Below are positions 1 to 64,000 of a DNA stretch of 64,000 bases, piece after piece. The notes under the pieces were generated by a model. The model made no database searches, was not told the origin of the DNA, and saw only the letters and a program-made list of their open reading frames with translations. How positions within the stretch are numbered: position 1 is the stretch's first letter; every line of letters begins with the position of its first letter. Both the position numbers and the translations under genes were made by a program. Source of the stretch: Prauserella cavernicola (lineage in GTDB: Bacteria; Actinomycetota; Actinomycetes; Mycobacteriales; Pseudonocardiaceae); the NCBI RefSeq assembly GCF_016595675.1, contig NZ_JAENJH010000013.1, positions 1-64,000 on the forward strand, given 5' to 3'.

Positions 1-129
1 GCGACGGTGCGTCAGCACAAGGCCATCGTGGATGCCATCGCCGAGCGTGATCCTGATGCCGCCGAGGACGCGATCGTCAAGCACCTGACCTATCTGCGCA
101 AGCACCTCGCCGCACACAACCAACGCTGA
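1..129 (+). CDS. GntR-family regulator, C-terminal end (partial)
   Basis: An open frame enters from the left edge and ends with TGA after 42 residues. The residues (HKAIVDAIAERDPDAAEDAI, then a helix with KHLTYLRKHL) match the last two helices of an FCD ligand-binding domain, where the usual pattern is HRAILDAI..RD...A...M..HL. FCD regulators of the FadR/VanR type control genes for organic-acid catabolism. This one reads straight towards the symporter and CoA-ester operon, so it is the likely local repressor. That role is inferred from position; the DNA-binding half lies outside the window. Confidence 0.7.
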   Translation, partial: ATVRQHKAIVDAIAERDPDAAEDAIVKHLTYLRKHLAAHNQR

Positions 130-218
130 CCTGCGGTAACCCCAGCCCGTCGTGCCTCGCGCGGCGGGCTTCGAGTGCTGCGCGGAGCCGGTCAGGGGTC
201 GGTGTGTCTTTTAAATGT

Positions 219-253
219 TGGACCTTGAACAAGTGGACCTTCTGTCCTACGGT
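219..253 (+). promoter_or_regulatory. Promoter and candidate GntR operator before the symporter operon
   Basis: TTGAAC (225-230) and TACGGT (248-253) lie 17 bases apart and fit an actinobacterial housekeeping promoter. The -35 box sits inside the small palindrome CTTGAACAAG (224-233). The word GGACCTT occurs twice, at 220-226 and 235-241. A repressor bound here would block the -35 box. The adjoining FCD-GntR regulator is the obvious candidate. This is read by eye only. Confidence 0.4.
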
Positions 254-315
254 TGCCCCCATCGCAAAGACGCGTCGTCCCGGGCGCATGGGCGACCTGA
301 CCAGGAGTGAGCACC

Positions 316-1653
316 ATGGCTAATCAGCCCCCGGCCCCTCCGGCGTCGATCCGGAAGATCGCATTCGCGAGCTTCATCGGCACCGTGATCGAGTTCTTCG
401 ACTTCTTCATCTTCGGTACCGCGGCGGCCCTGATCTTCAACAAGATCTTCTTCCCGGCGCTCGACCCGCTCGCCGGCACGCTCGCCTCGTTCGCCACCTT
501 CGGCGTCGCCTTTGCCGCCCGCCCGCTCGGCGGCGTGCTGTTCGGCCACTTCGGCGACCGGCTGGGGCGCAAGACGATGCTCGTGCTGAGCCTGGTGCTC
601 ATGGGCGTGGGAACCGCGATGGTCGGCCTGCTCCCGACGTATGCGCAGATCGGCATCTGGGCGCCGCTGCTGCTGGTGCTCTCCCGGCTGCTGCAGGGTG
701 TGGCGATCGGCGGTGAGTGGAGCGGCGCCGTGCTGATGGCCGTCGAGCACGCCCCGCCCGGCAAGCGCGCGTTCTACGGCAGCTGGCCGCAGTGCGGCGT
801 TCCCGCGGGTCTGGTCCTCGCCACGGCGGCGTTCTTCCTGGTGGAGCAGCTGCCGGAGGAAGCGATGATGACCTGGGGCTGGCGCATCCCGTTCCTCGCC
901 AGCGTGGTGCTCGTGCTGCTCGGCCTCTACATCCGCATGAAGATCTCGGAGTCCCCGGCGTTCAAGTCCGTGCAGGACAAGGGGGAGCAGTCGAAGTTCC
1001 CCGCCATCGAGGTGCTGCGCACGTCGTGGAAGGCCGTGCTCATCGCGGTGTTCTCCATGGCGGCGGCCAACATCCCCTTCTACATGGCCACGGTCTTCGC
1101 GCTGAGCTACGGCTCGCAGCACGACGGCGTCACCAGGGACACGGTGCTGCTGGCGGTCTGCATCGCCTCGTTCGTCCAGATCTTCACGATCCCCGCCACG
1201 GCGATGCTCGCCGACCACTACGGGCGCAGGCCGGTGCTGCTGGCCGGGTGCGTGGTGACGGCGCTCATGGGCTTTCCGTTCTTCTGGTTGCTGGACACGG
1301 GAAGTACGCTCGGCATCGTGGCCGCGATGGTGATCGCGCTGCCGATCGCGCACTCGCTGACGTACTCCACGCTCGCGAGCTTCCTGCCCGAATTGTTCGA
1401 GACCCGCCTGCGCTACAGCGGATCCGCGATCGGCTACCAGGTCGGCGGCATGCTCATGAGCGGTCCGGTGCCCTTCATCTCCGCCGCGTTGTTCTCGTGG
1501 GCCGGCAGCCCGTGGCCGCTGTCGCTCTACATCGTCCTCGGCGGGGTGCTGACGTTCGTCGCGGTCTACGTCGCGAAGGAGTCCTACCGGGACGACATCG
1601 ACGACGCCAGCCGCGAGCCGGGCGCGTCCGAGCGGGAGTCCGCTTCCGCCTGA
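316..1653 (+). CDS. MFS transporter, metabolite:H+ symporter (MHS) type
   Basis: A 445-residue membrane protein with about twelve hydrophobic segments. It carries the MFS loop signature GHFGDRLGRKTMLV between TM2 and TM3 and a second DHYGRRPVL copy in the C-terminal half. The opening (IRKIAFASFIGTVIEFFDFFIFGTAAAL) is characteristic of the MHS subfamily, which includes ShiA (shikimate), ProP and citrate or ketoglutarate carriers. An in-frame GTG at 307 would sit directly on the AGGAG (303-307), whereas ATG 316 is eight bases beyond it, so I start at 316. It heads the CoA-ester operon and probably imports that operon's substrate acid. Uptake of an alicyclic acid would fit the family, but the substrate is an inference. 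Confidence 0.9.
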   Translation: MANQPPAPPASIRKIAFASFIGTVIEFFDFFIFGTAAALIFNKIFFPALDPLAGTLASFATFGVAFAARPLGGVLFGHFGDRLGRKTMLVLSLVLMGVGTAMVGLLPTYAQIGIWAPLLLVLSRLLQGVAIGGEWSGAVLMAVEHAPPGKRAFYGSWPQCGVPAGLVLATAAFFLVEQLPEEAMMTWGWRIPFLASVVLVLLGLYIRMKISESPAFKSVQDKGEQSKFPAIEVLRTSWKAVLIAVFSMAAANIPFYMATVFALSYGSQHDGVTRDTVLLAVCIASFVQIFTIPATAMLADHYGRRPVLLAGCVVTALMGFPFFWLLDTGSTLGIVAAMVIALPIAHSLTYSTLASFLPELFETRLRYSGSAIGYQVGGMLMSGPVPFISAALFSWAGSPWPLSLYIVLGGVLTFVAVYVAKESYRDDIDDASREPGASERESASA

Positions 1654-1658
1654 GCACC

Positions 1659-1687
1659 TTGACGCGAAGACTAATGTCCAACAATAT
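1659..1687 (+). promoter_or_regulatory. Possible internal promoter before the CoA-transferase gene
   Basis: TTGACG (1659-1664) is followed after 17 bases by CAATAT (1682-1687), in the 46-base gap behind the symporter gene. The -35 is good and the -10 is weak. Initiation six to seven bases after the -10 would fall at about 1693-1694, right on an in-frame GTG at 1694. Either a leaderless GTG start or the SD-led ATG at 1700 could therefore be used. Confidence 0.3.
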
Positions 1688-1699
1688 GAGGACGTGGTA

Positions 1700-2941
1700 A
1701 TGAACGACCAGGATGAGCAGGCGCCCGCCGGTGGGCCGCTCGCGGGACTGAAGGTCATCGACATGACGACCTCCTACGCAGGCCCGACGGCGTCGATGTA
1801 CCTCGCCGACCTGGGCGCGGACGTGATCAAGGTCGAGCGGCCGGGCGCCGGTGACGACGCCCGGTCGTGGGGTCCGCCGTTCGTGCAGGACGCCTCCGCG
1901 TGGTTCGCCTCGGCGAACCGCAACAAGCGCTCGGTCGTGATCAACCTGCGGGACCCGAAGGGGCTCGAGACGCTGCGCAGACTCATCGGCTCGGCGGACG
2001 TGTTCATGGAGAACCTCAACCCCGGCAAGCTCGAGTCGCTCGGCATCGACCACCGCACGGTGCGGGCCGAGTTCCCGAGGCTCATCTACTGCGCGATGTC
2101 GGGCTTCGGCCTCGACGGGCCCGACCACGCGCTGCCCGGCTACGACCTCGCCGCGCAGGCCCGCTCGGGGATCATGTCCGTGACGGGCGCGAGGGGCGGC
2201 TCGCCGCAGCGCGTGTCGTCGGCGCTGTCCGACGTGGTCACGGGCATGTGCGCGGCGCTCGCGGTGAGCGCCGCCGTGGTGCGGCAGCGCGAGCACGGCG
2301 AGGGCGAGCTCATCGACGTGTCGCTGCTGGACTCCGATCTGGCCGTGATGGCGCCGCGCATCGCCTCGTACCTGGCAGGCGAGCGCGAGCCCGCACCCAG
2401 CGGCGGCACCGACTCGGTGCTCGCCGTGTACCAGTCGTTTCCCACCGCCGACCGGGATCTCGCGATCGCGATCGGCAACGACCCGATGTGGCGGCGGTTC
2501 TGCGACGTCATCGGACTGCCGGAGCTCGGCGCCGATCCCGACCTCGCCGACAACGCGGGCCGGCGCGAGCACCGGGAACGGCTCGTTACCGCGGTCACCG
2601 CCACACTGACCGAGCGCCCGGCCGCCGAGTGGCAGAAGATCTTCGGTGAGGCCGGAATCCCCTGCTCGCTCGTCCAGCGACTGTCCGAAGTGGTCGCCGA
2701 CCCGCAGGTGGTGGCCAGGGGAGCGCTGCTTCCCGTGCCGGGAACGGAGGGCGCGATGCACAGCGTGCACAGCCCGTTCCGCTTCGCGTCCATGCCGGAG
2801 CCACGCAACGTGCGCTTTCCCGCACTGGGCGCGCACACGAGGGAGGTGCTGGGCGAGTGCGGACTCACCGGCACCGACATCGACGAGTTGCTGGCCGGTG
2901 GGGCCGTGCAAGATGGGACCGAGGTGAGTGTCGGTGAGTGA
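1700..2941 (+). CDS. Class III (CaiB/BaiF) CoA-transferase
   Basis: A 413-residue protein of the formyl-CoA transferase/CaiB family. It has the N-terminal LAGLKVIDMTTSYAGPTASM nucleotide-fold opening, GADVIKVERPGAGDDAR, and the PGYDLAAQA segment. A following Asp near residue 178 (ALSDVVTG) aligns with the catalytic Asp of the family. PGYD, rather than GHD, separates it from the racemase branch seen later in this operon. The family moves CoA between carboxylic acids, so it probably activates the imported acid or recycles CoA from a product. ATG 1700 follows GAGGA (1688-1692) at good spacing; GTG 1694 is the alternative. The stop overlaps the next gene. Confidence 0.85.
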   Translation: MNDQDEQAPAGGPLAGLKVIDMTTSYAGPTASMYLADLGADVIKVERPGAGDDARSWGPPFVQDASAWFASANRNKRSVVINLRDPKGLETLRRLIGSADVFMENLNPGKLESLGIDHRTVRAEFPRLIYCAMSGFGLDGPDHALPGYDLAAQARSGIMSVTGARGGSPQRVSSALSDVVTGMCAALAVSAAVVRQREHGEGELIDVSLLDSDLAVMAPRIASYLAGEREPAPSGGTDSVLAVYQSFPTADRDLAIAIGNDPMWRRFCDVIGLPELGADPDLADNAGRREHRERLVTAVTATLTERPAAEWQKIFGEAGIPCSLVQRLSEVVADPQVVARGALLPVPGTEGAMHSVHSPFRFASMPEPRNVRFPALGAHTREVLGECGLTGTDIDELLAGGAVQDGTEVSVGE

Positions 2942-3719
2942 CGACTTCGTGGTCGTGGAGCGCGACGGCGCGGTGGCGACCGTGCGTATCGACCGCCCCG
3001 CCGTGCACAACGCGCTCAACGCGCGGCTGGTGCGGCGGCTGGGCGCCGAGATCGGTGCGCTCGCCGCCGACGGCACCAGGGCGATCGTGCTGACGGGCAC
3101 GGGGGAGAAGGCGTTCAGCGCGGGCGCCGACCTCGACGAGCTCGCCACGCTCGACGCCGAGACGGCACACACCGTGATGCGCGCCGGACAGGCCGTGTTC
3201 CGCGAGATCGAACGGAGCCCCGTCCCGGTCATCGCCGCGGTCAACGGACTCGCGCTCGGCGGCGGGTTCGAGCTGGTGCTCGCCTGCTCGTTCGCCGTGG
3301 TCTCGCACAAGGCCTCGCTCGGACTGCCCGAGGCGGGACTGGGGCTGATCCCCGGCTACGGCGGCACACAGCGGCTCGCCCGCGTCGCCGGTCCCGCGGT
3401 GGCCAGGCACGTGATGCTCACGGGCAGCCGGATCGACGCCGAACGCGCCTACCAGCTCGGCCTCGCCGTGCTGCCGCCCACCGAGCCGGCTGAGCTGCTG
3501 CCCACCGCGCTGGAGCTGGCCGGGACCATCGCGACCAAGGGCCCGCGGGCCTGCCGCGCGATCCTCGACGTCGTCGACCGCGGCCTGGACGTGCCGCTCG
3601 ACGCGGGCCTGGCGCTGGAGACCGGGCTCGCCGCGCTCGCCATCGGCGGCGGCGAGTCGAGCGAGGGCGTCGCAGCGTTCAAGGACAAACGCGCACCGAG
3701 GTTCGGGGAGCGGGCATGA
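2934..3719 (+). CDS. Enoyl-CoA hydratase (crotonase family)
   Basis: A 261-residue crotonase. The oxyanion-hole stretches are AFSAGADLDE (about 60-69) and ALGGGFELVLAC (107-118). Both catalytic glutamates of true hydratases are present, E113 in GGFEL and E133 in LPEAGLGLIPGYGG. It should add water to a 2-enoyl-CoA. GTG 2934 is nine bases after GAGG (2921-2924); the alternative GTG 2928 is too close to it. It overlaps the CoA-transferase gene by eight bases and the dehydrogenase by four, so translation is probably coupled. Confidence 0.88.
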   Translation: MSDDFVVVERDGAVATVRIDRPAVHNALNARLVRRLGAEIGALAADGTRAIVLTGTGEKAFSAGADLDELATLDAETAHTVMRAGQAVFREIERSPVPVIAAVNGLALGGGFELVLACSFAVVSHKASLGLPEAGLGLIPGYGGTQRLARVAGPAVARHVMLTGSRIDAERAYQLGLAVLPPTEPAELLPTALELAGTIATKGPRACRAILDVVDRGLDVPLDAGLALETGLAALAIGGGESSEGVAAFKDKRAPRFGERA

Positions 3720-4939
3720 ACACCGCACCACTCGACATCGACTCCGACCCGTTGGCCTACCTCGCCCACCACGAGAGCCTCGACGAGTCCGCCGCCGACG
3801 CGCTGCTCGACGAGCGCGAATTGCGCGTGCGGGCGCAGGTCCGTGACGTCGTGGCCCACGAGGTCGCGCCGCGAGCGGCCACAGTGGACCGGACGCACGA
3901 GTTCGTGCACGAGAGCTACCAGGCGCTCGCCTCGGCCGGGCTCGCCGGGCTCGTCTTTCCCGAGCGGCTCGGCGGCACCGGGGACACCAACGTCGCCTAC
4001 GCAGCGGCGATGGAGGAGATCACCGCGGGCTGCGCGGCGACGAGCCTCGTCTACATGACCCAGATGCACGCCGCCTACCCGATCCTGATCGCCGGGTCGG
4101 AGGAGCTGGCCCAGCACTACATCCCCGGCCTGCTCGACGGGAGCTCCTACGGCGCGCTCGGCATCACCGAGCCGGGCGCCGGCAGTGACGTGGCCGGGCT
4201 GAGCTCGGTCGCCGCACCCGCCGATGACGGCTATGCGCTGCGCGGCTCGAAGACGTTCATCACCACGGGCGATCGCGCCGACGTCATCATCTGCTTCGCC
4301 AGCGTCGACCGGTCGCTGGGCCGCAAGGGCATCACGGCGTTCGTGCTCAACGGCGCCTGGGACGGTCTGGAGCGGGGCAGGCCGTTCGACAAGCTCGGCA
4401 TGCATGGCTCCAGCACGGCGGAGCTGTTCTTCGACGGCGTGCGCATCCCTGCCGGCCACCGGCTCGGCGACGAGGGCGGCGGCTGGCAGGTCGTGATGAA
4501 CTCCGTCATCAAGTCCCGCATCAGCGCGGCGGCCCAGGGCATCGGCCTGGCGCGCGCGGCGTACGGGCGCGCGCTGCGGGCGCTGACTCGCGTCCACGGC
4601 CCCACACTGCCCGCCGAGGCGGCGTTCGCGCTGGCCACACTGCGCGGCCGGATCCTGCAGGGCAGGCTGCTGCTGTTCGGTGTCGCCCGCGAGGTCGACC
4701 GCTCCAGCGCACCCGACGCCGGTCAGATCGGCATCATGAAGCAGACCTGCACCGACCTCGGCTTCGACGCCGCGCTCGAGGCGATGCGCATCCTCGGTCC
4801 GTACGGCGACCTCGCCGACCTCGGGGTCGAGCGCTGCCTGCGCGACGCGAAGGTCACCCAGATCTACGACGGCACCAACGAGGTGCAGCGGTTGCTGATC
4901 GCGCGCGACACCGCACGGAAGGTAGGAGAGCAGCAATGA
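3716..4939 (+). CDS. Acyl-CoA dehydrogenase with Asp at the usual catalytic Glu
   Basis: A full-length (407-residue) FAD-dependent acyl-CoA dehydrogenase. It has the ALGITEPGAGSDVAGL flavin-binding stretch in the middle domain, TGDRADVIICFAS, and a C-terminal helical domain that ends IYDGTNEVQRLLIAR. In many family members this motif reads IYEGT, with Glu as the base that removes the alpha proton. Here it is Asp (about D385). It should introduce the 2,3 double bond for the neighbouring hydratases. ATGA overlaps join it to the genes on both sides. A shorter second dehydrogenase lies at 8266-9231 and could be its partner subunit. Confidence 0.88.
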   Translation: MNTAPLDIDSDPLAYLAHHESLDESAADALLDERELRVRAQVRDVVAHEVAPRAATVDRTHEFVHESYQALASAGLAGLVFPERLGGTGDTNVAYAAAMEEITAGCAATSLVYMTQMHAAYPILIAGSEELAQHYIPGLLDGSSYGALGITEPGAGSDVAGLSSVAAPADDGYALRGSKTFITTGDRADVIICFASVDRSLGRKGITAFVLNGAWDGLERGRPFDKLGMHGSSTAELFFDGVRIPAGHRLGDEGGGWQVVMNSVIKSRISAAAQGIGLARAAYGRALRALTRVHGPTLPAEAAFALATLRGRILQGRLLLFGVAREVDRSSAPDAGQIGIMKQTCTDLGFDAALEAMRILGPYGDLADLGVERCLRDAKVTQIYDGTNEVQRLLIARDTARKVGEQQ

Positions 4940-5688
4940 CCTCGTTGCAGGGCACAGTCGCCATCGTCACCGGAGCGGGCAGAGGGCTCGGCAGGGCGAT
5001 GGCCGAGGCGCTGGCCGAGGCCGGCGCGAAGGTGGCCGTCGCGGCCCGCACGGCGGAGCAGCTGGACGAGTTCGTCGCCGAGCAACAGCGGGCGGGACGC
5101 GAGGCGCTGGCGTGCCCCACCGACATCACCGACCCCGAGGCCGTGGAGCGCATGGTCGCGGCGACCGTGGAGCGCTTCGGCCGCGTCGACATCCTGGTGA
5201 ACAACTCGGGCATCGTCGCCACCACGGCGCTGCTCGACCAGGAGCCGGACGAGTGGGACCGCGTGATCGCCACCAACCTGCGCGGCGTGTATCTCGCGAC
5301 GCGCGCGGTGGGCAGGCACCTGGTGGCCCAGAAGTCCGGCAAGGTCGTCAACATCGCGTCCAACTTCGCGCTGCAGGGCGTGTCCCACCACGCGGCCTAC
5401 TCGGCGTCCAAGGCCGGGGTGATCGCCTTCACCAGGTCGATGGCGATCGAATGGGCCCGCCACGGTGTGCAGGTCAACGCCATCGCGCCCGGCTACTTCG
5501 CCACCGACCTCAACTCAGGGCTGCGCGCCGACGGCGACGCGACCGACAAGGTGCTGCGCGCGATCCCCGCGCGGCGCATGGGAGAACCCGCCGAGATCAA
5601 GCCCTGGCTGCTGTTGCTCGCGGGCCCGGAGTCCGACTTCATGACCGGCGAGCACATCGTGCTCGACGGCGGCCAGACCGTCCGATAA
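4936..5688 (+). CDS. Short-chain dehydrogenase/reductase (FabG-like)
   Basis: A classical SDR of 250 residues. It has the cofactor loop TGAGRGLG at 12-19, the NNSG variant of NNAG at 89-92, and the catalytic set S142, Y155, K159 (YSASK). The end (DFMTGEHIVLDGGQTVR) is typical of the FabG fold. It probably interconverts a ring or chain hydroxyl and ketone in a CoA ester using NAD(P). In the anaerobic cyclohexanecarboxylate pathway the 2-hydroxyacyl-CoA oxidising enzyme BadH is also an SDR, and this would be the counterpart. That assignment is an inference from context. It is joined to the dehydrogenase gene by an ATGA overlap. Confidence 0.85.
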   Translation: MTSLQGTVAIVTGAGRGLGRAMAEALAEAGAKVAVAARTAEQLDEFVAEQQRAGREALACPTDITDPEAVERMVAATVERFGRVDILVNNSGIVATTALLDQEPDEWDRVIATNLRGVYLATRAVGRHLVAQKSGKVVNIASNFALQGVSHHAAYSASKAGVIAFTRSMAIEWARHGVQVNAIAPGYFATDLNSGLRADGDATDKVLRAIPARRMGEPAEIKPWLLLLAGPESDFMTGEHIVLDGGQTVR

Positions 5689-5738
5689 GGACACCGCGGA
5701 GACTGCGGACACCGCGGACAGAGAACGGAGACAACGAC

Positions 5739-6617
5739 GTGACTTCGCACGACCGCACCGTCGCGGTGCTCGGCGCCGGGACCATGGGATCCGGCATCGC
5801 CACCGTGGCCGTCAGGGCCGGTTACCGGACCCTCATCCACGACCTCGACGACGAGCGCGTCGCTCGCGGCGTGCAGACCGTGCGCGGCTTCCTCGCCAAG
5901 AGCGCCAAGCTCGGCAAGCTCACCGAGGACGAGGCGGCCGCCGCCTCGGCGCGCATCGAGGGCACCACCGCGCTGACCGATCTCGCGGGCGCGGGCGTGG
6001 TGATCGAGGCGATCTTCGAGAACCTGGACGCCAAGCGGGAGCTCTTCCGTGAGCTCGACGGGATCGTCGGCAAGGACACCCTCTTCCACACCAACACCTC
6101 CACGCTGTCGGTCACCGGCATCGCGGCGGGCTCGTCGCTGCCCGAGCGGGTCGTGGGCACCCACTACTGCAACCCCGCGCCGCTGATGAAGCTCGTCGAG
6201 GTGGCCGGCGGCAGGCACACCGCGAGCTGGGCCCACCGGGCGACGCTCGAGTTCCTCGCCTCGGTCGGCAAGACCACGGTGGTCACCAAGGACCGGCCCG
6301 GCTTCATCGTCAACCGCTTCCTCATCCCGTGGGAGAACAGCTGCATCCAGGCGCTGGAGAACGGGCTGGGCACCAAGGAGTCGATCGACGCCGCCGTCAC
6401 CGGCGCACTCGGCCACCCCATGGGCCCGTTCAAGCTCCTCGACGTGGTCGGCATGGACATCCACCAGCAGGTGGCCACACGGCTCTACGAGCAGCTGCGC
6501 GACCCGAAGTTCTTCCCGCCGCCGATGGTCGACCGCATGGTCTCGGCGGGCGATCTCGGCCGCAAGACCGGGCGCGGCTTCTACACCTACGACGACAACC
6601 GCCTGTTCGGTTCCTAA
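5739..6617 (+). CDS. 3-hydroxyacyl-CoA dehydrogenase (first of a tandem pair)
   Basis: A 292-residue member of the HAD/FadB2 family. It has the NAD-binding AVLGAGTMGSGIA at the N-terminus, HTNTSTLSV, the catalytic His (about H142) in THYCNPAPLMKLVEV, and KDRPGFIVNR before the C-terminal helical domain. It oxidises a (3S)-hydroxyacyl-CoA to the 3-keto ester with NAD. The open frame extends far upstream, but GGAG (5727-5730) eight bases before GTG 5739 and the family length fix the start. The next gene is a clear paralogue, so the pathway may oxidise two different hydroxyacyl intermediates. Confidence 0.88.
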   Translation: MTSHDRTVAVLGAGTMGSGIATVAVRAGYRTLIHDLDDERVARGVQTVRGFLAKSAKLGKLTEDEAAAASARIEGTTALTDLAGAGVVIEAIFENLDAKRELFRELDGIVGKDTLFHTNTSTLSVTGIAAGSSLPERVVGTHYCNPAPLMKLVEVAGGRHTASWAHRATLEFLASVGKTTVVTKDRPGFIVNRFLIPWENSCIQALENGLGTKESIDAAVTGALGHPMGPFKLLDVVGMDIHQQVATRLYEQLRDPKFFPPPMVDRMVSAGDLGRKTGRGFYTYDDNRLFGS

Positions 6618-6626
6618 GGAGTGCTC

Positions 6627-7493
6627 ATGTCCGACATCCACAACGTCGCGGTACTGGGCTTCGGCACGATGGGCGCCGGGATCGTGCAGGTCGTGGCCGC
6701 CTCCGGCCGCCCGGTCACCGTGCTGGATACCGACCAGGACCGCGCCGACGCCGGCCTGGCCCGGCTGCGTGCGTTCCTCGACGGCGGCGTGCGGCGCGGC
6801 AAGCTCACCGAGGCCGGCCGCGACGAGCTGCTCGACCGCGTCCGCCCGGTCACCGACCTCGCCGCGCTCGCGAGCTGTGACCTGGTGATCGAGGCCGTCA
6901 CCGAACGCGCCGACGTCAAGCGGGACCTGCTCGCCAGGGTCGCCGCCGTCGTCGCCGGCGACGCGCTGATCGTCACCAACACCTCCGCACTGTCGGTGAC
7001 CGACCTCGCGGGCTCGGTGCCGAACCCCGGCCGCGTCGCCGGGCTGCACTTCTTCAATCCCGCGCCGCTGATGAAGGTGGTCGAGGTCGTCCGCGCGCTG
7101 CAGAGCGAGCCGGGCGTGGCGGAGCGGCTCAGCGCGTTCGTCGAGGACCTCGGCAAGGACCCCGTGGTGGTCAAGGACCGCCCCGGTTTCCTCGTCAACC
7201 ACCTGCTCCTGCCGTATCTCAACGACGTGATCGCCGAGTACGACGCGGAGCTGGCCAGCGCCGAGGACATCGACACGGCGATGCGGCTCGGCCTCGGCTA
7301 CAAGCTCGGCCCGCTGGAGCTGCTCGACCTGATCGGGCTCGACGTCCACGAGCACGCCACGCGCAGCGCCTACGACGCGACGCTCGACCCGCGCTTCGCG
7401 CCGCCGCCGCTGCTGCGGCAGATGGTGGCCGCGGGCTACCACGGCGACAAGAACGGCCAGGGATTCCGCACAGAGAAGGGGAACGCTCAGTGA
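6627..7493 (+). CDS. 3-hydroxyacyl-CoA dehydrogenase (second of a tandem pair)
   Basis: A 288-residue protein with the same plan as its upstream neighbour: AVLGFGTMGAGIVQ for NAD, TNTSALSVTDLA, the catalytic His in LHFFNPAPLMKVVEVV, and KDRPGFLVNHLLLPYLND. The HFFNPAPLM form is the more canonical of the two. ATG 6627 follows AAGGAG (6616-6621) at five bases; GTG 6621 overlaps that site and is unlikely. The stop overlaps the next start (GTGA). The two copies differ along most of their length, so the duplication is old rather than recent. Confidence 0.88.
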   Translation: MSDIHNVAVLGFGTMGAGIVQVVAASGRPVTVLDTDQDRADAGLARLRAFLDGGVRRGKLTEAGRDELLDRVRPVTDLAALASCDLVIEAVTERADVKRDLLARVAAVVAGDALIVTNTSALSVTDLAGSVPNPGRVAGLHFFNPAPLMKVVEVVRALQSEPGVAERLSAFVEDLGKDPVVVKDRPGFLVNHLLLPYLNDVIAEYDAELASAEDIDTAMRLGLGYKLGPLELLDLIGLDVHEHATRSAYDATLDPRFAPPPLLRQMVAAGYHGDKNGQGFRTEKGNAQ

Positions 7494-8269
7494 CGAGCTA
7501 CACCGACATCACCGTCGAGCGTGACGGCCCGGTGGCCACGATCGCGATCAACCGGCCGGAGGCCGGCAACAAGTTCCGCCACGAGACGTGCCTGGAGCTC
7601 TCCGACGCGCTGCAGCGGTTCCGGCTCGACCCGGCGCTGCGGGCCGCCGTGCTCACCGGCACCGGCGACAAGTTCTTCTGCATCGGCGGCGAGCACGACG
7701 AGACCACCTCGCTCGACCAGTCGCAGGTCCTGCCGATCATCGACGTGTACCAGGCGATCGACACCATCCCGAAGCCCATCGTGGCCGCGGTGAACGGGTT
7801 CGCCGTCGGCGGCGGCAACGTGCTGCACACGGTCTGCGACCTCACGATCGCCGCCGAGAACGCCGTCTTCCGGCAGGTCGGCCCGATGGTCGGCAGCTTC
7901 GACGCCGGTTACGGCAGCTGGTACCTCGAGGACACGATCGGCCGCAAGCGCGCCAAGGAGATGTGGTATCTCAACCGCAAGTACTCCGCCACGGAGGCGC
8001 TCGGCATGGGACTGGTCAACGAGGTCGTGCCCGCCGAGGAGCTGCGGACGCGCGCCGCTGAGGTCGCGCGCACCCTGACCACCCGCAGCCCGCTGGCGCT
8101 CGGCGGGCTCAAGGCCGCGTTCTCCGGCAAGCACAACGGGGTCTCCGGCCAGGCCAGGATGGCGCATGACCAGTTGCTCAGCGTCTACCTCACCACGCAG
8201 GAGGCGCACGAGGTGAGCGCGTCGTTCGGTGAGCGTCGCGAGCCCGATCCCGACAGGTTCTGGAAGTGA
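7490..8269 (+). CDS. MenB/BadI-like crotonase, possible ring-opening CoA hydrolase
   Basis: This 259-residue crotonase belongs to the branch of MenB (naphthoyl-CoA synthase) and BadI (2-ketocyclohexanecarboxyl-CoA hydrolase), not to the hydratases. Evidence is FCIGGEHDE in place of the usual F.AG.D, GGGNVLHTVCDLTIAAENA (108-125), VGSFDAGYGSWYLE (134-147) with the Ser136-Phe-Asp138 set of that branch, and the C-terminal FGERREPDPDRFWK tail. The hydratase Glu pair is missing. menB usually lies with menaquinone genes. Here it sits among acyl-CoA oxidation genes that lack a thiolase, so hydrolytic C-C cleavage of a cyclic 2-keto acyl-CoA is the better guess. The specificity is not proven. Confidence 0.72.
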   Translation: MTSYTDITVERDGPVATIAINRPEAGNKFRHETCLELSDALQRFRLDPALRAAVLTGTGDKFFCIGGEHDETTSLDQSQVLPIIDVYQAIDTIPKPIVAAVNGFAVGGGNVLHTVCDLTIAAENAVFRQVGPMVGSFDAGYGSWYLEDTIGRKRAKEMWYLNRKYSATEALGMGLVNEVVPAEELRTRAAEVARTLTTRSPLALGGLKAAFSGKHNGVSGQARMAHDQLLSVYLTTQEAHEVSASFGERREPDPDRFWK

Positions 8270-9231
8270 GCCGCAACGCGCCCGACTTCGCCGGGGAGCA
8301 GGCCGACCTGGTGGCCATGCTCGACGGCGTGCTGTCCGATGTGGACTCCGCGCGCGACGACGAGCGGCCCGCCGAGGTGGCGGCGCTGCGTTCCCAGCTC
8401 GCCGGGCTGGGAGTGTGGACGCTCGGCGTCGCCGAGCGGCTCGGCGGCGGGGGAGCGGACGTGGCGCTCGCGGCCACGGTGTTCGCCCGGCTCGGCCGCG
8501 CGCACGCCGCGCTCGGCTGGGCGGCCGTGCAGGCCCACGCCGCGGCGGAGCTGCTGGGCGAGCATCCGGAGGTGCGCGAGCGCGTGCACGCCGGGGACGT
8601 CGCCGTGGCGGTGACCGAGAACGGGCGCGTCGACGCCGCGGGTGAGACGCCGCACGTCATCGTGCTCTCCGACGACGGTGCCGTGCTGTACTCGCCCGAG
8701 TCACTGAGCTACCGGCCGCTGCGCCGCACCGGGCTCGACGGCGCGCTGACCAGGTTCGCCGAACCGGCGGGCGAGGGCGTGGCACTGAGCGGGGACGTTG
8801 CCGCGGCCAGGGTGCGATTGCGGCTCGGCGCCGCGGCCGTGGCCGCCGGGATCGCCGACGCCGCGGCCGAGGCGGCACTGGACTACAGCGCCGGGCGCAC
8901 GCAGTTCGGCGGAGCGCTCACCGCGTTGCCCACGGTCAGGGAGTCGCTGTTCGCCTCGGCGAGCACGGCCGCCGGACTGCTGCGCCAGCTCCAGCAGGAC
9001 GCCCCCGCCACGCCGTGGCAGGCCGCCGCCGTGCTCGACACGGCCTGCGAGTCGGCGATCGACGCCGCCGCGCGGGCGCTGCAGTCCCACGGTGGCTACG
9101 GCTACCTCACCGAGTACCCGGTCGAGCGCCTGCTGCGCGACGCGGTGTCGCTGCGCGCGGCGTGCGACGTCGCCGCCGCGCGCCGCTCGGGCGCACTCGA
9201 CCTCGCGAGTTCCGCGAAAGGATCAGCATGA
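8266..9231 (+). CDS. Short acyl-CoA dehydrogenase-like subunit
   Basis: A 321-residue protein recognisable by its C-terminal half: DYSAGRTQFGGALTALPTVRE, then ALQSHGGYGYLTEYPVERLLRD, the usual FAD/CoA contact region of acyl-CoA dehydrogenases. The N-terminal and middle domains are shortened, and the middle beta domain with its T(E)PxAGSD signature is not recognisable. No IYEGT-type base motif is visible. Actinobacteria use heteromeric dehydrogenases, for example in steroid side-chain breakdown, in which one subunit lacks the base. Pairing with the enzyme at 3716-4939 is plausible but inferred. GTGA and ATGA overlaps link it to both neighbours. Confidence 0.7.
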   Translation: MSRNAPDFAGEQADLVAMLDGVLSDVDSARDDERPAEVAALRSQLAGLGVWTLGVAERLGGGGADVALAATVFARLGRAHAALGWAAVQAHAAAELLGEHPEVRERVHAGDVAVAVTENGRVDAAGETPHVIVLSDDGAVLYSPESLSYRPLRRTGLDGALTRFAEPAGEGVALSGDVAAARVRLRLGAAAVAAGIADAAAEAALDYSAGRTQFGGALTALPTVRESLFASASTAAGLLRQLQQDAPATPWQAAAVLDTACESAIDAAARALQSHGGYGYLTEYPVERLLRDAVSLRAACDVAAARRSGALDLASSAKGSA

Positions 9232-10883
9232 GTTCCTCCCTCGCCGAGCTGCTCGGCCACCAGCACACCCCGCTCACCGACGCCGACGCCGACGCGTTTC
9301 GCGCGACGGGGATGTGGCAGAACCGCACCGTCCGCTCCGTGCTGTCCGAGGTCGCCGCCGAGCACCCCGACCGCACCGCGCTGGTCGGGTACCGCACGAA
9401 CGGTCCCGTGGTGCGCCAGACCTACCGGGAGTTCGACGCGGCCGCCCACCACGCGGCGTCGGCGCTCGCGAGCCTCGGTGTCGGCAAGGGCGACGCGGTG
9501 GTGCTGATGCTGCCGAACTGGATCGAGTACGCCGCGCTGGTGTACGGCATCAACGAGCTCGGCGCGATCTACGCGGGTGTTCCCGTGGCCTACGGCGAGC
9601 GCCAGGCCGCGGCGATCCTGCGCCGGAGCAAGGCGAAGGTGCTGGTGATCCCGCGCTCGTGGCGCAGCACCGGCCACCTGGAGCTCTCGCGGACCCTGCG
9701 CGCGGAGCTGCCCGAGCTGGAGACCGTGGTCGTGCTCGACGACGACCCCGAGGGGCTGCGCGAGGGTGAGGTGCTGTGGTCGTCGCTGGCCGATGTGCCC
9801 GTGCGCGAGTTCCCGCGGCCGGATCCCGGTGAGCTCTGCTACCTGGGCTTCACGTCGGGTACGACGGGCGAGCCGAAGGGCGCGATGCACACGCACGACA
9901 CGCTGCTCTACGGGGCGATGGCGATCGCCGAGCACCTGGGGCCGAAAGCCTACGGTGACCCGATGGTGCAGCTCGTCGCCTCGCCCGCCGGGCACCACAC
10001 GGGCTTCATGTGGGGTGTGCTGTTCACCGTGCACCTCGCGGGCACCGGCGTGCACGTCGATCGCTGGGACCCGGTCTGGGGTGTCGACGTGATCCGCCAG
10101 GAGCGGATCACCGCGTTCTTCGGCGCACCGACGTTCCTGCAGGACATGATGCGCACGGACCTGGTCGACGATCCCGACTGTCCGCTGGAGTGCCTGGTGA
10201 TCGCGGGCTCGTCGGTGCCGAGGACGCTGCCCGCCAGGGCGGGCACGGCGTTCGGCGCCTACATCGCCTCGGCATGGGGTCTCACCGAGTGCGGCATCAT
10301 GAGCTCGGCCACGCCGAAGGAGTCCGACGACGTCCAGCTCACCGACGGCTCGATCTTCGCGGGCTCGGCGGTGCGGGTGGTGGACGCCGAGGGCAACGAC
10401 GTCCCGGCCGGCGTCACGGGTGATCTGCTGATGAAGGGGCCGGGCGTGGTGCTCGGCTACTACGACCGTCCTGATGCGACGGACGAAGCGTTCCTGCCGG
10501 GGCTGTGGTTCAAGACCGGCGACACGGCGAGCGTCGACGAGCACGGCTGGCTGTCGTTGCGCGGGCGGAGCAAGGACATCATCATCCGCGGCGGTGAGAA
10601 CATCCCGGTGACCGACGTGGAGACCGTGCTGTTCGACCACCCCGACGTGCTCAACGCGGCGGTGGTGGCCTACCCGGACGAGCGTCTCGGCGAGCGCGCG
10701 TGCGCCGTGCTGGCGCTGCGGCCCGGCGCGACGCTGAACCTGGAGTCGCTGTGCGAGTACCTGCTCGCCCAGGGCCTGTCGAAGCACTACCTGCCGGAAC
10801 GGCTCGTGCTGCTCGACGAGCTGCCGGTGACCCAGAGCGGCAAGATCCAGAAGTTCAAGCTGCGCCAGCTGGTCGCGCGCTGA
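9228..10883 (+). CDS. Acyl-CoA ligase (AMP-forming), cyclohexanecarboxylate-CoA ligase-like
   Basis: A 551-residue adenylate-forming enzyme. The P-loop-like signature is LGFTSGTTGEPKGAMHTH. WGLTECG is the A5 motif, GLWFKTGD the A7 motif, GRSKDIIIRGGENI the hinge region, and TQSGKIQKFKLR carries the C-terminal catalytic Lys. It converts a carboxylic acid to its CoA ester with ATP. General resemblance is to medium-chain and alicyclic acid ligases such as AliA. Because a class III CoA-transferase is also present, the operon has two ways to activate acids. The start at 9228 gives an ATGA overlap; the longer upstream frame is a shadow of the preceding gene. Confidence 0.85.
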   Translation: MSSSLAELLGHQHTPLTDADADAFRATGMWQNRTVRSVLSEVAAEHPDRTALVGYRTNGPVVRQTYREFDAAAHHAASALASLGVGKGDAVVLMLPNWIEYAALVYGINELGAIYAGVPVAYGERQAAAILRRSKAKVLVIPRSWRSTGHLELSRTLRAELPELETVVVLDDDPEGLREGEVLWSSLADVPVREFPRPDPGELCYLGFTSGTTGEPKGAMHTHDTLLYGAMAIAEHLGPKAYGDPMVQLVASPAGHHTGFMWGVLFTVHLAGTGVHVDRWDPVWGVDVIRQERITAFFGAPTFLQDMMRTDLVDDPDCPLECLVIAGSSVPRTLPARAGTAFGAYIASAWGLTECGIMSSATPKESDDVQLTDGSIFAGSAVRVVDAEGNDVPAGVTGDLLMKGPGVVLGYYDRPDATDEAFLPGLWFKTGDTASVDEHGWLSLRGRSKDIIIRGGENIPVTDVETVLFDHPDVLNAAVVAYPDERLGERACAVLALRPGATLNLESLCEYLLAQGLSKHYLPERLVLLDELPVTQSGKIQKFKLRQLVAR

Positions 10884-10893
10884 AAGGCAGGAC

Positions 10894-12036
10894 ATGACCT
10901 CCACCGTTGACCAGCGGCCGCTCGCGGGCGTGCGCGTACTCGACCTCTCGACGCTGCTGCCGGGGCCGCTCGGCACCCTGATGCTGGCCGAAGCCGGCGC
11001 CGACGTGATCAAGATCGAACGTCCCGGTGCGGGCGACGAGATGCGCTCGTACCAGCCGAGGCTGGGCGACACGAGCGCCAACTACGCCGTGCTCAACCGC
11101 GGCAAACGGGCCTACGCCGCGAACCTCAAGGACCCGGCCGACCGCGACCGCGTGCTGGCGCTGGCCGCCGAGGCCGACATCGTGATGGAGCAGTTCCGGC
11201 CGGGCGTGGCCGACCGGCTCGGGCTCGGCTACGAGCAGGTCCGCGCGGTGAACCCCGGTGTCGTGTACTGCTCGATCACCGGCTACGGCCAGCACGGGCC
11301 CCAGGCGGCGAAGGCGGGTCACGACCTGAACTACCTGGCGGAGACCGGGCTGCTCGGCGTGGTCACCGACCGCGAGGGCTCGCCGCAGCTGCCGGTGACG
11401 GTGCTCGCCGACATCGCGGGCGGCACCTACCCGGCGGTGGTCAACATCCTGCTCGCGCTGCGCCGGCGCGACATCACGGGCGAGGGCTGCCTGCTCGACG
11501 TCTCGATGGCGCACAACCTCCAGGTGCTCGCCTACGGCTACATCGCGGCCCACCAGGGCAGCGGCCGGTGGCCGAGGCCGAGCGCCGAGCAGCTCACCGG
11601 AGGCAGTCCGCGCTACCACATCTACTCCACATCGGACGGACGTCATGTCGCGGTGGCCGCGCTGGAGCAGAAGTTCTGGGAACGGCTCGCGCGGCTGATC
11701 GAACTGCCCGAGACCTACATCGCCGACGAGGGCAGGGAAGCCGACGTGATCGCGGCGGTCGCCGAGCGCATCGGCGCCCACTCCGCCGAGCACTGGAGCA
11801 CCGTGCTCGACGGCGAGGACGTCTGCACCGTCGTGGTGGCGACGTTCGACGAGGCCGTCGAGGCCGGGCTGCTGGAGCCCGACCGGCCCGAGCGGATCAC
11901 CGGGCCGGGCGTCGATGTCGGCACCCTGCGCAGTCCCGTCGACCCGGCGCTGCGCGGTGAGCCCGGCGGCGTCGCCTACCCCGGACTGGAGCCGCTGCCC
12001 GCCGACACCGGGCGTCTCTGGTCCACCCCGGCCTAG
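10894..12036 (+). CDS. Alpha-methylacyl-CoA racemase-like protein (CaiB/BaiF fold)
   Basis: A 380-residue protein of the CaiB/BaiF superfamily that carries the racemase fingerprint rather than the transferase one. AGHDLNYLAETGLLG contributes H143 (followed by D144), and VLADIAGG contributes D173. The 30-residue spacing equals that of the His/Asp proton-transfer pair in mycobacterial MCR. The stretch LTGGSPRYHIYSTSDGRHVAVAALEQKFWERL is also typical of the racemases. The enzyme would interconvert (2R)- and (2S)-2-methylacyl-CoA so that the S form can enter dehydrogenation. That points to a methyl-branched substrate or intermediate. It starts ten bases after the ligase stop. Confidence 0.8.
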   Translation: MTSTVDQRPLAGVRVLDLSTLLPGPLGTLMLAEAGADVIKIERPGAGDEMRSYQPRLGDTSANYAVLNRGKRAYAANLKDPADRDRVLALAAEADIVMEQFRPGVADRLGLGYEQVRAVNPGVVYCSITGYGQHGPQAAKAGHDLNYLAETGLLGVVTDREGSPQLPVTVLADIAGGTYPAVVNILLALRRRDITGEGCLLDVSMAHNLQVLAYGYIAAHQGSGRWPRPSAEQLTGGSPRYHIYSTSDGRHVAVAALEQKFWERLARLIELPETYIADEGREADVIAAVAERIGAHSAEHWSTVLDGEDVCTVVVATFDEAVEAGLLEPDRPERITGPGVDVGTLRSPVDPALRGEPGGVAYPGLEPLPADTGRLWSTPA

Positions 12037-12049
12037 AAAGGAACCATTC

Positions 12050-13033
12050 GTGCGCGCAGTCCAGGTCCAGGAGTTCGGCCCGCCCAGCGGTCTCGTCGTC
12101 GCCGAGGTGCCCGACCCGGAGCCCGGTCCCGGCGAGGTCGTGATCGCGGTCGCGGCGGCCGGCGTCAACTTCCCCGACATCCTCGTGGTGGAGGGCACCT
12201 ACCAGAACCTGCCGGAGCGGCCGTTCAGCCCGGGCAAAGAGGCGGCGGGCACCGTGCTCGCCGTCGGCGAGGGCGTCGAGCGGCTGGCCGTGGGGCAGCG
12301 GGTGCTCACCCTCGTCGAGCACGGCGCCTTCACCGAGCAGCTCCTCGTGCCTGAGGAACTGGTGGTGGCGCTGCCGGACGAGATCACGTTCGAACAGGCC
12401 GCCGCGTTCGGTCTGGTCTACAGCACCGCCTACTTCGGACTCGTGCGCAGGGCGCGGCTGAGCGAGGGGGAGTGGGTGCTCGTGACCGGCGCGGGCGGCG
12501 GTGTCGGCTCGGCGGGCGTGCAACTCGCGAAAGCGCTGGGCGCCACCGTGATCGCGCTCGCCCGCGACGAGGAACGCGCTCGGCTGGCGCGCGAGCAGGG
12601 CGCCGACGTGGCACTGACCTCCGACGCCTCGACACTGCGCGACGACCTGCTGCGCGTCACCGGCGGCCACGGCGTGGACGTGACGCTGGAGATGGTGGGC
12701 GGTGACGTGCTCACCCAGGTCGTGCGCGCCACGGCCTGGGAGGGCCGCGTGGTGATCGTCGGCTTCGCCTCCGGAGGGCAGAACCCGATCAAGCCCGGTC
12801 ACCTGCTGGTCAAGAACATCTCCGTGGTCGGCCTGCAGAGCAGCGACTACCGCGACCGCACCCCGGAACTGATGCGCTCGACGATGGAGGAGATGCTCCA
12901 GCTCTTCGTCGAGGGCAGGATCACGATCCCGGTGGACAGCACGTTCCCGCTCGGCAAGACCGGCGACGCGCTGCAGGCCGTGAAGGACGGCGGCATCAAG
13001 GGCAAGGTCGTGATCGTGCCGGAGCGCGCATGA
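12050..13033 (+). CDS. Zinc-independent quinone oxidoreductase (MDR superfamily)
   Basis: A 327-residue medium-chain dehydrogenase/reductase. It has a GroES-like N-terminal domain (NFPDILVVEGTYQNLPERPFSPGKEAAGTV) and a Rossmann domain with VTGAGGGVGSAGVQLAKALGA. The zinc ligands of alcohol dehydrogenases are absent, which places it with NADPH:quinone or enoyl reductases. It may reduce a conjugated enoyl or quinone intermediate. GTG 12050 follows AAAGGAA at about seven bases and gives the family length; the longer frame runs back into the racemase gene. It overlaps the MaoC gene by ATGA. Confidence 0.85.
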   Translation: MRAVQVQEFGPPSGLVVAEVPDPEPGPGEVVIAVAAAGVNFPDILVVEGTYQNLPERPFSPGKEAAGTVLAVGEGVERLAVGQRVLTLVEHGAFTEQLLVPEELVVALPDEITFEQAAAFGLVYSTAYFGLVRRARLSEGEWVLVTGAGGGVGSAGVQLAKALGATVIALARDEERARLAREQGADVALTSDASTLRDDLLRVTGGHGVDVTLEMVGGDVLTQVVRATAWEGRVVIVGFASGGQNPIKPGHLLVKNISVVGLQSSDYRDRTPELMRSTMEEMLQLFVEGRITIPVDSTFPLGKTGDALQAVKDGGIKGKVVIVPERA

Positions 13034-13473
13034 GCCTGACCTACGACGACCTGCGCGTCGGGCTTACGTTCGACAGCCCCTCGCGGACGATCACGGAGTC
13101 CGACGTGGTGTCGTTCGCGGGCCTGACCGGCGACTTCTTCCCGCTGCACACCAGCGAGGAGTACGCGAAGGGCACCGAGTACGGCACCCGTGTCGCCCAC
13201 GGCCTGCTCGGGCTGAGCTACGCCCACGGCCTGATGTGGGCGCGCACGGGCGCCCTCGACGACTGCATCGTGGCGTTCCTCGGCATCGGCGACTGGCGGT
13301 TCACCGGCGCGATCCATCTCGGCGACACCATCCATGTGCGGTACTCGGTGGCGGAACTGCGGCCGAGCCGCTCGCGGCGGGACCGCGCGGTCGTGGTGTT
13401 CGCGGTGGAGGTGCTCAACCAGCGCGACGAGGTGGTGCAGCAGGGCACGAAGTCGCTGCTGCTGTCGCGCTGA
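13030..13473 (+). CDS. MaoC-type (R)-specific enoyl-CoA hydratase
   Basis: A 147-residue single hot-dog protein with the hydratase-2 motif FAGLTGDFFPLHTSEEYAKGTEYGTRVAHG, in which the Asp and His of GD...LH form the active site. It hydrates 2-enoyl-CoA to the (3R)-hydroxy ester, whereas the crotonase upstream gives the (3S) form. It is the last gene of the tightly packed operon, followed by a small GC hairpin. Confidence 0.85.
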   Translation: MSLTYDDLRVGLTFDSPSRTITESDVVSFAGLTGDFFPLHTSEEYAKGTEYGTRVAHGLLGLSYAHGLMWARTGALDDCIVAFLGIGDWRFTGAIHLGDTIHVRYSVAELRPSRSRRDRAVVVFAVEVLNQRDEVVQQGTKSLLLSR

Positions 13474-13483
13474 GCGGTCCACT

Positions 13484-13498
13484 GCCCGGACGCCGGGC
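13484..13498 (+). terminator. Small GC hairpin after the acid-catabolism operon
   Basis: GCCCGG and CCGGGC form a six-pair stem around ACG, eleven bases after the MaoC stop. There is no T-run. It may be a weak actinobacterial-type terminator. Confidence 0.35.
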
Positions 13499-13523
13499 CT
13501 CGCGGCCAGGAGAGGCAGTGCGC

Positions 13524-13557
13524 GAGATCGAGTAAACTAAGTTTACTTTTCGATCTC
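13524..13557 (+). promoter_or_regulatory. Nested palindrome, likely TetR-type operator for the SDR gene
   Basis: AGTAAACT and AGTTTACT form a perfect inverted repeat around a single A (13531-13547). An outer pair, GAGATCG (13524-13530) and CGATCTC (13551-13557), encloses it. This is the only AT-rich patch nearby, and it lies immediately before the Shine-Dalgarno AGGAGG (13559-13564) of the SDR gene. Size and symmetry fit a TetR-family operator. The TetR gene at 14602-15150, convergent with this SDR, is the nearest candidate. Confidence 0.6.
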
Positions 13558-13571
13558 CAGGAGGGCACTCC

Positions 13572-14594
13572 ATGACCGACACCCCGAGGCCGCTCACCGC
13601 GGCGAGCACCGTCGGCGACTGGCTGGCGCGTCCCGAGGGCGCCGCCGCGTTGCGTGAGCTGCTCGCCGCCAGCGGGTTCGACGAGACCGTGCTCGCTCCC
13701 GTGAGCAACCTGCCCCTGCAACAGCTGGTGGACCTGAGCCAGGGCCGCCTGCCGCAGAGCGTCGTCGACGACCTCGTGGCCTCCGTCAACGGCGGGGTCG
13801 TCCCCGCCGACGACGCCGAACGGGCCGAGGGCTGGCGCGAGCGCGTGGTGGCGGGCCGGTTCGAGGGCAGGACGATCGTGGTGACCGGCGCCGCGTCCGG
13901 CATCGGCAGGGCCGTCGCCTCGCGAGTGGTGCGCGAGGGCGGCCGGGTGATCGCCGCCGACCTGGCCGAGGACCGGCTGACGGAGCTGGTCGCCGGGCTG
14001 GGCGAGGACTCCGTGGTGCCCATCGCCGCCGACATCGTGCGCGCCGAGGACGTCGAGCGCATCGTCGCGGCGGCGGGCCCGCGCATCGACGGACTGGCCA
14101 ACGTCGCCGGGATCGTCGACGACTTCTCGCCGCTGCACGAGACCTCCGACGAGGTCTGGCGGCGCGTGTTCGCCGTCAACGTCGACGGGACGTTCCGGCT
14201 CACCCGCGCCGTGCTGCCCGTGATGCTCGCCGGTGGCGGCGGTTCGATCGTCAACGTCGCGTCGGAGGCCGCCCTGCGGGGCAACGCCGCGGGTGTGGCC
14301 TACACCGCCTCGAAGCACGCCGTCGTCGGCATCACGCGCAACACCGCGTTCATGTACGGCCCGCGGGGCATCCGTGTCAATGCCGTCGCTCCCGGCGGCG
14401 TGGCCACCGGACTGGGCGCCGACGCCAGGACCTCGGAGTTCGGCAGGGACCGCACCGGCGACTTCCTGCGCCTGATCCCGGCGATCGCCACCGCCGAGCA
14501 GATCGCCGCCTCGATCACGTTCCTGCTCAGCGACGACGGCGTGAACATCTCCGGCGCCGTGCTGCCCTCCGACGGCGGCTGGTCGGTGCAGTGA
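13572..14594 (+). CDS. Short-chain dehydrogenase with N-terminal helical extension
   Basis: A 340-residue protein. Residues from about 98 onward form a classical SDR: TIVVTGAASGIGRAVA for the cofactor, LANVAGIVDD in the NNAG position, and a Ser...YTASK catalytic set, ending with AVLPSDGGWSVQ. The first 95 or so residues (TVGDWLARPEGAAALRELL...LPLQQLVDLSQGRLP) look like a small helical domain that ordinary SDRs lack. It probably oxidises or reduces an alcohol/ketone pair. Its neighbours, a Baeyer-Villiger enzyme and a propeller lactonase candidate, suggest it supplies the ketone. The AGGAGG site is well placed before ATG 13572. Confidence 0.82.
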   Translation: MTDTPRPLTAASTVGDWLARPEGAAALRELLAASGFDETVLAPVSNLPLQQLVDLSQGRLPQSVVDDLVASVNGGVVPADDAERAEGWRERVVAGRFEGRTIVVTGAASGIGRAVASRVVREGGRVIAADLAEDRLTELVAGLGEDSVVPIAADIVRAEDVERIVAAAGPRIDGLANVAGIVDDFSPLHETSDEVWRRVFAVNVDGTFRLTRAVLPVMLAGGGGSIVNVASEAALRGNAAGVAYTASKHAVVGITRNTAFMYGPRGIRVNAVAPGGVATGLGADARTSEFGRDRTGDFLRLIPAIATAEQIAASITFLLSDDGVNISGAVLPSDGGWSVQ

Positions 14595-14601
14595 GCCCGG
14601 C

Positions 14602-15150
14602 TCAGCCGTGCGGGGTCAGGATCTCCTGCAACAGGGCGCCGTAGCGCACCACCAGTTCGCGGTGGTCGGCGGCCAGGTGCGTGTCGCCGACCACCCACAG
14701 CGCGTAGAGCAGCCCGCCGACCACCGCCGCCGCCAGTCGCGCTCGCAGATCGGCGTCGGGGCCGGACAGGCGGGCGCGCACCGGCGCGACGAACGCGGTG
14801 TGGTGCACCTCGTCCAGCCTGGCGGCGATGTTCGGTTCGTTGCTGCCGCGCACCAGTGCGAGGTAGACGCCCTTGATGTCGTCCTCCGTGGACAGCAGCA
14901 CCTCGACGAACCGTTCGCCGAAGGACTCCAGCGGCACGTCCAGCAGTGGTTCGTCGTCGAGGCTCAGGTGCATCGTCTCGAGGAACAGCAGTTCCTTGGT
15001 GCCGAAGTGGCGGATGACCAGTGCCGGGTTGGTCTCGGCCAGCGCGGCGATGTCGCGCACCGAGGTCCGCGCGAACCCGCGCTCCCGGAACAGCTGCGAG
15101 GCGGCCCAGTGGATCTCGTCTCGCGTCGATCTCCCGGACGGCCTGACCAT
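14602..15150 (-). CDS. TetR-family transcriptional regulator
   Basis: A 182-residue TetR regulator. The N-terminal helix-turn-helix is STRDEIHWAASQLFRERGFARTSVRDIAALAETNPALVIRHFGTKELLF, followed by a ligand-binding helical domain. The gene ends eight bases from the convergent SDR gene. It lies 43 bases behind the propeller gene on the same strand, so it may be the third gene of the Baeyer-Villiger operon. Two unassigned palindromes, at 13531-13547 and 18602-18623, are possible targets. The second also matches a site in front of another TetR gene, so which regulator binds which site cannot be told from sequence alone. Confidence 0.85.
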   Translation of the reverse strand: MVRPSGRSTRDEIHWAASQLFRERGFARTSVRDIAALAETNPALVIRHFGTKELLFLETMHLSLDDEPLLDVPLESFGERFVEVLLSTEDDIKGVYLALVRGSNEPNIAARLDEVHHTAFVAPVRARLSGPDADLRARLAAAVVGGLLYALWVVGDTHLAADHRELVVRYGALLQEILTPHG

Positions 15151-15193
15151 GCCGCCATCCTAGGCCGCCACCGCAGGTCGAGGCGCGAGGCGC

Positions 15194-16792
15194 TCAGTCC
15201 GGATCGACGCGCAGCACACTGCCCTCGCCGGTGGCGGAGACGTAGAGCGCGCCCTCCGGGCCCACCGCGACCCCCGCGAACTGCCGTGGCACGCCCGGCA
15301 GGCCGTGACTGAACAACGCGGGCGGCTCTCGGGTGGCCCCCGCCGGAAGTCCCAGCGCGAGGTCGTCCACCGCGATCCCGCGCTCGCCGGTGTCCGGGTC
15401 GATCGCCAGCACCCGCCGCCGTCCGCTCTCCACCACCAGCAGCTCGCCGTCGCGGATCGTGAGGCCCTGCGGTGCGTCCAGTCCGTCCACGACGGACACC
15501 GGGGTGCCGTCGTCGATCCGCAGCACGGCCCCGAGGTCCTCGTCGCTGACGTACCAGCGCTGCCGGGTGTCTACTGCGACATCGACCGGGCGGCTGAGCC
15601 CGTTGGCGACCACTCGCACGTCCTCGGCGGTGCCGCCGCCGAGCGCCACGACGCGCCCTGCTCCGGACTCGGCCACCAGCAGCGTGCCGTCGGGGCGCAC
15701 CGCGAGACCGCACGGCGCGGCCAGCCCACGCGCCCGGACCGTGACCTCGCCGCTGCGCGGGTCGTAGGTCGACACGTCGCCGTACTGGGACGTGACGTGC
15801 ACCAGCTCCCCGTCGGCCACGACACCGTGGCTGAACAGGAACAGCTCCCGCGTGCTCACCGCGTCGCCGTCGACACTGGCGAGGCGGTAGTGGTCGGCGG
15901 TGAACACGGTGCCGGCGCGGTCGACGGCGACGCCGTAGGGCCCGCCGAGCCCCTGCGGCACGACCTGGCGGGTGCGGCCGTCCTCGTGCAGCTCGGCGAT
16001 CCCGCCGCTGGCGAAGCTGGACACGAACATGCGGTTGTCGTCGTCGAACGCGGCGTTGTCGAGGCCCACCACGCCGCTTTCCACCACCGAGCGCCGTCCG
16101 CTGTCGAGCTCGATGCGCGTCACGAACCCGGCGGCGCCCCGCGACAGCACGAGCAGCACGCCGCCCCTGTCGAACCGCACCGCGACCGGTTCGTGCACCT
16201 CGCCGGCCACCAGTTCGGGCTCGCCGCCGTCGGGCGAGACCCGGAAGACCTGTCCCGTCAGCATGTGCGGGTAGTAGAGGAACCCGTCAGGGCCCAGCTG
16301 CATCGCGTTGCCCATCGCGAGCCCGTCCGCGAGCACCACGGGCTTGGCGTCCTGGTCCCGCGGGAACAGTTCCAGCACGCGGCCGTCCATGCGCATCTCG
16401 TTGACGAACAGCCGCTCGCCCGCGCACGCGATGCCGTTGGGCAGCGCCACATCGCCGGAGACGAGCGTGTACTCGCCGCCGGGATCGCGCCGCCACACCC
16501 GGCCGGGCACGAGGTCGGTGATGTACATCGACCCGTCGGGGCCGAACGCCAGGTCGTCTGGCGAGGCGACCGGCCCGTCGGCGGGCACCACGACCTCGAC
16601 GTCGCCCGAGGCCACGTCCACGGCGCTGATCTGCCCGGCCAGGAACTGCGCCACGTAGAGCCTGCCGTCGGGGCCGAACGCCACGCCGTTGGAGCCCCAC
16701 AGGCGGCTCGGCGGGGTCAGCCGGGTCACGCCGTCGCCGCCGCGCGGCCGGACGGGACCGAACCGGCTGGGCCGGACGGGATCAGTCGGCAT
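15194..16792 (-). CDS. SMP-30/NHL-type beta-propeller protein, possible lactonase
   Basis: A 532-residue protein made of repeated propeller blades. Examples are SNGVAFGPDGRLYVAQ, DDLAFGPDGSMYITD, PNGIACAGERLFVNE, NAMQLGPDGFLYYP, CGLAVRPDGTLLVAES and GVAVGPEGALYVSA. Enough blades are present for two six-bladed propellers in tandem. The PNG/DN turns resemble the metal-binding loops of SMP-30/gluconolactonase enzymes. No signal peptide is visible, so it should be cytoplasmic. It overlaps the end of the Baeyer-Villiger gene by eleven bases. A hydrolase for the lactone product is the attractive role, but it is inferred. ATG 16792 is taken; a downstream GTG could also serve. Confidence 0.7.
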   Translation of the reverse strand: MPTDPVRPSRFGPVRPRGGDGVTRLTPPSRLWGSNGVAFGPDGRLYVAQFLAGQISAVDVASGDVEVVVPADGPVASPDDLAFGPDGSMYITDLVPGRVWRRDPGGEYTLVSGDVALPNGIACAGERLFVNEMRMDGRVLELFPRDQDAKPVVLADGLAMGNAMQLGPDGFLYYPHMLTGQVFRVSPDGGEPELVAGEVHEPVAVRFDRGGVLLVLSRGAAGFVTRIELDSGRRSVVESGVVGLDNAAFDDDNRMFVSSFASGGIAELHEDGRTRQVVPQGLGGPYGVAVDRAGTVFTADHYRLASVDGDAVSTRELFLFSHGVVADGELVHVTSQYGDVSTYDPRSGEVTVRARGLAAPCGLAVRPDGTLLVAESGAGRVVALGGGTAEDVRVVANGLSRPVDVAVDTRQRWYVSDEDLGAVLRIDDGTPVSVVDGLDAPQGLTIRDGELLVVESGRRRVLAIDPDTGERGIAVDDLALGLPAGATREPPALFSHGLPGVPRQFAGVAVGPEGALYVSATGEGSVLRVDPD

Positions 16793-18581
16793 CGGCGAAC
16801 ACCTCGTCCATGCCGCCGTCCTCGCGCCACCGGCGCAGCAGTTCGTGGAACACCACGGGCCCGTCACCGAACGACTGCCGACGACGTCTCGGCCCGCCCT
16901 CGTTGTTGTAGTAGCCCGGCGTGCACTCGTCGAGGAACGTCTCCAGGTCGGGCGACTTCTGTTCGATCGTGCGGACCCAGGCCGCCTCGGCCTCGACGCT
17001 CGGCTCGACCCGCGTGGCCCCGCGCTTGCGGGCCTCGGTGACCACACCGGCGACGTGGATCGCCTGCTCGTCGAGGATGTGCACGAAGTTGACGGAGCTG
17101 GCGTTCTGCAGCGGGCCGAGGTGGAACAGGTTCGGGAAACCGTTGCTGTAGAAGCCGTGCAGGGTCTTCGGGCCCTCGCGCCACGACGCCAGCAGCGGCA
17201 GCCCGTCGCGTCCGCGCACCGGCACGCGCCCGGTGAGCACGTCGGACTTCCCGACATCGAAACCGGTGGCGAAGATGATGCAGTCCACGGGGTACTCCTG
17301 CTCGCCGACCACCACCGACGTCTCGGTGACGCGCTCGATGCCGCCGTGGTCGGCGGTGTCGACCAGCGTGACGCCGGGCCGGTTGAACGCCTGCAGGTAC
17401 GAGTCGCTGAACGTCGGCCGCTTGCACGGGTAGCGGTACCAGGGCTTGAGCAGCTCCGCCGTCTCCGGGTCGTCCACGACGTCGTCCACGCGGGTGCGCA
17501 GCGCGTTCATCTTGTGGAAGTCCGCGATCTCCTCGAGACGTTCCCGTTCCTCGGCTGGCACGTCGTCGTAGGCGTTGGTCGGCACGAGGCTGTGCAGCAG
17601 CCGCGCGCTGCCCGTCCAGGCGTCGGACACGAGGTCGGTGTCCACCTCGCTGCCCGTGAGCACCGCGAGGAAGTTCTCCCTGCGCCGCCACTGCCAGCCC
17701 GGCTCCAGGGACGCGGCCCACTCCGGGTCGGTGCGCCGGTTGTCCCGGACATCCACAGTGGACGGTGTGCGCTGGAAGACGTAGAGCTGCTCGGCGGCCT
17801 CGGCCAGGTGCGGCACCACCTGGATCGCGGTGGCGCCCGTGCCCACGAGCGCCACGCGCTTGCCGGCCAGCCCGGTGAGTCCGCCCTCCGCGGATCCGCC
17901 CGTGTAGTCGTAGTCCCAGCGGCTGGTGTGGAACGTGTGCCCGGCGAAGGTCTCGATGCCGGGGATGCCCGGTAGCTTGGGCCGGTCGAGTGTGCCGCTG
18001 GAGACCACCACGTAGCGCGCGCGGATGCGGTCGCCGCGGTCGGTGTGCACGACCCATTCCCGCTCGTCCCACGTCAGTTCGGTGACGCCGGTCTGGAAGC
18101 ACGCGTCGCGGTAGAGGTCGTAGTGCCTGCCGATCGCGCGGGCGTGCTCGCGGATCTCCTCGCCGGGCGAGTACCGCCACTCGGGCACGTAGCCGACCTC
18201 TTCGAGCAGGGGCAGGTAGACGTAGGACTCGATGTCGCAGTGGATGCCGGGGTAGCGGTTCCAGTACCAGGTGCCGCCGAAGTCGCCGCCCTTCTCGATC
18301 ACCCGGATGCTCTCGACGCCTGCCTCGCGCAGGCGCGCGCCGGTGAGCAGCCCGCCGAACCCGCCGCCCACGACCACCACCTCGACGCGGTCGCTCAGCG
18401 GCTCCCTGTCGAACTCCGGGTCGGCGTGCGGATCGTCGGCGTAGTAACCGAAAGCGCCCTCGGGAGCCCGGTACTGCGCGGCGCCCTCGGGCCGGACGCG
18501 ACGGTCGCGTTCCGCGCGGTACCGCGCGCGCAGTGCGTCGGGGTCGAAGTCGGGGACGGGCGGAGGTTCCGGTGTCGACAT
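16782..18581 (-). CDS. Type I Baeyer-Villiger monooxygenase
   Basis: A 599-residue flavoprotein. FAD binds at VVVVGGGFGGLLTG (about 68-81) with GGTWYWNRYPG (102-112). The Baeyer-Villiger fingerprint F-x-G-x-x-x-H-x-x-x-W-D lies at 212-223 (FAGHTFHTSRWD). NADPH binds at VGTGATAIQ (246-254). Length and the roughly 60-residue N-terminal extension resemble the cyclopentadecanone/cyclododecanone group rather than the 540-residue cyclohexanone enzymes. It inserts one oxygen from O2 next to a ketone, giving an ester or lactone. ATG 18581 has AAGGG five bases upstream; GTG 18587 overlaps that site. The palindrome at 18602-18623 lies in its promoter. Confidence 0.9.
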   Translation of the reverse strand: MSTPEPPPVPDFDPDALRARYRAERDRRVRPEGAAQYRAPEGAFGYYADDPHADPEFDREPLSDRVEVVVVGGGFGGLLTGARLREAGVESIRVIEKGGDFGGTWYWNRYPGIHCDIESYVYLPLLEEVGYVPEWRYSPGEEIREHARAIGRHYDLYRDACFQTGVTELTWDEREWVVHTDRGDRIRARYVVVSSGTLDRPKLPGIPGIETFAGHTFHTSRWDYDYTGGSAEGGLTGLAGKRVALVGTGATAIQVVPHLAEAAEQLYVFQRTPSTVDVRDNRRTDPEWAASLEPGWQWRRRENFLAVLTGSEVDTDLVSDAWTGSARLLHSLVPTNAYDDVPAEERERLEEIADFHKMNALRTRVDDVVDDPETAELLKPWYRYPCKRPTFSDSYLQAFNRPGVTLVDTADHGGIERVTETSVVVGEQEYPVDCIIFATGFDVGKSDVLTGRVPVRGRDGLPLLASWREGPKTLHGFYSNGFPNLFHLGPLQNASSVNFVHILDEQAIHVAGVVTEARKRGATRVEPSVEAEAAWVRTIEQKSPDLETFLDECTPGYYNNEGGPRRRRQSFGDGPVVFHELLRRWREDGGMDEVFADAD

Positions 18582-18601
18582 GGGCACCCTTCTACGCTCA
18601 C

Positions 18602-18623
18602 TTAAATCAACTGATTGATTTAA
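18602..18623. promoter_or_regulatory. 22-bp operator between the monooxygenase and AhpD-like genes
   Basis: The arms TTAAATCAA and TTGATTTAA are perfect inverted repeats separated by CTGA. The site is 21 bases upstream of the monooxygenase start and about 160 bases upstream of the divergent AhpD-like gene. A near copy (19 of 22 bases the same) overlaps the promoter of the TetR-ferredoxin-P450 operon at 32685-32706. The form is that of a TetR-family operator. Confidence 0.7.
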
Positions 18624-18782
18624 CCGTAGCAGTGCGCGGTGAGAGGATCACCAACAGAGTCCGACAGATGTCGGCTTAAGGCCGTGACCACGGTCACATC
18701 CAACGCTGTCGCATTCGCGGCGGCTGCTCCGTCAGGGCTGTGTAGACCACGTAGACCGTGCACGACGACGGAGGAGATCGAC

Positions 18783-19256
18783 ATGGAAGCCCGGTTGAAC
18801 CTGTTCGGCAACAAGATCGCGGGCAAGTACCTGCGCCACCTCAACGCCGCGAACGCGGCGGTGTCGGAGTCGGGGCTGCCCGTAGCGACACAGGAACTGG
18901 TCAAGGTGCGCGCCAGCCAGATCAACGGCTGCGGTTTCTGCACCGACATGCACACCAAGGAGGCCGTGCACGCCGGTGAGACCCCGCAGCGGCTGTACCT
19001 GGTCGCCGCCTGGCGCGAGGCCACGGTCTTCACCGAGGCCGAGCGCGCCGCGCTCGAGCTGACCGAGCAGGGCACCCGCATCGCCGACGCCGCCGGTGGC
19101 GTCAGCGACGAGGCCTGGGAACTGGCCGCCAAGCACTACGACGAGGACCAGCTCGCCGCGCTCGTGGCCCTGATCGCCTCGATCAACGCCTACAACCGGC
19201 TGAACGTGCTGATCCAGCAGCCCGCGGGCGACTACCGGGTCGGCCAGTTCGGCTAG
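18783..19256 (+). CDS. AhpD/carboxymuconolactone decarboxylase-family protein
   Basis: A 157-residue all-helical protein. The peroxidase-type redox signature is E38, then C50-x-x-C53 with H57 (INGCGFCTDMHTKEA), as in AhpD-like alkylhydroperoxidases. It probably removes peroxides or works as a thiol-dependent reductase. Divergence from a flavin monooxygenase, which can leak peroxide, would fit that role. The ATG follows GGAGGAG at about six bases. Its stop shares the palindromic tetramer CTAG with the stop of the convergent GH106 gene. Confidence 0.85.
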   Translation: MEARLNLFGNKIAGKYLRHLNAANAAVSESGLPVATQELVKVRASQINGCGFCTDMHTKEAVHAGETPQRLYLVAAWREATVFTEAERAALELTEQGTRIADAAGGVSDEAWELAAKHYDEDQLAALVALIASINAYNRLNVLIQQPAGDYRVGQFG

Positions 19257-22156
19257 CGGCCCCGGGACTCGACGAGCCGCACCGGGCCGAGCAGACCCGA
19301 CGGCATCGGCTCCCACTGCTCGGGCGGGGTGGTGCGCCAGCGCAGGTAGTAGTTCGCCTGCAGCTCACCCCGCCGGGCGAGGTCCCGCACGCGGTTGGCC
19401 GCGAGGTTGGTGACGTCGAGCTCGAGGACGTTGCGGCCCGCCCGCAACAGGTCTCCCACCGGCAGCCGGAACGGCAGCGCCCATGCCGTGCCGAGGTCGT
19501 GGCCGTTGAGCCGCACCCGGGCGCACTCCCTGACATCGCCCAGGTCGAGCTCCCAGGTGCGGTGAGCGTCCGCAGTGGACAGTTCGAACGACGTGCCGTA
19601 GCTTCCGGTGCCGGAGAAGTTCGTCTCGGCCTCGCCCAGGTCGGTCCACGACACCAGCTCGGTCAGCGTGCGCTCGGCGGGCAGCGCGGGTCCGCCCTCG
19701 CGGAACCGCAGGGTCCACGGCCCCTCGATCGCCCGCTGCCTGCCGCTGGGCGCGAACACGGGGCTCACCGGGTCGGCGAGCCTGCGCCGCGCGAACGTCC
19801 GCAGGATCAGCGACTCGCCGGGATCCAGTGCGACCCGCACGTGCAGGCGGCCTCGCGACCATCGCGTCCTGGCTCGACCGTGGGTGTCGCGCAGCGCGTC
19901 GAGCGCGCCGACCGACACCGCGGGCGTGCCGAGCGGGAACCAATCGTCGACGCGCTCGGCCGTGGCGTTGACGAGGAAGTAGTGCCTGCCCTCGTCGTGG
20001 GTCCGGCGCAGCACGCGCAGTCCGGAGTCCGCGATCGGCTCGCGGCGCGCGTCTGTGGTGTTCAGCGCGTCGTCGACCGAGACGCCCGCCTCGGTCACCA
20101 CGATCCGGCCGCGGCCGACGCGGTAGGAGCCCCGCCCGGACGGCCTGCGCCGCAGCGCGTCGGTCAGCTCGGTGAGCCGCGCGCGCCGCGCGTCCAGGTC
20201 GGCCAGGCCGGGAACGTCGGACGGAAGTTCTCCGGCGAACACCACCGTGGCCCCGTCGGCGGCGAGGTCGTGCAGCCGCTCCAGGGTCTCCACCGGCATC
20301 AGCCGCGTGCCGGGCACCAGCACCACGGCGTAGTGGCCGTGGTCGTTGCGCACCCCCGAGCGCGAGCCGCGGAAACCGGCGAGCTGGCGGTCGGACACCC
20401 AGTCGAACTGCCAGCCGCGGCGCTCCAGTTCCCGCGCCACGGCACCGGCGCCGCTCGGGTGGTCGTACATCCACTCGGTGCCCTGCCACGTGAAGTCCGG
20501 GGTCAGCTCGGGGTCCTCGGCCCCGTCGCCGAGTCCGCCGTCGGTCTCGGCCCACAGATCGTGCTGCGAGAAGTAGACGAGCACGTCGTTGTCGTGCTCG
20601 CCGCTCTGCAGCACGGACTGGCAGCGGGTGAGGTAGCCGGTGAGCTCGGGAAGATCGCCCCACAACGGGTTGGCGGGCTGCAGTTCCGTGGCCGCGTAGA
20701 AGGCCAGGCCCGGCCACGGCGCGTCCTCGGGGGAGTAGGCGGTGCCGTGGAAGACGACGTGGTTGATGCCCGCTGTGAAGAGCAGGTCCAGCGTCGGCTT
20801 GGCCTGCGACAGCGAGACGTGGAAGTGCTCGTCGCGCCACGTGAGGCTCTCGGCGCCGACGAGCCGTTTGCCCAGTACGTGCGCGGGCGACGACGCGCAC
20901 CGCCACACCAGCGACACCGGCGGCTCGGCCGGGCCCGCGCCCTCGCGCAGGCCGGGAATCGGCAGGATCTGACCACCGAGGAACTCGGTCTCGGGGATGT
21001 CGGCGGCGCCGTAGACGTCGAGCAGGTGCGCGGGGGAGCCGTGCGCCTGGTTGCGGGTCTGCCAGCCTCGTGCCTCGCTCCACTCGGTCCAGGGCTGGGC
21101 GAAGCGTTCCAGGAACAGGTCCGAGAACGTCTCGCGGACGTCGGAGAGCACCCGCGAGCGGGTGTCCTCGGTGCCCGCGTCGCCGAAGACCTCGGGCAGG
21201 TGCGGCACCAGGTCGTAGCCGCGCAGCCGCGCGAACTCGGCGACCGCGTCGCGCGTCCAGTCGGTGCGTTCCAGCTCGAACGAGTCGTGGAACAGCGCGC
21301 GGATGCCGCGCGGGCCCTCGCCGAGCGCGGTGCCGAAGTTCTCCAGGTGGTGCTGGATCGACTCGGCGTCGAAGTAGTTGGCCATGAGCCCCTTGCCGCC
21401 GGGGCCTGCCCGCTCGACGCGTTTGAGCACGAGGCCGCTGAACACCGCGGTCAGCTGCCAGTGCCCGGCCGGGGCCGTCCAGTCGAGCGTGCCGTCCGCG
21501 CCGACGCGCGCGGTGAGGTCGACAGTGTCGCCGCCGGTCTTCTCCGTCGCGACGAGTGCCACGAGCGGGGGTTCGGGCAGCGGGTCCATCGGCGGTCGCA
21601 GGTCGGGCCGCGACAGCAGTTCCTCGTCGAGCAGGTCCGGGTGCGGTGGCTGCGTGGTCCGGACCGGAGCCGGAAGTCGTTGCCCCTCACCGAGTTCCCA
21701 GAACTCCGTGAGCGCGCGGCCGGCGCTGAGTTCCGGCGAGATCCACGGCCCGCCGAACGTCCAGCCGGAGCCGGTGGTCAGGTCCACGCCCAGTCCGTGC
21801 TCGCCGGCGTGGCGGGTGGTGGCGTCGAGCGCGGCGAGCCAGTCGTCGCCGAGGTAGGTGAGCACGCGGTCCTCGTAGCCCTGTGCCTCGTAGATCGGCT
21901 GGATCTCGACGCCACCGAAGCCGACATCGGCGAACTGCCGCAGGTGCCGCGCGAGCCCGTCCTCGGTGACCGCGCTGCCCAGCCACCACCAGCGGGTCCA
22001 CGGCCGCGTCTCGGCGGTGAACGGCGACCAGCCAAGCGCGCCCCGGGGCGCCGTCGCGGCGACCGGCCGGGTGGCGGCGGTTCCCGTGCCCACCCTGGCC
22101 ACGGCGACGGACACCGCCAGCGCGGCCGAACCACGGAGCACATCACGTCGGCGCAT
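19253..22156 (-). CDS. Exported alpha-L-rhamnosidase-like glycoside hydrolase (GH106 type)
   Basis: A 967-residue protein. It opens with a Tat-like signal (MRRRDVLRGSAALAVSVAVARVG, twin Arg in RRRD). The GH106-like catalytic start follows: RPWTRWWWLGSAVTEDGLARHLRQFADVGFGGVEI, with LTTGSGWTFGGPWISPE. A beta-sandwich region near the C-terminus (GTGSYGTSFEL...CARVRLNGHDLGTAWALPFRLPVGDLLRAGRNVLELDVTN) looks carbohydrate-binding. It should release rhamnose from plant or microbial glycosides outside the cell. ATG 22156 follows GAGGAG at seven bases; ATG 22171 is the alternative. A LacI-type operator candidate lies upstream. Confidence 0.82.
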   Translation of the reverse strand: MRRRDVLRGSAALAVSVAVARVGTGTAATRPVAATAPRGALGWSPFTAETRPWTRWWWLGSAVTEDGLARHLRQFADVGFGGVEIQPIYEAQGYEDRVLTYLGDDWLAALDATTRHAGEHGLGVDLTTGSGWTFGGPWISPELSAGRALTEFWELGEGQRLPAPVRTTQPPHPDLLDEELLSRPDLRPPMDPLPEPPLVALVATEKTGGDTVDLTARVGADGTLDWTAPAGHWQLTAVFSGLVLKRVERAGPGGKGLMANYFDAESIQHHLENFGTALGEGPRGIRALFHDSFELERTDWTRDAVAEFARLRGYDLVPHLPEVFGDAGTEDTRSRVLSDVRETFSDLFLERFAQPWTEWSEARGWQTRNQAHGSPAHLLDVYGAADIPETEFLGGQILPIPGLREGAGPAEPPVSLVWRCASSPAHVLGKRLVGAESLTWRDEHFHVSLSQAKPTLDLLFTAGINHVVFHGTAYSPEDAPWPGLAFYAATELQPANPLWGDLPELTGYLTRCQSVLQSGEHDNDVLVYFSQHDLWAETDGGLGDGAEDPELTPDFTWQGTEWMYDHPSGAGAVARELERRGWQFDWVSDRQLAGFRGSRSGVRNDHGHYAVVLVPGTRLMPVETLERLHDLAADGATVVFAGELPSDVPGLADLDARRARLTELTDALRRRPSGRGSYRVGRGRIVVTEAGVSVDDALNTTDARREPIADSGLRVLRRTHDEGRHYFLVNATAERVDDWFPLGTPAVSVGALDALRDTHGRARTRWSRGRLHVRVALDPGESLILRTFARRRLADPVSPVFAPSGRQRAIEGPWTLRFREGGPALPAERTLTELVSWTDLGEAETNFSGTGSYGTSFELSTADAHRTWELDLGDVRECARVRLNGHDLGTAWALPFRLPVGDLLRAGRNVLELDVTNLAANRVRDLARRGELQANYYLRWRTTPPEQWEPMPSGLLGPVRLVESRGR

Positions 22157-22344
22157 CTGCACACTCCTCATCGAGTCCGAGATCGAACGTCCGAGCGCGA
22201 CGAGGTTCCACTGTGGCCGCTCTCGGACAGAGATAATCCTTGGGGCGCGGGGCTAGTCGACGGTGGAGAGACGTCGATCCGGAAAGGACACGGGTGAGGC
22301 CACTGCGCCTGTCCCTTCGTCGCCGTCGACCGTGAAGCGACTTT

Positions 22345-22357
22345 TTGAATCGTTTCA
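22345..22357 (-). promoter_or_regulatory. LacI-type operator candidate upstream of the rhamnosidase gene
   Basis: TTGAATCGTTTCA has TGAA and TTCA half-sites around a central CG step, as in LacI-family sugar operators. It lies about 190 bases before the rhamnosidase start. The interval 22157-22426 otherwise holds no gene that I can support. No LacI-family regulator is present in the window. Confidence 0.35.
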
Positions 22358-22426
22358 CTCAGGTTGGCAACCATGTTTGCCCGAGCGCGAGTGCGCTGTC
22401 AAGCCTGGAGTGCGCGCGCCACCGGG

Positions 22427-23161
22427 TCAGCGCAACGCCGGACCGCGCCGCGGCAGAGGGTGGCCGAGCAGGGCCAGGTACTCGCCGACGCGGGTGGCGG
22501 CGTGCAACATCGCCAGGCCCTGTGCGGTCAGTTTCGCTTGCCAGCTCCCCAAAGCGTCCGCCAGCGCCTCGGTGCCGCCCGCGGTGCGGATCTGCTCGAC
22601 GACGCCGGCGATGTGCTCCAGCAGGTACCCGCCGCGGCGCAGCAGGTGCGCGAGCTCGGCGTCGCGGACGTCGACCGCGTGATAGCGGCGGTAGCCTGCC
22701 TGGTCGCGCTCGGGAGTGAGCACGCCGTGGCTCTCCCAGTTGCGCAGTGTCGCCGGGGTGACGCGCAGCCTGCGGGCGAGCTCGCCGACGCTCAACGGCC
22801 CTCCCGCCGGTTCCGCCGCGGTGCGGGGCTGTTCGGTCAGGTGGCCGACGGCCAGACGGACCGCGTCGAGCGTCTCGCGGTCGCGCAGCAGCTGGCTGTG
22901 CCCGCGGTCGATGACCGTGAGCACCTCGTCGAGCGCGCCACCGTTGAGCGCGGTCATGATCTCGCCGCCCACCGCGTAGCCGTAGGCGGGCAGCAGCGCG
23001 AGGTAGGCGCGCAGCGCGGCCACGTGCACCTCGGTGTACATCCGGTAGCCGCTCGCGGTGCGCTCGGCCGCGGGCAGGAACCCGTCGCGCTCGTAGTTGC
23101 GCACCGCCTGGGTCGAGATGCCGTGCTCGCGGGCGAGGTCGGTCGGTCGCAAGGTCTTCAC
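22427..23161 (-). CDS. MerR-family regulator with two HTH domains (TioE-like)
   Basis: A 244-residue regulator with two MerR-type DNA-binding domains. The first is at residues 4-75 (RPTDLAREHGISTQAVRNYERDGFLPAAERTASGYRMY). The second is at about 122-190 (LSVGELARRLRVTPATLRNWESHGVLTPERDQAGYRRY). The second domain is the better match to canonical MerR. This two-domain layout is that of the TioE group. No cysteine metal-binding loop is visible, so it does not look like a metal sensor. The start is GTG 23161 with no convincing Shine-Dalgarno site. It is divergent from the erythromycin-esterase homologue and probably controls it through the palindrome between them. Confidence 0.82.
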   Translation of the reverse strand: MKTLRPTDLAREHGISTQAVRNYERDGFLPAAERTASGYRMYTEVHVAALRAYLALLPAYGYAVGGEIMTALNGGALDEVLTVIDRGHSQLLRDRETLDAVRLAVGHLTEQPRTAAEPAGGPLSVGELARRLRVTPATLRNWESHGVLTPERDQAGYRRYHAVDVRDAELAHLLRRGGYLLEHIAGVVEQIRTAGGTEALADALGSWQAKLTAQGLAMLHAATRVGEYLALLGHPLPRRGPALR

Positions 23162-23179
23162 CGGTTTGAGACTTTACCG

Positions 23180-23195
23180 CACGTCTACTGACGTG
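23180..23195. promoter_or_regulatory. Palindromic operator in the merR/esterase divergent promoter
   Basis: CACGTC and GACGTG form a perfect inverted repeat around TACT. The site is centred between the divergent starts at 23161 and 23244, as expected for a MerR-type activator or repressor of its neighbour. Confidence 0.5.
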
Positions 23196-23243
23196 TTCTC
23201 GGAGCAAGTTTCAACGTGGATGTCAACGATACGATCGAGCCAC

Positions 23244-24410
23244 ATGAGTCAGGACCTGCGACACCTCTCGGCCACCCCGGGCGACCTGCTCGCCTTCGGG
23301 GAACCCGCCCACGCGGAACCCGCCTTCGGCTGGATCCGCAACGAGCTCTTCCTCGGACTCGCCGGGTGCGGCTTCCGTTCGATCGTGCTGGAGACCGATC
23401 GCGTCGCCGCATTCATGGTGGACGACTACGTCCGCCACGGCCAGGGTGATCTGGACACGGTGCTGCGCCACGGTTTCTCCCACGGCTTCGGACAGGCGGA
23501 GAGCAACCGGCAGCTCGTCTGCCGGATGCGCGAGTACAACCGGTGCCGCCCGGCCGGGCGGCGGCTGGCCTTCCACGGCTTCGATGCCCCGACGGACCTG
23601 GCGAGCGCGCCCAGCCCGCTGCGCTACCTCGAGCACGCCCGCGCCTACCTCGGCGAGGAGCTGGACCTCGCTGCCCTCGCCGGCGACGACGAGCGGTGGA
23701 GCCGCCAGGAGGCGGTGCCGAACGCGGCGGACTCGGTCGGCGCCACACCCGAGGCGTCGAGGTTGCGCGTGCTCGCCGACGACCTGCTCACCGCGCTGCA
23801 CACCCGCGCGCCGGAGCTGATCGCGGCGACCTCCCGCGCCGACTGGTTGCGGGCCAGGACCCACCTGAACGCCGGGATCGGGTTGCTGCGCTACCACCGG
23901 ACCTCGGCCGAGCCGGGGGAGCAGGGCGCGCGGCTGTCGCGCCAGTCGGCCGTTCGGGACGCGCTCATGGCCCGGAACCTGCTCGAGCTCGCCGAGTTCG
24001 AGGCGCGCCGGGGGCCGGCACTGGTGTTCGCGCACAACCTGCACCTGCAGCGCAACCGCAGCTCCTGGCGGCTCGGGGATCTCGACGTCTCCTGGAACGG
24101 CGCGGGTTCGATCGTCGCGCCACTGCTGGGGCAGCGCTACACGTTCGTCGCGGGCAGCCTCGGCCGCAGCGACGCGCTGGGCCTCGGCGAGCCGGCCGCC
24201 GACACCTACGAGGGCAGGCTCCAGCACCGCGACGGCGGCTGGAACCTCGTGGCGGAGACCGCCGTCGGCCCCGCGCGCACCCGCACCGACCTCGACCCCG
24301 GCCAGGGCTATGTCCCGCTCGACGACGCGACCGTCGCCGGAGCCGACGCGCTGCTGCACGTGCCCGACGGAGCCGCCGTCGCGGCGCGCGAGCGTGTCAC
24401 GATGAGGTGA
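23244..24410 (+). CDS. Erythromycin esterase-family protein
   Basis: A 388-residue homologue of the Ere/PF05139 family. It has DLLAFGEPAHAEPAFGWIRNELF near the N-terminus, SIVLETDR, a central RLAFHGFDAPTDL segment, and VFAHNLHLQRNRSSW with the conserved active-site His region. Ere enzymes hydrolyse the macrolactone of 14-membered macrolides. Many actinobacterial relatives have unknown substrates, so macrolide resistance should not be assumed. A dedicated divergent MerR regulator suggests induction by a small molecule. The methyltransferase gene follows nine bases after the first of its two possible starts. Confidence 0.8.
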   Translation: MSQDLRHLSATPGDLLAFGEPAHAEPAFGWIRNELFLGLAGCGFRSIVLETDRVAAFMVDDYVRHGQGDLDTVLRHGFSHGFGQAESNRQLVCRMREYNRCRPAGRRLAFHGFDAPTDLASAPSPLRYLEHARAYLGEELDLAALAGDDERWSRQEAVPNAADSVGATPEASRLRVLADDLLTALHTRAPELIAATSRADWLRARTHLNAGIGLLRYHRTSAEPGEQGARLSRQSAVRDALMARNLLELAEFEARRGPALVFAHNLHLQRNRSSWRLGDLDVSWNGAGSIVAPLLGQRYTFVAGSLGRSDALGLGEPAADTYEGRLQHRDGGWNLVAETAVGPARTRTDLDPGQGYVPLDDATVAGADALLHVPDGAAVAARERVTMR

Positions 24411-24424
24411 GGGAGGCGATGACG

Positions 24425-25111
24425 ATGACGCACCCGGCCGGAGAACCGTTCGCGGCCCGCCCGCCGACCAGTCACGAGCGGATGACGGGCCTGCACTGGG
24501 ACGCCTCGTATCGCGATGGCCCCGCGCCGTGGGACATCGGCGCTCCGCAGCCCGCCTTCGTGCGTCTCGCGCCCGGGCTCACGGGTCCGGTGCTCGACGC
24601 GGGGTGCGGCACCGGAGAGAACGCGCTGCTCGTCGCCTCGCGGGGACTGACCGTGCTGGGCGTCGACGTCGCCGAGACGGCGCTGGCGATGGCCCGGGAG
24701 AAGGCGCGAGCCCGCGGCGTCGACGCCGAGTTCGCCGTCGCGGACGCGCTGCGCCTGGACCTCCTGGGCCGCCGGTTCGCGACGGTGCTGGACTGCGGGC
24801 TGCTGCACACTTTCGACGGCGTCGAGCGGCCCCGCTACGCGGCGAGCCTGGCGTCGGTGACCGGCCCCGGTGCGACGGTGTACGTGCTGTGCTTCAGCGA
24901 CGCGGGCCCGGGCACCGGCCCGCACCCCGTGCGCGAGGACGACGTGCGGGCCGCGTTCGGCACCGGGGACTGGCACGTCGCCGCCGTCGAACGCGAGCGG
25001 ATCCGCACCCGGTTCCACGACGAGGACGGCGCCCCGGCCTGGCTCGCGACGATCACCCGGACCCAGGCGGGGTTCTGGGCAGCACGCGGTCGAGGACCAG
25101 CCGGGCGCTGA
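24425..25111 (+). CDS. SAM-dependent methyltransferase (class I)
   Basis: A 228-residue methyltransferase. PWDIGAPQPAFVRL precedes motif I VLDAGCGTGENAL, the acidic motif VLGVDVAETAL, and ATVLDCGLLHTF. The layout resembles thiopurine- and TehB-type small-molecule methyltransferases. Two in-frame starts exist; ATG 24425 has GGGAGG eight bases before it, ATG 24419 only two. It is probably cotranscribed with the esterase homologue. Its last 59 bases overlap the convergent hydrolase gene, so both C-termini are read from the same DNA. Confidence 0.82.
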   Translation: MTHPAGEPFAARPPTSHERMTGLHWDASYRDGPAPWDIGAPQPAFVRLAPGLTGPVLDAGCGTGENALLVASRGLTVLGVDVAETALAMAREKARARGVDAEFAVADALRLDLLGRRFATVLDCGLLHTFDGVERPRYAASLASVTGPGATVYVLCFSDAGPGTGPHPVREDDVRAAFGTGDWHVAAVERERIRTRFHDEDGAPAWLATITRTQAGFWAARGRGPAGR

Positions 25112-26351
25112 TCAGCGGGTCGAGCATCCGCTGCCTGCCGTGCCGGGACATCGTGGAGATGCGGCCGGCGAGCTCCGGCAGCCGGGTGTGGGACCCGTGC
25201 CGGATCGCGTCCGCCGCGAGCAGGGTCGCGAGCGGGTGGCCGTCCAGCGCGCTGTGCCCGAGGTCGTCGATCGGCAGCAGCACCGCGTCCGGGACGAGCT
25301 CCACCACCTGCTCGGCCACACTGCGCGGCGTGCGCAGGTCCCGTTCGCCCGAGACGGCCACGGTCGGCCAGGTGAAGTGGGGCAGTGCGGCGGGCAGGTC
25401 GACGGCGTCGCCCTCGTAGAGCGGGAAGTCGCCCTGCCGCGCGGCCCGCGACCGGCTCAGGTCCAGGGGCCCGCCGTCGGAGGCGGTGCCGTGACCCAGT
25501 TCGCGGTAGGCGATGGCGCCCACGAGATCGAACTCCATCACGTAGGGCACGGGCGTGGTCAGTTCGGACTCGCCGCTCTGGGCGATCCAGCGCCAGGTGC
25601 GCCCGCCCCGGCCGTCGCGCACCGCGCCGAGCAGCCGGTCCAGTAGCGCGAGCCCGCCGAACTCGTAGGTCACCTGGACGACCCGCGCCGCCTCGCCGGC
25701 TGGCACCAGCCCGTTCTCGACCAGGAACCGCACCGTGCGCGCGGACTCCCGGGTGCGCTCGTCGTCGCCGTCCCAGAACAGCCTGCGGATGGTGGCCGTG
25801 GCCACGGCTTCCGTGCTCGCTCCCAGCGTCGGTGAGTCGAGCACCATCCCGGCCACGTGCTCGGGATGCCGGGCACCGAAGGCGGCCGCCAGGTACGAGC
25901 CGTACGAACTGCCGTGGACGATCGCCTGGCGCACGCCGCAGTCGTCCAGCACGGCGGCCATGTCGTCGAGGACGGCGTCGACGGACAGCTCGGCCCACGG
26001 AAGGTCCACACCGGACACGTCGCGCCGGGAGAAGCCCACGCCGCGGTGCTCCATCATCAGCACGTCCAGCCCGCGGGCGGTGGCGAGGTCGCGGAACTGC
26101 TCGTAGGGCAGCACCGACGCGAGGCCGGGGCCACCGGGCAGCACGAACACCGGTGGTCCGTCGCCGCTGCCGGTGCGCACGTAGGTCAGGTCGAACGCGC
26201 CGTGGCCGAGTGGCCTCCGGATGCGGTGCAGGTCGCCCCGCGCGGCCCGCTTCTGCGCGGCGAGGTGAAACCCCGCGTACTGATCCCCCACAGGTTCCTC
26301 GCTCCCGTCGACGGCCGCACCGCGACGGTACCACGGGCGAGCGTCGTCCAT
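25053..26351 (-). CDS. Alpha/beta hydrolase, proline iminopeptidase-like
   Basis: A 432-residue alpha/beta hydrolase. The oxyanion-hole motif is PVFVLPGGPGL, the nucleophile elbow is VHGSSYGSYLA, and the C-terminal His lies in DDLGHSALDGH. The GGPG motif and the large cap place it with prolyl iminopeptidases and TAP-like peptidases (S33). No clear signal peptide is seen. The start is uncertain: residues 1-25 look poorly conserved, and a downstream start is possible. The 3' end overlaps the convergent methyltransferase gene by 59 bases. Confidence 0.8.
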   Translation of the reverse strand: MDDARPWYRRGAAVDGSEEPVGDQYAGFHLAAQKRAARGDLHRIRRPLGHGAFDLTYVRTGSGDGPPVFVLPGGPGLASVLPYEQFRDLATARGLDVLMMEHRGVGFSRRDVSGVDLPWAELSVDAVLDDMAAVLDDCGVRQAIVHGSSYGSYLAAAFGARHPEHVAGMVLDSPTLGASTEAVATATIRRLFWDGDDERTRESARTVRFLVENGLVPAGEAARVVQVTYEFGGLALLDRLLGAVRDGRGGRTWRWIAQSGESELTTPVPYVMEFDLVGAIAYRELGHGTASDGGPLDLSRSRAARQGDFPLYEGDAVDLPAALPHFTWPTVAVSGERDLRTPRSVAEQVVELVPDAVLLPIDDLGHSALDGHPLATLLAADAIRHGSHTRLPELAGRISTMSRHGRQRMLDPLISARLVLDRVLPRTPPGSG

Positions 26352-26475
26352 TGTGGACTAATGGGGCCGCTGGCCCCTGCCCGCTCGACGTGTGACCCAG
26401 AAGACTGCACGAGCTGTCACATTCCTGGTCGCCGCGTAGTCCTCACAGTGTGGGCACCAGAACGGGAGAGACGCC

Positions 26476-27864
26476 ATGAAGCGGATCCTGATCGTCGGCG
26501 GTGGGTACGCGGGGTTCTACGCCGCGTGGAAACTGGAGCGGCGGCTCCGGCCGGGTGAGGCCGAGCTGACCGTCGTCGACCCCCGCCCCTACCTGACCTA
26601 CCAGCCCTTTCTGCCAGAGGTTGTCGCGGGCTCCGTCGAGGCCAGGCACGCCGCGGTGTCGCATCGCAGGCACCTGCGCCGCACCCGGCTCGTCTCCGGC
26701 TGGGTGACGGTGATCGACCACGAGCACCGCAGGGTCACGGTGCAACCGGCCGAGGGCACCGAGTTCGAGCTCGGCTACGACGTCATCGTGGTCACCGCGG
26801 GCGCGGTGACCCGCAAGTTCCCGGTGCCCGGCATCGCCGAGGAGGCGATCGGCCTCAAACACGTCGAGGAGGCCGTGGCGATCCGCGACCGGTTGCTGAC
26901 CGCGTTCGACCGGGCGGCCGTGCTGCCACCAGGGCCGATGCGGCAGCGGCTGCTCACCGTCACGGTCGTCGGCGGCGGGTTCTCGGGCGTCGAGGGCTTC
27001 GGCGAGGCACTCTCGCTCGCCCACGCCCTGGTGCGCCGCTACCCCGAGATCCGGCGAGACGAGGTGCGCTTCCACCTCGTGGAGGCGGGCGAGCGGATCC
27101 TGCCCGAGGTCACCGACCGGCCGGGCCGCTGGGTGGTCGAGTCGCTGCGGTGCCGCGGCGCCCGCGTGCACCTGCGCACCACGGTCACCTCCGCCGTCGA
27201 CGGGCACGTCGTGCTCTCGACCGGCGAGGAGTTCGACTCGGAGCTCATCGTGTGGACCGCGGGCAACGCGGCCAACCCCGTCGTCGACAAGCACACGGAC
27301 CTGCCCGTCGACGAGCACGGCCACATCGTGGTGCGCCCCGACCTGCGCGTGGGCACCGAGGCCGAGCCCGTCGCCGACGCCTGGGCCGCGGGCGACGACG
27401 CCGCCGTGCCCGACCTCGTCGCGCCCGCGGCCGGCACCCGGACGGTGCCCAACGCGCAGCACGCGTTCCGCCAGGGCAAGCTGCTCGCTCGCAACATCGT
27501 GGCCAGCCTGCGCGGGCGCGAACCCGAGCCGTACGTACACCGCAGCCTCGGCGCCATCGCCACGCTCGGCATCGGGCACGGAATCTTCCAGTACCGGCGG
27601 ATCGTGATCACGGGGGTGCTCGCGTGGCTGATGCACCGCGGCTATCACGTGCTCGCCGTGCCGACCTGGGAACGCAAGGTCCGCGTGCTCGTCGTCTGGC
27701 TCACCGCCGGGCTCTTCGGCCGCGACGTCGTGTCGCTGGCCTCGGTGGAGCACCCGCGCGACGCGTTCGTCTCCGGTGGCGCCCCGCGACCGGCCGCACC
27801 ACCCGTTCCACCCATCCCACCCGCTCCAACCAGCAGACCCAGTACGGAAGGGGACCAGCCATGA
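26476..27864 (+). CDS. Type II NADH dehydrogenase-like flavoprotein
   Basis: A 462-residue two-dinucleotide-binding oxidoreductase. FAD binds at ILIVGGGYAGFYAAW (5-19), the second nucleotide at VTVVGGGFSGVEGFGE, and the FAD-ribityl motif is ADAWAAGDDAAVPD. A C-terminal hydrophobic/amphipathic stretch (IVITGVLAWLMHRGYHVLAVPTWERKVRVLVVWLTAGLFG) fits membrane attachment as in NDH-2. It would oxidise NADH and reduce menaquinone without pumping protons. It overlaps the next gene by ATGA. Confidence 0.85.
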   Translation: MKRILIVGGGYAGFYAAWKLERRLRPGEAELTVVDPRPYLTYQPFLPEVVAGSVEARHAAVSHRRHLRRTRLVSGWVTVIDHEHRRVTVQPAEGTEFELGYDVIVVTAGAVTRKFPVPGIAEEAIGLKHVEEAVAIRDRLLTAFDRAAVLPPGPMRQRLLTVTVVGGGFSGVEGFGEALSLAHALVRRYPEIRRDEVRFHLVEAGERILPEVTDRPGRWVVESLRCRGARVHLRTTVTSAVDGHVVLSTGEEFDSELIVWTAGNAANPVVDKHTDLPVDEHGHIVVRPDLRVGTEAEPVADAWAAGDDAAVPDLVAPAAGTRTVPNAQHAFRQGKLLARNIVASLRGREPEPYVHRSLGAIATLGIGHGIFQYRRIVITGVLAWLMHRGYHVLAVPTWERKVRVLVVWLTAGLFGRDVVSLASVEHPRDAFVSGGAPRPAAPPVPPIPPAPTSRPSTEGDQP

Positions 27865-28610
27865 GGATCGTCGTCATCGGTGGCACCGGCCTGATCGGCT
27901 CGCAGGTCGTCACGTGGCTGCGCGAGCACGGCCACGACGTGGTGCCCGCCTCACCGGGAACCGGCGTGAACACCGTCACCGGTGACGGCGTGCGGGAGGC
28001 CCTGCGCGGTACACAGGTGGTGGTGGACGTGTCGAACTCGCCGTCCTTCGCCGCGGACGAGGTCATGGCGTTCTTCCGCACCTCCACCACCACGCTGATC
28101 GAGGCCGCGAAGGAGGCCGGTGTGGGCCACTACGTCGCGTTGTCGGTGGTGGGCACCGACCGCCTGCCCGAGTCCGGCTACTTCCGCGCGAAGGTGGCGC
28201 AGGAACGACTGATCACCGACTCCGGCCTGCCCTACTCTCTGGTGCACGCCACCCAGTTCTTCGAGTTCGCGGGCGGCATCGCCGATACGTCCACACAGGA
28301 CAGCGCCGTGCGGCTGCCCGGTGCCGGGGTGCGGCCGGTCGCCTCCGCCGAGGTCGCCGCGACCGTCGCCCGCGTCGCGGCCGGGCCGCCGCTCGACGGC
28401 ACGCTCGAGGTGGCCGGGCCCGAGGAGCTCGGGCTCGACGAGTGGATCCGCACCGTGCTCGCCGCGCGCTCCGACCCGCGCGAGGTCGTCACCGATCCGG
28501 CCGCCGGGTACTTCGGCGCGCCCGTGCGACGGGACAGCCTGCTGCCCGCACCCGGCGCCGAGATCGCGAGCACCCGCCTCGCCGACTGGCTTGCACTCGA
28601 CGTACGTTGA
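27861..28610 (+). CDS. NmrA-like NAD(P)-binding protein (atypical SDR)
   Basis: A 249-residue Rossmann protein with the GGTGLIGSQV cofactor loop and an AGVGHYVALSVVGTDRLPESGYFRAKVAQERLI stretch. It lacks the classical YxxxK set in a standard position, so it belongs to the NmrA/atypical SDR group. Members act as redox sensors or quinone/isoflavone-type reductases. It sits between an NDH-2-like enzyme and an SdhA-like flavoprotein, which hints at a role in redox balance. Confidence 0.8.
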   Translation: MRIVVIGGTGLIGSQVVTWLREHGHDVVPASPGTGVNTVTGDGVREALRGTQVVVDVSNSPSFAADEVMAFFRTSTTTLIEAAKEAGVGHYVALSVVGTDRLPESGYFRAKVAQERLITDSGLPYSLVHATQFFEFAGGIADTSTQDSAVRLPGAGVRPVASAEVAATVARVAAGPPLDGTLEVAGPEELGLDEWIRTVLAARSDPREVVTDPAAGYFGAPVRRDSLLPAPGAEIASTRLADWLALDVR

Positions 28611-28624
28611 CCGAAGGAGTACCG

Positions 28625-30355
28625 ATGACCCATCCCGAGAAGCAGCTCGCCACCTCCGTGCTCGTGATCGGCACGGGCGGAGCCGGGTTGCGGGCCGCCA
28701 TCGAGCTGGCCGAACGCGGCGTGGACACGCTCGTGCTCGGCAAGCGGCCCCGTTCCGACGCCCACACCACGCTCGCCGCGGGCGGCATCAACGCGGCACT
28801 GTCCACGATGGACGTCGAGGACAGCTGGCAGCAGCACGCCGCCGACACCATCAAGGAGAGCTATCTGCTCGCCCATCCCGACATCGTGCGGACCGTGGCC
28901 GAGCAGGGCGCGCGCGGCATCGGCGACCTCGAGCGCTGGGGGATGCCCTTCGCGCGGGAGGACGACGGCCGCATCTCGCAGCGCTTCTTCGGTGCGCACA
29001 CCTACCGGCGCACCGCGTTCGCGGGCGACTACACCGGGCTGGAGATCCAGCGGACGCTGGTGAACAGGGCCGCGCAGCTCAAGGTCCCTGTGCTCGACAC
29101 GTGTTACGTCACCAGGATCCTCGTGCGCGACAACGTGGTCTTCGGCGCCTATGGCTTCGACCTCGAGACCGGGCAGCGCTACGTGATCCACGCCGACGCG
29201 GTGGTGCTGGCCGCGGGCGGGCACACCCGCATCTGGCGGCGCACGTCGTCGCGGCGAGACGAGAACACCGGCGACTCGTTCCGGCTCGCCGTGCTCGCGG
29301 GCGGGCGCATCCGCGACCCCGAGCTGGTGCAGTTCCACCCGTCGGGCCTGATCGAGCCCGAGAACGCGGCGGGCACGCTCGTGTCCGAGGCCGCCAGGGG
29401 AGAGGGCGGAATCCTGCGCAACGCCGACGGGGAGCGGTTCATGGCCCGCTACGACCCCGAACGGCTCGAACTGTCCACCCGAGACCGTGTCGCGCTCGCC
29501 GCCTTCACCGAGATCAAGGAGGGCAGGGGAACCCCGCGCGGCGGCGTCTGGCTCGACGTGTCGCACCTGCCGCGCGAGACGATCATGAGCAGGCTGCCGC
29601 GGGTCTACCAGACGCTGCTGGAACTGCAGATGCTCGACATCACCCGCGAGCCGATCGAGATCGCGCCCACCGCGCACTACTCGATGGGCGGCGTGTGGGT
29701 GCGGCCCGAGGACCACGGCACCGGTGTCGACGGCCTCTACGCCATCGGCGAGGCCTCCAGCGGGCTGCACGGCGCCAACCGCCTCGGCGGCAACTCGCTG
29801 ATCGAGCTGCTGGTGTACGGCAGGATCGTCGGCGAGGACGCGGCGCGCTACTCGGCGGAGCTGCCCGCCCAGCGCCGGTCGCGGGAGGCGCTGGCCGAGG
29901 CCCGTGCGGAGGTGGACGAGCTGCTCGCCGCCGATGGCCCGGAGAACGTGCGCGCCCTGCAACGGGCCGTGCGCGACACGATGACCGAGCACGCGGGCGT
30001 GGTGCGCGACGAGACCGGACTGCGCAAGGGGCTGGCCGAGCTCGACGAGCTCGAGGAACGCATCACCCAGGTCGGCGTGCACCCCGACCTGGCGGGCTAC
30101 GGCGACCTGGCACACGCCTTCGACCTCAAGGCCTCCGCGCTCGCGGCCCGCGCCACGCTCGAGGCGGCGCTGGCGCGCACGGAGACCCGGGGCTGCCACA
30201 ACCGCGCCGACTTCCCGGAACTCGACCCGGCACAGCGCGTGAACCTCGTGTGGGCGGGCCCCGGCCGGATCGAACGGGAGGAGCTGCCCCCGGTGCCCGA
30301 CGAGATCACCGCGCTCATGCGGGAGGTCTCGTCGGAGGGCAAGCTCGTCGAGTAG
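28625..30355 (+). CDS. Orphan fumarate reductase/succinate dehydrogenase-type flavoprotein
   Basis: A 576-residue SdhA/FrdA/NadB-superfamily flavoprotein. The FAD site is LVIGTGGAGLRAAIELAERG (about 14-33), followed by HTTLAAGGINAAL. The active-site segments are ELVQFHPSGLI, SEAARGEGG and APTAHYSMGGVWV, and GEASSGLHGANRLGGNSLIELLVYG is the C-terminal FAD motif. These fit SdhA/FrdA better than L-aspartate oxidase. No iron-sulfur or membrane-anchor subunit is adjacent, and no NAD-biosynthesis genes are near. It may be a soluble fumarate-reductase-like enzyme using NADH or the nearby NDH-2/NmrA proteins. That link is inference. A strong terminator hairpin follows. Confidence 0.82.
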   Translation: MTHPEKQLATSVLVIGTGGAGLRAAIELAERGVDTLVLGKRPRSDAHTTLAAGGINAALSTMDVEDSWQQHAADTIKESYLLAHPDIVRTVAEQGARGIGDLERWGMPFAREDDGRISQRFFGAHTYRRTAFAGDYTGLEIQRTLVNRAAQLKVPVLDTCYVTRILVRDNVVFGAYGFDLETGQRYVIHADAVVLAAGGHTRIWRRTSSRRDENTGDSFRLAVLAGGRIRDPELVQFHPSGLIEPENAAGTLVSEAARGEGGILRNADGERFMARYDPERLELSTRDRVALAAFTEIKEGRGTPRGGVWLDVSHLPRETIMSRLPRVYQTLLELQMLDITREPIEIAPTAHYSMGGVWVRPEDHGTGVDGLYAIGEASSGLHGANRLGGNSLIELLVYGRIVGEDAARYSAELPAQRRSREALAEARAEVDELLAADGPENVRALQRAVRDTMTEHAGVVRDETGLRKGLAELDELEERITQVGVHPDLAGYGDLAHAFDLKASALAARATLEAALARTETRGCHNRADFPELDPAQRVNLVWAGPGRIEREELPPVPDEITALMREVSSEGKLVE

Positions 30356-30363
30356 CAGGGCGG

Positions 30364-30397
30364 GCCCGGTGCGCCTCGGCATGGAGGCGCACCGGGC
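30364..30397. terminator. Bidirectional terminator hairpin
   Basis: A perfect 13-bp stem (GCCCGGTGCGCCT paired with AGGCGCACCGGGC) with an eight-base loop fills the gap between the convergent SdhA-like and P450 genes. It has no T-run. Confidence 0.75.
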
Positions 30398-30404
30398 GCT
30401 CAGC

Positions 30405-31622
30405 TCACCACGTCACCGGCAGTTCGTACACGCCGTAGACCGCGCCGTCGTGCTTGAACGGGATCTCATCCAGCTCCGTCGCCGCGCGCAGGGTCGGGAT
30501 CCGGCGGTAGAGCGTGCTGTAGACGACCTGCAGCTCCAGCCGGGCCAGTGACTGGCCGAGGCACTGGTGCACGCCGAAGCCGAACGCGATGTGCCGCCTG
30601 GCGTCGCGGCCGACGTCGAGCCGGTCCGGGTCGGCGAAGACCTCCGGGTCCCGGTTGCCGATGTCGTTGGCCAGGATGATGCCCTCGCCCGCCTTGATCG
30701 TCTCGCCCGCGATCTCGATGTCCTCGGTGGCGACGCGGCGGCGGCCGTTGTGGGTGATGTTGAGGTAGCGCAGCAGCTCCTCGACCGCCGTGCTCACCAG
30801 CTTCTCGTCGTCGGTGTCGCGCAGGCGGGCCAGCTGCTCGGGGTGCTCCAGCAGTGCGAGGGTGCCGAGCGCGATCATGTTCGCCGTGGTCTCGTGCCCG
30901 GCGACGAGCAGCAGCACGCCCATCTGTGCCGCCTCCGCCCGGGTCAGCTCGCCCGCCTCGACGCGGGAGGCCAGCCCGGAGAGCAGGTCGTCGCCCGGCT
31001 CGGTGAGCTTGGCTCCCACCAGCTCGTCCAGGTAGGCGGCGAGCGCGCCGATCGCGGCCTGGCGCTGTTCGACAGCGGTGGTCTGCCGGATCATGACCTT
31101 GCTGTTGTCCTGGAAGAAGTCGTGGTCGGAGTAGGGGACCCCGAGCAGCTCGCAGATCACCAGCGACGGCACCGGCAGCGCGAACGCCTCCACGAGGTCC
31201 ACCGGCTTCGGCCCGGCGAGCATCTCGTCGATGAGGTCGTCGACGATCTTCTGGATGGCGGGCCGCATCGCGGCGACCCGCCGGACCGCGAACGGCGCGG
31301 TGACCATGCGCCGCAGCCGGGCGTGCTCCGGATCGTCCATCAGGATGAAGCTGATCTTCGAGCCCTCGCCGGTGACCGGCGCCGGGCTGGGGTAGCCGGG
31401 CCTGCGGATGTCCGAGCTCACCCGGGGATCGGCCATCAGCGCCCGTTGTTCGGCGTAGCGGGTCACCAGCCACGGTGTCCTGCCGTCCCATAGCCGGACC
31501 CGGGCCAGCGGACCCTCCTCCTGCTTGGCCTTGGCCTCGGGTGGTGGGTCGAACGGGCAGCGCGCCGCCCTGGGCATGGGGAACTCGGGTGCGTCGGCCT
31601 CGGCGCTGTGCGTGGTGGTCAC
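30405..31622 (-). CDS. Cytochrome P450 (CYP105-like)
   Basis: A 405-residue bacterial class I P450. The I-helix oxygen motif is LLVAGHETTANM, the K-helix is EELLR, and the heme loop is FGFGVHQCLGQSLARLEL with the axial Cys. DPEHARLRRMV and the overall pattern resemble CYP105-type actinobacterial enzymes. With the [3Fe-4S] ferredoxin encoded immediately upstream it should hydroxylate a small organic substrate. GTG 31622 has GGAG six bases before it; TTG 31634 overlaps that site. It is the third gene of a TetR-ferredoxin-P450 operon. That operon shares its operator sequence with the Baeyer-Villiger gene 13 kb away. Confidence 0.9.
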   Translation of the reverse strand: MTTTHSAEADAPEFPMPRAARCPFDPPPEAKAKQEEGPLARVRLWDGRTPWLVTRYAEQRALMADPRVSSDIRRPGYPSPAPVTGEGSKISFILMDDPEHARLRRMVTAPFAVRRVAAMRPAIQKIVDDLIDEMLAGPKPVDLVEAFALPVPSLVICELLGVPYSDHDFFQDNSKVMIRQTTAVEQRQAAIGALAAYLDELVGAKLTEPGDDLLSGLASRVEAGELTRAEAAQMGVLLLVAGHETTANMIALGTLALLEHPEQLARLRDTDDEKLVSTAVEELLRYLNITHNGRRRVATEDIEIAGETIKAGEGIILANDIGNRDPEVFADPDRLDVGRDARRHIAFGFGVHQCLGQSLARLELQVVYSTLYRRIPTLRAATELDEIPFKHDGAVYGVYELPVTW

Positions 31623-31655
31623 GGTCGGCTCCAATCGGGACGGTCTACAACGGAC

Positions 31656-31853
31656 TCAGGCGTCGCCGAGCGTGATCGCGCCGGCGGGGCAGAGGTCGGC
31701 CGCCTCCCGCACCGTCGCCCGCAGTCCGTCCGTCGGCTCCGCGTCCAGCAGGACGACGATGCCGTCGTCCTCGCGCTGGTCGAAGACCTCGGGCGCCACC
31801 ATTGCGCAGGACCCCGCGCCGCAGCACCTGTCCTCGTCGACAACGACCTTCAT
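31656..31853 (-). CDS. [3Fe-4S] ferredoxin
   Basis: A 65-residue ferredoxin. The cluster ligands fit a C-x5-C...C-P pattern: CCGAGSCAMVAPEVF near the N-terminus and DLCPAGAI near the C-terminus. These are the spacing and length of the small 3Fe-4S ferredoxins paired with actinobacterial P450s. It should pass electrons from a reductase (not encoded nearby) to the P450. GGAG lies eight bases before ATG 31853. Confidence 0.9.
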   Translation of the reverse strand: MKVVVDEDRCCGAGSCAMVAPEVFDQREDDGIVVLLDAEPTDGLRATVREAADLCPAGAITLGDA

Positions 31854-31888
31854 CCTCGGTTCTCCTTCGTTCGTGGTGGGTCCGCGCG

Positions 31889-32548
31889 TCAGTCGCGGGA
31901 GACGACGGGGGCGTGCCAGAGCCCCACGATCGCGTCGATGAGGCCGTCGGCGGCCTCGTGCCAGCTCGCCCGGGGGGTGGGCGTGCCGTCGGCGATGGCA
32001 CGTTCGCGCTCGGCGACGAGGTGCACCATCAGCTGCCTGGCCATGTCGCCGCGCTCCATGCGCACCTCGACCGGCAGTTCGGGAAGGCAGCGGTTGAGCC
32101 CGTCCAGTGTTCGCACCAGGGGCGGGGAGGTCAGCGACTCGGCCGCCATGGTCTCGCGCAGCGTCGGGTCGGTCATCACCTGCGCGCCGAAGCGGGCGAA
32201 CCACGTGGGCGGGCCCAGGTCGGCGAGGTGCTCGGTGGAGGGACGCACGAGACAGGCCACCCAGTCGCGGGTGTCCGTGGAGTCGCCGCTCTCGTCGACC
32301 AGTCGTGCACGGATACGTTCGATCTCGTCGCTGTGCCTGCGCACGATGGCGCGCACCAGGTCGGCCTTGGTGCCGAAGTGGTAGTTCACCGCGGCGTTGT
32401 TGCCCTGACCCGCGGCCTCGCTGATCTGGCGGTTGGACACGGCGAACACCCCGTGCTCGGCGAACAGCCGCTCCGCCGCGGTGAGGATCGCCTCGCGGGT
32501 GGCGCTGACCCGGTCGGCGCGCGCCGTTCCGCCCGGCACGCTCACCAC
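31889..32548 (-). CDS. TetR-family regulator of the P450 operon
   Basis: A 219-residue TetR protein. The helix-turn-helix (TREAILTAAERLFAEHGVFAVSNRQISEAAGQGNNAAVNYHFGTKADLVRAI) has the NxAAVxYHFG variant seen in many catabolic TetR proteins. It is the first gene of the ferredoxin-P450 operon, so it is probably autoregulated through the operator overlapping its promoter. GTG 32548 is the first possible start; a GTG three codons later has better Shine-Dalgarno spacing. Because the same operator lies before the Baeyer-Villiger gene, it may control both loci. Confidence 0.85.
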   Translation of the reverse strand: MVSVPGGTARADRVSATREAILTAAERLFAEHGVFAVSNRQISEAAGQGNNAAVNYHFGTKADLVRAIVRRHSDEIERIRARLVDESGDSTDTRDWVACLVRPSTEHLADLGPPTWFARFGAQVMTDPTLRETMAAESLTSPPLVRTLDGLNRCLPELPVEVRMERGDMARQLMVHLVAERERAIADGTPTPRASWHEAADGLIDAIVGLWHAPVVSRD

Positions 32549-32663
32549 CTCGCCGGGACCGTGCGTGGTCCGTCCGGCACGGCGAACGGACTGCTCGGCA
32601 CCGTCGCGGTGCGGGTCTCGCTCACCGTGGGTCCTCCTCCGGATCGGCCTCGACTCGGTGGTC

Positions 32664-32706
32664 AGTTAACCGACGATCCGGGGAGTAAGTCAAGTGATTG
32701 ATTTAA
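32664..32706 (-). promoter_or_regulatory. Promoter with overlapping operator, second copy of the 18602 site
   Basis: On the minus strand TTGACT (32693-32688) and TTAACT (32669-32664) are 18 bases apart. The operator at 32685-32706 has arms GTAAGTCAA and TTGATTTAA around GTGA. It covers the -35 box and matches the site at 18602-18623 in 19 of 22 positions. This is a textbook arrangement for repression. Confidence 0.65.
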
Positions 32707-32724
32707 ATTGTGCCGGGTCGTGCG

Positions 32725-32761
32725 CCCGTGGCGTCCCGGGACCGGCCCGGGACGCCACGGG
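32725..32761 (-). terminator. Strong hairpin terminator after the sorbosone dehydrogenase-like gene
   Basis: CCCGTGGCGTCCCGGG and its perfect complement form a 16-bp stem with loop ACCGG, six bases beyond the stop codon on the minus strand. Confidence 0.8.
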
Positions 32762-32767
32762 TCGCTG

Positions 32768-34900
32768 TTAGTGCGTCGGTTGCAGTACGACCTGGGCCGA
32801 TCCGGTGAGCGGCGGTGCTCCGTCGCCGCCCGGGTCGGTGTAGGTCGCGTTGAACACGCCGGTCAGGTTGTCGGTCTCGGGATCGTGGCCCTCCGGCACA
32901 GTTGTGACGAACGACCCGGTGCAGCCGGTCGCCGTCGTGATCGGGTGGCCGTGGTCGTCGTGCCCGAGGATGTAGGTCACCTGCACCCGCGAGCAGTCGA
33001 CGGCCTGGTCGTCGGTCACCGCGACCTCGTACCGCACGACGTCACCGAACGAGAAGGGCTGGCCCTGCACGGGACTGACGAACGTGACGACGGGTTCTTC
33101 GTTGCCCACCACGATGTCCACCTCGGCCGAGGCGCTGCGGCCACGGTGCTTGCCGCCGATGTCGGTCACCTTCAGCGTCGCGGTGTAGACGCCGTTCTCC
33201 CGGTAGGTGTGGCGCGGGTTCTGTTGCCGGGAGTCGATGTCGCCGTCGGAGTCGAAGTCCCATTCGTAGCGCAGCCGGTCACTGTCGGGGTCCTGTGTTC
33301 CCGCGCTGGAGAAGTTGACGGTGAGCGGTGACTGTCCATTGTCGACGTCGGCCGTCACGACGGGAACGGGCGTGTGGTTGCCGTTCCTGCCGATGTGGTC
33401 GATGCGCGCCAGCTGCGCCTCGGGGTTCTCGGCGAAGTAGCCCTTGCCGTACTCCAGCACGTAGAGCGCGCCGTCGGGGCCGAACTCCATGTCGATCGGA
33501 CCGGACACCGGGATCGAGGGAATTACGTCCTCGATGGAGGTCAGCTCACGGCCACGGTCGAGACGGAATCCCTTGATGTAGTCGCGGGTCCACTCGTAGA
33601 ACAGCGGCATGCCTTCGTAGTACTTCGGCCAGGCCACCGGTGCGCGGCCCCGTTCGGTGCGCGGGTCGTGGTCGTAGGAGGGCCCGGCCATCGGGCCGAT
33701 GCCGCCCGTGGAGCCGAGCTCCGGGAACTGCTCCGACTCGGTGTAGGTGTAGAACACGTCGGGCTGCTCGACCGGTGGGAGCTCGGTGAGGCCCGTGTTG
33801 TGCGGTGACTCGTTCACCGGCTCCGCGCAGTCGAACGGCTCGCCCGACTGCTCGGTGGCGAAGTCGTAGTCGACATAGGGCAGGTCCGGTGTGACGCAGT
33901 AGGGCCAGCCGTAGTTGCCGGCTTCCCTGGTCGCGAACCAGCGGCCCTGACCTTCGGGTCCCCGCTCGGGGTCGGCCACGTTGGCGTCCGGTGAGTAGTC
34001 GGCGACGTAGAGCTCGCCGGAGTCGCTGACCTCGATCCGGAACGGGTTGCGCAGCCCCATCAGATAGATCTCCGGCCGGGTCGACACCGTGCCGGGCTTG
34101 AAGAGGTTGCCGGCGGGGATGGTGTAGGACCCGTCCTTCTGCACACGGATCCGCAGCACCTTGCCGCGCAGGTCGTTGGTGTTGGCCGACGTGCGCTGGG
34201 CGTCGAAAGCGGGGTTGCGGTCACCCCGTTCGTCGATCGGCGTGTAGCCGTCGGACTCGAACGGGTTGGTGTCGTCGCCCGTCGAGAGATAGAGATTTCC
34301 CTTGCCGTCGAAGACGATGTCACCGCCCACGTGGCAGCAGATCCCGCGGTCCTCGTCGACCTCCAGGATCTCCTGCTCCGTGGACAGGTCGAGTTCGTTG
34401 CCCTTGAGCTGGAACCGCGACAGGCGCTGGATTCCCTCGAACGGCGCGAAATCCTCCGGGGTTCCCGTGAACGGTGCGTCGCCCTCGTTGACGTCAGGGG
34501 TGGCCGGGTCGTCCACCGGCGTGTCCATCGGTGGCGCGTAGTACAGATAGATCCAGCGGTTGCTCTTGCCGTTGAAGCCGGGGTCCACCGCGACGCTCTG
34601 GAGCCCTTCCTCGTCGTGGGTGTAGACGTCCAGTTCCGCCGCGAGCGTGTTCAGCCTGGTGTCGGGGTCGTGCAGCCAGAGTTCGCCGGCGCGCGTGGTG
34701 TGCAGGACCCGGCCGTCCGGCAGTACCGCCAGGTCGACCGGTTCGCCGGGGGAGTCGTTGAGGGTCACCTTCTGGAAGGCGGAATCGGGCGGTGGCGCGG
34801 GTTTCCGCGCCGACGCCGATGTCGCCGTGGATGTCGCGGGGGTGAGGGCGAGGACAACTCCCGCCGCGGCAACCAGTGCCACCATGCGTGGTATTCGCAT
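32768..34900 (-). CDS. Secreted glucose/sorbosone dehydrogenase-like protein with PKD domain
   Basis: A 710-residue exported protein. A Sec signal occupies about residues 1-32 (MRIPRMVALVAAAGVVLALTPATSTATSA). A six-bladed sugar-dehydrogenase propeller follows: VDLAVLPDGRVLHTTRAGELWL, EEGLQSVAVDPGF, DIVFDGKGNLYLSTGDDTNP, YLMGLRNPFRIEV and GPIDMEFGPDGALYVLEYG. A PKD domain comes next (SSAGTQDPDSDRLRYEWDFDSDGDIDS...HTYRENGVYTATLKVTD), then a further beta region. It may be PQQ-dependent, but no pqq genes are in the window. ATG 34900 is chosen over GTG 34906 by Shine-Dalgarno spacing. It has a long, structured leader. Confidence 0.85.
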   Translation of the reverse strand: MRIPRMVALVAAAGVVLALTPATSTATSASARKPAPPPDSAFQKVTLNDSPGEPVDLAVLPDGRVLHTTRAGELWLHDPDTRLNTLAAELDVYTHDEEGLQSVAVDPGFNGKSNRWIYLYYAPPMDTPVDDPATPDVNEGDAPFTGTPEDFAPFEGIQRLSRFQLKGNELDLSTEQEILEVDEDRGICCHVGGDIVFDGKGNLYLSTGDDTNPFESDGYTPIDERGDRNPAFDAQRTSANTNDLRGKVLRIRVQKDGSYTIPAGNLFKPGTVSTRPEIYLMGLRNPFRIEVSDSGELYVADYSPDANVADPERGPEGQGRWFATREAGNYGWPYCVTPDLPYVDYDFATEQSGEPFDCAEPVNESPHNTGLTELPPVEQPDVFYTYTESEQFPELGSTGGIGPMAGPSYDHDPRTERGRAPVAWPKYYEGMPLFYEWTRDYIKGFRLDRGRELTSIEDVIPSIPVSGPIDMEFGPDGALYVLEYGKGYFAENPEAQLARIDHIGRNGNHTPVPVVTADVDNGQSPLTVNFSSAGTQDPDSDRLRYEWDFDSDGDIDSRQQNPRHTYRENGVYTATLKVTDIGGKHRGRSASAEVDIVVGNEEPVVTFVSPVQGQPFSFGDVVRYEVAVTDDQAVDCSRVQVTYILGHDDHGHPITTATGCTGSFVTTVPEGHDPETDNLTGVFNATYTDPGGDGAPPLTGSAQVVLQPTH

Positions 34901-34957
34901 GGTCACCTACCTCTCGTCACTGTGTCGGTGGAGATGGGGAGGATTCGATCCAGGAGA

Positions 34958-34985
34958 CGAGACCTGGGCACCGGCCCAGGTCTCG
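34958..34985 (-). other. Stable hairpin in the leader of the dehydrogenase gene
   Basis: CGAGACCTGGGC and GCCCAGGTCTCG pair perfectly (12 bp) around the loop ACCG. In the minus-strand transcript it stands about 60 bases before the start codon. It could attenuate transcription, stabilise the message, or end read-through from the methyltransferase gene. Confidence 0.6.
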
Positions 34986-35194
34986 ATGCGCGAAGACCGG
35001 GGTCGGCCACCTCGGGATCCGGACACAGGCAGGTGGGAAGAGCGTGCTGAAGAAGGTTCCGCGCTGGGGAAATCGGTCGCGCCGGCGCGGACCTGAGCGG
35101 ATGCTCACGCGGTGACCCCTACCTTCTTCGACTCGGTAGTGCTCAAAGCGGGGTCGCCGCGAGCGCCCCACGCCGGGTGTCTTCGCAGTGTCGA

Positions 35195-35261
35195 ACAGTA
35201 AGGGCACTTGTGATCGCAGTCAACAAAAAGATGTCCGTGTTGAACACAAGATCGTTTGTGT
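35195..35261 (-). promoter_or_regulatory. Promoter and operator candidate of the dehydrogenase gene
   Basis: On the minus strand TTGACT (35223-35218) and TACTGT (35200-35195) are exactly 17 bases apart. Just upstream, ACACAA and TTGTGT form an inverted repeat with a six-base spacer (35244-35261). Initiation near 35188 would give a leader of about 290 bases. Confidence 0.5.
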
Positions 35262-35382
35262 CACACGGATTCGAGGACGTGCGCGAGGCCGGGGGCGCGA
35301 CGGAGAGACGTCGGCGTGGCCCCCGGGCCGCGTGGTGCGCGAACGACGTCGCGCACCACGCGGAGCAAGGCCGCTGGGCCGA

Positions 35383-36399
35383 TCAGACGGCGACGGCTTC
35401 GACGGCGAAGTAGGGCTCGGCGAGCGCGGTCGTGGTCGAACGGCGCAGACCCGCCGCGGCGAAGATCCGGTCCAGATCGGCGAGTTCGCGTTCGTGGCCC
35501 TCGGTCATGCTCAGCATGTTCAGGTCCATCAGCGCCGCGGAACCGGGCGTGGCCGGGGGCCCGATCACCATGTCGACGATGACGATGCGGCCGGAGGGCT
35601 TCATCGCGGCGCGGCAGCGTTCGAGCACCGTGACGCAGGCGTCGTCGTCCCAGTCGTGCAGGATGAACTTCAACAGGTACAGATCCCCTTCGGGCACCGA
35701 GGTGAAGAAGTCGCCGGACTCGGCGCTGCACCGCTGCGCGAGTCCGCGGTCCGCGATCGTCTGCTTCGCGGCGTCCATGACGTGGGGGAGGTCGAAGACG
35801 ACTCCGGTGGTGCCCTGGTGCCGCTCGAGCATCTCCAGTACGAACGTGCCGGTGGCGCCGCCGACGTCGACGACGACATCGCCGGGGGTGGTGGGGATCG
35901 AGGAGATGGCCTCGCGGACCACCGGCGCGGTGAGCTCGGCGGCGCCCTGGGAGAAGAGGTCGGCCTCCCCGGGGTTCTCGGCGAAATACTCCCAGATCGG
36001 CTTGCCGTGAGCGGCTTTCGACTGCTCGTGCCCGGCGCGCACGGCGTCGGGCAGGCGCTCCCACTGCTTCCAGTGGCCGGGGCTGTTCCAGGCGATCGCG
36101 AGGCTGCGCAGTGAGTCCGGCGCGTCGGCGCGGAGCCGGTCGAGCAGTGGTGTCGACGAGAAGTTCTCGGTGTCGTCGGAAAAGGCGGCGAGACCCGTGT
36201 AGACAGCGCACCGCATGAGCCGCCTGGTCGCCTCAGGATGGGTGCCCGCCGCGTCGGCGATCTCCTTCGCTGATCGTGGTTGGTCGTGCAGGAGATCAGG
36301 AATGCGCAGCTCCGCCAGTGTTCGTGCCATCTGACTGACGAAGTGCCCGCTGATCACCGACACCATTGCTTGCTGGTCATGAGTCGTATATCCGCTCAT
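35383..36399 (-). CDS. O-methyltransferase (plant/polyketide type, Methyltransf_2)
   Basis: A 338-residue enzyme with an N-terminal winged-helix dimerisation domain (MARTLAELRIPDLLHDQPRSAKEIADAAGTHPEATRRLMR) and a SAM domain. The latter has motif I DVVVDVGGATGTFVLEML and LKFILHDWDDDACVTVLERCRAAM, where His is the usual catalytic base. Relatives methylate phenolic or enolic hydroxyls in secondary metabolites such as polyketides and carotenoid precursors. No biosynthetic cluster is around it, so the substrate is unknown. Confidence 0.85.
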   Translation of the reverse strand: MSGYTTHDQQAMVSVISGHFVSQMARTLAELRIPDLLHDQPRSAKEIADAAGTHPEATRRLMRCAVYTGLAAFSDDTENFSSTPLLDRLRADAPDSLRSLAIAWNSPGHWKQWERLPDAVRAGHEQSKAAHGKPIWEYFAENPGEADLFSQGAAELTAPVVREAISSIPTTPGDVVVDVGGATGTFVLEMLERHQGTTGVVFDLPHVMDAAKQTIADRGLAQRCSAESGDFFTSVPEGDLYLLKFILHDWDDDACVTVLERCRAAMKPSGRIVIVDMVIGPPATPGSAALMDLNMLSMTEGHERELADLDRIFAAAGLRRSTTTALAEPYFAVEAVAV

Positions 36400-36488
36400 G
36401 ATCAGAAACCTAATCAGGGTCGGAGAGGTCCCGCAAAGTGTGCCGTCGGCGGCACGGTGGGGAAATTCTCAGTACTGGTCAGTGTTCG

Positions 36489-36785
36489 TCAGTGCTCGTC
36501 GTAGTGGTCGCCGTGCGTGGCGTGACGGTGACCGTCGTGCACGTAGTCGACGTGGTCGCCGTGCGGCACCGCCACGTGCCCGCAGCCGTCACCGTGTGCG
36601 TGGTCGTGCCCGTCGTGGCTGTGGTGCCCGGACGGCTCGCACTCGTCGAAGTGCCCGTCGTGCGCACGGTGCATATGGCCATTGTGGACATAATCGACGT
36701 GGTCGCCGTGCGGGACGGTGACGTGGCCGCACCCGTCGCCGTGCAGGTGGTCGTGGCCCGCGTGCTCGGTGTGCGCGGTGGTCAT
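36489..36785 (-). CDS. Histidine-rich protein with tandem duplication
   Basis: A 98-residue protein in which 28 residues are His by direct count. Residues 11-48 and 60-98 are a duplicated unit, each with HGDGCGHV.VPHGDHVDYVH followed by GH.H and a DGH or GDH. Cys and Asp occur at fixed places in both halves (GDGCGH). Such composition suggests binding of Zn, Ni or Co, as storage or buffering. No enzyme fold is recognisable. ATG 36785 follows AGGAGAG at about six bases; an upstream start at 36827 is less likely. No metal transporter or metalloregulator adjoins it. The cellular location is unclear because no signal peptide is present. Confidence 0.8.
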   Translation of the reverse strand: MTTAHTEHAGHDHLHGDGCGHVTVPHGDHVDYVHNGHMHRAHDGHFDECEPSGHHSHDGHDHAHGDGCGHVAVPHGDHVDYVHDGHRHATHGDHYDEH

Positions 36786-36845
36786 CGTGCTCTCCTGTCG
36801 GTCGAGAAGGGCTGACAGTCGAGACATTAGGCGTTGCGCATGGAC

Positions 36846-36871
36846 CCCGCATCGCCGTCACCCGATGCGGG
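36846..36871 (-). terminator. Hairpin after paaR
   Basis: CCCGCATCG and CGATGCGGG form a perfect nine-pair stem with an eight-base loop. It begins nine bases beyond the paaR stop on the minus strand and precedes the histidine-rich gene. Confidence 0.65.
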
Positions 36872-36880
36872 CTGTCGGTG

Positions 36881-37498
36881 TCACTGCTGGTCGCGCACCC
36901 GCAGGCCGTCGAACGCGACGGTGGCGACCATGTCGGCCAGCTCGGGCCCGCGGAGTCCGCCGCGCGGGCGGTACCACTCGATCAGTGAGTTGACCATGCC
37001 GAACAGCAGACGGGCCGCGGTGGCCGGATCGACGTCGGTGCGCAGGTCGCCGTCGGCGATCGCCTTGCCCACCAGGTCGGTGACGATGTGGTCGAACTCG
37101 CGCCTGCGGGCCAGCGCGTCGCGCTCGACCTTGGTGTTGCCGCGCACACGCAGCAGCAGCGTGACGAACGGCAGCCGGTCGACCAGCACGAGCACACTGC
37201 CGCGCACGAGGTGCTCCAGCCGGTCGATCGCCCTGCCCTCGACGTTCTCGAGCTTGCCGACCTCGGCGAACAGGCCGTCGAGCGCCCGGTTCACGGCCAG
37301 CCGCAGCAGCTCCTGCTTGCTGGGCACGTGGTGGTAGATCGCGGACTTGGTGATGCCGAGCTTGCGGGAGAGGTCCTCCATGCTCGTGCCGTCGTAGCCC
37401 CGGTCGTTGAACAGCTTGACCGCCACCGTCAGCAAGGACTCCAGGTCGTAGCCAGGTCTGCCGCGCCGGGCGGGTCTGGCTCGCGGTGTGTCGGTCAT
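36881..37498 (-). CDS. paaR: TetR-family regulator PaaR of phenylacetate catabolism
   Basis: A 205-residue TetR protein. The helix-turn-helix region is YDLESLLTVAVKLFNDRGYDGTSMEDLSRKLGITKSAIYHHVPSKQELLRLAV. The C-terminal LLFGMVNSLIEWYRPRGGL segment is common in TetR regulators that sense CoA esters. The gene lies 22 bases behind paaK on the same strand. In actinobacteria the paa genes are repressed by a TetR-type PaaR released by phenylacetyl-CoA, and this position matches. Two matching operators lie in the paaK-paaZ promoter region. Confidence 0.85.
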   Translation of the reverse strand: MTDTPRARPARRGRPGYDLESLLTVAVKLFNDRGYDGTSMEDLSRKLGITKSAIYHHVPSKQELLRLAVNRALDGLFAEVGKLENVEGRAIDRLEHLVRGSVLVLVDRLPFVTLLLRVRGNTKVERDALARRREFDHIVTDLVGKAIADGDLRTDVDPATAARLLFGMVNSLIEWYRPRGGLRGPELADMVATVAFDGLRVRDQQ

Positions 37499-37520
37499 GG
37501 TCCGATTGTCCCAGCTCTGC

Positions 37521-38867
37521 TCAGTCGGACGGGCGCTGGTCGATCACCCGGCGCAGCTTGCCGACCGAGCGCTCCAGCGTCTCGGGGTCCACCACGTCCA
37601 CGCCCACGGTGACGCCGACCCCGTCCTTGATCCTCGCGGCGATCTCGGTCGCGGCGCCCGCCCGCCGGTCCGCCGCGGTGTCCGCCTGCGCCTCCACCAC
37701 GACCGTCAGCTCGTCCCTGCGGTCCCGGCGCGTGAGCCGCAGCTGGAAGTGCGGCGAGAGTCCGGCCGTGCCCACCACGATCTCCTCGATCTGCGTGGGG
37801 AACACGTTGACCCCGCGCAGGATGATCAGGTCGTCGCTGCGGCCCGTCACCTTGTCCATGCGGCGGAACGCGGGCCGCGCGGTGCCGGGCCGCAGTGTGG
37901 TGAGGTCGCGCGTGCGGTAGCGGATGATCGGCAGCGCCTGCTTGGTGAGCGAGGTGAACAGCAGCTCGCCGTACTCGCCGTCGGGCAGCGCCGAGCCGTC
38001 GAGCGGATCGACGACCTCGGGGTAGAAGTGGTCCTCCCACACGTGCAGCCCGTCCTTGGTCTCCGCGCACTCCTGTGCCACGCCGGGACCCATCACTTCG
38101 GACAGCCCGTAGATGTCCACGGCGTCGAGGTTCGCGCGCTGCTCGATCTCGGTGCGCAGCTGCTCGGTCCACGGCTCGGCGCCGAAGATACCGACGCGCA
38201 GTGAGCTGGTGCGCGGGTCGATGCCCTGGCGCTCGAACTCGTCGAGCAGCGTGAGCATGTACGACGGCGTCACCATGATGACCTCGGGACGGAAGTCGGT
38301 GATGAGCTGCACCTGCCGCGCGGTCATGCCGCCGGAGGCGGGAATCACCGTGCAGCCGAGCTTCTCGACGCCGTAGTGCGCGCCGAGCCCGCCCGTGAAC
38401 AGCCCGTAGCCGTAGGCGACGTGCACCTTGTGTCCCGGTCGCCCGCCCGCGGCGAAGATCGAGCGCGCCATCACCGTGGCCCAGGTGTCGATGTCGTCCT
38501 CGGTGTAGCCGACCACGGTGGGCTTGCCGGTGGTGCCGCTGGACGCGTGGATGCGCCGCACCCGTTCCTGCGGGACGGCGAACATCCCGAACGGGTAGTT
38601 CTGGCGCAGGTCGTCCTTGGTGGTGGCGGGGAACTTCGCGAGGTCGGACAGTTCCCGGCAGTCGTCGGGGTGGACGCCGGCCGCGTCGAACTTCGCGCGG
38701 TAGCTCGGCACGTTCTCGTAGGCGTGGCGCAGCGTCCATCGCAGCCGCTCGAGCTGGAGCGCGCGCAGTTCGTCGGTGCTGAGCCGCTCGGCCGCGGAGA
38801 GCTCGTCGGTCGCCGGGGCGCCCGCGCGCCGTCCGGCCCCCGGGGCGTCGCCGTACGTGGTCGTCAT
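37521..38867 (-). CDS. paaK: Phenylacetate-CoA ligase
   Basis: A 448-residue AMP-forming ligase of the PaaK family. It has the family opening LQLERLRWTLRHAYENVPSYRAKFDAAGV, the ATP signature ASSGTTGKPTVVGYT, YGLSEVMGPGVAQEC, and the hinge with GRSDDLIILRGVNVFPTQIEEI. It makes phenylacetyl-CoA, which is both the first intermediate and the inducer of the pathway. The gene is divergent from paaZABCDE and is followed by paaR. ATG 38867 fits the family length, with a Shine-Dalgarno-like GGAG upstream. Confidence 0.93.
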   Translation of the reverse strand: MTTTYGDAPGAGRRAGAPATDELSAAERLSTDELRALQLERLRWTLRHAYENVPSYRAKFDAAGVHPDDCRELSDLAKFPATTKDDLRQNYPFGMFAVPQERVRRIHASSGTTGKPTVVGYTEDDIDTWATVMARSIFAAGGRPGHKVHVAYGYGLFTGGLGAHYGVEKLGCTVIPASGGMTARQVQLITDFRPEVIMVTPSYMLTLLDEFERQGIDPRTSSLRVGIFGAEPWTEQLRTEIEQRANLDAVDIYGLSEVMGPGVAQECAETKDGLHVWEDHFYPEVVDPLDGSALPDGEYGELLFTSLTKQALPIIRYRTRDLTTLRPGTARPAFRRMDKVTGRSDDLIILRGVNVFPTQIEEIVVGTAGLSPHFQLRLTRRDRRDELTVVVEAQADTAADRRAGAATEIAARIKDGVGVTVGVDVVDPETLERSVGKLRRVIDQRPSD

Positions 38868-38898
38868 GCTGGGACTCCTCCGCGCCGCTGCGGTGCTT

Positions 38899-38920
38899 AC
38901 TGACCGAATGGACGGTTATT
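38899..38920 (-). promoter_or_regulatory. PaaR operator A (paaK side)
   Basis: The imperfect palindrome has half-sites ACTGACCG and CGGTTATT around a G-rich centre, 31 bases upstream of the paaK start. Its layout matches the 22-bp operator I recall for corynebacterial PaaR at 14 of 16 fixed positions. That consensus is from memory and needs checking. Confidence 0.6.
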
Positions 38921-39004
38921 CGGGCGAACTTAGTAAATCCAGCACCCGGCACAGTGTCAAGAGTGCACGGCCGCTTTCGCTCGCGCTGTGAGCACGCTAC
39001 CATG

Positions 39005-39026
39005 ATTTCCTGAACGTTCGGTTGGT
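39005..39026 (+). promoter_or_regulatory. PaaR operator B (paaZ side)
   Basis: Read on the minus strand, this site begins ACCAACCGAACG and aligns with operator A over ACC-GAA and the central CG. It ends 16 bases before the paaZ ATG. It is the weaker of the two sites. Confidence 0.55.
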
Positions 39027-39042
39027 AAATCGAGGAGGCTCG

Positions 39043-41088
39043 ATGGGTGGGAACGCGACGGCGCTGTTGCGCAGCTACGTGAGCGGCGGCTGGCACACGC
39101 CGTCAGGGGACGGGGCGCCGCTGCACGACGCGGTCACGGGCGAGGTCGTCGCCAGGGTCTCCTCGGAGGGCATCGACAAGGCGGCCGCGCTGGAGCACGG
39201 CCGCACCGTCGGAGGTCCCGCACTGCGCGAGCTGACGTTCCACCAGCGCGCCGCGCTGCTCAAAGCCCTCGGCGGGCATCTGCGCGAGCACCGCGACGAG
39301 CTGTACGCGCTGTCCGCACGCACGGGTGCCACGCTCGGCGACTCGAAGTTCGACGTCGACGGCGGCATCGGTGTGCTGCTGACCTATGCGAGCAAGGGTC
39401 GCCGCGAACTGCCCAACGACACGGTCTACGTCGACGGCCCCGTTGAACCCCTCGGCAGGGGCGGCACGTTCGTCGGCCGGCACATCGCCACCCCGCTGCG
39501 CGGCGTGGCGGTGCAGATCAACGCCTTCAACTTCCCGGTCTGGGGACCGCTGGAGAAGTTCGCTCCCGCGTTCCTGGCCGGCGTGCCGAGCCTGGTCAAG
39601 CCCGCGAGCCAGACCGCCTACCTCACCGAGAAGCTCGTCGAGCTGATGCTCGGCTCAGGGCTGCTGCCCGAGGGCACGCTGCAGCTGCTGTGCGGCGGCG
39701 CGGGCGACCTGCTCGACCACGTGGGCGGGCAGGACCTGGTGTCGTTCACCGGCTCGGCCTCCACCGCGCAGCGACTGCGCGCCCACCCGGCGATCGTGCG
39801 CAACTCCGTGCGCTTCAACGCCGAGGCCGACTCGCTGAACTGCTCGATCCTCGGCCCCGACGCGACGCCGGGGACGGCGGAGTTCGACCTCTACGTCAAG
39901 CAGCTGGTCACCGAGATGACCGTCAAGGCGGGCCAGAAGTGCACCGCGATCCGGCGCGCTTTCGTGCCCGCCGAGCTGCTGGACGACGTCACCGAGGCGG
40001 TCAGCGCCCGCCTGGCGAAGACCACCGTCGGCAACCCCGCGAGCGAGGGCGTGCGCATGGGCGCGCTCGCGAGCCTGGAGCAGCGTGAGGAGGTCCGCCG
40101 CTCGCTCAAGGCGCTGAACGAGGCGGGCCGGATCGTTTTCGGCGACCCCGAGCGCGTGGACGTCGTCGACGCCGACGCCGAACGGGGCGCGTTCCTGTCG
40201 CCGATCCTGTTGCGTGCCGACGATCCCGACCGCGCCGAGCCGCACGAGGTGGAGGCGTTCGGGCCCGTGTCGACGCTGCTGCCCTACACCTCGGCCGAGC
40301 AGGTCGTGGCGCTCGCCGCGCGCGGTCAGGGCAGCCTCGCCGGCTCGGTCGTCACCGGCGACCCGGAGTTCGCGCGCGAGGTCGTGCTCGGCGCCGCGCC
40401 GTGGCACGGCAGGCTCCTGGTACTCGACGCCGACAACGCCAAGGAGTCCACCGGGCACGGCTCGCCGCTGCCCGCGCTGGTGCACGGCGGCCCCGGTCGC
40501 GCGGGCGGCGGCGAGGAGCTGGGCGGCATCCGCAGCGTGCTGCACCACCTGCAGCGCACCGCGGTGCAGGCGAGCCCGACGGTGCTCAGCGCCGTCACCG
40601 GGCAGTTCGTTCCCGGCGCGCCACGGCGCGAGGGCACGCACCCGTTCCGCAAGCCGCTGGCCGAGCTGCGCGTCGGCGACACCGTGGTGGCGGGCCCGCG
40701 CACGGTCACGCCCGAGGACATCGCCCACTTCGCCGAGTTCACCGGCGACACGTTCTACGCCCACACCGACGAGCAGGCGGCCGCGGCCAACCCGCTCTTC
40801 GGCGGCATCGTGGCCCACGGCTACCTGGTCGTGTCGTTCGCGGCCGGCCTGTTCGTCTCGCCCGAGCCCGGGCCGGTGCTCGCCAACTACGGCCTGGAGA
40901 ACCTGCGGTTCCTCACGCCGGTCAAGCCCGGCGACGCGCTGAGCGTGACCCTGACGTGCAAGCAGATCACCCCGCGCGAGAACGCCGACTACGGCGAGGT
41001 GCGCTGGGACACCGACGTCACCAACGCCGACGGCGACTCGGTGGCGCGCTACGACGTGCTCACCCTGGTGTCCAAGGAGGCGAAGTGA
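39043..41088 (+). CDS. paaZ: Bifunctional oxepin-CoA hydrolase / semialdehyde dehydrogenase PaaZ
   Basis: A 681-residue fusion. An N-terminal aldehyde dehydrogenase (about 1-520) has the cofactor segment [21 protein letters not shown], a Glu in [10 protein letters not shown] and the nucleophile Cys in [13 protein letters not shown]-terminal MaoC hydratase (about 530-681) has [30 protein letters not shown]. PaaZ opens the oxepin-CoA ring and oxidises the resulting aldehyde. The length equals that of E. coli PaaZ as I recall it. GAGGAGG (39032-39038) precedes ATG 39043. A GTGA overlap couples it to paaA. Confidence 0.93.
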
Positions 41089-42020
41089 GTCTGGAACTGC
41101 AGTTCGAGGAGACGATCGCGCACGACCAGCGCCTCGAGCCGAGGGACTGGGTGCCCGACGCCTACCGCTCCACGATGGTGCGGATGATCGCGCAGCACGC
41201 GCACTCCGAGATCATCGGGATGCAGCCGGAGGGCAACTGGATCACGCGCGCGCCGTCGTTGCGGCGCAAGGCGATCCTGCTCGCCAAGGTGCAGGACGAG
41301 GCGGGGCACGGGCTGTACCTGTACTCGGCGGCCGAGACGCTGGGCGCCGACCGGGCTGAGCTCACCGAGAAGCTTGTCACCGGGCGGCAGAAGTACTCGT
41401 CGATCTTCAACTACCCGACGCTGACCTTCGCCGACGTCGGAGTGATCGGCTGGCTCGTCGACGGCGCCGCGATCTGCAACCAGGTGCCGTTGTGCCGCAG
41501 CTCCTACGGTCCCTACGCGCGGGCGATGATCCGCATCTGCAAGGAGGAGTCCTTCCACCAGCGGCAGGGCTACGAACTGCTGATGACGATGATGCGCGGC
41601 ACCGAGCAGCAGCGCGCGATGGTGCAGGAATCCGTGGACCGCTGGTGGTGGCCGTCGCTGATGATGTTCGGCCCGCCCGACGCCGACTCGTCGCACACCG
41701 CGCAGTCGATGGAGTGGAAGATCAAGCGCCACACCAATGACGAGCTGCGGCAGCGCTTCGTGGACATGAGCGTGCCACAGGCCGACGCGCTGGGCGTGAC
41801 CCTGCCCGACCCGGACCTGCGGTGGAACGCCGAACGTGAGCACCACGACTTCGGCGAGATCGACTGGGCCGAGTTCAAACAGGTGGTGTCCGGCAACGGG
41901 CCGTGCAACGCCCAGCGCGTCGCGCACCGCAAGGCCGCCCACGACGAGGGCGCCTGGGTGCGGGAGGCCGCCGCGGCGCACGCGCGCAAGAACGACGAGA
42001 GGCGGGGGAGCGCGGCATGA
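41085..42020 (+). CDS. paaA: Phenylacetyl-CoA 1,2-epoxidase, catalytic subunit PaaA
   Basis: A 311-residue ferritin-like di-iron protein. Likely metal ligands are in [28 protein letters not shown] and [15 protein letters not shown], the E...ExxH pair pattern of bacterial multicomponent monooxygenases. PaaA binds phenylacetyl-CoA and forms the 1,2-epoxide with O2. GTG 41085 overlaps the paaZ stop; the longer open frame upstream is a shadow of paaZ. Confidence 0.94.
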
Positions 42021-42301
42021 GAAGCGAGTGGCCGCTCTACGAGGTGTTCGTGCGGGGCAAGCGCGGACTCAATCACGTGCACGTCGGGTCGCTGCACGCG
42101 GCCGACGACGAGATGGCGCTGCACCACGCACGTGATCTCTACACGCGGCGCAACGAGGGCGTGAGCATCTGGGTGGTCAGGGCCGCCGACATCACCGCGT
42201 CGAGCCCGGACGAGAAGGACCCGTTCTTCGCGCCGAGTGGAGACAAGGTGTATCGCCACCCCACGTTCTACGACATCCCCGACGACGTTCCGCACATCTA
42301 A
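42017..42301 (+). CDS. paaB: Phenylacetyl-CoA epoxidase subunit PaaB
   Basis: A 94-residue protein matching PaaB along its length: [51 protein letters not shown]. It is needed for activity of the PaaABCE complex, probably bridging PaaAC dimers. An ATGA overlap links it to paaA. Confidence 0.94.
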
Positions 42302-42310
42302 GGACCGCCC

Positions 42311-43192
42311 GTGTCTTTCGACAACGCCTACGAGGCGATCACCGAGGAGAACGACTCCCGCTGGGCCTTCGGCACCGGCTTCACCGATCCGCTCGAGGGA
42401 GTCGACACCACCGTTCCGTCCGGTGTGGACGGTGCCGATCTGGCCGCGTACTGCCTCATGCTCGGCGACGACGCGCTGATCCTGTCGCACCGGTTGCAGG
42501 AGTGGTGCACCCATGCCCCCGAGCTGGAGGACGAGGTCGCGATCGCCAACATCGGCCTCGACCTGCTGGGGCAGGCGCGGCTGCTGCTCGCCCGCGCGGG
42601 CAGGGCCGAGGACGCGGGCCGCGACGAGGACGCGCTGGCGTTCCTCCGCGCCGAGCACGAGTTCCGCAACGTGCGGCTGGCCGAGCTGCCCCGTGGCGAC
42701 TTCGGCGAGCTGATCGCGCGGCTGCTGGTGTGCTCCACGTGGCGCCTCGCGCTGGTCCAGCGGCTCACCGGCTCGCGAGACCCGGTGCTCGCGGCCATCG
42801 CGGCCAAGGGCGTCAAGGAGCTGACCTACCACCGCGACTACGCCGCCCAGTGGGCCGTGCGCCTCGGCGACGGCACGGAGTTCTCCCGCGAGCGGATGAC
42901 GGCCGGCCTGGCCGCGGTGTGGCCCTACGTGGCCGAGTTGTTCACCCCGCACGCCGTGGAGCTGCGGCTCGCCGAGGCCGGAGTCGCCGTGGACCCGTCG
43001 GTGCTGCGCGCGGAGTTCGACGACGTGCTCGGCCAGGTGCTGCGTGCCGCGACCCTCGACGCGCCCGAGGTGCCCGGGATTCCCGGCGTGGCGGGCAGGG
43101 CCGGTCGCGACGGCGTGCACACCGAGTCGATGGGATTCCTGCTGGCCGAGCTGCAGAGCGTGGCCAGGGCGAACCCGGGGGCGACGTGGTGA
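42311..43192 (+). CDS. paaC: Phenylacetyl-CoA epoxidase structural subunit PaaC
   Basis: A 293-residue ferritin-like subunit that pairs with PaaA. Its helices include YCLMLGDDALILSHRLQEWC, IANIGLDLLGQARLLL and KGVKELTYHRDYAAQWAVRLGDG. It has lost most of the di-iron ligands, as is normal for PaaC. The start is GTG 42311, with AGGA seven bases before it. Confidence 0.93.
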   Translation: MSFDNAYEAITEENDSRWAFGTGFTDPLEGVDTTVPSGVDGADLAAYCLMLGDDALILSHRLQEWCTHAPELEDEVAIANIGLDLLGQARLLLARAGRAEDAGRDEDALAFLRAEHEFRNVRLAELPRGDFGELIARLLVCSTWRLALVQRLTGSRDPVLAAIAAKGVKELTYHRDYAAQWAVRLGDGTEFSRERMTAGLAAVWPYVAELFTPHAVELRLAEAGVAVDPSVLRAEFDDVLGQVLRAATLDAPEVPGIPGVAGRAGRDGVHTESMGFLLAELQSVARANPGATW

Positions 43193-43698
43193 GCGCCGTG
43201 GCGAGCGACGAGGTGAGCGCGCACGCCGTCGCCGCCACCGTGACCGACCCGGAGCTGCCGATGCTCACCCTCGCCGACCTCGGAGTGCTGCGCGAGGTGT
43301 CCGAACAGGACGGACGCGTGGTCGTGGCGATCACGCCGACCTACTCGGGCTGCCCCGCGATGGACACCATGCGCGACGACCTCGTGCACGCACTCTCGGG
43401 CGCCGGATACGCCGAGGTGGAGGTGCGCACCGTCCTGCGGCCCGCGTGGTCGAGTGACTGGATCACCGACGACGGGCGCCGCAAGCTCGCCGAGGCCGGG
43501 ATCTCCCCGCCCGGCGCTGCGCCGCGGCACACCGGGCCCGTGCCGCTGACGCTGGGCCCGCCCGCGCGGAGCGTGCGCTGCCCGCGTTGCGGCACGGGCG
43601 ACACGGAGCTGCTCTCGGAGTTCGGCTCCACCGCGTGCAAGGCGCTGCACCGCTGCCGCTCGTGCCACGAACCGTTCGACCACGTCAAGGAGATCTGA
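43189..43698 (+). CDS. paaD: PaaD, epoxidase maturation protein (DUF59 domain plus zinc ribbon)
   Basis: A 169-residue protein. The N-terminal MIP18/DUF59 domain is TVTDPELPMLTLADLGVLREV...ITPTYSGCPAMDTMRDD. The C-terminal Cys pairs CPRCG and CRSCHEPF make a zinc-ribbon-like site. PaaD is thought to help assemble the metal centres of the epoxidase or its reductase. A GTGA overlap joins it to paaC. Confidence 0.92.
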   Translation: MSAVASDEVSAHAVAATVTDPELPMLTLADLGVLREVSEQDGRVVVAITPTYSGCPAMDTMRDDLVHALSGAGYAEVEVRTVLRPAWSSDWITDDGRRKLAEAGISPPGAAPRHTGPVPLTLGPPARSVRCPRCGTGDTELLSEFGSTACKALHRCRSCHEPFDHVKEI

Positions 43699-43699
43699 G

Positions 43700-44782
43700 T
43701 TGACCGCGAGCACGACGTCCCGGCTGCGCGGGGAGTTCCACGCGCTCACCGTCGCCGAGGTGACCCCGCTGTGCGACGACGCCGTGGCCATCACCTTCGA
43801 CGTCCCGCCGGAGCTGGCCGAGCGCTACGCCTTCCGCGCGGGCCAGTCGCTGACCCTGCGACGGCGCGAGGGCGAGCGGGAGGAACGCCGCTCGTACTCG
43901 ATCTGCGCGGCCGAGGGCACGGCGCCGAGGATCGGCGTGCGGGAGGTGCCCGGCGGTCTGTTCTCCAGCTGGCTGGTCCGCGACGTCCGGCCGGGCGAGA
44001 GCATCGAGGTGGGCACCCCGGCCGGCACCTTCACGCCGGAACCCGCGGTGCCGGCCCATCACGTGCTGATCGCGGCGGGCTCCGGGATCACGCCGGTGCT
44101 CTCGATCGTCGCGACGGTGCTGCGCGAGCCCGGCGCGACCGTGACCCTGCTCTACGGCAACCGGCGTACGGACACCGTGATGTTCGCCGACGAGCTCGCG
44201 GACCTCAAGGACCGCTATCCGTCCCGGCTCGAGCTGGTGCACGTGCTCTCGCGCGAGCCGAGGGAGGCGGAGCTGTTCTCCGGGCGGCTCGACGCCGAGA
44301 AGCTGACGGCGCTGCGGCCGCTGCTCGGCGACCTCGACCGCGTGGATCACTGGTGGCTGTGCGGCCCGTTCGACCTGGTCACCACGGCGCGGGAGGAACT
44401 GAGCCGGGCCGGGGTGGCGGCCGAGCGGATCCACCAGGAGCTGTTCTTCGTCGACGCCACGCCACCCGCACCGGTGCGCCACGAGGACGCGCCCGTCACC
44501 GGCCCGACCAGCGAGGTGACGATCGTGCTGGACGGCAGGTCCACCACCGTCGCGCTGGAGCAGGACCGTTCCGTGCTCGACGGCGCGCAGCGGGCCAGGC
44601 CCGACCTGCCGTTCGCGTGCAAGGGCGGCGTGTGCGGCACGTGCCGCGCCAAGGTGACCGACGGCAAGGTGGACATGCGCCGCAACTACGCGCTCGAGAA
44701 GTCCGAAGTGGACGCCGGTTTCGTGTTGACGTGCCAGTCTCTTCCCGTGTCCGAGAGCCTCACCGTCGACTACGACGTCTGA
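43700..44782 (+). CDS. paaE: Phenylacetyl-CoA epoxidase reductase PaaE
   Basis: A 360-residue reductase. The FAD domain has RRSYSICAAEG, the NAD(P)H domain has LIAAGSGITPVLSIV and CGPFDL, and the C-terminal plant-type [2Fe-2S] domain has FACKGGVCGTCRAKV and LTCQSLP. It passes electrons from NADPH to the PaaA di-iron centre. The start is TTG 43700, eight bases after AAGGAG and one base after the paaD stop. Confidence 0.93.
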   Translation: MTASTTSRLRGEFHALTVAEVTPLCDDAVAITFDVPPELAERYAFRAGQSLTLRRREGEREERRSYSICAAEGTAPRIGVREVPGGLFSSWLVRDVRPGESIEVGTPAGTFTPEPAVPAHHVLIAAGSGITPVLSIVATVLREPGATVTLLYGNRRTDTVMFADELADLKDRYPSRLELVHVLSREPREAELFSGRLDAEKLTALRPLLGDLDRVDHWWLCGPFDLVTTAREELSRAGVAAERIHQELFFVDATPPAPVRHEDAPVTGPTSEVTIVLDGRSTTVALEQDRSVLDGAQRARPDLPFACKGGVCGTCRAKVTDGKVDMRRNYALEKSEVDAGFVLTCQSLPVSESLTVDYDV

Positions 44783-44786
44783 GCGA

Positions 44787-44830
44787 GACGACATCGGCGG
44801 CGGTGCTCAGCCGCCGTTGCCGATGTCGTC
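44787..44830. terminator. Bidirectional terminator that includes the end of the Lrp gene
   Basis: GACGACATCGGC and GCCGATGTCGTC form a 12-bp outer stem, with GGCGG/CCGCC as an inner stem and a three-base bulge. It lies between the convergent paaE and Lrp genes. The last Lrp codons are inside the right half. Confidence 0.7.
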
Positions 44831-45289
44831 GAAGATCAGCAGCGTCCGCGTGGCGAGCACGCCCGGGATGCTCTGCAACTGTTCGAGCACCACGCGCCGC
44901 AGGTGCTCGTTGTCGGTGGTGCGCACCAGCAGCATCACGTCGAACTCGCCGCCCACCAGTGCCATGTGCCTGACCTCGGGAATGCTGCGCAGGTGCTCGG
45001 TGAGGTCGCGCCACGAGTTCTGGCGCACGTTGAGCGTGACGTAGGCAGACGTCGACAGGCCCGCGCGCGCCGGGTCGATCACGGCCGTGAATCCCGTGAT
45101 GACACCGGTCTTCTTCAGTCGCTCCAGCCGGTTGTAGGCGTTGGCCCTCGAGATGTTGAGCCGCTCGGCCAGCGCCCGCACGGCGATCCGCCCGTCCTGG
45201 GTGAGCTCCCGCAGGATCGCTGTGTCCACAGTGTCCAGTGCGGCCATCCGTCCAGTCTCGGGGGCCGCAGCGTCGATCGGGTTGGACAT
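44807..45289 (-). CDS. Lrp/AsnC-family regulator, probable regulator of the bkd operon
   Basis: A 160-residue protein. The AsnC-type helix-turn-helix is LDTVDTAILRELTQDGRIAVRALAERLNISRANAYNRLERLKKTGVITGF. The RAM effector domain follows, with SEVRHMALVGGEFDVMLLVRTTDNEHLR-type features. AAGGAA lies six bases before ATG 45289. It is divergent from the 2-oxoacid dehydrogenase operon. In other bacteria Lrp-type BkdR activates bkd genes in response to branched-chain amino acids, so the same link is likely here. Its final codons are part of a terminator hairpin. Confidence 0.87.
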   Translation of the reverse strand: MSNPIDAAAPETGRMAALDTVDTAILRELTQDGRIAVRALAERLNISRANAYNRLERLKKTGVITGFTAVIDPARAGLSTSAYVTLNVRQNSWRDLTEHLRSIPEVRHMALVGGEFDVMLLVRTTDNEHLRRVVLEQLQSIPGVLATRTLLIFDDIGNGG

Positions 45290-45402
45290 CTGGCGTTCCT
45301 TCGCTCGAAACTCGGCTGTCCGTCTCGGATTCAGTGCTGATGCTATGCAGAAGTTACCAGCATCGCGACGATTGTGGCGTTCTGTCTTCTGCGGAGGTGT
45401 CC

Positions 45403-46470
45403 ATGAGTGAGCTGCGGTTGGTGCGGTTGATCGAACCCGACGGCAGCGCGTCCGGCGACGACCGGTACGCGCTGCCCGCGCCCGGTGAGCTGCTGGAGCA
45501 CTACCGCGCGCTGGTCCGGGGCCGCAGGTTCAACGAGCAGGCGAGTGCGCTGGTGCGGCAGGGACGGCTCGCGGTCTACCCGTCCTCACACGGGCAGGAG
45601 GCCTGCCAGGTGGCGGCCGCGGCGGTGCTGCGCGACGGCGACTGGCTCTTCCCGACCTACCGCGACTCGGTGGCCGCGGTGGAGCGCGGCGTCGATCCCG
45701 TCGAGGTGATGCTGCTGCTGAGCGGCGACTGGCACTGCGGGTACGACCCGATGCGCCACCACGTCGCTCCGCAGGCGACGCCGCTGGCCACCCAGCTCCC
45801 GCACGCCGTCGGCGTGGCGCACGCCGCGCGGCTCAAGGGCGAGGACACCGTCGTGCTGGCGCTGTGCGGCGACGGCGCCACGAGCGAGGGTGACTTCCAC
45901 GAGGCGCTGAACTTCGCGGCCGTGTTCCGCGCGCCCGTGGTGTTTCTGGTGCAGAACAACAAGTACGCGATCTCGGTGCCGTTGGCCCGGCAGTCGGTGG
46001 CGAGCTCGCTCGCGGCCAAGGGCGAGGGCTACGGCATGCCCTCGGCGCTGGTCGACGGCAACGATGTCGCCGCGCTGACGGCCGTGCTCGGCGAGGCCGT
46101 GCGCCGCGCCGCGGGCGGCGACGGGCCGACGCTGATGGAGGCCGACACCTACCGCATGGACGCCCACACCAACGCCGACGACGCGAGCCGCTACCGCGAC
46201 GACGCCGAGGTCACCGAGTGGGCGCGGCGCGACCCGCTGGTGCGGCTGCGCGCCCACCTTCGGGCGGCGGGCGTGCTCGACGACGAGGAGGAACGCGCGA
46301 TCGCCGAGTCCGCCGAACAGACCGCCGCCTACCTGCGCACGGGACTGTCCGCCGATTCCGAGCCCGACCCCGCCGAGCTGTTCGCCCACGTCTACGCGGG
46401 CCCGGCGCCGCACCTGGCCGCGCAGGCCGAGCTGCTGGCCGCCGAACTCACCGCCGAGGTGCACTCATGA
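45403..46470 (+). CDS. bkdA: Branched-chain 2-oxoacid dehydrogenase E1 alpha subunit
   Basis: A 355-residue thiamine-diphosphate enzyme subunit. The ThDP motif is LCGDGATSEGDFHEALNFAAVFRAPVVFLVQNN. The phosphorylation-loop-like YRMDAHTNADDASRYR is also conserved in E1 alpha proteins. With E1 beta it decarboxylates 2-oxoacids from Val, Leu and Ile; the products prime branched fatty acids. Pyruvate dehydrogenase is the alternative, but the Lrp neighbour and the two-subunit E1 favour bkd. GGAGG precedes ATG 45403. A GCAGAAG/CTTCTGC repeat pair flanks the likely promoter. Confidence 0.87.
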   Translation: MSELRLVRLIEPDGSASGDDRYALPAPGELLEHYRALVRGRRFNEQASALVRQGRLAVYPSSHGQEACQVAAAAVLRDGDWLFPTYRDSVAAVERGVDPVEVMLLLSGDWHCGYDPMRHHVAPQATPLATQLPHAVGVAHAARLKGEDTVVLALCGDGATSEGDFHEALNFAAVFRAPVVFLVQNNKYAISVPLARQSVASSLAAKGEGYGMPSALVDGNDVAALTAVLGEAVRRAAGGDGPTLMEADTYRMDAHTNADDASRYRDDAEVTEWARRDPLVRLRAHLRAAGVLDDEEERAIAESAEQTAAYLRTGLSADSEPDPAELFAHVYAGPAPHLAAQAELLAAELTAEVHS

Positions 46471-47453
46471 CCGCGACCAAACTGACCATGGCGCAGGCGC
46501 TCAACACCGCGCTGCGCGACGCGATGACCGCCGACGAGTCGGTGGTGGTCTTCGGCGAGGACGTCGGCCCGCTGGGTGGCGTCTTCCGCGTCACCGACGG
46601 GCTCACCGAGACCTTCGGCGAGCAGCGCTGCTTCGACACCCCGCTGGCCGAGTCGGGCATCGCGGGACTGGCCATCGGCATGGCGATGAACGGCTTCCGG
46701 CCCGTGATCGAGATGCAGTTCGACGCGTTCGCCTACCCGGCGTTCGAGCAGATCACCAGCCACCTGGCGAAGATGGCCAACCGCACGCGCGGCAGGGTGC
46801 GGCTGCCCGTCGTGGTGCGCGTGCCCTACGCCGGCGGCATCGGCGGCGTCGAGCACCACTGCGACTCCTCGGAGGCCTACTACGCGCACACCCCCGGCCT
46901 GACCGTGGTGGCGCCCGCGACCAACGCCGACGCCTACGGCCTGCTGCGCGCCGCGATCGAGCACCCGGACCCGGTGATCTTCCTCGAGCCCAAGCGGCAC
47001 TACTTCACGCGCGAGGAGGTGGACACGGCCACGCCGGTGCCGCCGATCGGCCAGGCGGTGGTGCGGCGCGAGGGCCGCGACGCCACGCTCGTCGCCTACG
47101 GGCCCTCGGTGCCCGTCGCGCTCGCCGCCGCGGAGCTGGCCGCCACCGAGGGCAGGGACCTCGGGGTGGTCGACCTCCGCTCGATCGTGCCGTTCGACGA
47201 GGAGACCGTGCTCGCGCAGGTGCGCCGCACGGGCCGCGCGGTGGTGGTGGCCGAGGCGCAGGGCTTCGCGTCGGTGGCCTCGGAGATCGCCGCGCGCATC
47301 GGCGAGCGCTGTTTCCACCACCTGGAGGCGCCCGTGCGCCGGGTCACCGGCTTCGACATCCCGTACCCGCCGCCGAAGCTGGAACGCCACCACCTGCCCT
47401 CACCGGACCGGATCCTCGACGCCGTCGACGCACTGCAGTGGGACGAGACATGA
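46467..47453 (+). CDS. bkdB: Branched-chain 2-oxoacid dehydrogenase E1 beta subunit
   Basis: A 328-residue transketolase-like subunit. It has VVVFGEDVGPLGGVFRVTDGLTETFGEQRCFDTPLAESGIAGLAIGMAMNG, with the Glu that contacts ThDP, then PVVVRVPYAGGIGGVEHHCDSSEAYYAHTPGL and ending VTGFDIPYPPPKLERHHLP. It completes the alpha2-beta2 E1. ATGA overlaps on both sides show tight coupling with the E1 alpha and E2 genes. Confidence 0.9.
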   Translation: MTATKLTMAQALNTALRDAMTADESVVVFGEDVGPLGGVFRVTDGLTETFGEQRCFDTPLAESGIAGLAIGMAMNGFRPVIEMQFDAFAYPAFEQITSHLAKMANRTRGRVRLPVVVRVPYAGGIGGVEHHCDSSEAYYAHTPGLTVVAPATNADAYGLLRAAIEHPDPVIFLEPKRHYFTREEVDTATPVPPIGQAVVRREGRDATLVAYGPSVPVALAAAELAATEGRDLGVVDLRSIVPFDEETVLAQVRRTGRAVVVAEAQGFASVASEIAARIGERCFHHLEAPVRRVTGFDIPYPPPKLERHHLPSPDRILDAVDALQWDET

Positions 47454-48700
47454 GCGAGCTGACCTTCACCCTGCCCGACCTCGGCGAGGGGCTCACCGAG
47501 GCCCAGCTCGTGCGCTGGCTGGTGGCCGAGGGCGAGCTGATCGCCATCGACGCGCCGGTCGCCGAGGTGGAGACCGCCAAGGCCATGGTCGAGGTGCCCT
47601 CGCCCTACGCGGGCACGGTCGCGACGCTGCACGGCAGCGAGGGCGCGACGATCCTCGTCGGGCAGCCGCTGATCACCGTGGGCACCGGAGCCACCGAACC
47701 GGCCGCGGCCACCTACGTCGAGGAGGAGCGCGCGGGCTCGGGCAACGTGCTGATCGGCTACGGCACGAGCGAGCCGGGCCGCACCCGCAGGCGCCGCGCG
47801 CGTGGCAGGACGCCCGCGCGCGACCGCGCCGTGAGCGGGACCGCCGAGCGGCCGCGCGCGAAGTCGCCGCTGGTGCGCAAGCTCGCCAAGGAGCGGGGCG
47901 TCGACCTCGCTCTGCTCACCGGCACCGGCCAGGACGGGCTGATCACCAGGGCCGACGTCGAGCGCGCGGCGGCTCCCGTGGCGCCGGGGAGCGACACCGC
48001 CGACACCGACGCACGCACGGGCCTGCCGATCGCGCGGCGCGTGGCACTGACGGGCATCCGGGCGGCGATCGCGAGCACACTCTCGCGCAGCCGCAGGGAG
48101 ATCCCGGAGGCGACCACGTGGGTCGACGTCGACGCCACCGCACTGCTCGCCGCGCGCGAGTCGCTCGGCACGGGCCTGCTGTCGCTGCTGGCGCGGTTCA
48201 CCGTGGCAGGGCTGCGGCGCTATCCCGTGCTGAACTCCCGTGTCGACACCGACCACGGCGAGATCCAGGTGCTCGACGGCGTCAACCTCGGCGTCGCCAC
48301 GCAGGCGGAGCGGGGTCTCGTCGTGCCCGTCGTCCGCGACGCCCACCGGCTCACCGCCCGCGAGCTCGACACCGAGCTCCGCCGGACCGTCGCCGCCGCG
48401 CGGGACGGGTCGGCGGGCGCCGCCGAGCTGACCGGGGGCTCGTTCACCCTCAACAACTACGGCTCGTTCGGCGTCGACGGCAGCGCGGCGATCATCAACC
48501 ACCCCGAGGTCGCGATCCTCGGTGTGGGCCGGATCCTGCCGCGTCCGTGGATCGTCGGGGACGAGGTGGTCGCCAGGCAGATCACGCAGCTGTCGCTGGT
48601 GTTCGACCACCGCGTGTGCGACGGCGGCACGGCGGCCGGGTTCCTGCGGTTCGTCGCCGACGCGATCGAGGCGCCCTCCTCGGCGCTGGCGGATCTGTAG
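47450..48700 (+). CDS. bkdC: 2-Oxoacid dehydrogenase E2 (dihydrolipoyl acyltransferase)
   Basis: A 416-residue E2. It has one lipoyl domain (residues 1-78, lipoyl Lys about K44 in VETAKAMVEV) and a basic linker. A peripheral-subunit-binding domain follows (KSPLVRKLAKERGVDLALLTGTGQDGLITRADVERA), then the acyltransferase domain with its catalytic HRVCDGG near the end. It transfers the acyl group from E1 to CoA. No E3 gene follows, so lipoamide dehydrogenase must be encoded elsewhere. The acyltransferase domain is compact for the family. Confidence 0.9.
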   Translation: MSELTFTLPDLGEGLTEAQLVRWLVAEGELIAIDAPVAEVETAKAMVEVPSPYAGTVATLHGSEGATILVGQPLITVGTGATEPAAATYVEEERAGSGNVLIGYGTSEPGRTRRRRARGRTPARDRAVSGTAERPRAKSPLVRKLAKERGVDLALLTGTGQDGLITRADVERAAAPVAPGSDTADTDARTGLPIARRVALTGIRAAIASTLSRSRREIPEATTWVDVDATALLAARESLGTGLLSLLARFTVAGLRRYPVLNSRVDTDHGEIQVLDGVNLGVATQAERGLVVPVVRDAHRLTARELDTELRRTVAAARDGSAGAAELTGGSFTLNNYGSFGVDGSAAIINHPEVAILGVGRILPRPWIVGDEVVARQITQLSLVFDHRVCDGGTAAGFLRFVADAIEAPSSALADL

Positions 48701-48820
48701 CGGAGAGGCCAGCACTGGCGAGCCTGCGCTCGTCCTCCCGGCTATCGTGGGCACCGAATGTGGCGGTGCGACTCCGCCGGACCGGCGACCGCACGGTCTT
48801 CAGCAGCCTGGGAGGCCCGG

Positions 48821-49765
48821 ATGACCGCCGTGTCGGACCCGGTTCCGCGGCCAGGCCACGTCCACCAGGGCGGGTTCTACAGCTCGGACGAGCAGTTCCG
48901 CGCGCTGGTCATGCCCTTCCTCGAACGGGGACTCATCCGGGGCGAGCCGGTGGTCATCGCCTACGACCCGCGCCGGGCCGGACTGCTGCGGGACTGGCTG
49001 GGCGAGCCGCCCGGCGCCCTCTACGTGGACGATCTCTACCGATGCCCGGCCGCGGCGATCGCGACGTACCGGAAACTGTTCGCGCGGCTGGTGGGCGAGG
49101 GCGCGGCGCGCATCAGGATCGCGGGCGACGTGCCGCACGCGCACGACCGGGCCCGCTATCCGGGCTGGGACCGCTACGAGTCGGCCGTGAACGTGGTGTG
49201 GGACGAGTTCCCCGTCCTCGGTCGCTGTCTGTACGACGCCACCGCGACGGCGCCGGAGGTCGCCGACGTTGTCGAGCGGACCCACCCGTACCTGGTGACC
49301 GGCGGCGACGATCTCACCGCGAACCCGCGCTACGAGGAGCCGGGCACCTTCGAGGGCCTGGCTCCGGTGCCCGACCCGCTGGAGGCGCGTGAGCCGCTGG
49401 TGGAGCTCGCCGATCCGAGCGCCGCGAGCGCCCGCGCCGCGGTGCGCGAGATCGCCGCCGCGCACGTGGCCGAGCGCATCGTCAACGACCTCGTGCTCGC
49501 CGTCTCGGAAGCCACCAGCAATGCGTTGTTGCACGGTGAACCACCGCTGCTGGTCCGGATCTGGGCGCGACCGGACCGCGTCGTGGTGCACGTGCGGGAC
49601 AGGGGCCCCGGCCCGGAGAACCGGCTCGCCGGACTCGTACCGGCGATCGGCACGATCACCGGCTCCGGACTGGGGCTGTGGTTGGCCCACCAGCTCGACC
49701 TCGATGTCGCGCTGCTGCGAGGGACGGACGGGTTCACCGTGCGAGTGTGCGGCGGCTCCCGTTAG
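48821..49765 (+). CDS. MEDS-domain sensor with HATPase (anti-sigma regulatory protein)
   Basis: A 314-residue protein. The N-terminal MEDS domain (about 12-180) opens HQGGFYSSDEQFRALVMPFLERGLIRGEPVVIAYDPRRAGLLRDWL and has the conserved LYRCPAAAIATYRKLF. The C-terminal HATPase domain (about 205-314) has an N-box LAVSEATSNALLHG and G-boxes VRDRGPG and GSGLGLWLAHQL. This architecture is that of RsbW-like anti-sigma factors/serine kinases with a sensor domain. The target sigma factor or anti-anti-sigma protein is not adjacent. Confidence 0.85.
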   Translation: MTAVSDPVPRPGHVHQGGFYSSDEQFRALVMPFLERGLIRGEPVVIAYDPRRAGLLRDWLGEPPGALYVDDLYRCPAAAIATYRKLFARLVGEGAARIRIAGDVPHAHDRARYPGWDRYESAVNVVWDEFPVLGRCLYDATATAPEVADVVERTHPYLVTGGDDLTANPRYEEPGTFEGLAPVPDPLEAREPLVELADPSAASARAAVREIAAAHVAERIVNDLVLAVSEATSNALLHGEPPLLVRIWARPDRVVVHVRDRGPGPENRLAGLVPAIGTITGSGLGLWLAHQLDLDVALLRGTDGFTVRVCGGSR

Positions 49766-49784
49766 TCCACTGTAGACTTTCGCG

Positions 49785-49925
49785 TCAGTCGTCCTCTGCG
49801 CCGGCGAACGACGAGACGCGATCGTGGATGACACTGACGGCCCAGCGGCTTTCGCTGGAGAGCCAGGGCTCGGTGTCGTACGGTTCGTCTACGTCGTTCT
49901 CCGCGCGCGGCAGGTCGAGGGACAC
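49785..49925 (-). CDS. Small acidic hypothetical protein (46 residues)
   Basis: A short frame, GTG to TGA, with a very good GAAGGAGG site four bases upstream. The product (MSLDLPRAENDVDEPYDTEPWLSSESRWAVSVIHDR, then a short acidic tail) is rich in Asp/Glu and has two Trp. Codon third positions are GC-rich, as in its neighbours. I do not recognise the family. Longer upstream extensions of this frame run into a direct-repeat region and look non-coding. Confidence 0.55.
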   Translation of the reverse strand: MSLDLPRAENDVDEPYDTEPWLSSESRWAVSVIHDRVSSFAGAEDD

Positions 49926-50046
49926 AGGGCCTCCTTCAGTGGGGTGATGAGGGGATACCCGCGTCGAGAGACCGCTCAAACTGGGGCATTCGTGTGATCT
50001 TCGCCGGTCGGAGGGGTCCAGACCGGGCAACTCGCTGGTCCGGGCG

Positions 50047-50081
50047 GGGGACTCGCGGGCCGGAGTGGGGGACTCGCGGGC
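50047..50081. repeat. Direct repeat upstream of folP2
   Basis: GGGGACTCGCGGGC occurs at 50047-50060 and again at 50068-50081, a period of 21 bases. Partial matches (ACTCGC followed by GG) continue to the left at about 50029. It may be a remnant of an interspersed repeat. Confidence 0.6.
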
Positions 50082-50130
50082 GGGGCCGCGATACTCGGTG
50101 ACGTCGTTCGCAACAGTGCTAGGAAGTGGT

Positions 50131-51012
50131 ATGGAAGGCGTCACGCCGCGTGAGATCCGGTTCCGGGGCCGCCCGATGAGGCGGGACCGCCCGCTGATCA
50201 TGGCGATCGTCAACCGCACGCCCGACTCGTTCTACGACCGCGGGGCCACCTACGGCACCGGGGAGGCACTGGCCGCGGTGGAGCGGGCCGTCGAGGGCGG
50301 CGCCGACATCATCGACATCGGCGGGGTCAAGGCGGGTCCCGGCAACGACGTCGACGTGGCCGAGGAGACCCGGCGTGTGGTGCCCTTCGTCGCGGAGGTG
50401 CGGGCCCGGTTCCCCGAGCTGGCCATCAGCGTCGACACCTGGCGCCACGAGATCGGCAGACTCTCGTGCCAGGAGGGCGCCGACCTGATCAACGACACGT
50501 GGGAGGGCACCGATCCCCGGCTCGCCGAGGTGGCGGCCGAGTTCGGCGCGGGCTACGTCTGCTCCCACACCGGCGGCGCGACGCCCCGTACCCGGCCGCA
50601 CCGGGTGCGCTACCCCGACATCGTCGCCGACGTGATCGACGAGGTGACCGCACGCGCCCGCGAGCTGGTGGCGCTCGGTGTGCCCGCCGAGGGCGTGCTC
50701 GTGGACCCGACCCACGACTTCGGCAAGAACACCTGGCACTCGCTCGCCCTCACCCGCGAGATCGGCAGGCTGGTGGACACCGGCTGGCCGGTGCTGGTGG
50801 CGCTGTCGAACAAGGACTTCGTCGGCGAGTCGCTCGGCGCCGCCGTGGGGGATCGCCTCTACGGGACGCTCGCGGCCACGGCGGTGTGCGCGTGGGAGGG
50901 CGTGGCCGTGTTCCGCGCCCACAACGTCGCCGAGACGCGCCAGACGCTGGACATGGTGTCGGTGATCCAGGGGTCGAAACCTCCGGCCAGGGTGGTCAGG
51001 GGCCTGCGCTGA
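50131..51012 (+). CDS. folP2: FolP2-type dihydropteroate synthase paralogue
   Basis: A 293-residue TIM-barrel protein close in pattern to mycobacterial FolP2: LIMAIVNRTPDSFYDRGATYG, GADIIDIGGVKAGPGNDVDV, ISVDTWRHEIG, LINDTWEGTDPRLAEVAAEFGAGYVCSHTGG, VDPTHDFGKNTWHSL and LSNKDFVGE. True DHPS has an E-S-T-R-P-G loop after IDIGG; here the loop is VKAGPG, so substrate-binding residues are missing. FolP2 proteins are reported to lack DHPS activity, and the role is unknown. No other folate gene is near. ATG 50131 is chosen because the upstream extension is repeat-derived. Confidence 0.85.
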   Translation: MEGVTPREIRFRGRPMRRDRPLIMAIVNRTPDSFYDRGATYGTGEALAAVERAVEGGADIIDIGGVKAGPGNDVDVAEETRRVVPFVAEVRARFPELAISVDTWRHEIGRLSCQEGADLINDTWEGTDPRLAEVAAEFGAGYVCSHTGGATPRTRPHRVRYPDIVADVIDEVTARARELVALGVPAEGVLVDPTHDFGKNTWHSLALTREIGRLVDTGWPVLVALSNKDFVGESLGAAVGDRLYGTLAATAVCAWEGVAVFRAHNVAETRQTLDMVSVIQGSKPPARVVRGLR

Positions 51013-51200
51013 GTCAGCTCCGCCGGCGACCTGGAGCACGTCGCACCGCAGCAAAAGCGGGCAAAAAGGACGGAATCCCGCCGGGTGCGGGCCGAGTGTG
51101 ACCGGCGTCGCACAACGCGTGTTTCAGTGTCAGCCGGATGGGGTACGTCCCCGTTTCCAACGTTGAGACCACAGCGGATGGTGATGGAGAAGTGACAGAC

Positions 51201-51623
51201 ATGGCACGTCCGCGGACTTACGAGTCGAAACGGACGCTGACCAGTGCGGGGGAACTGTCGTCTCTGCGACGGGACCTCCGGACCCTGCTGGCCGGATGTC
51301 ACGAGCACGTGGTGACCGATGCCGAGCTGGTGGTGAACGAACTCGCCACGCTCGCGCTGTCGGTGTCGGCCGAGCCCGTGCGGATCGGGCTGACCCTGAC
51401 ACCGGGCCAGTGCGTCCGGATCGAACTGGACGGCGTGCCCGCGGAGCTCGTGCCGGAGGATTCCGGGCAGCGCACGGGAGTCGAGCTCGTGACCTCGCTC
51501 GCCGCCGCGAGCGACCTTGACGGCACCGATGGCGCCACCCGCTGGGTCGAGCTGGACCTGACGGCCCCGTCGCGCGAACAGCGCTCGCACGACGAGGAGC
51601 CGTCGGTCCGCGTGATCCGCTAG
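51201..51623 (+). CDS. Small HATPase-like (RsbW-type) protein
   Basis: A 140-residue protein with a GHKL ATPase-like core. LVVNELATLALSVSAEPVRIGLTL stands in the N-box position, and SGQRTGVELVTSLAAASDL aligns with the G-box region of anti-sigma kinases. The glycine-rich lid loops are weak, so ATP binding is uncertain. The track from ATG 51201 has GGAGAAG upstream; an earlier GTG at 51192 is possible. It may be an anti-sigma or ATP-binding partner protein. The stop shares CTAG with the convergent GH16 gene. Confidence 0.65.
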   Translation: MARPRTYESKRTLTSAGELSSLRRDLRTLLAGCHEHVVTDAELVVNELATLALSVSAEPVRIGLTLTPGQCVRIELDGVPAELVPEDSGQRTGVELVTSLAAASDLDGTDGATRWVELDLTAPSREQRSHDEEPSVRVIR

Positions 51624-52477
51624 TTCGCCGAAGGCGGGTACACCCGCGTCCAGTCCACTTCGTACAGCGCGGGCTGCATGTCCTCACCGTCGAAGTTGTC
51701 GAGCTGGATGGTCTGGTGCATCGACGGCGCGCACTGGATGCACTCACGCACGTCGTTGGCGCCGCCCGAGAAGCTGAACCACTCCTCGCCGTCGATGAAG
51801 CCCTTGATGTGGTCGGCCGTCCACTCCACGGCGACGTTGTGCCACTGCGTCAGGTCCACGCCGCACTGCTGCGCGAACTCCTGCTGCACCTCGACGTCCG
51901 GGTTGTGCGGGTAGTGGATGAACGCCTCGGCGCAGTCCTCGCCGGGCGCCATGTTCTCGAGGTAGTCGTACTCGCCGTCCTGCGGCCAGCGGTCGGAGTC
52001 GGGCCAGAGGATCAGCAGCGGGTGGTACTGCCTGCCGTTGTTCTCTCCGGTCGGCTCCGAGCGCACGCGCGCCTCCCACCGGCCGTACTGCTGGCCGAAG
52101 GTCGAGCCGATCCAGCCCGAGTCGCCGTTCGCCTCGCCGGTCATCTGGAGCACGCCACCGACGACCCTCGAGTTCTTGTCACAGCGCTGCCCGTTGCCGT
52201 CGTGGCCCGGCCAGCACTCGCCTTCGCCGCCCGCGAGGTTCCACTTCGCCTGGTCGGGCACGGCCGGTTCCTCGGGGGAGCCGTAGTTGAACTCGTCCGT
52301 GCCCTCCTCGATCGGAGCGCCCCATCCGTAGCGTTCGGCCGCGCTGTCGGCCTGTCGCGGCGCCTGTGCGGCACCCTCGCCGGTCTGGTCCGGCGCCTGC
52401 GCGGCGCCGGTGGTGGTGATCAGGAACAGTGCCGCGGCGCCGCAGGCGGCCAGCGCCCTGAGCGATCGAGCCCGCAT
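51620..52477 (-). CDS. Secreted GH16-family glycoside hydrolase
   Basis: A 285-residue exported protein with a signal peptide of about 28 residues (MRARSLRALAACGAAALFLITTTGAAQA), then a short linker and a GH16 jelly-roll. The catalytic signature E-x-D-x-x-E is present at E169, D171 and E174 (GEYDYLE). Trp-rich segments (ILWPDSDRWPQDG, VEWTADHIKGFIDGEEWFSF) line the expected cleft. It should cleave beta-1,3/1,4-glucans or related polysaccharides outside the cell. Several Cys (CWPGHDGNGQRC, CAEAF, CGV, CIQC) suggest disulphides. Confidence 0.87.
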   Translation of the reverse strand: MRARSLRALAACGAAALFLITTTGAAQAPDQTGEGAAQAPRQADSAAERYGWGAPIEEGTDEFNYGSPEEPAVPDQAKWNLAGGEGECWPGHDGNGQRCDKNSRVVGGVLQMTGEANGDSGWIGSTFGQQYGRWEARVRSEPTGENNGRQYHPLLILWPDSDRWPQDGEYDYLENMAPGEDCAEAFIHYPHNPDVEVQQEFAQQCGVDLTQWHNVAVEWTADHIKGFIDGEEWFSFSGGANDVRECIQCAPSMHQTIQLDNFDGEDMQPALYEVDWTRVYPPSAN

Positions 52478-52541
52478 GTGAATTCCTCCCCGGATTCAGG
52501 TGTGGTCCGGCAGGAAGCGTCGATCAGTCGCCGGTGCCGCG

Positions 52542-52562
52542 GCAACCGCACTGTCCGGTTGC
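52542..52562 (-). terminator. Hairpin after the orphan response regulator
   Basis: GCAACCG and CGGTTGC pair over seven bases around a seven-base loop, beginning three bases beyond the stop codon on the minus strand. Confidence 0.55.
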
Positions 52563-52565
52563 TGC

Positions 52566-53225
52566 CTACCGGTCCTCGAGCACGTAGCCGACGCCGCGCA
52601 CCGTGTGCAGCACCGGTGGCGCACCGAGTTTGCGGCGCAGCTGCGCGATGAGCACATCGAGCACATTGGACGCGGGGGCCACCAGCTCGTCCCACGCCGC
52701 GCCGATCAGCTCCGCGCGCGAGACCGGCTCGCCGTCCGCGCTCAGCAGTCGCTCCAGCACCAGGAACTCTTTGGTGGTCAGGGAAAGCCGCTCGCCACCG
52801 CGGCTCGCCTCGTGGCGCCCGCTGTCGAGCTCGATGTCCGCGACGCGCAGCACCGGCGCGGGCAGTGTGGTGCCCCGGCGGCACAGGCTGCGCACGCGCG
52901 CGACCAGCTCGGCCACGGCGAAGGGCTTCACGAGGTAGTCGTCGCCCCACGTCAGTCCCGCGATGCGGTCGGCGACGGCGTCGCGCGCGGTGAGGAACAG
53001 GACCGGGACGCCCCAGCCGCCCTGGCGCCGCCGCTCCACGTAGTGCAGCGCGTCGCCCGCGGGCAACATCCGGTCGAACACGGCGCAGTCGTAGGCGTTG
53101 ACGCTCAGCGCCTCGTCGGCCGCGGGGAGATCGGTGGCGGCGTCGACCGCGAACCCCGCACCACGCAGTGACGCCTCGACGGCCACCCTGAGGTTCTCGT
53201 CGTCCTCGGTGACCAGCACGCGCAC
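52566..53225 (-). CDS. OmpR-type response regulator, orphan
   Basis: A 219-residue response regulator. The receiver domain has the acidic pair in VTEDDENL, the phospho-acceptor D51 (YDCAVFDRMLP) and the Lys in YLVKPF. The winged-helix output domain ends VLHTVRGVGYVLEDR. The usual G-x-x-x-GADDYLxKPF segment reads GLTWGDDYLVKPF, one residue short. No histidine kinase adjoins it. It is a close paralogue of the regulator at 56698-57384, which does have a kinase. The start is GTG 53225; GTG 53219 has better Shine-Dalgarno spacing. Confidence 0.85.
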   Translation of the reverse strand: MRVLVTEDDENLRVAVEASLRGAGFAVDAATDLPAADEALSVNAYDCAVFDRMLPAGDALHYVERRRQGGWGVPVLFLTARDAVADRIAGLTWGDDYLVKPFAVAELVARVRSLCRRGTTLPAPVLRVADIELDSGRHEASRGGERLSLTTKEFLVLERLLSADGEPVSRAELIGAAWDELVAPASNVLDVLIAQLRRKLGAPPVLHTVRGVGYVLEDR

Positions 53226-53282
53226 CCCTGCACGGTAGCGGTCCGTGCCCGGCCGGGCACGCTCAGGCCCGCCCGGTGTGGC

Positions 53283-53960
53283 TCAGCTCGCGTGCAGCTC
53301 CAGCCAGCCCCGGTCGGCGGCCTTCACCCCGGCCTGGAACCGGCTGCGCGCACCGAGCTTGCTCATGATCGTGGAGACCATGCGCCGCACCGTGCGCACC
53401 GAGATGCCCAGCCTGGCCGCCGCGGACTCGTCGGTGCAGCCCGCCGAGAGCAGCGACAGCAGCTCGCGCTCGCGCTCGCCCAGCTCCCCGTCCGCGGGCA
53501 CCTCGCCCGCCGCGAGCGGCACGGCCGAGGGCCACACGCGCTCGAACAGCTCCACCGACGTGTTGACCACGCTGGGCAGCTGGAACAGTGCGACCCCGCT
53601 CTCGCCCTTGCCGCTGGGCAGTACGGCGAGCTCGCCGTCGATCACCAGTGCCGCCATCGGCACCTCGGGCATCGTGCGCACCTCGGCGCCCGCCAGCGCG
53701 AGCGCACCGAGCCGGGCCGCGAGCACCGGCGCGGTGCGTGCGCGGTCCGGCAGCAGCACGCGGTAGCGCACTCCGCGGCGCAGGTTGTGGTGGTCCAGTC
53801 CGCGCACCATGGCGATGGGATCACCCGTGCCGAGCGCGCACGGGGCGCTGATGATCACCTCGTGGTCGGCGGCGGCCAGGTGGGCGTCGATCCCGGCGTG
53901 GGTCGGCACGCGCTCCGGTGCGCGCAGCACCGAGACCCGGGACAGGGTGTGGGTGGTCAT
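53283..53960 (-). CDS. LuxR-type HTH regulator
   Basis: A 225-residue protein. The last 65 residues form a LuxR/FixJ-type DNA-binding domain (LGERERELLSLLSAGCTDESAAARLGISVRTVRRMVSTIMSKLGARSRFQAGVKAADRGWL). The N-terminal part (ADHEVIISAPCALG...RYRVLLPDRARTAPVLAARL...ALVIDGELAVLPS) resembles the phospholipase-D-like sensor module seen in some TrmB/LuxR hybrids. It is not a receiver domain. ATG 53960 overlaps the EccE stop by ATGA, so it is the third gene of the SARP-EccE-LuxR operon. Confidence 0.8.
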   Translation of the reverse strand: MTTHTLSRVSVLRAPERVPTHAGIDAHLAAADHEVIISAPCALGTGDPIAMVRGLDHHNLRRGVRYRVLLPDRARTAPVLAARLGALALAGAEVRTMPEVPMAALVIDGELAVLPSGKGESGVALFQLPSVVNTSVELFERVWPSAVPLAAGEVPADGELGERERELLSLLSAGCTDESAAARLGISVRTVRRMVSTIMSKLGARSRFQAGVKAADRGWLELHAS

Positions 53961-55000
53961 GCTGAGCTCCCTCCGATCGGCAGTGTGGCGGCGAGTGCGG
54001 GCGCGTGCCGCCCGTCGAGACGTTCGAGCGCGACGCCGAGCGCGGGCGCCATGCGGGCCAGCTGGTCCACGGCGGCGTCCACCGCGTGCTCGGTGGTGGC
54101 GGCCAGGCGCAGCACCGCGGGCGCGCCGGGCGCGCAGTCCAGCGCCGCGGTGCAGGCCACGGCGGGCACCGACGCGACGAGGCTCTCCAGTACGGGAAGC
54201 CCCTCCCGGCCGGGGCGCGCGGCCAGCCCGGTCACGCGGATTCCGGCCTGCGTCACCGGACCCGCCCGCCAGAAGCGCCGGTTCTCGCGCAGCGCCTCGC
54301 GGCCGGGGCCGGTGTGGCTGAGAGCGGTGATCGTGGCGAGCAGTTCCTGTTCGGTCAGCGGGGCGACGGTCAGGCGCAGCGCGCGCAGCCTGCGCGACAC
54401 GCGCCGCACGGTGTTGCCCAGCGCCACGCCGAGGTCCTCGTCGCCGGGAAACGCGGGCTCGCGCTCCGCGCGTACGGCGAGCCACACCTTGGGCTCCTGC
54501 TGGCGGGGACCGCGGTGCAGCACGAGCCGCAGCCGCAGCGCGGGTCCTGGCGCGGCGGGTTCGGGCAGCAGCGAGCCCGTGAGCGCGGTCCTGGCCAGCT
54601 CGGCCGGGTTGGCGCCCGCGGGGCCGAGCACCGTCAGCAGCTCCTCAGGTCGGCTCAGTACCGCCGCCTCGGTGCCCGCCAGCTCGGCGGTGCGGACCCG
54701 CGAGCCCGGGGCGAGCGACTCCAGCAGGGCGAGCGCGCCGGACTGCGCCGGCAGGTCGCGCGCCCTGCGGCGCACCGAGAGCCGCACCAGCCGTGCGGCC
54801 ACTGTGGACAGCCACTCGCCGCGGAACCGGGCGGCGCTCGCGGCGAGCAGCACCACACCGGCGGCCGCGACGGGCCACACCGTGCCGAGGCCGGTGACGA
54901 CGAGCACCAGGCTGAGCTGCCAGCACACGATGCGCAGCACGGGCAGCTGCGCCTGCTCGGTCGATGGTGTGGCCGGGGTTGCCGTCGCTGTCGCCGTCAT
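53957..55000 (-). CDS. EccE-like type VII secretion membrane protein, orphan
   Basis: A 347-residue protein with two N-terminal membrane segments (about 22-55: VLRIVCWQLSLVLVVTGLGTVWPVAAAGVVLLAASAARF) and the EccE-type RGEWLSTVAARLVRL junction. The soluble domain has VWLAVRAEREPAFPGDEDLGVALGNTVRRVSRRLRALRLTVAPLTEQELLATITAL and a Trp near GREALRENRRFWRAG, as in actinobacterial EccE. EccE is a peripheral subunit of the type VII secretion core. No EccB, EccC, EccD, mycosin or WXG100 gene is in the window. It overlaps the SARP and LuxR genes by four bases each. Confidence 0.7.
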   Translation of the reverse strand: MTATATATPATPSTEQAQLPVLRIVCWQLSLVLVVTGLGTVWPVAAAGVVLLAASAARFRGEWLSTVAARLVRLSVRRRARDLPAQSGALALLESLAPGSRVRTAELAGTEAAVLSRPEELLTVLGPAGANPAELARTALTGSLLPEPAAPGPALRLRLVLHRGPRQQEPKVWLAVRAEREPAFPGDEDLGVALGNTVRRVSRRLRALRLTVAPLTEQELLATITALSHTGPGREALRENRRFWRAGPVTQAGIRVTGLAARPGREGLPVLESLVASVPAVACTAALDCAPGAPAVLRLAATTEHAVDAAVDQLARMAPALGVALERLDGRHAPALAATLPIGGSSA

Positions 55001-56622
55001 GCCGCCCTGCCTTCCGTGCTCCGGAGCAGCCCGGCCGGTGCGCACCTGCCGCAGCGGGCGAGATGGCGCAGCAGCGCGTGCTCACGGTGTCCCGCGGGTT
55101 CCGCGTCGAGCAGCCCCTCGTCGACGAGCTGCTCCCGTGCCGCGGTGCCCGTCTGGGAGAGGTCGCCCAGTCTGCGCAGCCGCTCCGGGCCGAGCTGCGC
55201 GGCGAGCGAGGTGAGCGTGCCGGCGAACACGCGGCACGGGTCGAACTCGGTCGCGAGCCGCTGCACAGTCCAGTGTGGACGCGAGTGCAGGAACGCCGCG
55301 GCGTCGCGCACGGCCGCCGACAGGCCGCCGCACTCGCGGGTGATCGCGATGAGGTCGGCGTGGCGCGCGGTGGGCGAGCCCGCGAGCGTACGGAACAGCT
55401 CCACCGCGCTCACGGCGCCCAGCGGGGCGAGCGCGACACGCACGGCGCCGTCGACGTGCCAGCTCCGGTCGCGCGTGGTCACGATCGTGCGGCAGCCGCC
55501 GCCCGCGGGCAGCAGCGGCTCCACCTGTGCGGCGCCGGCCGCGTCGTCGAGCACCAGCAGCACGCGCCGGGTGGCCGTGACGTCGCGCCAGCGCGCGGCC
55601 CGTTCGTCCACATCGGAGGGAACCGGCACGTCGAACGCGCGCAGCAGCCGGGCCAGCGCGTCGGCCGCGGTCACCGGCCGGGGACCGGAGCCGTGCAGGC
55701 CCACGAAGAGCTGCCCTCCGGGGTAGTGGCGGGCGATCCGGTGCGCGGCGTGCACGGCCAGCGCCGTCTTGCCCGTGCCCGGCATCCCGTCGACGAGCAC
55801 CGGGCCCGAGGCCTCGCACACCGCGGCGAGCTCGCGTGTCCGCCCGGTGAAGGCGGGCACGTCGCGAGGCAGCTCCCGGCGTGGGGCGCCGCCGGCGCAG
55901 ACGCGGGCGGCACGGGTGAGTTCGGGACCGGGCTCGGCGTCGAGTTCGGTGGCGAGCGCCTCGCTGGCCGCACGGTAGGCGGTCAGCGCCTCCGCGCGGC
56001 GGCCCTGCGCGTGCAGCGCCCGCACCAGCAACGCCCAGGCGCTCTCGCGCAGCGGGTCGGTGGCGGTGAGCTCGCGCAGCACCGGCACGGCTCCGGCCGC
56101 GTCGCCGCGGGCCAGCCGCGCCCCGGCGAGGGTCTCGCGCAGCCGCCGGTGCAGCTCGCCGAAGTGTTCGCCCGCGGACGCGGGCAGGTCCAGCCCCTCG
56201 AACGCGTCGCCGCGCCACAGCGCCAGTGCCTGCTCGGCCGCGTTCTCCGCCGCCGCGGCGTCGCCGCGCTCGGCGGCCCGCTGCGCCGTCACCGCGAGCG
56301 TGTCGGCCAGCCCGGCGTCGAGCTCGTCGTCGGCCACGCGCAGCCGGTAGGCGCCGGGCCTGCTCTCGATGCGGGGCGCCTCGCCCTCGGTGGCGGGCAG
56401 GACCCGGCGCAGCTGCCAGACATAGGTCTTGAGGTTCGACTCCGCCGAGGCGGGTGCGGCCTGTTCCTGCCAGGTGCTCGTGATCAGCTGTTCCACGCCG
56501 ACCCAGGCGTTAGGCTGCACCAGCAGAGCCGCCAGTACCGCGGCGGGCTTGCCGGCGCCGAGTCGCACGGCCGCGCCGTCGCGACCGCGTACCTCGAGAG
56601 GGCCCAGGACAAGGAACAGCAC
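54997..56622 (-). CDS. SARP/AfsR-type regulator with NB-ARC ATPase domain
   Basis: A 541-residue regulator. The OmpR-like winged helix (about 1-95) has VLGPLEVRGRDGAAVRLGAGKPAAVLAALLVQPNAWV. The bacterial transcriptional activation (BTAD) helices (about 97-245) have LRETLAGARLARGDAAGAVPVLRELTATDPLRESAWALLVRALHAQGRRAEALTAYR. An NB-ARC domain (about 265-430) has the P-loop VDGMPGTGKTALAVHAA and Walker B VLLVLDDA. The TPR region of full AfsR is missing, so it is a medium-size SARP. It starts a three-gene operon and is divergent from the two-component system at 56698. Confidence 0.87.
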   Translation of the reverse strand: MLFLVLGPLEVRGRDGAAVRLGAGKPAAVLAALLVQPNAWVGVEQLITSTWQEQAAPASAESNLKTYVWQLRRVLPATEGEAPRIESRPGAYRLRVADDELDAGLADTLAVTAQRAAERGDAAAAENAAEQALALWRGDAFEGLDLPASAGEHFGELHRRLRETLAGARLARGDAAGAVPVLRELTATDPLRESAWALLVRALHAQGRRAEALTAYRAASEALATELDAEPGPELTRAARVCAGGAPRRELPRDVPAFTGRTRELAAVCEASGPVLVDGMPGTGKTALAVHAAHRIARHYPGGQLFVGLHGSGPRPVTAADALARLLRAFDVPVPSDVDERAARWRDVTATRRVLLVLDDAAGAAQVEPLLPAGGGCRTIVTTRDRSWHVDGAVRVALAPLGAVSAVELFRTLAGSPTARHADLIAITRECGGLSAAVRDAAAFLHSRPHWTVQRLATEFDPCRVFAGTLTSLAAQLGPERLRRLGDLSQTGTAAREQLVDEGLLDAEPAGHREHALLRHLARCGRCAPAGLLRSTEGRAA

Positions 56623-56697
56623 CGTGCACGCACCTTTCGTTCGGATCGGCAGCGCTGGGTCTGGCCTTTACGATCTCTGGGTGCACATGAGGATCCG

Positions 56698-57384
56698 ATG
56701 ACACGAGCCGCCCAGACCTCACCCGCACGGGTGATCGTGATCGAGGACGACGAGGATCTCCGGCTGGCCGTGAGCACCGAGCTGACAGCTTCTGGCCTGC
56801 GGGTTGACACCGCCGCCGACCTCGCGGCAGCCGACGCGGCGCTGAGCGCGGCCGACTACGACTGCGCCGTGTTCGACCGGATGCTGCCCGACGGCGACGC
56901 CATCGGTTTCGTGCACCGACGCAGGCAGGCCGGGTGGGCGGTGCCGGTCCTGTTCCTCACCGCGCGCGACTCGCTCGCCGACCGCGTCGCCGGGTTCGAG
57001 CACGGCGGCGACGACTACCTCGTCAAGCCTTTCGCCGTCGCGGAGATGAGCGCGCGCGTGCTGGCGCTGTGCCGCCGTTCGGGCGCGGGCAGGCCCTCGG
57101 TGCTCTCGCACGCCGGGCTGGAGCTCGACTGCGCCCGCAGGCAACTGCGCCGTGACGGTGTGCTGCTGACCCTCACCGACAAGGAGTTCGCGGTGCTCGA
57201 GTACCTGCTGGCCCGGCCGGAGCAGGCCGTGCCCAGGGGCGAGCTCATCGAACACTGCTGGGACACCACCGCCGACCCGATGTCCAATGTGGTGGACGTC
57301 GTGGTGCGGCGGCTGCGGCGCAAGCTCGGCGAGCCCGAGCTCGTCCACACCGTGCGCGGTGTCGGCTACCGGCTGGCCTCGTGA
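56698..57384 (+). CDS. OmpR-type response regulator
   Basis: A 228-residue response regulator. The receiver has VIEDDEDL, the phospho-acceptor D60 (YDCAVFDRMLP) and HGGDDYLVKPFAVAEM. The winged-helix domain ends VHTVRGVGYRLAS. The kinase gene follows with a GTGA overlap, so they form a complete two-component pair. It is clearly paralogous to the orphan at 52566-53225: the receiver stretch around the phospho-acceptor is identical over eleven residues. Confidence 0.9.
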   Translation: MTRAAQTSPARVIVIEDDEDLRLAVSTELTASGLRVDTAADLAAADAALSAADYDCAVFDRMLPDGDAIGFVHRRRQAGWAVPVLFLTARDSLADRVAGFEHGGDDYLVKPFAVAEMSARVLALCRRSGAGRPSVLSHAGLELDCARRQLRRDGVLLTLTDKEFAVLEYLLARPEQAVPRGELIEHCWDTTADPMSNVVDVVVRRLRRKLGEPELVHTVRGVGYRLAS

Positions 57385-58628
57385 ACTCGTCGACCGACCG
57401 GCTGCGCAGGCTGCGTCTGCTGCTCACCGCGCTGTTCACGGCGCTCAACGCCGTCGGGCTCATCGTGTTCGCCTGGCTGATCCTGGGCGCCGACGCCGAG
57501 CACGGCGAACAGCGTCTCGACTCCGAACTGCGCCGCGTCACCTCCACGGTCTCGCGGCTGCTGGACTACGACGGCACGCTCACGACCGCCAGGGTGTCGA
57601 CCGACGAGCTGAACTCGCTGTGCCCGCAGTTCGCGGTGATGCCCGGCGGGCTCGAACAGTTCGACGGTCACCTCAGCAAGCGCTCGTGCGTGCCGGTGGC
57701 CGAGGGCACCTACCGCACGCTGGCCGAGGAGGCCTCGGCCGCGGGCCGGTGGATCGCCGGGTACACGCGCGCCACCGACGGCAGGCTGCTGCGCTTCGGT
57801 GCCGAGCCGTTCCGCGTCTCGACCGGCCAGTTCGGGGTGTCGGTCGTGGCGGTGAGCGACGCCGAACCCGAGCTGGACCGGCACAACGACATGATCCTGT
57901 ACGTGATCGGCGGTTGCGTGCTGCTGCTGGCCGCGGTCGGGGGCGCGGGCTGGTTCCTGGCGGGCAGAGCCATCCGGCCGGCCACGGCCGCGCTGGAACA
58001 GCAGGAGGTGCTGCTCGCCGAGACCGCCCACGACCTGCGCACGCCGGTGGCGGCGCTGCGCGCGCTGGCCGAGACCGCGATGCGCAACCCCGCGGAGAGT
58101 CCCGAGCTGCTGCCGCGCACGGTGCGGCTCGCGGCCAGGATGGGCGGGATCATCGACGACCTGCTGGTGCGCGCCAGACTCGCGGCCGGGGTGGAGGTGA
58201 TCTCGCTGCAGCCGGTGTGGCTCGACCAGCTGGTCACCACCGTCGTCGACGAGACCCCCACCGAGGGCGCCCGGGTGACCGTGACGACCGCCCCGACCAG
58301 GGTCAACGCCGATCCGGCCCTGGTCCAGCGTGCCGTCAGCAACCTGCTGAACAACGCCCTGCGCTACGGTCGCCAGCCCGGCGCCGAGGCGATCGTGCAC
58401 ATCACCGTCGCGGGCGGGCGGGTCACCGTCGCCGACCACGGGCCGGGCATCGACCCGTCCGTGGCCGAGAACAACTTCGACCGCTTCGCCAGCACCGGTG
58501 GTTCGAGTGGTCTGGGCCTGTCCATCGTGCGATGGGTGGCCCAGTCCCACGGCGGCGTGCTGCGCGTCTACAACGCCGAGGAGGGCGGCGCGATCTTCGA
58601 GCTGGCGCTTCCACCTGCTGATTCCTGA
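57381..58628 (+). CDS. Sensor histidine kinase
   Basis: A 415-residue membrane kinase. It has TM1 (about 12-34), an extracytoplasmic domain of about 135 residues with two Cys, and TM2 (about 171-193). The H-box has the phospho-acceptor H217 (LAETAHDLRTPVAALR), the N-box is NLLNNALRYG, and the G-boxes are DHGPGID and SSGLGLSIV. No HAMP domain is obvious between TM2 and the H-box, so the linker is short. It should phosphorylate the regulator encoded just upstream. The signal is unknown; the two external Cys could form a disulphide. Confidence 0.9.
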   Translation: MNSSTDRLRRLRLLLTALFTALNAVGLIVFAWLILGADAEHGEQRLDSELRRVTSTVSRLLDYDGTLTTARVSTDELNSLCPQFAVMPGGLEQFDGHLSKRSCVPVAEGTYRTLAEEASAAGRWIAGYTRATDGRLLRFGAEPFRVSTGQFGVSVVAVSDAEPELDRHNDMILYVIGGCVLLLAAVGGAGWFLAGRAIRPATAALEQQEVLLAETAHDLRTPVAALRALAETAMRNPAESPELLPRTVRLAARMGGIIDDLLVRARLAAGVEVISLQPVWLDQLVTTVVDETPTEGARVTVTTAPTRVNADPALVQRAVSNLLNNALRYGRQPGAEAIVHITVAGGRVTVADHGPGIDPSVAENNFDRFASTGGSSGLGLSIVRWVAQSHGGVLRVYNAEEGGAIFELALPPADS

Positions 58629-58671
58629 TCGACGGTGTATCGAAAGTAGACCATCCGTGTACCTCTTCTCT

Positions 58672-58684
58672 TATGCTCGACGCG
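58672..58684 (+). promoter_or_regulatory. -10-like box placed for a leaderless transcript
   Basis: TATGCT (58672-58677) lies six bases before the GTG at 58684, and there is no Shine-Dalgarno site. Initiation at the usual distance would fall on the G of the start codon. The -35 region is not convincing. Confidence 0.3.
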
Positions 58685-60600
58685 TGAACGGGACAGGTGT
58701 GCGGCGACGGCTCCCTCTGGTGGCGCTGGTCGCCGTCTGCGTCGGGGCCGTGGTCGCCGCCCTCACCTCGGCCAACCAGCCCGCGACCGGGCTGCAGTTC
58801 GTGCAGGAAGGACACTGGGTCGCTCACGCCGACCTGGGGCTGGTCTTCCACGTCAACGGCTCGGCCAAGACCGTCGACGCGCGCGCGAAGGTGCCCGGCA
58901 TCGAGCCGGGCAGCCAGGTGGTGCAGGGCGAGACCAGCGGATACGTCGTCGGCGACTCGCGGATCATCGAGTTCGGCAAGTCGAGCCTCACGGTGGAGCG
59001 CAGCCTCACGCCGCCGACCGGGGAGCGCCCGGTGGCCGTGGAGGCGCCCGGTGGTCCGTACCTCGTGTACCGCGAGGCGGGCACCGTCGTGCGGCTGGGT
59101 GATCCCGCCAAGACGATCCCCGCGGGCGGTCAGCTGGCCGACCCGGTGACCACCCCGGACGGGACGCTGTGGCTGCACCGCGTCGACACCGGGGTGCTCT
59201 GCAGCCTGCCCTCCGACGCCGACCGCATCTCGTGCCCCGCCGCGGCGCCGACCGGCCACGACGGCGCGCTGACCGTGGTGGGCGACGGCCCGGCGTTCGT
59301 CGACACCACCGACGACACGCTGCGCAGGGTCAGCGGCGACGGTCTGGGCGAGAAGGCGATGGACCTGGGGTTCGACGTGCCGGGCTCCGCGCAGGTGGCG
59401 CCCGTGGACGCCGCGGGCAAGCTCGCGGTCCTCGACGGTGACGCCGGCCGCCTGCACCTGGTGGACACCTCGGGACTCGACGAGGGCCGCTCACCCGGCG
59501 CGCCCGTGACGGTCTCGCTGCCCGAGGGCGACTTCGCGCCCCCGACGGTCAGCGGCAACACGGTGGTGCTGCTCGACCGCGAGGGCAACTCCGTGTTCAC
59601 CTACGACGGCGACGGCTCCCGCAAGGAGACCGGCGAGGTACCGAAGGAGACGGGCGACCCCCGGCTCACGCGCGGCGCCGACTCGCGGGTCTACGTCGAC
59701 GGTGCCGAGGGCGAGCACGTGCTGGTGGTCGACCACGACGGCGCCCTCAACGAGGTGCCCGTGGTGGGCGAGGGCGACGATGAGGGTGAGGGTTCGCCCC
59801 AGCCGCCGCCGGACGAGCCCGCGCCGCCGCAGGGCGAGCCGGAACGTCAGCCCGACCCGCCGCCACCGCCGCCACCGCCGCCGTCGAACCCGGACGTGGT
59901 GGCCAGCGACGACACCGGCGCTCCCGAGCCGCCGCCGGAGCCCACCGAGGAACCGGCGCCGCCACCCGCGCCGCCGGAACCGCCGCCACCACCACCGCCG
60001 CCACCGCCCCCGGTGCCGGCGAGCCCGCCCGGCGTTCCGCCGGGTCTCGCGGCGCCGCCCCAGGACGGCAACGTGCTCGTCTCGTGGGGCGAGGCCCCCG
60101 CCAACGGCGCCGCCGTGACGGCGTATCACGTGTCGTGGTCGTCGGCGAACGGTGGCGGAGGGGCGACGAGCCTCGGCGGCGACGGCCGCTCGACCGTCCT
60201 CTCCGGACTCGAACAGGGTGTGGTCTACACCGTCACCGTGGTGGCGGAGAACAGCGCGGGCCGCGGTGCCCCGGCGACGACGGAGACGCTGGTGCCGGTG
60301 GAGCAGGAGCCCGTCGTCACGGTGGAACGTGGCCGCACGGAGACCTACGACGAGAACTGCGAGGCCCCGGTCTGCGGTCTGATGCTGGTGACGATGTCCG
60401 GCTTCGCGCCGAACACCGACTACACCATCGTCCCTGACTCCTCCGATCCCATCTATAACAACGGCGGGGCGACCTGGACCACCGACTCCACCGGTTCGGT
60501 GACGTTCGAGGCGTTCCACTATGGCGGTGTCGGTGACACTGTCTGGGTCGTGGTAGACGGGCAGTACAAATCGAACGAGATCGTCTGGGTGTCAGGGTGA
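58684..60600 (+). CDS. Membrane-anchored propeller/FnIII protein with polyproline linker
   Basis: A 638-residue protein. An N-terminal hydrophobic segment (about 10-30) anchors or exports it. A propeller-like repeat domain follows (about 40-360: GGPYLVYREAGTVVRLGD, TPDGTLWLHRVDTG, GKLAVLDGDAGRLHLVD). Next come an acidic and proline-rich linker (about 363-457, with runs of nine and twelve Pro) and a fibronectin type III domain (about 450-540). The C-terminal beta domain has two Cys (ENCEAPVCG). It heads the MoxR-DUF58-transglutaminase operon, and the linker could span the peptidoglycan. Its exact function is unknown. GTG 58684 is preferred because it begins just before the signal segment. Confidence 0.75.
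   Translation: MNGTGVRRRLPLVALVAVCVGAVVAALTSANQPATGLQFVQEGHWVAHADLGLVFHVNGSAKTVDARAKVPGIEPGSQVVQGETSGYVVGDSRIIEFGKSSLTVERSLTPPTGERPVAVEAPGGPYLVYREAGTVVRLGDPAKTIPAGGQLADPVTTPDGTLWLHRVDTGVLCSLPSDADRISCPAAAPTGHDGALTVVGDGPAFVDTTDDTLRRVSGDGLGEKAMDLGFDVPGSAQVAPVDAAGKLAVLDGDAGRLHLVDTSGLDEGRSPGAPVTVSLPEGDFAPPTVSGNTVVLLDREGNSVFTYDGDGSRKETGEVPKETGDPRLTRGADSRVYVDGAEGEHVLVVDHDGALNEVPVVGEGDDEGEGSPQPPPDEPAPPQGEPERQPDPPPPPPPPPSNPDVVASDDTGAPEPPPEPTEEPAPPPAPPEPPPPPPPPPPPVPASPPGVPPGLAAPPQDGNVLVSWGEAPANGAAVTAYHVSWSSANGGGGATSLGGDGRSTVLSGLEQGVVYTVTVVAENSAGRGAPATTETLVPVEQEPVVTVERGRTETYDENCEAPVCGLMLVTMSGFAPNTDYTIVPDSSDPIYNNGGATWTTDSTGSVTFEAFHYGGVGDTVWVVVDGQYKSNEIVWVSG
59807..60052 (+). repeat. Low-complexity CCG/CCA tract coding for polyproline
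   Basis: Repeated CCGCCACCG-type units code for the polyproline linker of the surrounding gene. Tracts of this kind can change length by slippage in multiples of three. Confidence 0.75.
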
Positions 60601-61556
60601 ACGGTACGAAGGCCGGGGAAATCTCCTCGCTGATCTCCACCAACGTCCAGCAGGTCATCCGCGGCAAGCCGGAGCTCGTCCGGCTGGCCGTGGCCGCCCT
60701 GCTGGCCGAGGGACATCTGCTCATCGAGGACGTGCCGGGGCTCGGCAAGACCACGCTGGCGCGCTGCATCGCCCGCAGCATCGGCGGGCAGTGGAGCCGC
60801 ATCCAGTTCACGCCCGACCTGCTGCCCGGTGACGTCACCGGCGTGAACGTGTACCACCAGAAGTCCGAGGAGTTCGGCTTCCACCGCGGCGCCGTGTTCG
60901 CGAACGTCGTGGTGGCCGACGAGATCAACCGCGGCACGCCGAAGACGCAGTCGGCGCTGCTCGAGGTGATGTCGGAGCGGCGCGTGACCGTGGACGGCGT
61001 CACCCACGAGGTGCCCAGGCCGTTCCTCGTGGTGGCCACGCAGAACCCCATCGAGATGGAGGGCACCTACCGGCTCCCGGAGGCGCAGCTCGACCGGTTC
61101 CTGATGCGGCTGTCGGTGGGCTATCCCGACGTGGGCTCCGAGGTGCTCGTGATCATGAGCGAGTGCGCGGGCGTGAGCCCCGAGCAGCTGCCGACGGTCG
61201 TGGACATCGGCGCGCTGCGCGAGGCGATCGAGGAGGTGCGGATGTCCTATCTCGACCGCGCCGTCGTCGAGTACGCCGCGCGGCTCACCGCGGCCACGCG
61301 CGAGCACGCCGCCGTGCGCTTCGGCGCGAGCCCGCGCGGCAGCATCGCGCTGGTGCGCACCGCGCAGGCGCTGGCCGCCACCGACGGCCGCACGTTCGTC
61401 ACGCCCGACGACATCAAGGACGTCGCCGTGCCCGTGCTCGCCCACCGGCTGATCCTCACCGCGGACGCCGAGCTGAACCAGCGGGGCACGGCCGAGGTCG
61501 TCACGGAGGTGCTGGCCTCCACGCCCGCTCCGGCGACCAACGCCGCCGGCAGGTGA
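60597..61556 (+). CDS. MoxR-family AAA+ ATPase
   Basis: A 319-residue AAA+ protein. Walker A is EDVPGLGKTTLARC. Walker B with sensor is VVVADEINRGTPKTQSALLEVMSERRVTVDG. ATQNPIEMEGTYRLPEAQLDRF is the MoxR signature. The C-terminal lid has GASPRGSIALVRTAQALAA. MoxR ATPases act as chaperones that help mature partner proteins, typically with a DUF58/VWA-like protein encoded next door, as here. A GTGA overlap joins it to the upstream gene. Confidence 0.92.
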   Translation: MNGTKAGEISSLISTNVQQVIRGKPELVRLAVAALLAEGHLLIEDVPGLGKTTLARCIARSIGGQWSRIQFTPDLLPGDVTGVNVYHQKSEEFGFHRGAVFANVVVADEINRGTPKTQSALLEVMSERRVTVDGVTHEVPRPFLVVATQNPIEMEGTYRLPEAQLDRFLMRLSVGYPDVGSEVLVIMSECAGVSPEQLPTVVDIGALREAIEEVRMSYLDRAVVEYAARLTAATREHAAVRFGASPRGSIALVRTAQALAATDGRTFVTPDDIKDVAVPVLAHRLILTADAELNQRGTAEVVTEVLASTPAPATNAAGR

Positions 61557-61558
61557 GG

Positions 61559-62701
61559 ATGCGCCTGACCCGGCGCGGTGTCGTCGTGTTCGTCCTGGCC
61601 GTCGTGCTGCTCGCCGGCGGGCACTGGGGCGGATATCCGTTGTTGCGCGCGCTCGGCGCGGTGCTGCTGGGCGCGGTGGTCGCCGCGATCGTGCTCACCG
61701 CGCGCGGGCTGCGGGTGGCGGTGGAACGGATCGTGTACCCGGACCGCGTCGAGCGCGGCAGCCCGGCCGTCGCGCGGCTGCGGGTGCGCAACCCCGGCAC
61801 GGGACGTCAGCCCGCACTGCTCGCCACCGACGGTCTCGGGGACGAGCCGCAGACCGTGCGGGTGCGGCCACTGCAGCCCGGCGCCGAGGCGACCTATCAC
61901 TACGAGCTGCCCACGCGCAGGCGCGGCAGGCTGACCGTCGGCCCGCTGACGCTGCACCGCGTGGACCCGTTCGCGTTGGCCCGCAACCGCTTGCCGACGG
62001 GGGAGACCTCGGCGCTGTGGGTGCATCCCCGGCAGCTGCCCGCGCGGGCGCTCGTGGGCGGGCACCCTCGGCACCACCACGAGGGAGCCTCCACCGACGA
62101 CTCGCTGCGCGGGTCGGTGGACCTGCAGGACGTGCGCGAGTACGTGCCCGGCGACGAGGTGCGGCACCTGCACTGGAAGGCGACCGCGCGCACCGGGCGC
62201 CTGATGGTCCGCGACCTCGCCGATCCTCAGCAGCCGCGGTTCACGGTGCTGCTCGACACGCGGCCCGGTTCGCTGTCGGAGTCGAGCTTCGAGGAGGGCG
62301 TCGACCTCGCCGCGTCGCTGCTGTCGGCGTCGGCGCGGGCCGGGCACCACAGCAGGCTCGTCACGTCGGCGGGCAGCGACCTGCCCACGGCAGGCGGGGT
62401 GCACGCGGCGCGGCTGTTGCTCGACGAGCTGGCCGAGGTGACGCAGACCGGTGAGGCCGGTGCCGCCGTGGTGCCCGACCTGCTCTCGGCGAGCCGGGGG
62501 ACCGGCGGCTGCCTGGTGCTGGTCACCTCGCCCGAGGCCGAGCTGACGTCGCTGTCCTGGCTGCGCAACCGGTTCTCGGCGATCTTCCTGTTCGCGCTCG
62601 GCGAGCTCGAACAGCACGCCGCCGCGGTGGCCGGTGCGCGTGTGCTGAGCGCGGCCGGCGCCGAGCAGGCGGTGCGGCAGTGGAACGAGGTGGCCTCGTG
62701 A
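61559..62701 (+). CDS. DUF58 membrane protein
   Basis: A 380-residue protein with two N-terminal membrane segments (VVVFVLAVVLLAGGHWGGYPLLRALGAVLLGAVVAAIVLTA). It carries the DUF58 core motif LQDVREYVPGDEVRHLHWKATARTGRLMVRD and a VWA-like beta-alpha domain (RFTVLLDTRPGSL). It is the standard partner of MoxR. The start is ATG 61559, three bases after the MoxR stop codon. Confidence 0.9.
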   Translation: MRLTRRGVVVFVLAVVLLAGGHWGGYPLLRALGAVLLGAVVAAIVLTARGLRVAVERIVYPDRVERGSPAVARLRVRNPGTGRQPALLATDGLGDEPQTVRVRPLQPGAEATYHYELPTRRRGRLTVGPLTLHRVDPFALARNRLPTGETSALWVHPRQLPARALVGGHPRHHHEGASTDDSLRGSVDLQDVREYVPGDEVRHLHWKATARTGRLMVRDLADPQQPRFTVLLDTRPGSLSESSFEEGVDLAASLLSASARAGHHSRLVTSAGSDLPTAGGVHAARLLLDELAEVTQTGEAGAAVVPDLLSASRGTGGCLVLVTSPEAELTSLSWLRNRFSAIFLFALGELEQHAAAVAGARVLSAAGAEQAVRQWNEVAS

Positions 62702-64000
62702 GCATCGTGCCCCCGCTCTGCGTCGCGCTGGCGGCCGCGCTCGCCGGTCTGTTGTTCGCGCCCGTGTTCGGGGTGCCCGCGTTGCTGCTGCCGGTGCTCG
62801 TGCCCGCACTGGTGTTGTTCGCCGTCGCGGTGTTCGCGTCGCGCCGCGAGTCGCTCGTGCCGTGGCGGCCGCTGCTGCTCGTGCTGGTCGGCCTGCTCGC
62901 GGTGGCCGAGACCACGGTGTTCGCCACGACGGCGGCGGGCCTGCCGACCGGCGAGACGCTCGGGGCGCTCGCGCGCGGCGTGACGGAGTCGTGGCAGCTG
63001 GCGCTGCAGTCCACCTGGCCCGCCCGGCCCGTGCCCGCGCTGCTGCTGTTCGTGCCGCTGCTGGTGGTGCTGGCAGGCGTGCTGGGGCTGGAGCTGTGGT
63101 ACCGCAGCGAGAAACCGCTCGCCGCGCTGGCGCCGAGCCTGGTCGTGGTGGTGCTGAGCCAGCTCTACGCCGCGCTGTCCGGCTGGACGGCCACGCTCGC
63201 GGCGCTGGCCTACGCCGCCGTCGGCGGCACGCTGCTCGCGCTGACCCGGCACGACGCAGGGCCGCGGGAACCGGGCCTCGCGATGCGCGCCCGCGCGGCC
63301 GCGGCACCGGTGGGGATCGCCGTGGTGTGCGCCGTGGTGGCCGGGGTGCTGCTGCCCTCGCCGCCCGCGCGCTACTCGCTCAAGGAGGACCGGCTCGCGC
63401 CGCTCGAGGACCTGCACGTGGCCAACCCGCTCGACGAGATCGCCTACCGGCTGGCCCACCCCGACACCCCGGTCTTCGAGGTGCGCGGCGACAGTCCCGA
63501 CCGCTGGCCGGTGGTGGTGCTCTCCGAGTTCGACGGCGCCAACTGGACGCCGGGAGCCCGCTACCGAGCGCTGGGCACGGAGCTCGAGCCCGGGCCAGAG
63601 GTGACCGTGGACGTGGACAAGCGCTCCGCGGAGATCGCACCCACCGGGCTGGACGGGCCGTGGCTGCCGAGCCAGCCGTGGCCCGCCGCGGTGCGCGGAG
63701 CCGACCCGCTCGTCGAGGAGAACCAGGGCAGTTTGATCCTGCCGGAGCAGGGCGCCGCCGAGAGCTACTCGCTGACGTGGTGGGCGCCGGAGATCACCGG
63801 CGAGGTGCTCAGCGGCGCGGGGATCGACCCCGGAGCTCCGGGCGGGCTCGCCGGAATCGGCACCGTGCCCGAGGGCGTCGGGGAGCTCGCCGACGAGGCC
63901 GTGCGCGGGATGCGGCCGACGTTTCGCACCGCCCTGATGCTCGAGAACTTCTTCCACGAGAACTACTCGCTCGCCACCGGTGAGGACATCCCGACGGGGC
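62698..64000 (+). CDS. Transglutaminase-like TgpA-family membrane protein (partial)
   Basis: The frame runs from GTG 62698 (GTGA overlap with the DUF58 gene) to the window edge, 434 codons. It has about six to seven membrane helices in the first 220 residues, then a soluble extracytoplasmic part (VFEVRGDSPDRWPVVVLSEFDGANWTPGARYR). It ends with FHENYSLATGEDIPTG, a typical lead-in to the transglutaminase core. The catalytic Cys-His-Asp region lies beyond the window. It completes the MoxR-DUF58-TgpA module thought to act in envelope maintenance. Confidence 0.88.
   Translation, partial: MSIVPPLCVALAAALAGLLFAPVFGVPALLLPVLVPALVLFAVAVFASRRESLVPWRPLLLVLVGLLAVAETTVFATTAAGLPTGETLGALARGVTESWQLALQSTWPARPVPALLLFVPLLVVLAGVLGLELWYRSEKPLAALAPSLVVVVLSQLYAALSGWTATLAALAYAAVGGTLLALTRHDAGPREPGLAMRARAAAAPVGIAVVCAVVAGVLLPSPPARYSLKEDRLAPLEDLHVANPLDEIAYRLAHPDTPVFEVRGDSPDRWPVVVLSEFDGANWTPGARYRALGTELEPGPEVTVDVDKRSAEIAPTGLDGPWLPSQPWPAAVRGADPLVEENQGSLILPEQGAAESYSLTWWAPEITGEVLSGAGIDPGAPGGLAGIGTVPEGVGELADEAVRGMRPTFRTALMLENFFHENYSLATGEDIPTG

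Follow-up and report, generated by a model that had tools for sequence, protein, structure and literature searches.

A conserved acyl-CoA operon of Prauserella cavernicola with a BadI-related crotonase: a candidate route for substituted alicyclic acids

An aerobic bad-ali/chcpca route for alicyclic acids has already been published for actinobacteria (PMC5906575, PMC9795900). In the described clusters (bad-ali of R. palustris and Aromatoleum sp. CIB, chcpca of Rhodococcus aetherivorans BCP1), genes for a ligase, a dehydrogenase, a hydratase, a short-chain dehydrogenase (SDR) and a MenB-branch crotonase are clustered, as they are in the operon described here. Other known systems share parts of the same chemistry. 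The mrc monoterpene ring-cleavage cluster of Castellaniella defragrans combines an SDR and a hydratase with BadI-type hydrolysis that opens the ring of a substituted cyclohexane-carboxyl-CoA, but its hydrolase MrcE shares 88% identity with a canonical BadI, whereas our crotonase is 42–46% identical to canonical BadI, and its characteristic 2,4-dienoyl-CoA reductase is absent from our operon (PMC4109377). EchA20, the MenB-branch ring hydrolase of steroid degradation, is comparable by description, since this MenB-related actinobacterial crotonase uses a reverse Dieckmann reaction for ring opening, but it acts on a bicyclic steroid remnant together with a second ring opener, IpdAB (PMC5380842). 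Finally, ThnP of anaerobic naphthalene degradation shifts CoA from one carboxylate of an alicyclic intermediate to the other; it belongs to family I, whereas our CaiB1 is a family III protein with a predicted CoA-transfer activity (PMC11659651). The operon compared with these systems occupies positions 316–13473 of the window, by which we mean the whole 64,000-nucleotide stretch of Prauserella cavernicola DNA that was analysed. The original prediction took it for an aerobic actinobacterial alicyclic-acid operon with no described match. A cluster of that kind has in fact been published, yet it is a different, paralogous one, and our literature search, which was partial in coverage, retrieved the bad-ali/chcpca clusters and no paper on an operon of the window type.

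The source genome measures 7.2 Mb, and base 1 of the window is also base 1 of its contig (C4). ORF calls and family assignment by NCBIfam, Pfam and PDB sequence comparison agreed with the anticipated packed, one-strand operon and its gene order: 13 genes follow one another with short overlaps or gaps of at most about 50 bp (Table 1). The expected families were also recovered, with two amendments, since the second CaiB-fold protein is of the racemase type and a 321-aa acyl-CoA-dehydrogenase-like protein had to be added. At the position equivalent to the truncated upstream regulator, Prauserella flavalba has a GntR-family match with 81% identity to the regulator end, and the Streptomyces homologue contains the FCD domain.

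Table 1. Features in and around the operon, in window coordinates.
Feature	Position	Strand	Basis or remark
FadR/GntR-type (FCD) regulator, C-terminal end	1..129	+	last ~42 residues; truncated at contig start
Probable promoter/operator, TTAAATGTTGGACCTTGAACA	211..260	+	aligned upstream regions; operator role predicted
MHS-family metabolite:H+ symporter, shikimate-transporter-like	316..1653	+	family scan
CaiB1, class III CoA-transferase	1703..2941	+	closest solved relative succinate-HMG/glutarate CoA-transferase
ECH1, enoyl-CoA hydratase	2928..3719	+	both catalytic Glu present
ACAD1, acyl-CoA dehydrogenase	3716..4939	+	family scan
SDR1, short-chain dehydrogenase	4936..5688	+	34–36% to BadH
HBD1, 3-hydroxyacyl-CoA dehydrogenase	5721..6617	+	family scan
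HBD2, second 3-hydroxyacyl-CoA dehydrogenase	6627..7493	+	family scan
BadI/MenB-branch crotonase, proposed ring-opening acyl-CoA hydrolase	7490..8269	+	scans, tree, alignment, fold
ACADc, 321-aa acyl-CoA-dehydrogenase-like protein	8266..9231	+	without middle-domain match
LIG, AMP-forming acyl-CoA ligase, AliA-like	9228..10883	+	38% to Salipiger AliA
CaiB2, alpha-methylacyl-CoA racemase-like	10894..12036	+	GHDLNY and LAD residues
QOR, PIG3-type NAD(P)H quinone/enoyl oxidoreductase	12050..13033	+	family and PDB comparison
MaoC-type hydratase	13030..13473	+	in 5/41 complete actinobacterial loci
SDR2	13572..14594	+	98-bp gap after operon; operon membership uncertain

Among the individual enzymes, LIG has the cyclohexanecarboxylate-CoA ligase model TIGR03208 as its best match (447 bits, cut-off 792) and leads all other matches of the genome to this model by about 150 bits, while cyclohexane-1-carbonyl-CoA dehydrogenase is the second-best model of ACAD1. 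The MHS importer scores 437 bits with TIGR00883, and its best equivalog is the shikimate transporter (394 bits, cut-off 538). At the usual catalytic Glu position, ACAD1 has Asp in 42/42 actinobacterial copies and Glu in 29/29 proteobacterial copies; ACADc is a possible partner subunit. The catalytic Asp of CaiB1 is kept in 69/69 sequences, and all 52 CaiB2 homologues keep the His/Asp motif GHDLNY and the second Asp in LAD, catalytic residues by which CaiB2 is predicted to be a racemase-type enzyme and not a transferase.

We then focused on the 7490–8269 crotonase. As expected, it has the Ser-Phe-Asp loop and lacks the Glu pair of hydratases: compared with ECH1, Val111 and Gly131 stand at these positions (GGGNVL, RQVGP). 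A 48-row alignment of the crotonase family shows Gln129, Gly131, Ser136-Phe137-Asp138 and Trp159 to be invariant and Tyr233 to be nearly so. The catalytic residues of the BadI/MenB branch (Ser-x-Asp, Gln, Gly, Tyr) are thus retained, the Ser, Asp, Gln and Gly being kept in BadI as well. About ten further residues (G26, F62, Y87, D91, R128, W144, E147, N162, H215, H226) are private to the family, that is, absent from the BadI and MenB rows of the alignment, and could signal a different reaction.

In a 75-row maximum-likelihood tree, the window crotonase and 50 relatives form a single clade on a long stem (support 100/100), outside the canonical BadI clade. Its sister group consists of annotated badI products and actinobacterial BadI (97/88), and BadI and the window family jointly separate from the MenB-type sequences (98/97); because of long outgroup branches, the exact root is less certain than these clades. 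Phylogeny therefore supports a grouping of the crotonase with BadI and not with MenB. Its score with the badI model TIGR03210 (221 bits) fails the cut-off of 467.6, which is not reached in any of the actinobacterial genomes searched; even the probable bad-ali BadI of locus L118 stays at 309 bits. On the other hand, MenB, the biosynthetic Dieckmann cyclase, tops both the PDB matches and the fold comparisons, with a structure model (mean pLDDT 91, used for fold comparison only) that matches MenB structures at a TM of ~0.90, and the two proteins have the fold, the Ser-Phe-Asp and the Gln/Gly and Tyr positions in common. We nevertheless rejected the identification as MenB, which we regard as very improbable: the protein fails all three MenB models (270/380, 252/343 and 196/378 bits, score/cut-off), falls into a separate clade outside MenB, has a shortened MenB A-loop and sits among catabolic neighbours, and the true MenB of this genome (415 bits) is encoded on contig C22, adjoining MenE and MenA, both above their own cut-offs.

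A peptide-pattern scan of genomes, which supplied the loci of the trees and tables and constitutes an uneven sample, identified 80 loci from Actinomycetota, Alpha- and Betaproteobacteria. Counted in the 41 complete actinobacterial loci with enough flank, at identity thresholds set by hand, a core of CaiB1, ECH1, HBD1, HBD2 and the crotonase recurs in 38–40 (HBD1 40, HBD2 40, CaiB1 39, ECH1 38), followed by ACAD1 (35), ACADc (35), SDR1 (32), LIG (25) and CaiB2 (23), and then by QOR (15), MHS (9) and MaoC (5). The gene-neighbourhood search that had been proposed thus returned the same core across Actinomycetota and a matching set in proteobacteria, where the clusters comprise CaiB1, crotonase, ligase, hydratase, SDR, ACAD, HBD1, a 3HCDH C-terminal-domain protein, CaiB2 and QOR. 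Celeribacter carries its two 3HCDH proteins as a fusion. A divergent sigma-54 activator, in which sensor domains are represented by a weak PAS match at most, often lies beside the proteobacterial clusters. Several copies of the operon are plasmid-borne, and minimal versions without ligase, ACAD and SDR occur on R. opacus pROB02 and at two other loci (L029, L039). Since the crotonase is found in just 13 of 200 genomes of the host's taxonomic family, the operon is accessory.

How far, then, does this operon correspond to the described route? The enzyme classes match those of bad-ali, the ligase is AliA-like and the crotonase is sister to BadI; moreover, the host genome has no canonical BadI match above the cut-off, so that the operon could fill this role. 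It might accordingly be no more than another route for cyclohexanecarboxylate (or cyclopentanecarboxylate), assembled independently of bad-ali/chcpca and doing the same job, an explanation we consider unlikely. The canonical actinobacterial bad-ali locus has a different gene set (PMC9795900), with the order BadI-AliB-BadH-AliA-thiolase-hydratase-HBD-ACAD and a PcaF-like thiolase at locus L142. Our operon further contains CaiB1, the racemase-like CaiB2, QOR, paired HBDs and the MHS importer, and a GntR regulator lies upstream of it (in P. flavalba), in contrast to the MarR/TetR regulators of bad-ali/chcpca (PMC9795900). Its enzymes do not qualify as bad-ali orthologues, ACAD1 being 27% identical to AliB and LIG 38% to AliA. 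The SDR had been cast in the role of BadH; the family is right, and the role stays presumptive at 34–36% identity to proteobacterial BadH. A racemase would also be pointless for unsubstituted cyclohexanecarboxylate, because its C1 is not a stereocentre. Cyclohexanecarboxylate as the substrate is further disfavoured by C. basilensis pRK1-1 and a P. fungorum plasmid, each of which carries a window-type cluster and, ~30 kb away, a separate one of the canonical badI type; presumably the two serve different substrates in those hosts. The canonical cluster on these plasmids includes a 2,4-dienoyl-CoA reductase and resembles the monoterpene mrc cluster (PMC4109377).

The operon was also thought to represent a thiolase-free pathway. 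We confirmed that no thiolase gene lies within 316–13473, the nearest match on the contig being ~85 kb along. As the contig starts at base 1 of the window, the upstream flank was examined in P. flavalba, whose operon has no thiolase within ~17 kb upstream, where such a gene would have spoken against the prediction, or within ~13 kb downstream. However, a thiolase is encoded on the same strand within 8 kb in 7/41 actinobacterial loci and anywhere in the locus in 13/41. For the neighbour thiolases of Streptomyces, Aeromicrobium and Celeribacter the top-scoring family is 3-oxoadipyl-CoA (PcaF-type) thiolase, in keeping with ring opening to a dicarboxylic product; for the A. jejuensis, R. opacus, Aminobacter and Ancylobacter enzymes it is acetyl-CoA acetyltransferase. 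The host genome itself has 13 thiolase matches of full domain length (≥135 bits), one of them 60% identical to the operon-neighbour thiolase of Streptomyces. Absence of a thiolase is thus not a stable trait of the pathway, and the idea is not supported as it was put: with thiolases elsewhere in the genome and beside the operons of relatives, the missing gene would be supplied from elsewhere, and the pathway does not avoid the enzyme. The ring opening itself needs no thiolase in any BadI-type route.

Upstream of the operon, TTAAATGTTGGACCTTGAACA is located ~100 bp before the MHS gene and is followed by TTGAAC, a 17-nt spacer and TACGGT. The exact motif precedes the operon in 13 further loci from several genera, and its core occurs at this place in loci from Prauserella, Amycolatopsis, Actinomadura, Rhodococcus, Mycolicibacterium, Nocardia, Aeromicrobium and Streptomyces; in the Blastococcus and P. 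rugosa loci it takes the form of the near-palindrome AATGTCGGACATT. The site before the operon is the only exact match in the host genome. It is likely that the GntR protein adjoining the operon binds this motif, with GTTGGACCTTGAAC as the putative site. In Amycolatopsis jejuensis, two copies occupy the divergent promoter between an MHS gene and a thiolase gene, which would tie that thiolase to the regulon of the operon.

Our preferred reading, held with moderate confidence, is that the operon serves uptake and CoA-dependent breakdown of a substituted alicyclic carboxylic acid via hydrolytic, BadI-type ring opening. It builds on gene content, conservation, phylogeny, retained catalytic residues and the upstream motif; the class of substrate, the sequence of reactions and the motif's function as an operator are predictions, and the chemistry of each step is extrapolated from homology. 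Specifically, MHS would import the acid and LIG would form its CoA ester, which ACAD1, perhaps with ACADc, would desaturate before hydration by ECH1. SDR1 or HBD1/HBD2 would oxidise the ring hydroxyl to a 2-oxo-cycloalkane-carboxyl-CoA, to which the 7490–8269 protein would add water, opening the ring by a reverse Dieckmann reaction to the mono-CoA ester of a dicarboxylic acid. CaiB1 may transfer CoA from one carboxylate to another or load it onto a carboxylate, the configuration at the alpha-carbon may be fixed by CaiB2, and the opened chain would undergo beta-oxidation, drawing on a thiolase gene outside the operon. Both a racemase and a dicarboxylate-type CoA-transferase are understandable if the ring is substituted; the acid is probably oxygenated or branched. 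We sought a single substrate answer among the neighbour genes, and no one gene type was constant across loci. Type II dehydroquinase-like genes (three proteobacterial loci), DUF4286 genes (eight), MmgE/PrpD genes (several actinobacterial loci) and MR/MLE-type enolases (three) hint, inconstantly, at oxygenated rings.

The minimal versions count against this reading of the operon, as they show that the core, when stripped of ligase, ACAD and SDR, can take part in other routes. They adjoin glutaconate-CoA-transferase-like pairs that resemble IpdAB by annotation, and one plasmid match lies in Celeribacter indicus P73, a degrader of polycyclic aromatics. The crotonase might then cleave a linear or bicyclic 3-oxoacyl-CoA, for which EchA20, a ring hydrolase of the MenB branch that is paired with IpdAB as the second opener, sets a precedent (PMC5380842), and the operon would carry out the lower steps in the degradation of a larger terpenoid or polycycle. 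We judge this quite improbable, given that the window operon has no IpdAB-like pair, possesses its own importer and ligase, and has no steroid or terpenoid upper pathway genes adjoining it. Returning to the substituted alicyclic acid, it is conceivable, although we put it forward only tentatively, that the operon encodes an undescribed, widespread pathway for a common acid of this kind. Its ring-opening step, on a ring with an extra substituent, would fall to a third functional class of MenB-branch crotonase, and it would include dedicated alpha-carbon epimerisation by CaiB2 and CoA relocation by CaiB1, both foreign to the known BadI routes.

Gene assignment is poor for the aerobic breakdown of alicyclic acids such as naphthenic and terpenoid acids, and existing models would label window-type crotonases as MenB or BadI. 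The cluster described here is deeply conserved, has its own crotonase clade and occurs in soil actinobacteria, freshwater betaproteobacteria and marine alphaproteobacteria as well as on plasmids, a breadth that points to a substrate which many bacteria meet and for which there is no named enzyme family.

The acyl-CoA dehydrogenase of the operon, ACAD1, carries Asp385 at the position of the family's catalytic Glu. The same replacement is present in all actinobacterial ACAD1 copies examined (42/42), most of which are paired with a 321-aa ACAD-like companion protein, whereas 29 proteobacterial homologues keep the catalytic Glu. The two 3-hydroxyacyl-CoA dehydrogenases, which are encoded separately in other clusters, are naturally fused in Celeribacter indicus pP73A, suggesting that both proteins function as a single unit.

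Besides the crotonase of the window, the Prauserella cavernicola genome encodes a further member of the MenB/BadI branch (contig C66, near 288909). Its top model is badI, at 176 bits and thus well under the cut-off, and it reads GSSPVTG instead of GSFDAGY, so that the Asp of the Ser-Phe-Asp loop is missing. Another observation was that the motif upstream of the operon, a putative operator, occurs in Amycolatopsis jejuensis as two divergent copies, with an MHS transporter gene on one side and a thiolase/ligase gene pair on the other.

Coordinates of the features discussed
Feature	Locus	Position
ACAD1	window	3716-4939
Fused 3-hydroxyacyl-CoA dehydrogenases	L156	19054-20568
Further MenB/BadI-branch crotonase	L103	1492-2256
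Paired upstream motif	L004	18882-18980
Reduced core, R. opacus B4 pROB02	L108	8130-15771
DUF4286 neighbourhood	L110	7904-10762

At L108, L029 and L039, the core is reduced to the CoA-transferase CaiB1, the hydratase, the two 3-hydroxyacyl-CoA dehydrogenases and the crotonase, and has as neighbours an enolase of the MR/MLE family together with a glutaconate-CoA-transferase-like pair; here, another upper pathway possibly supplies the same core. Near eight proteobacterial copies (L110, L050, L075, L046, L047, L070, L078 and L154) lie DUF4286 genes, accompanied in three of the eight by a type II dehydroquinase-like gene, and these neighbours may hint at a substrate with an oxygenated ring.
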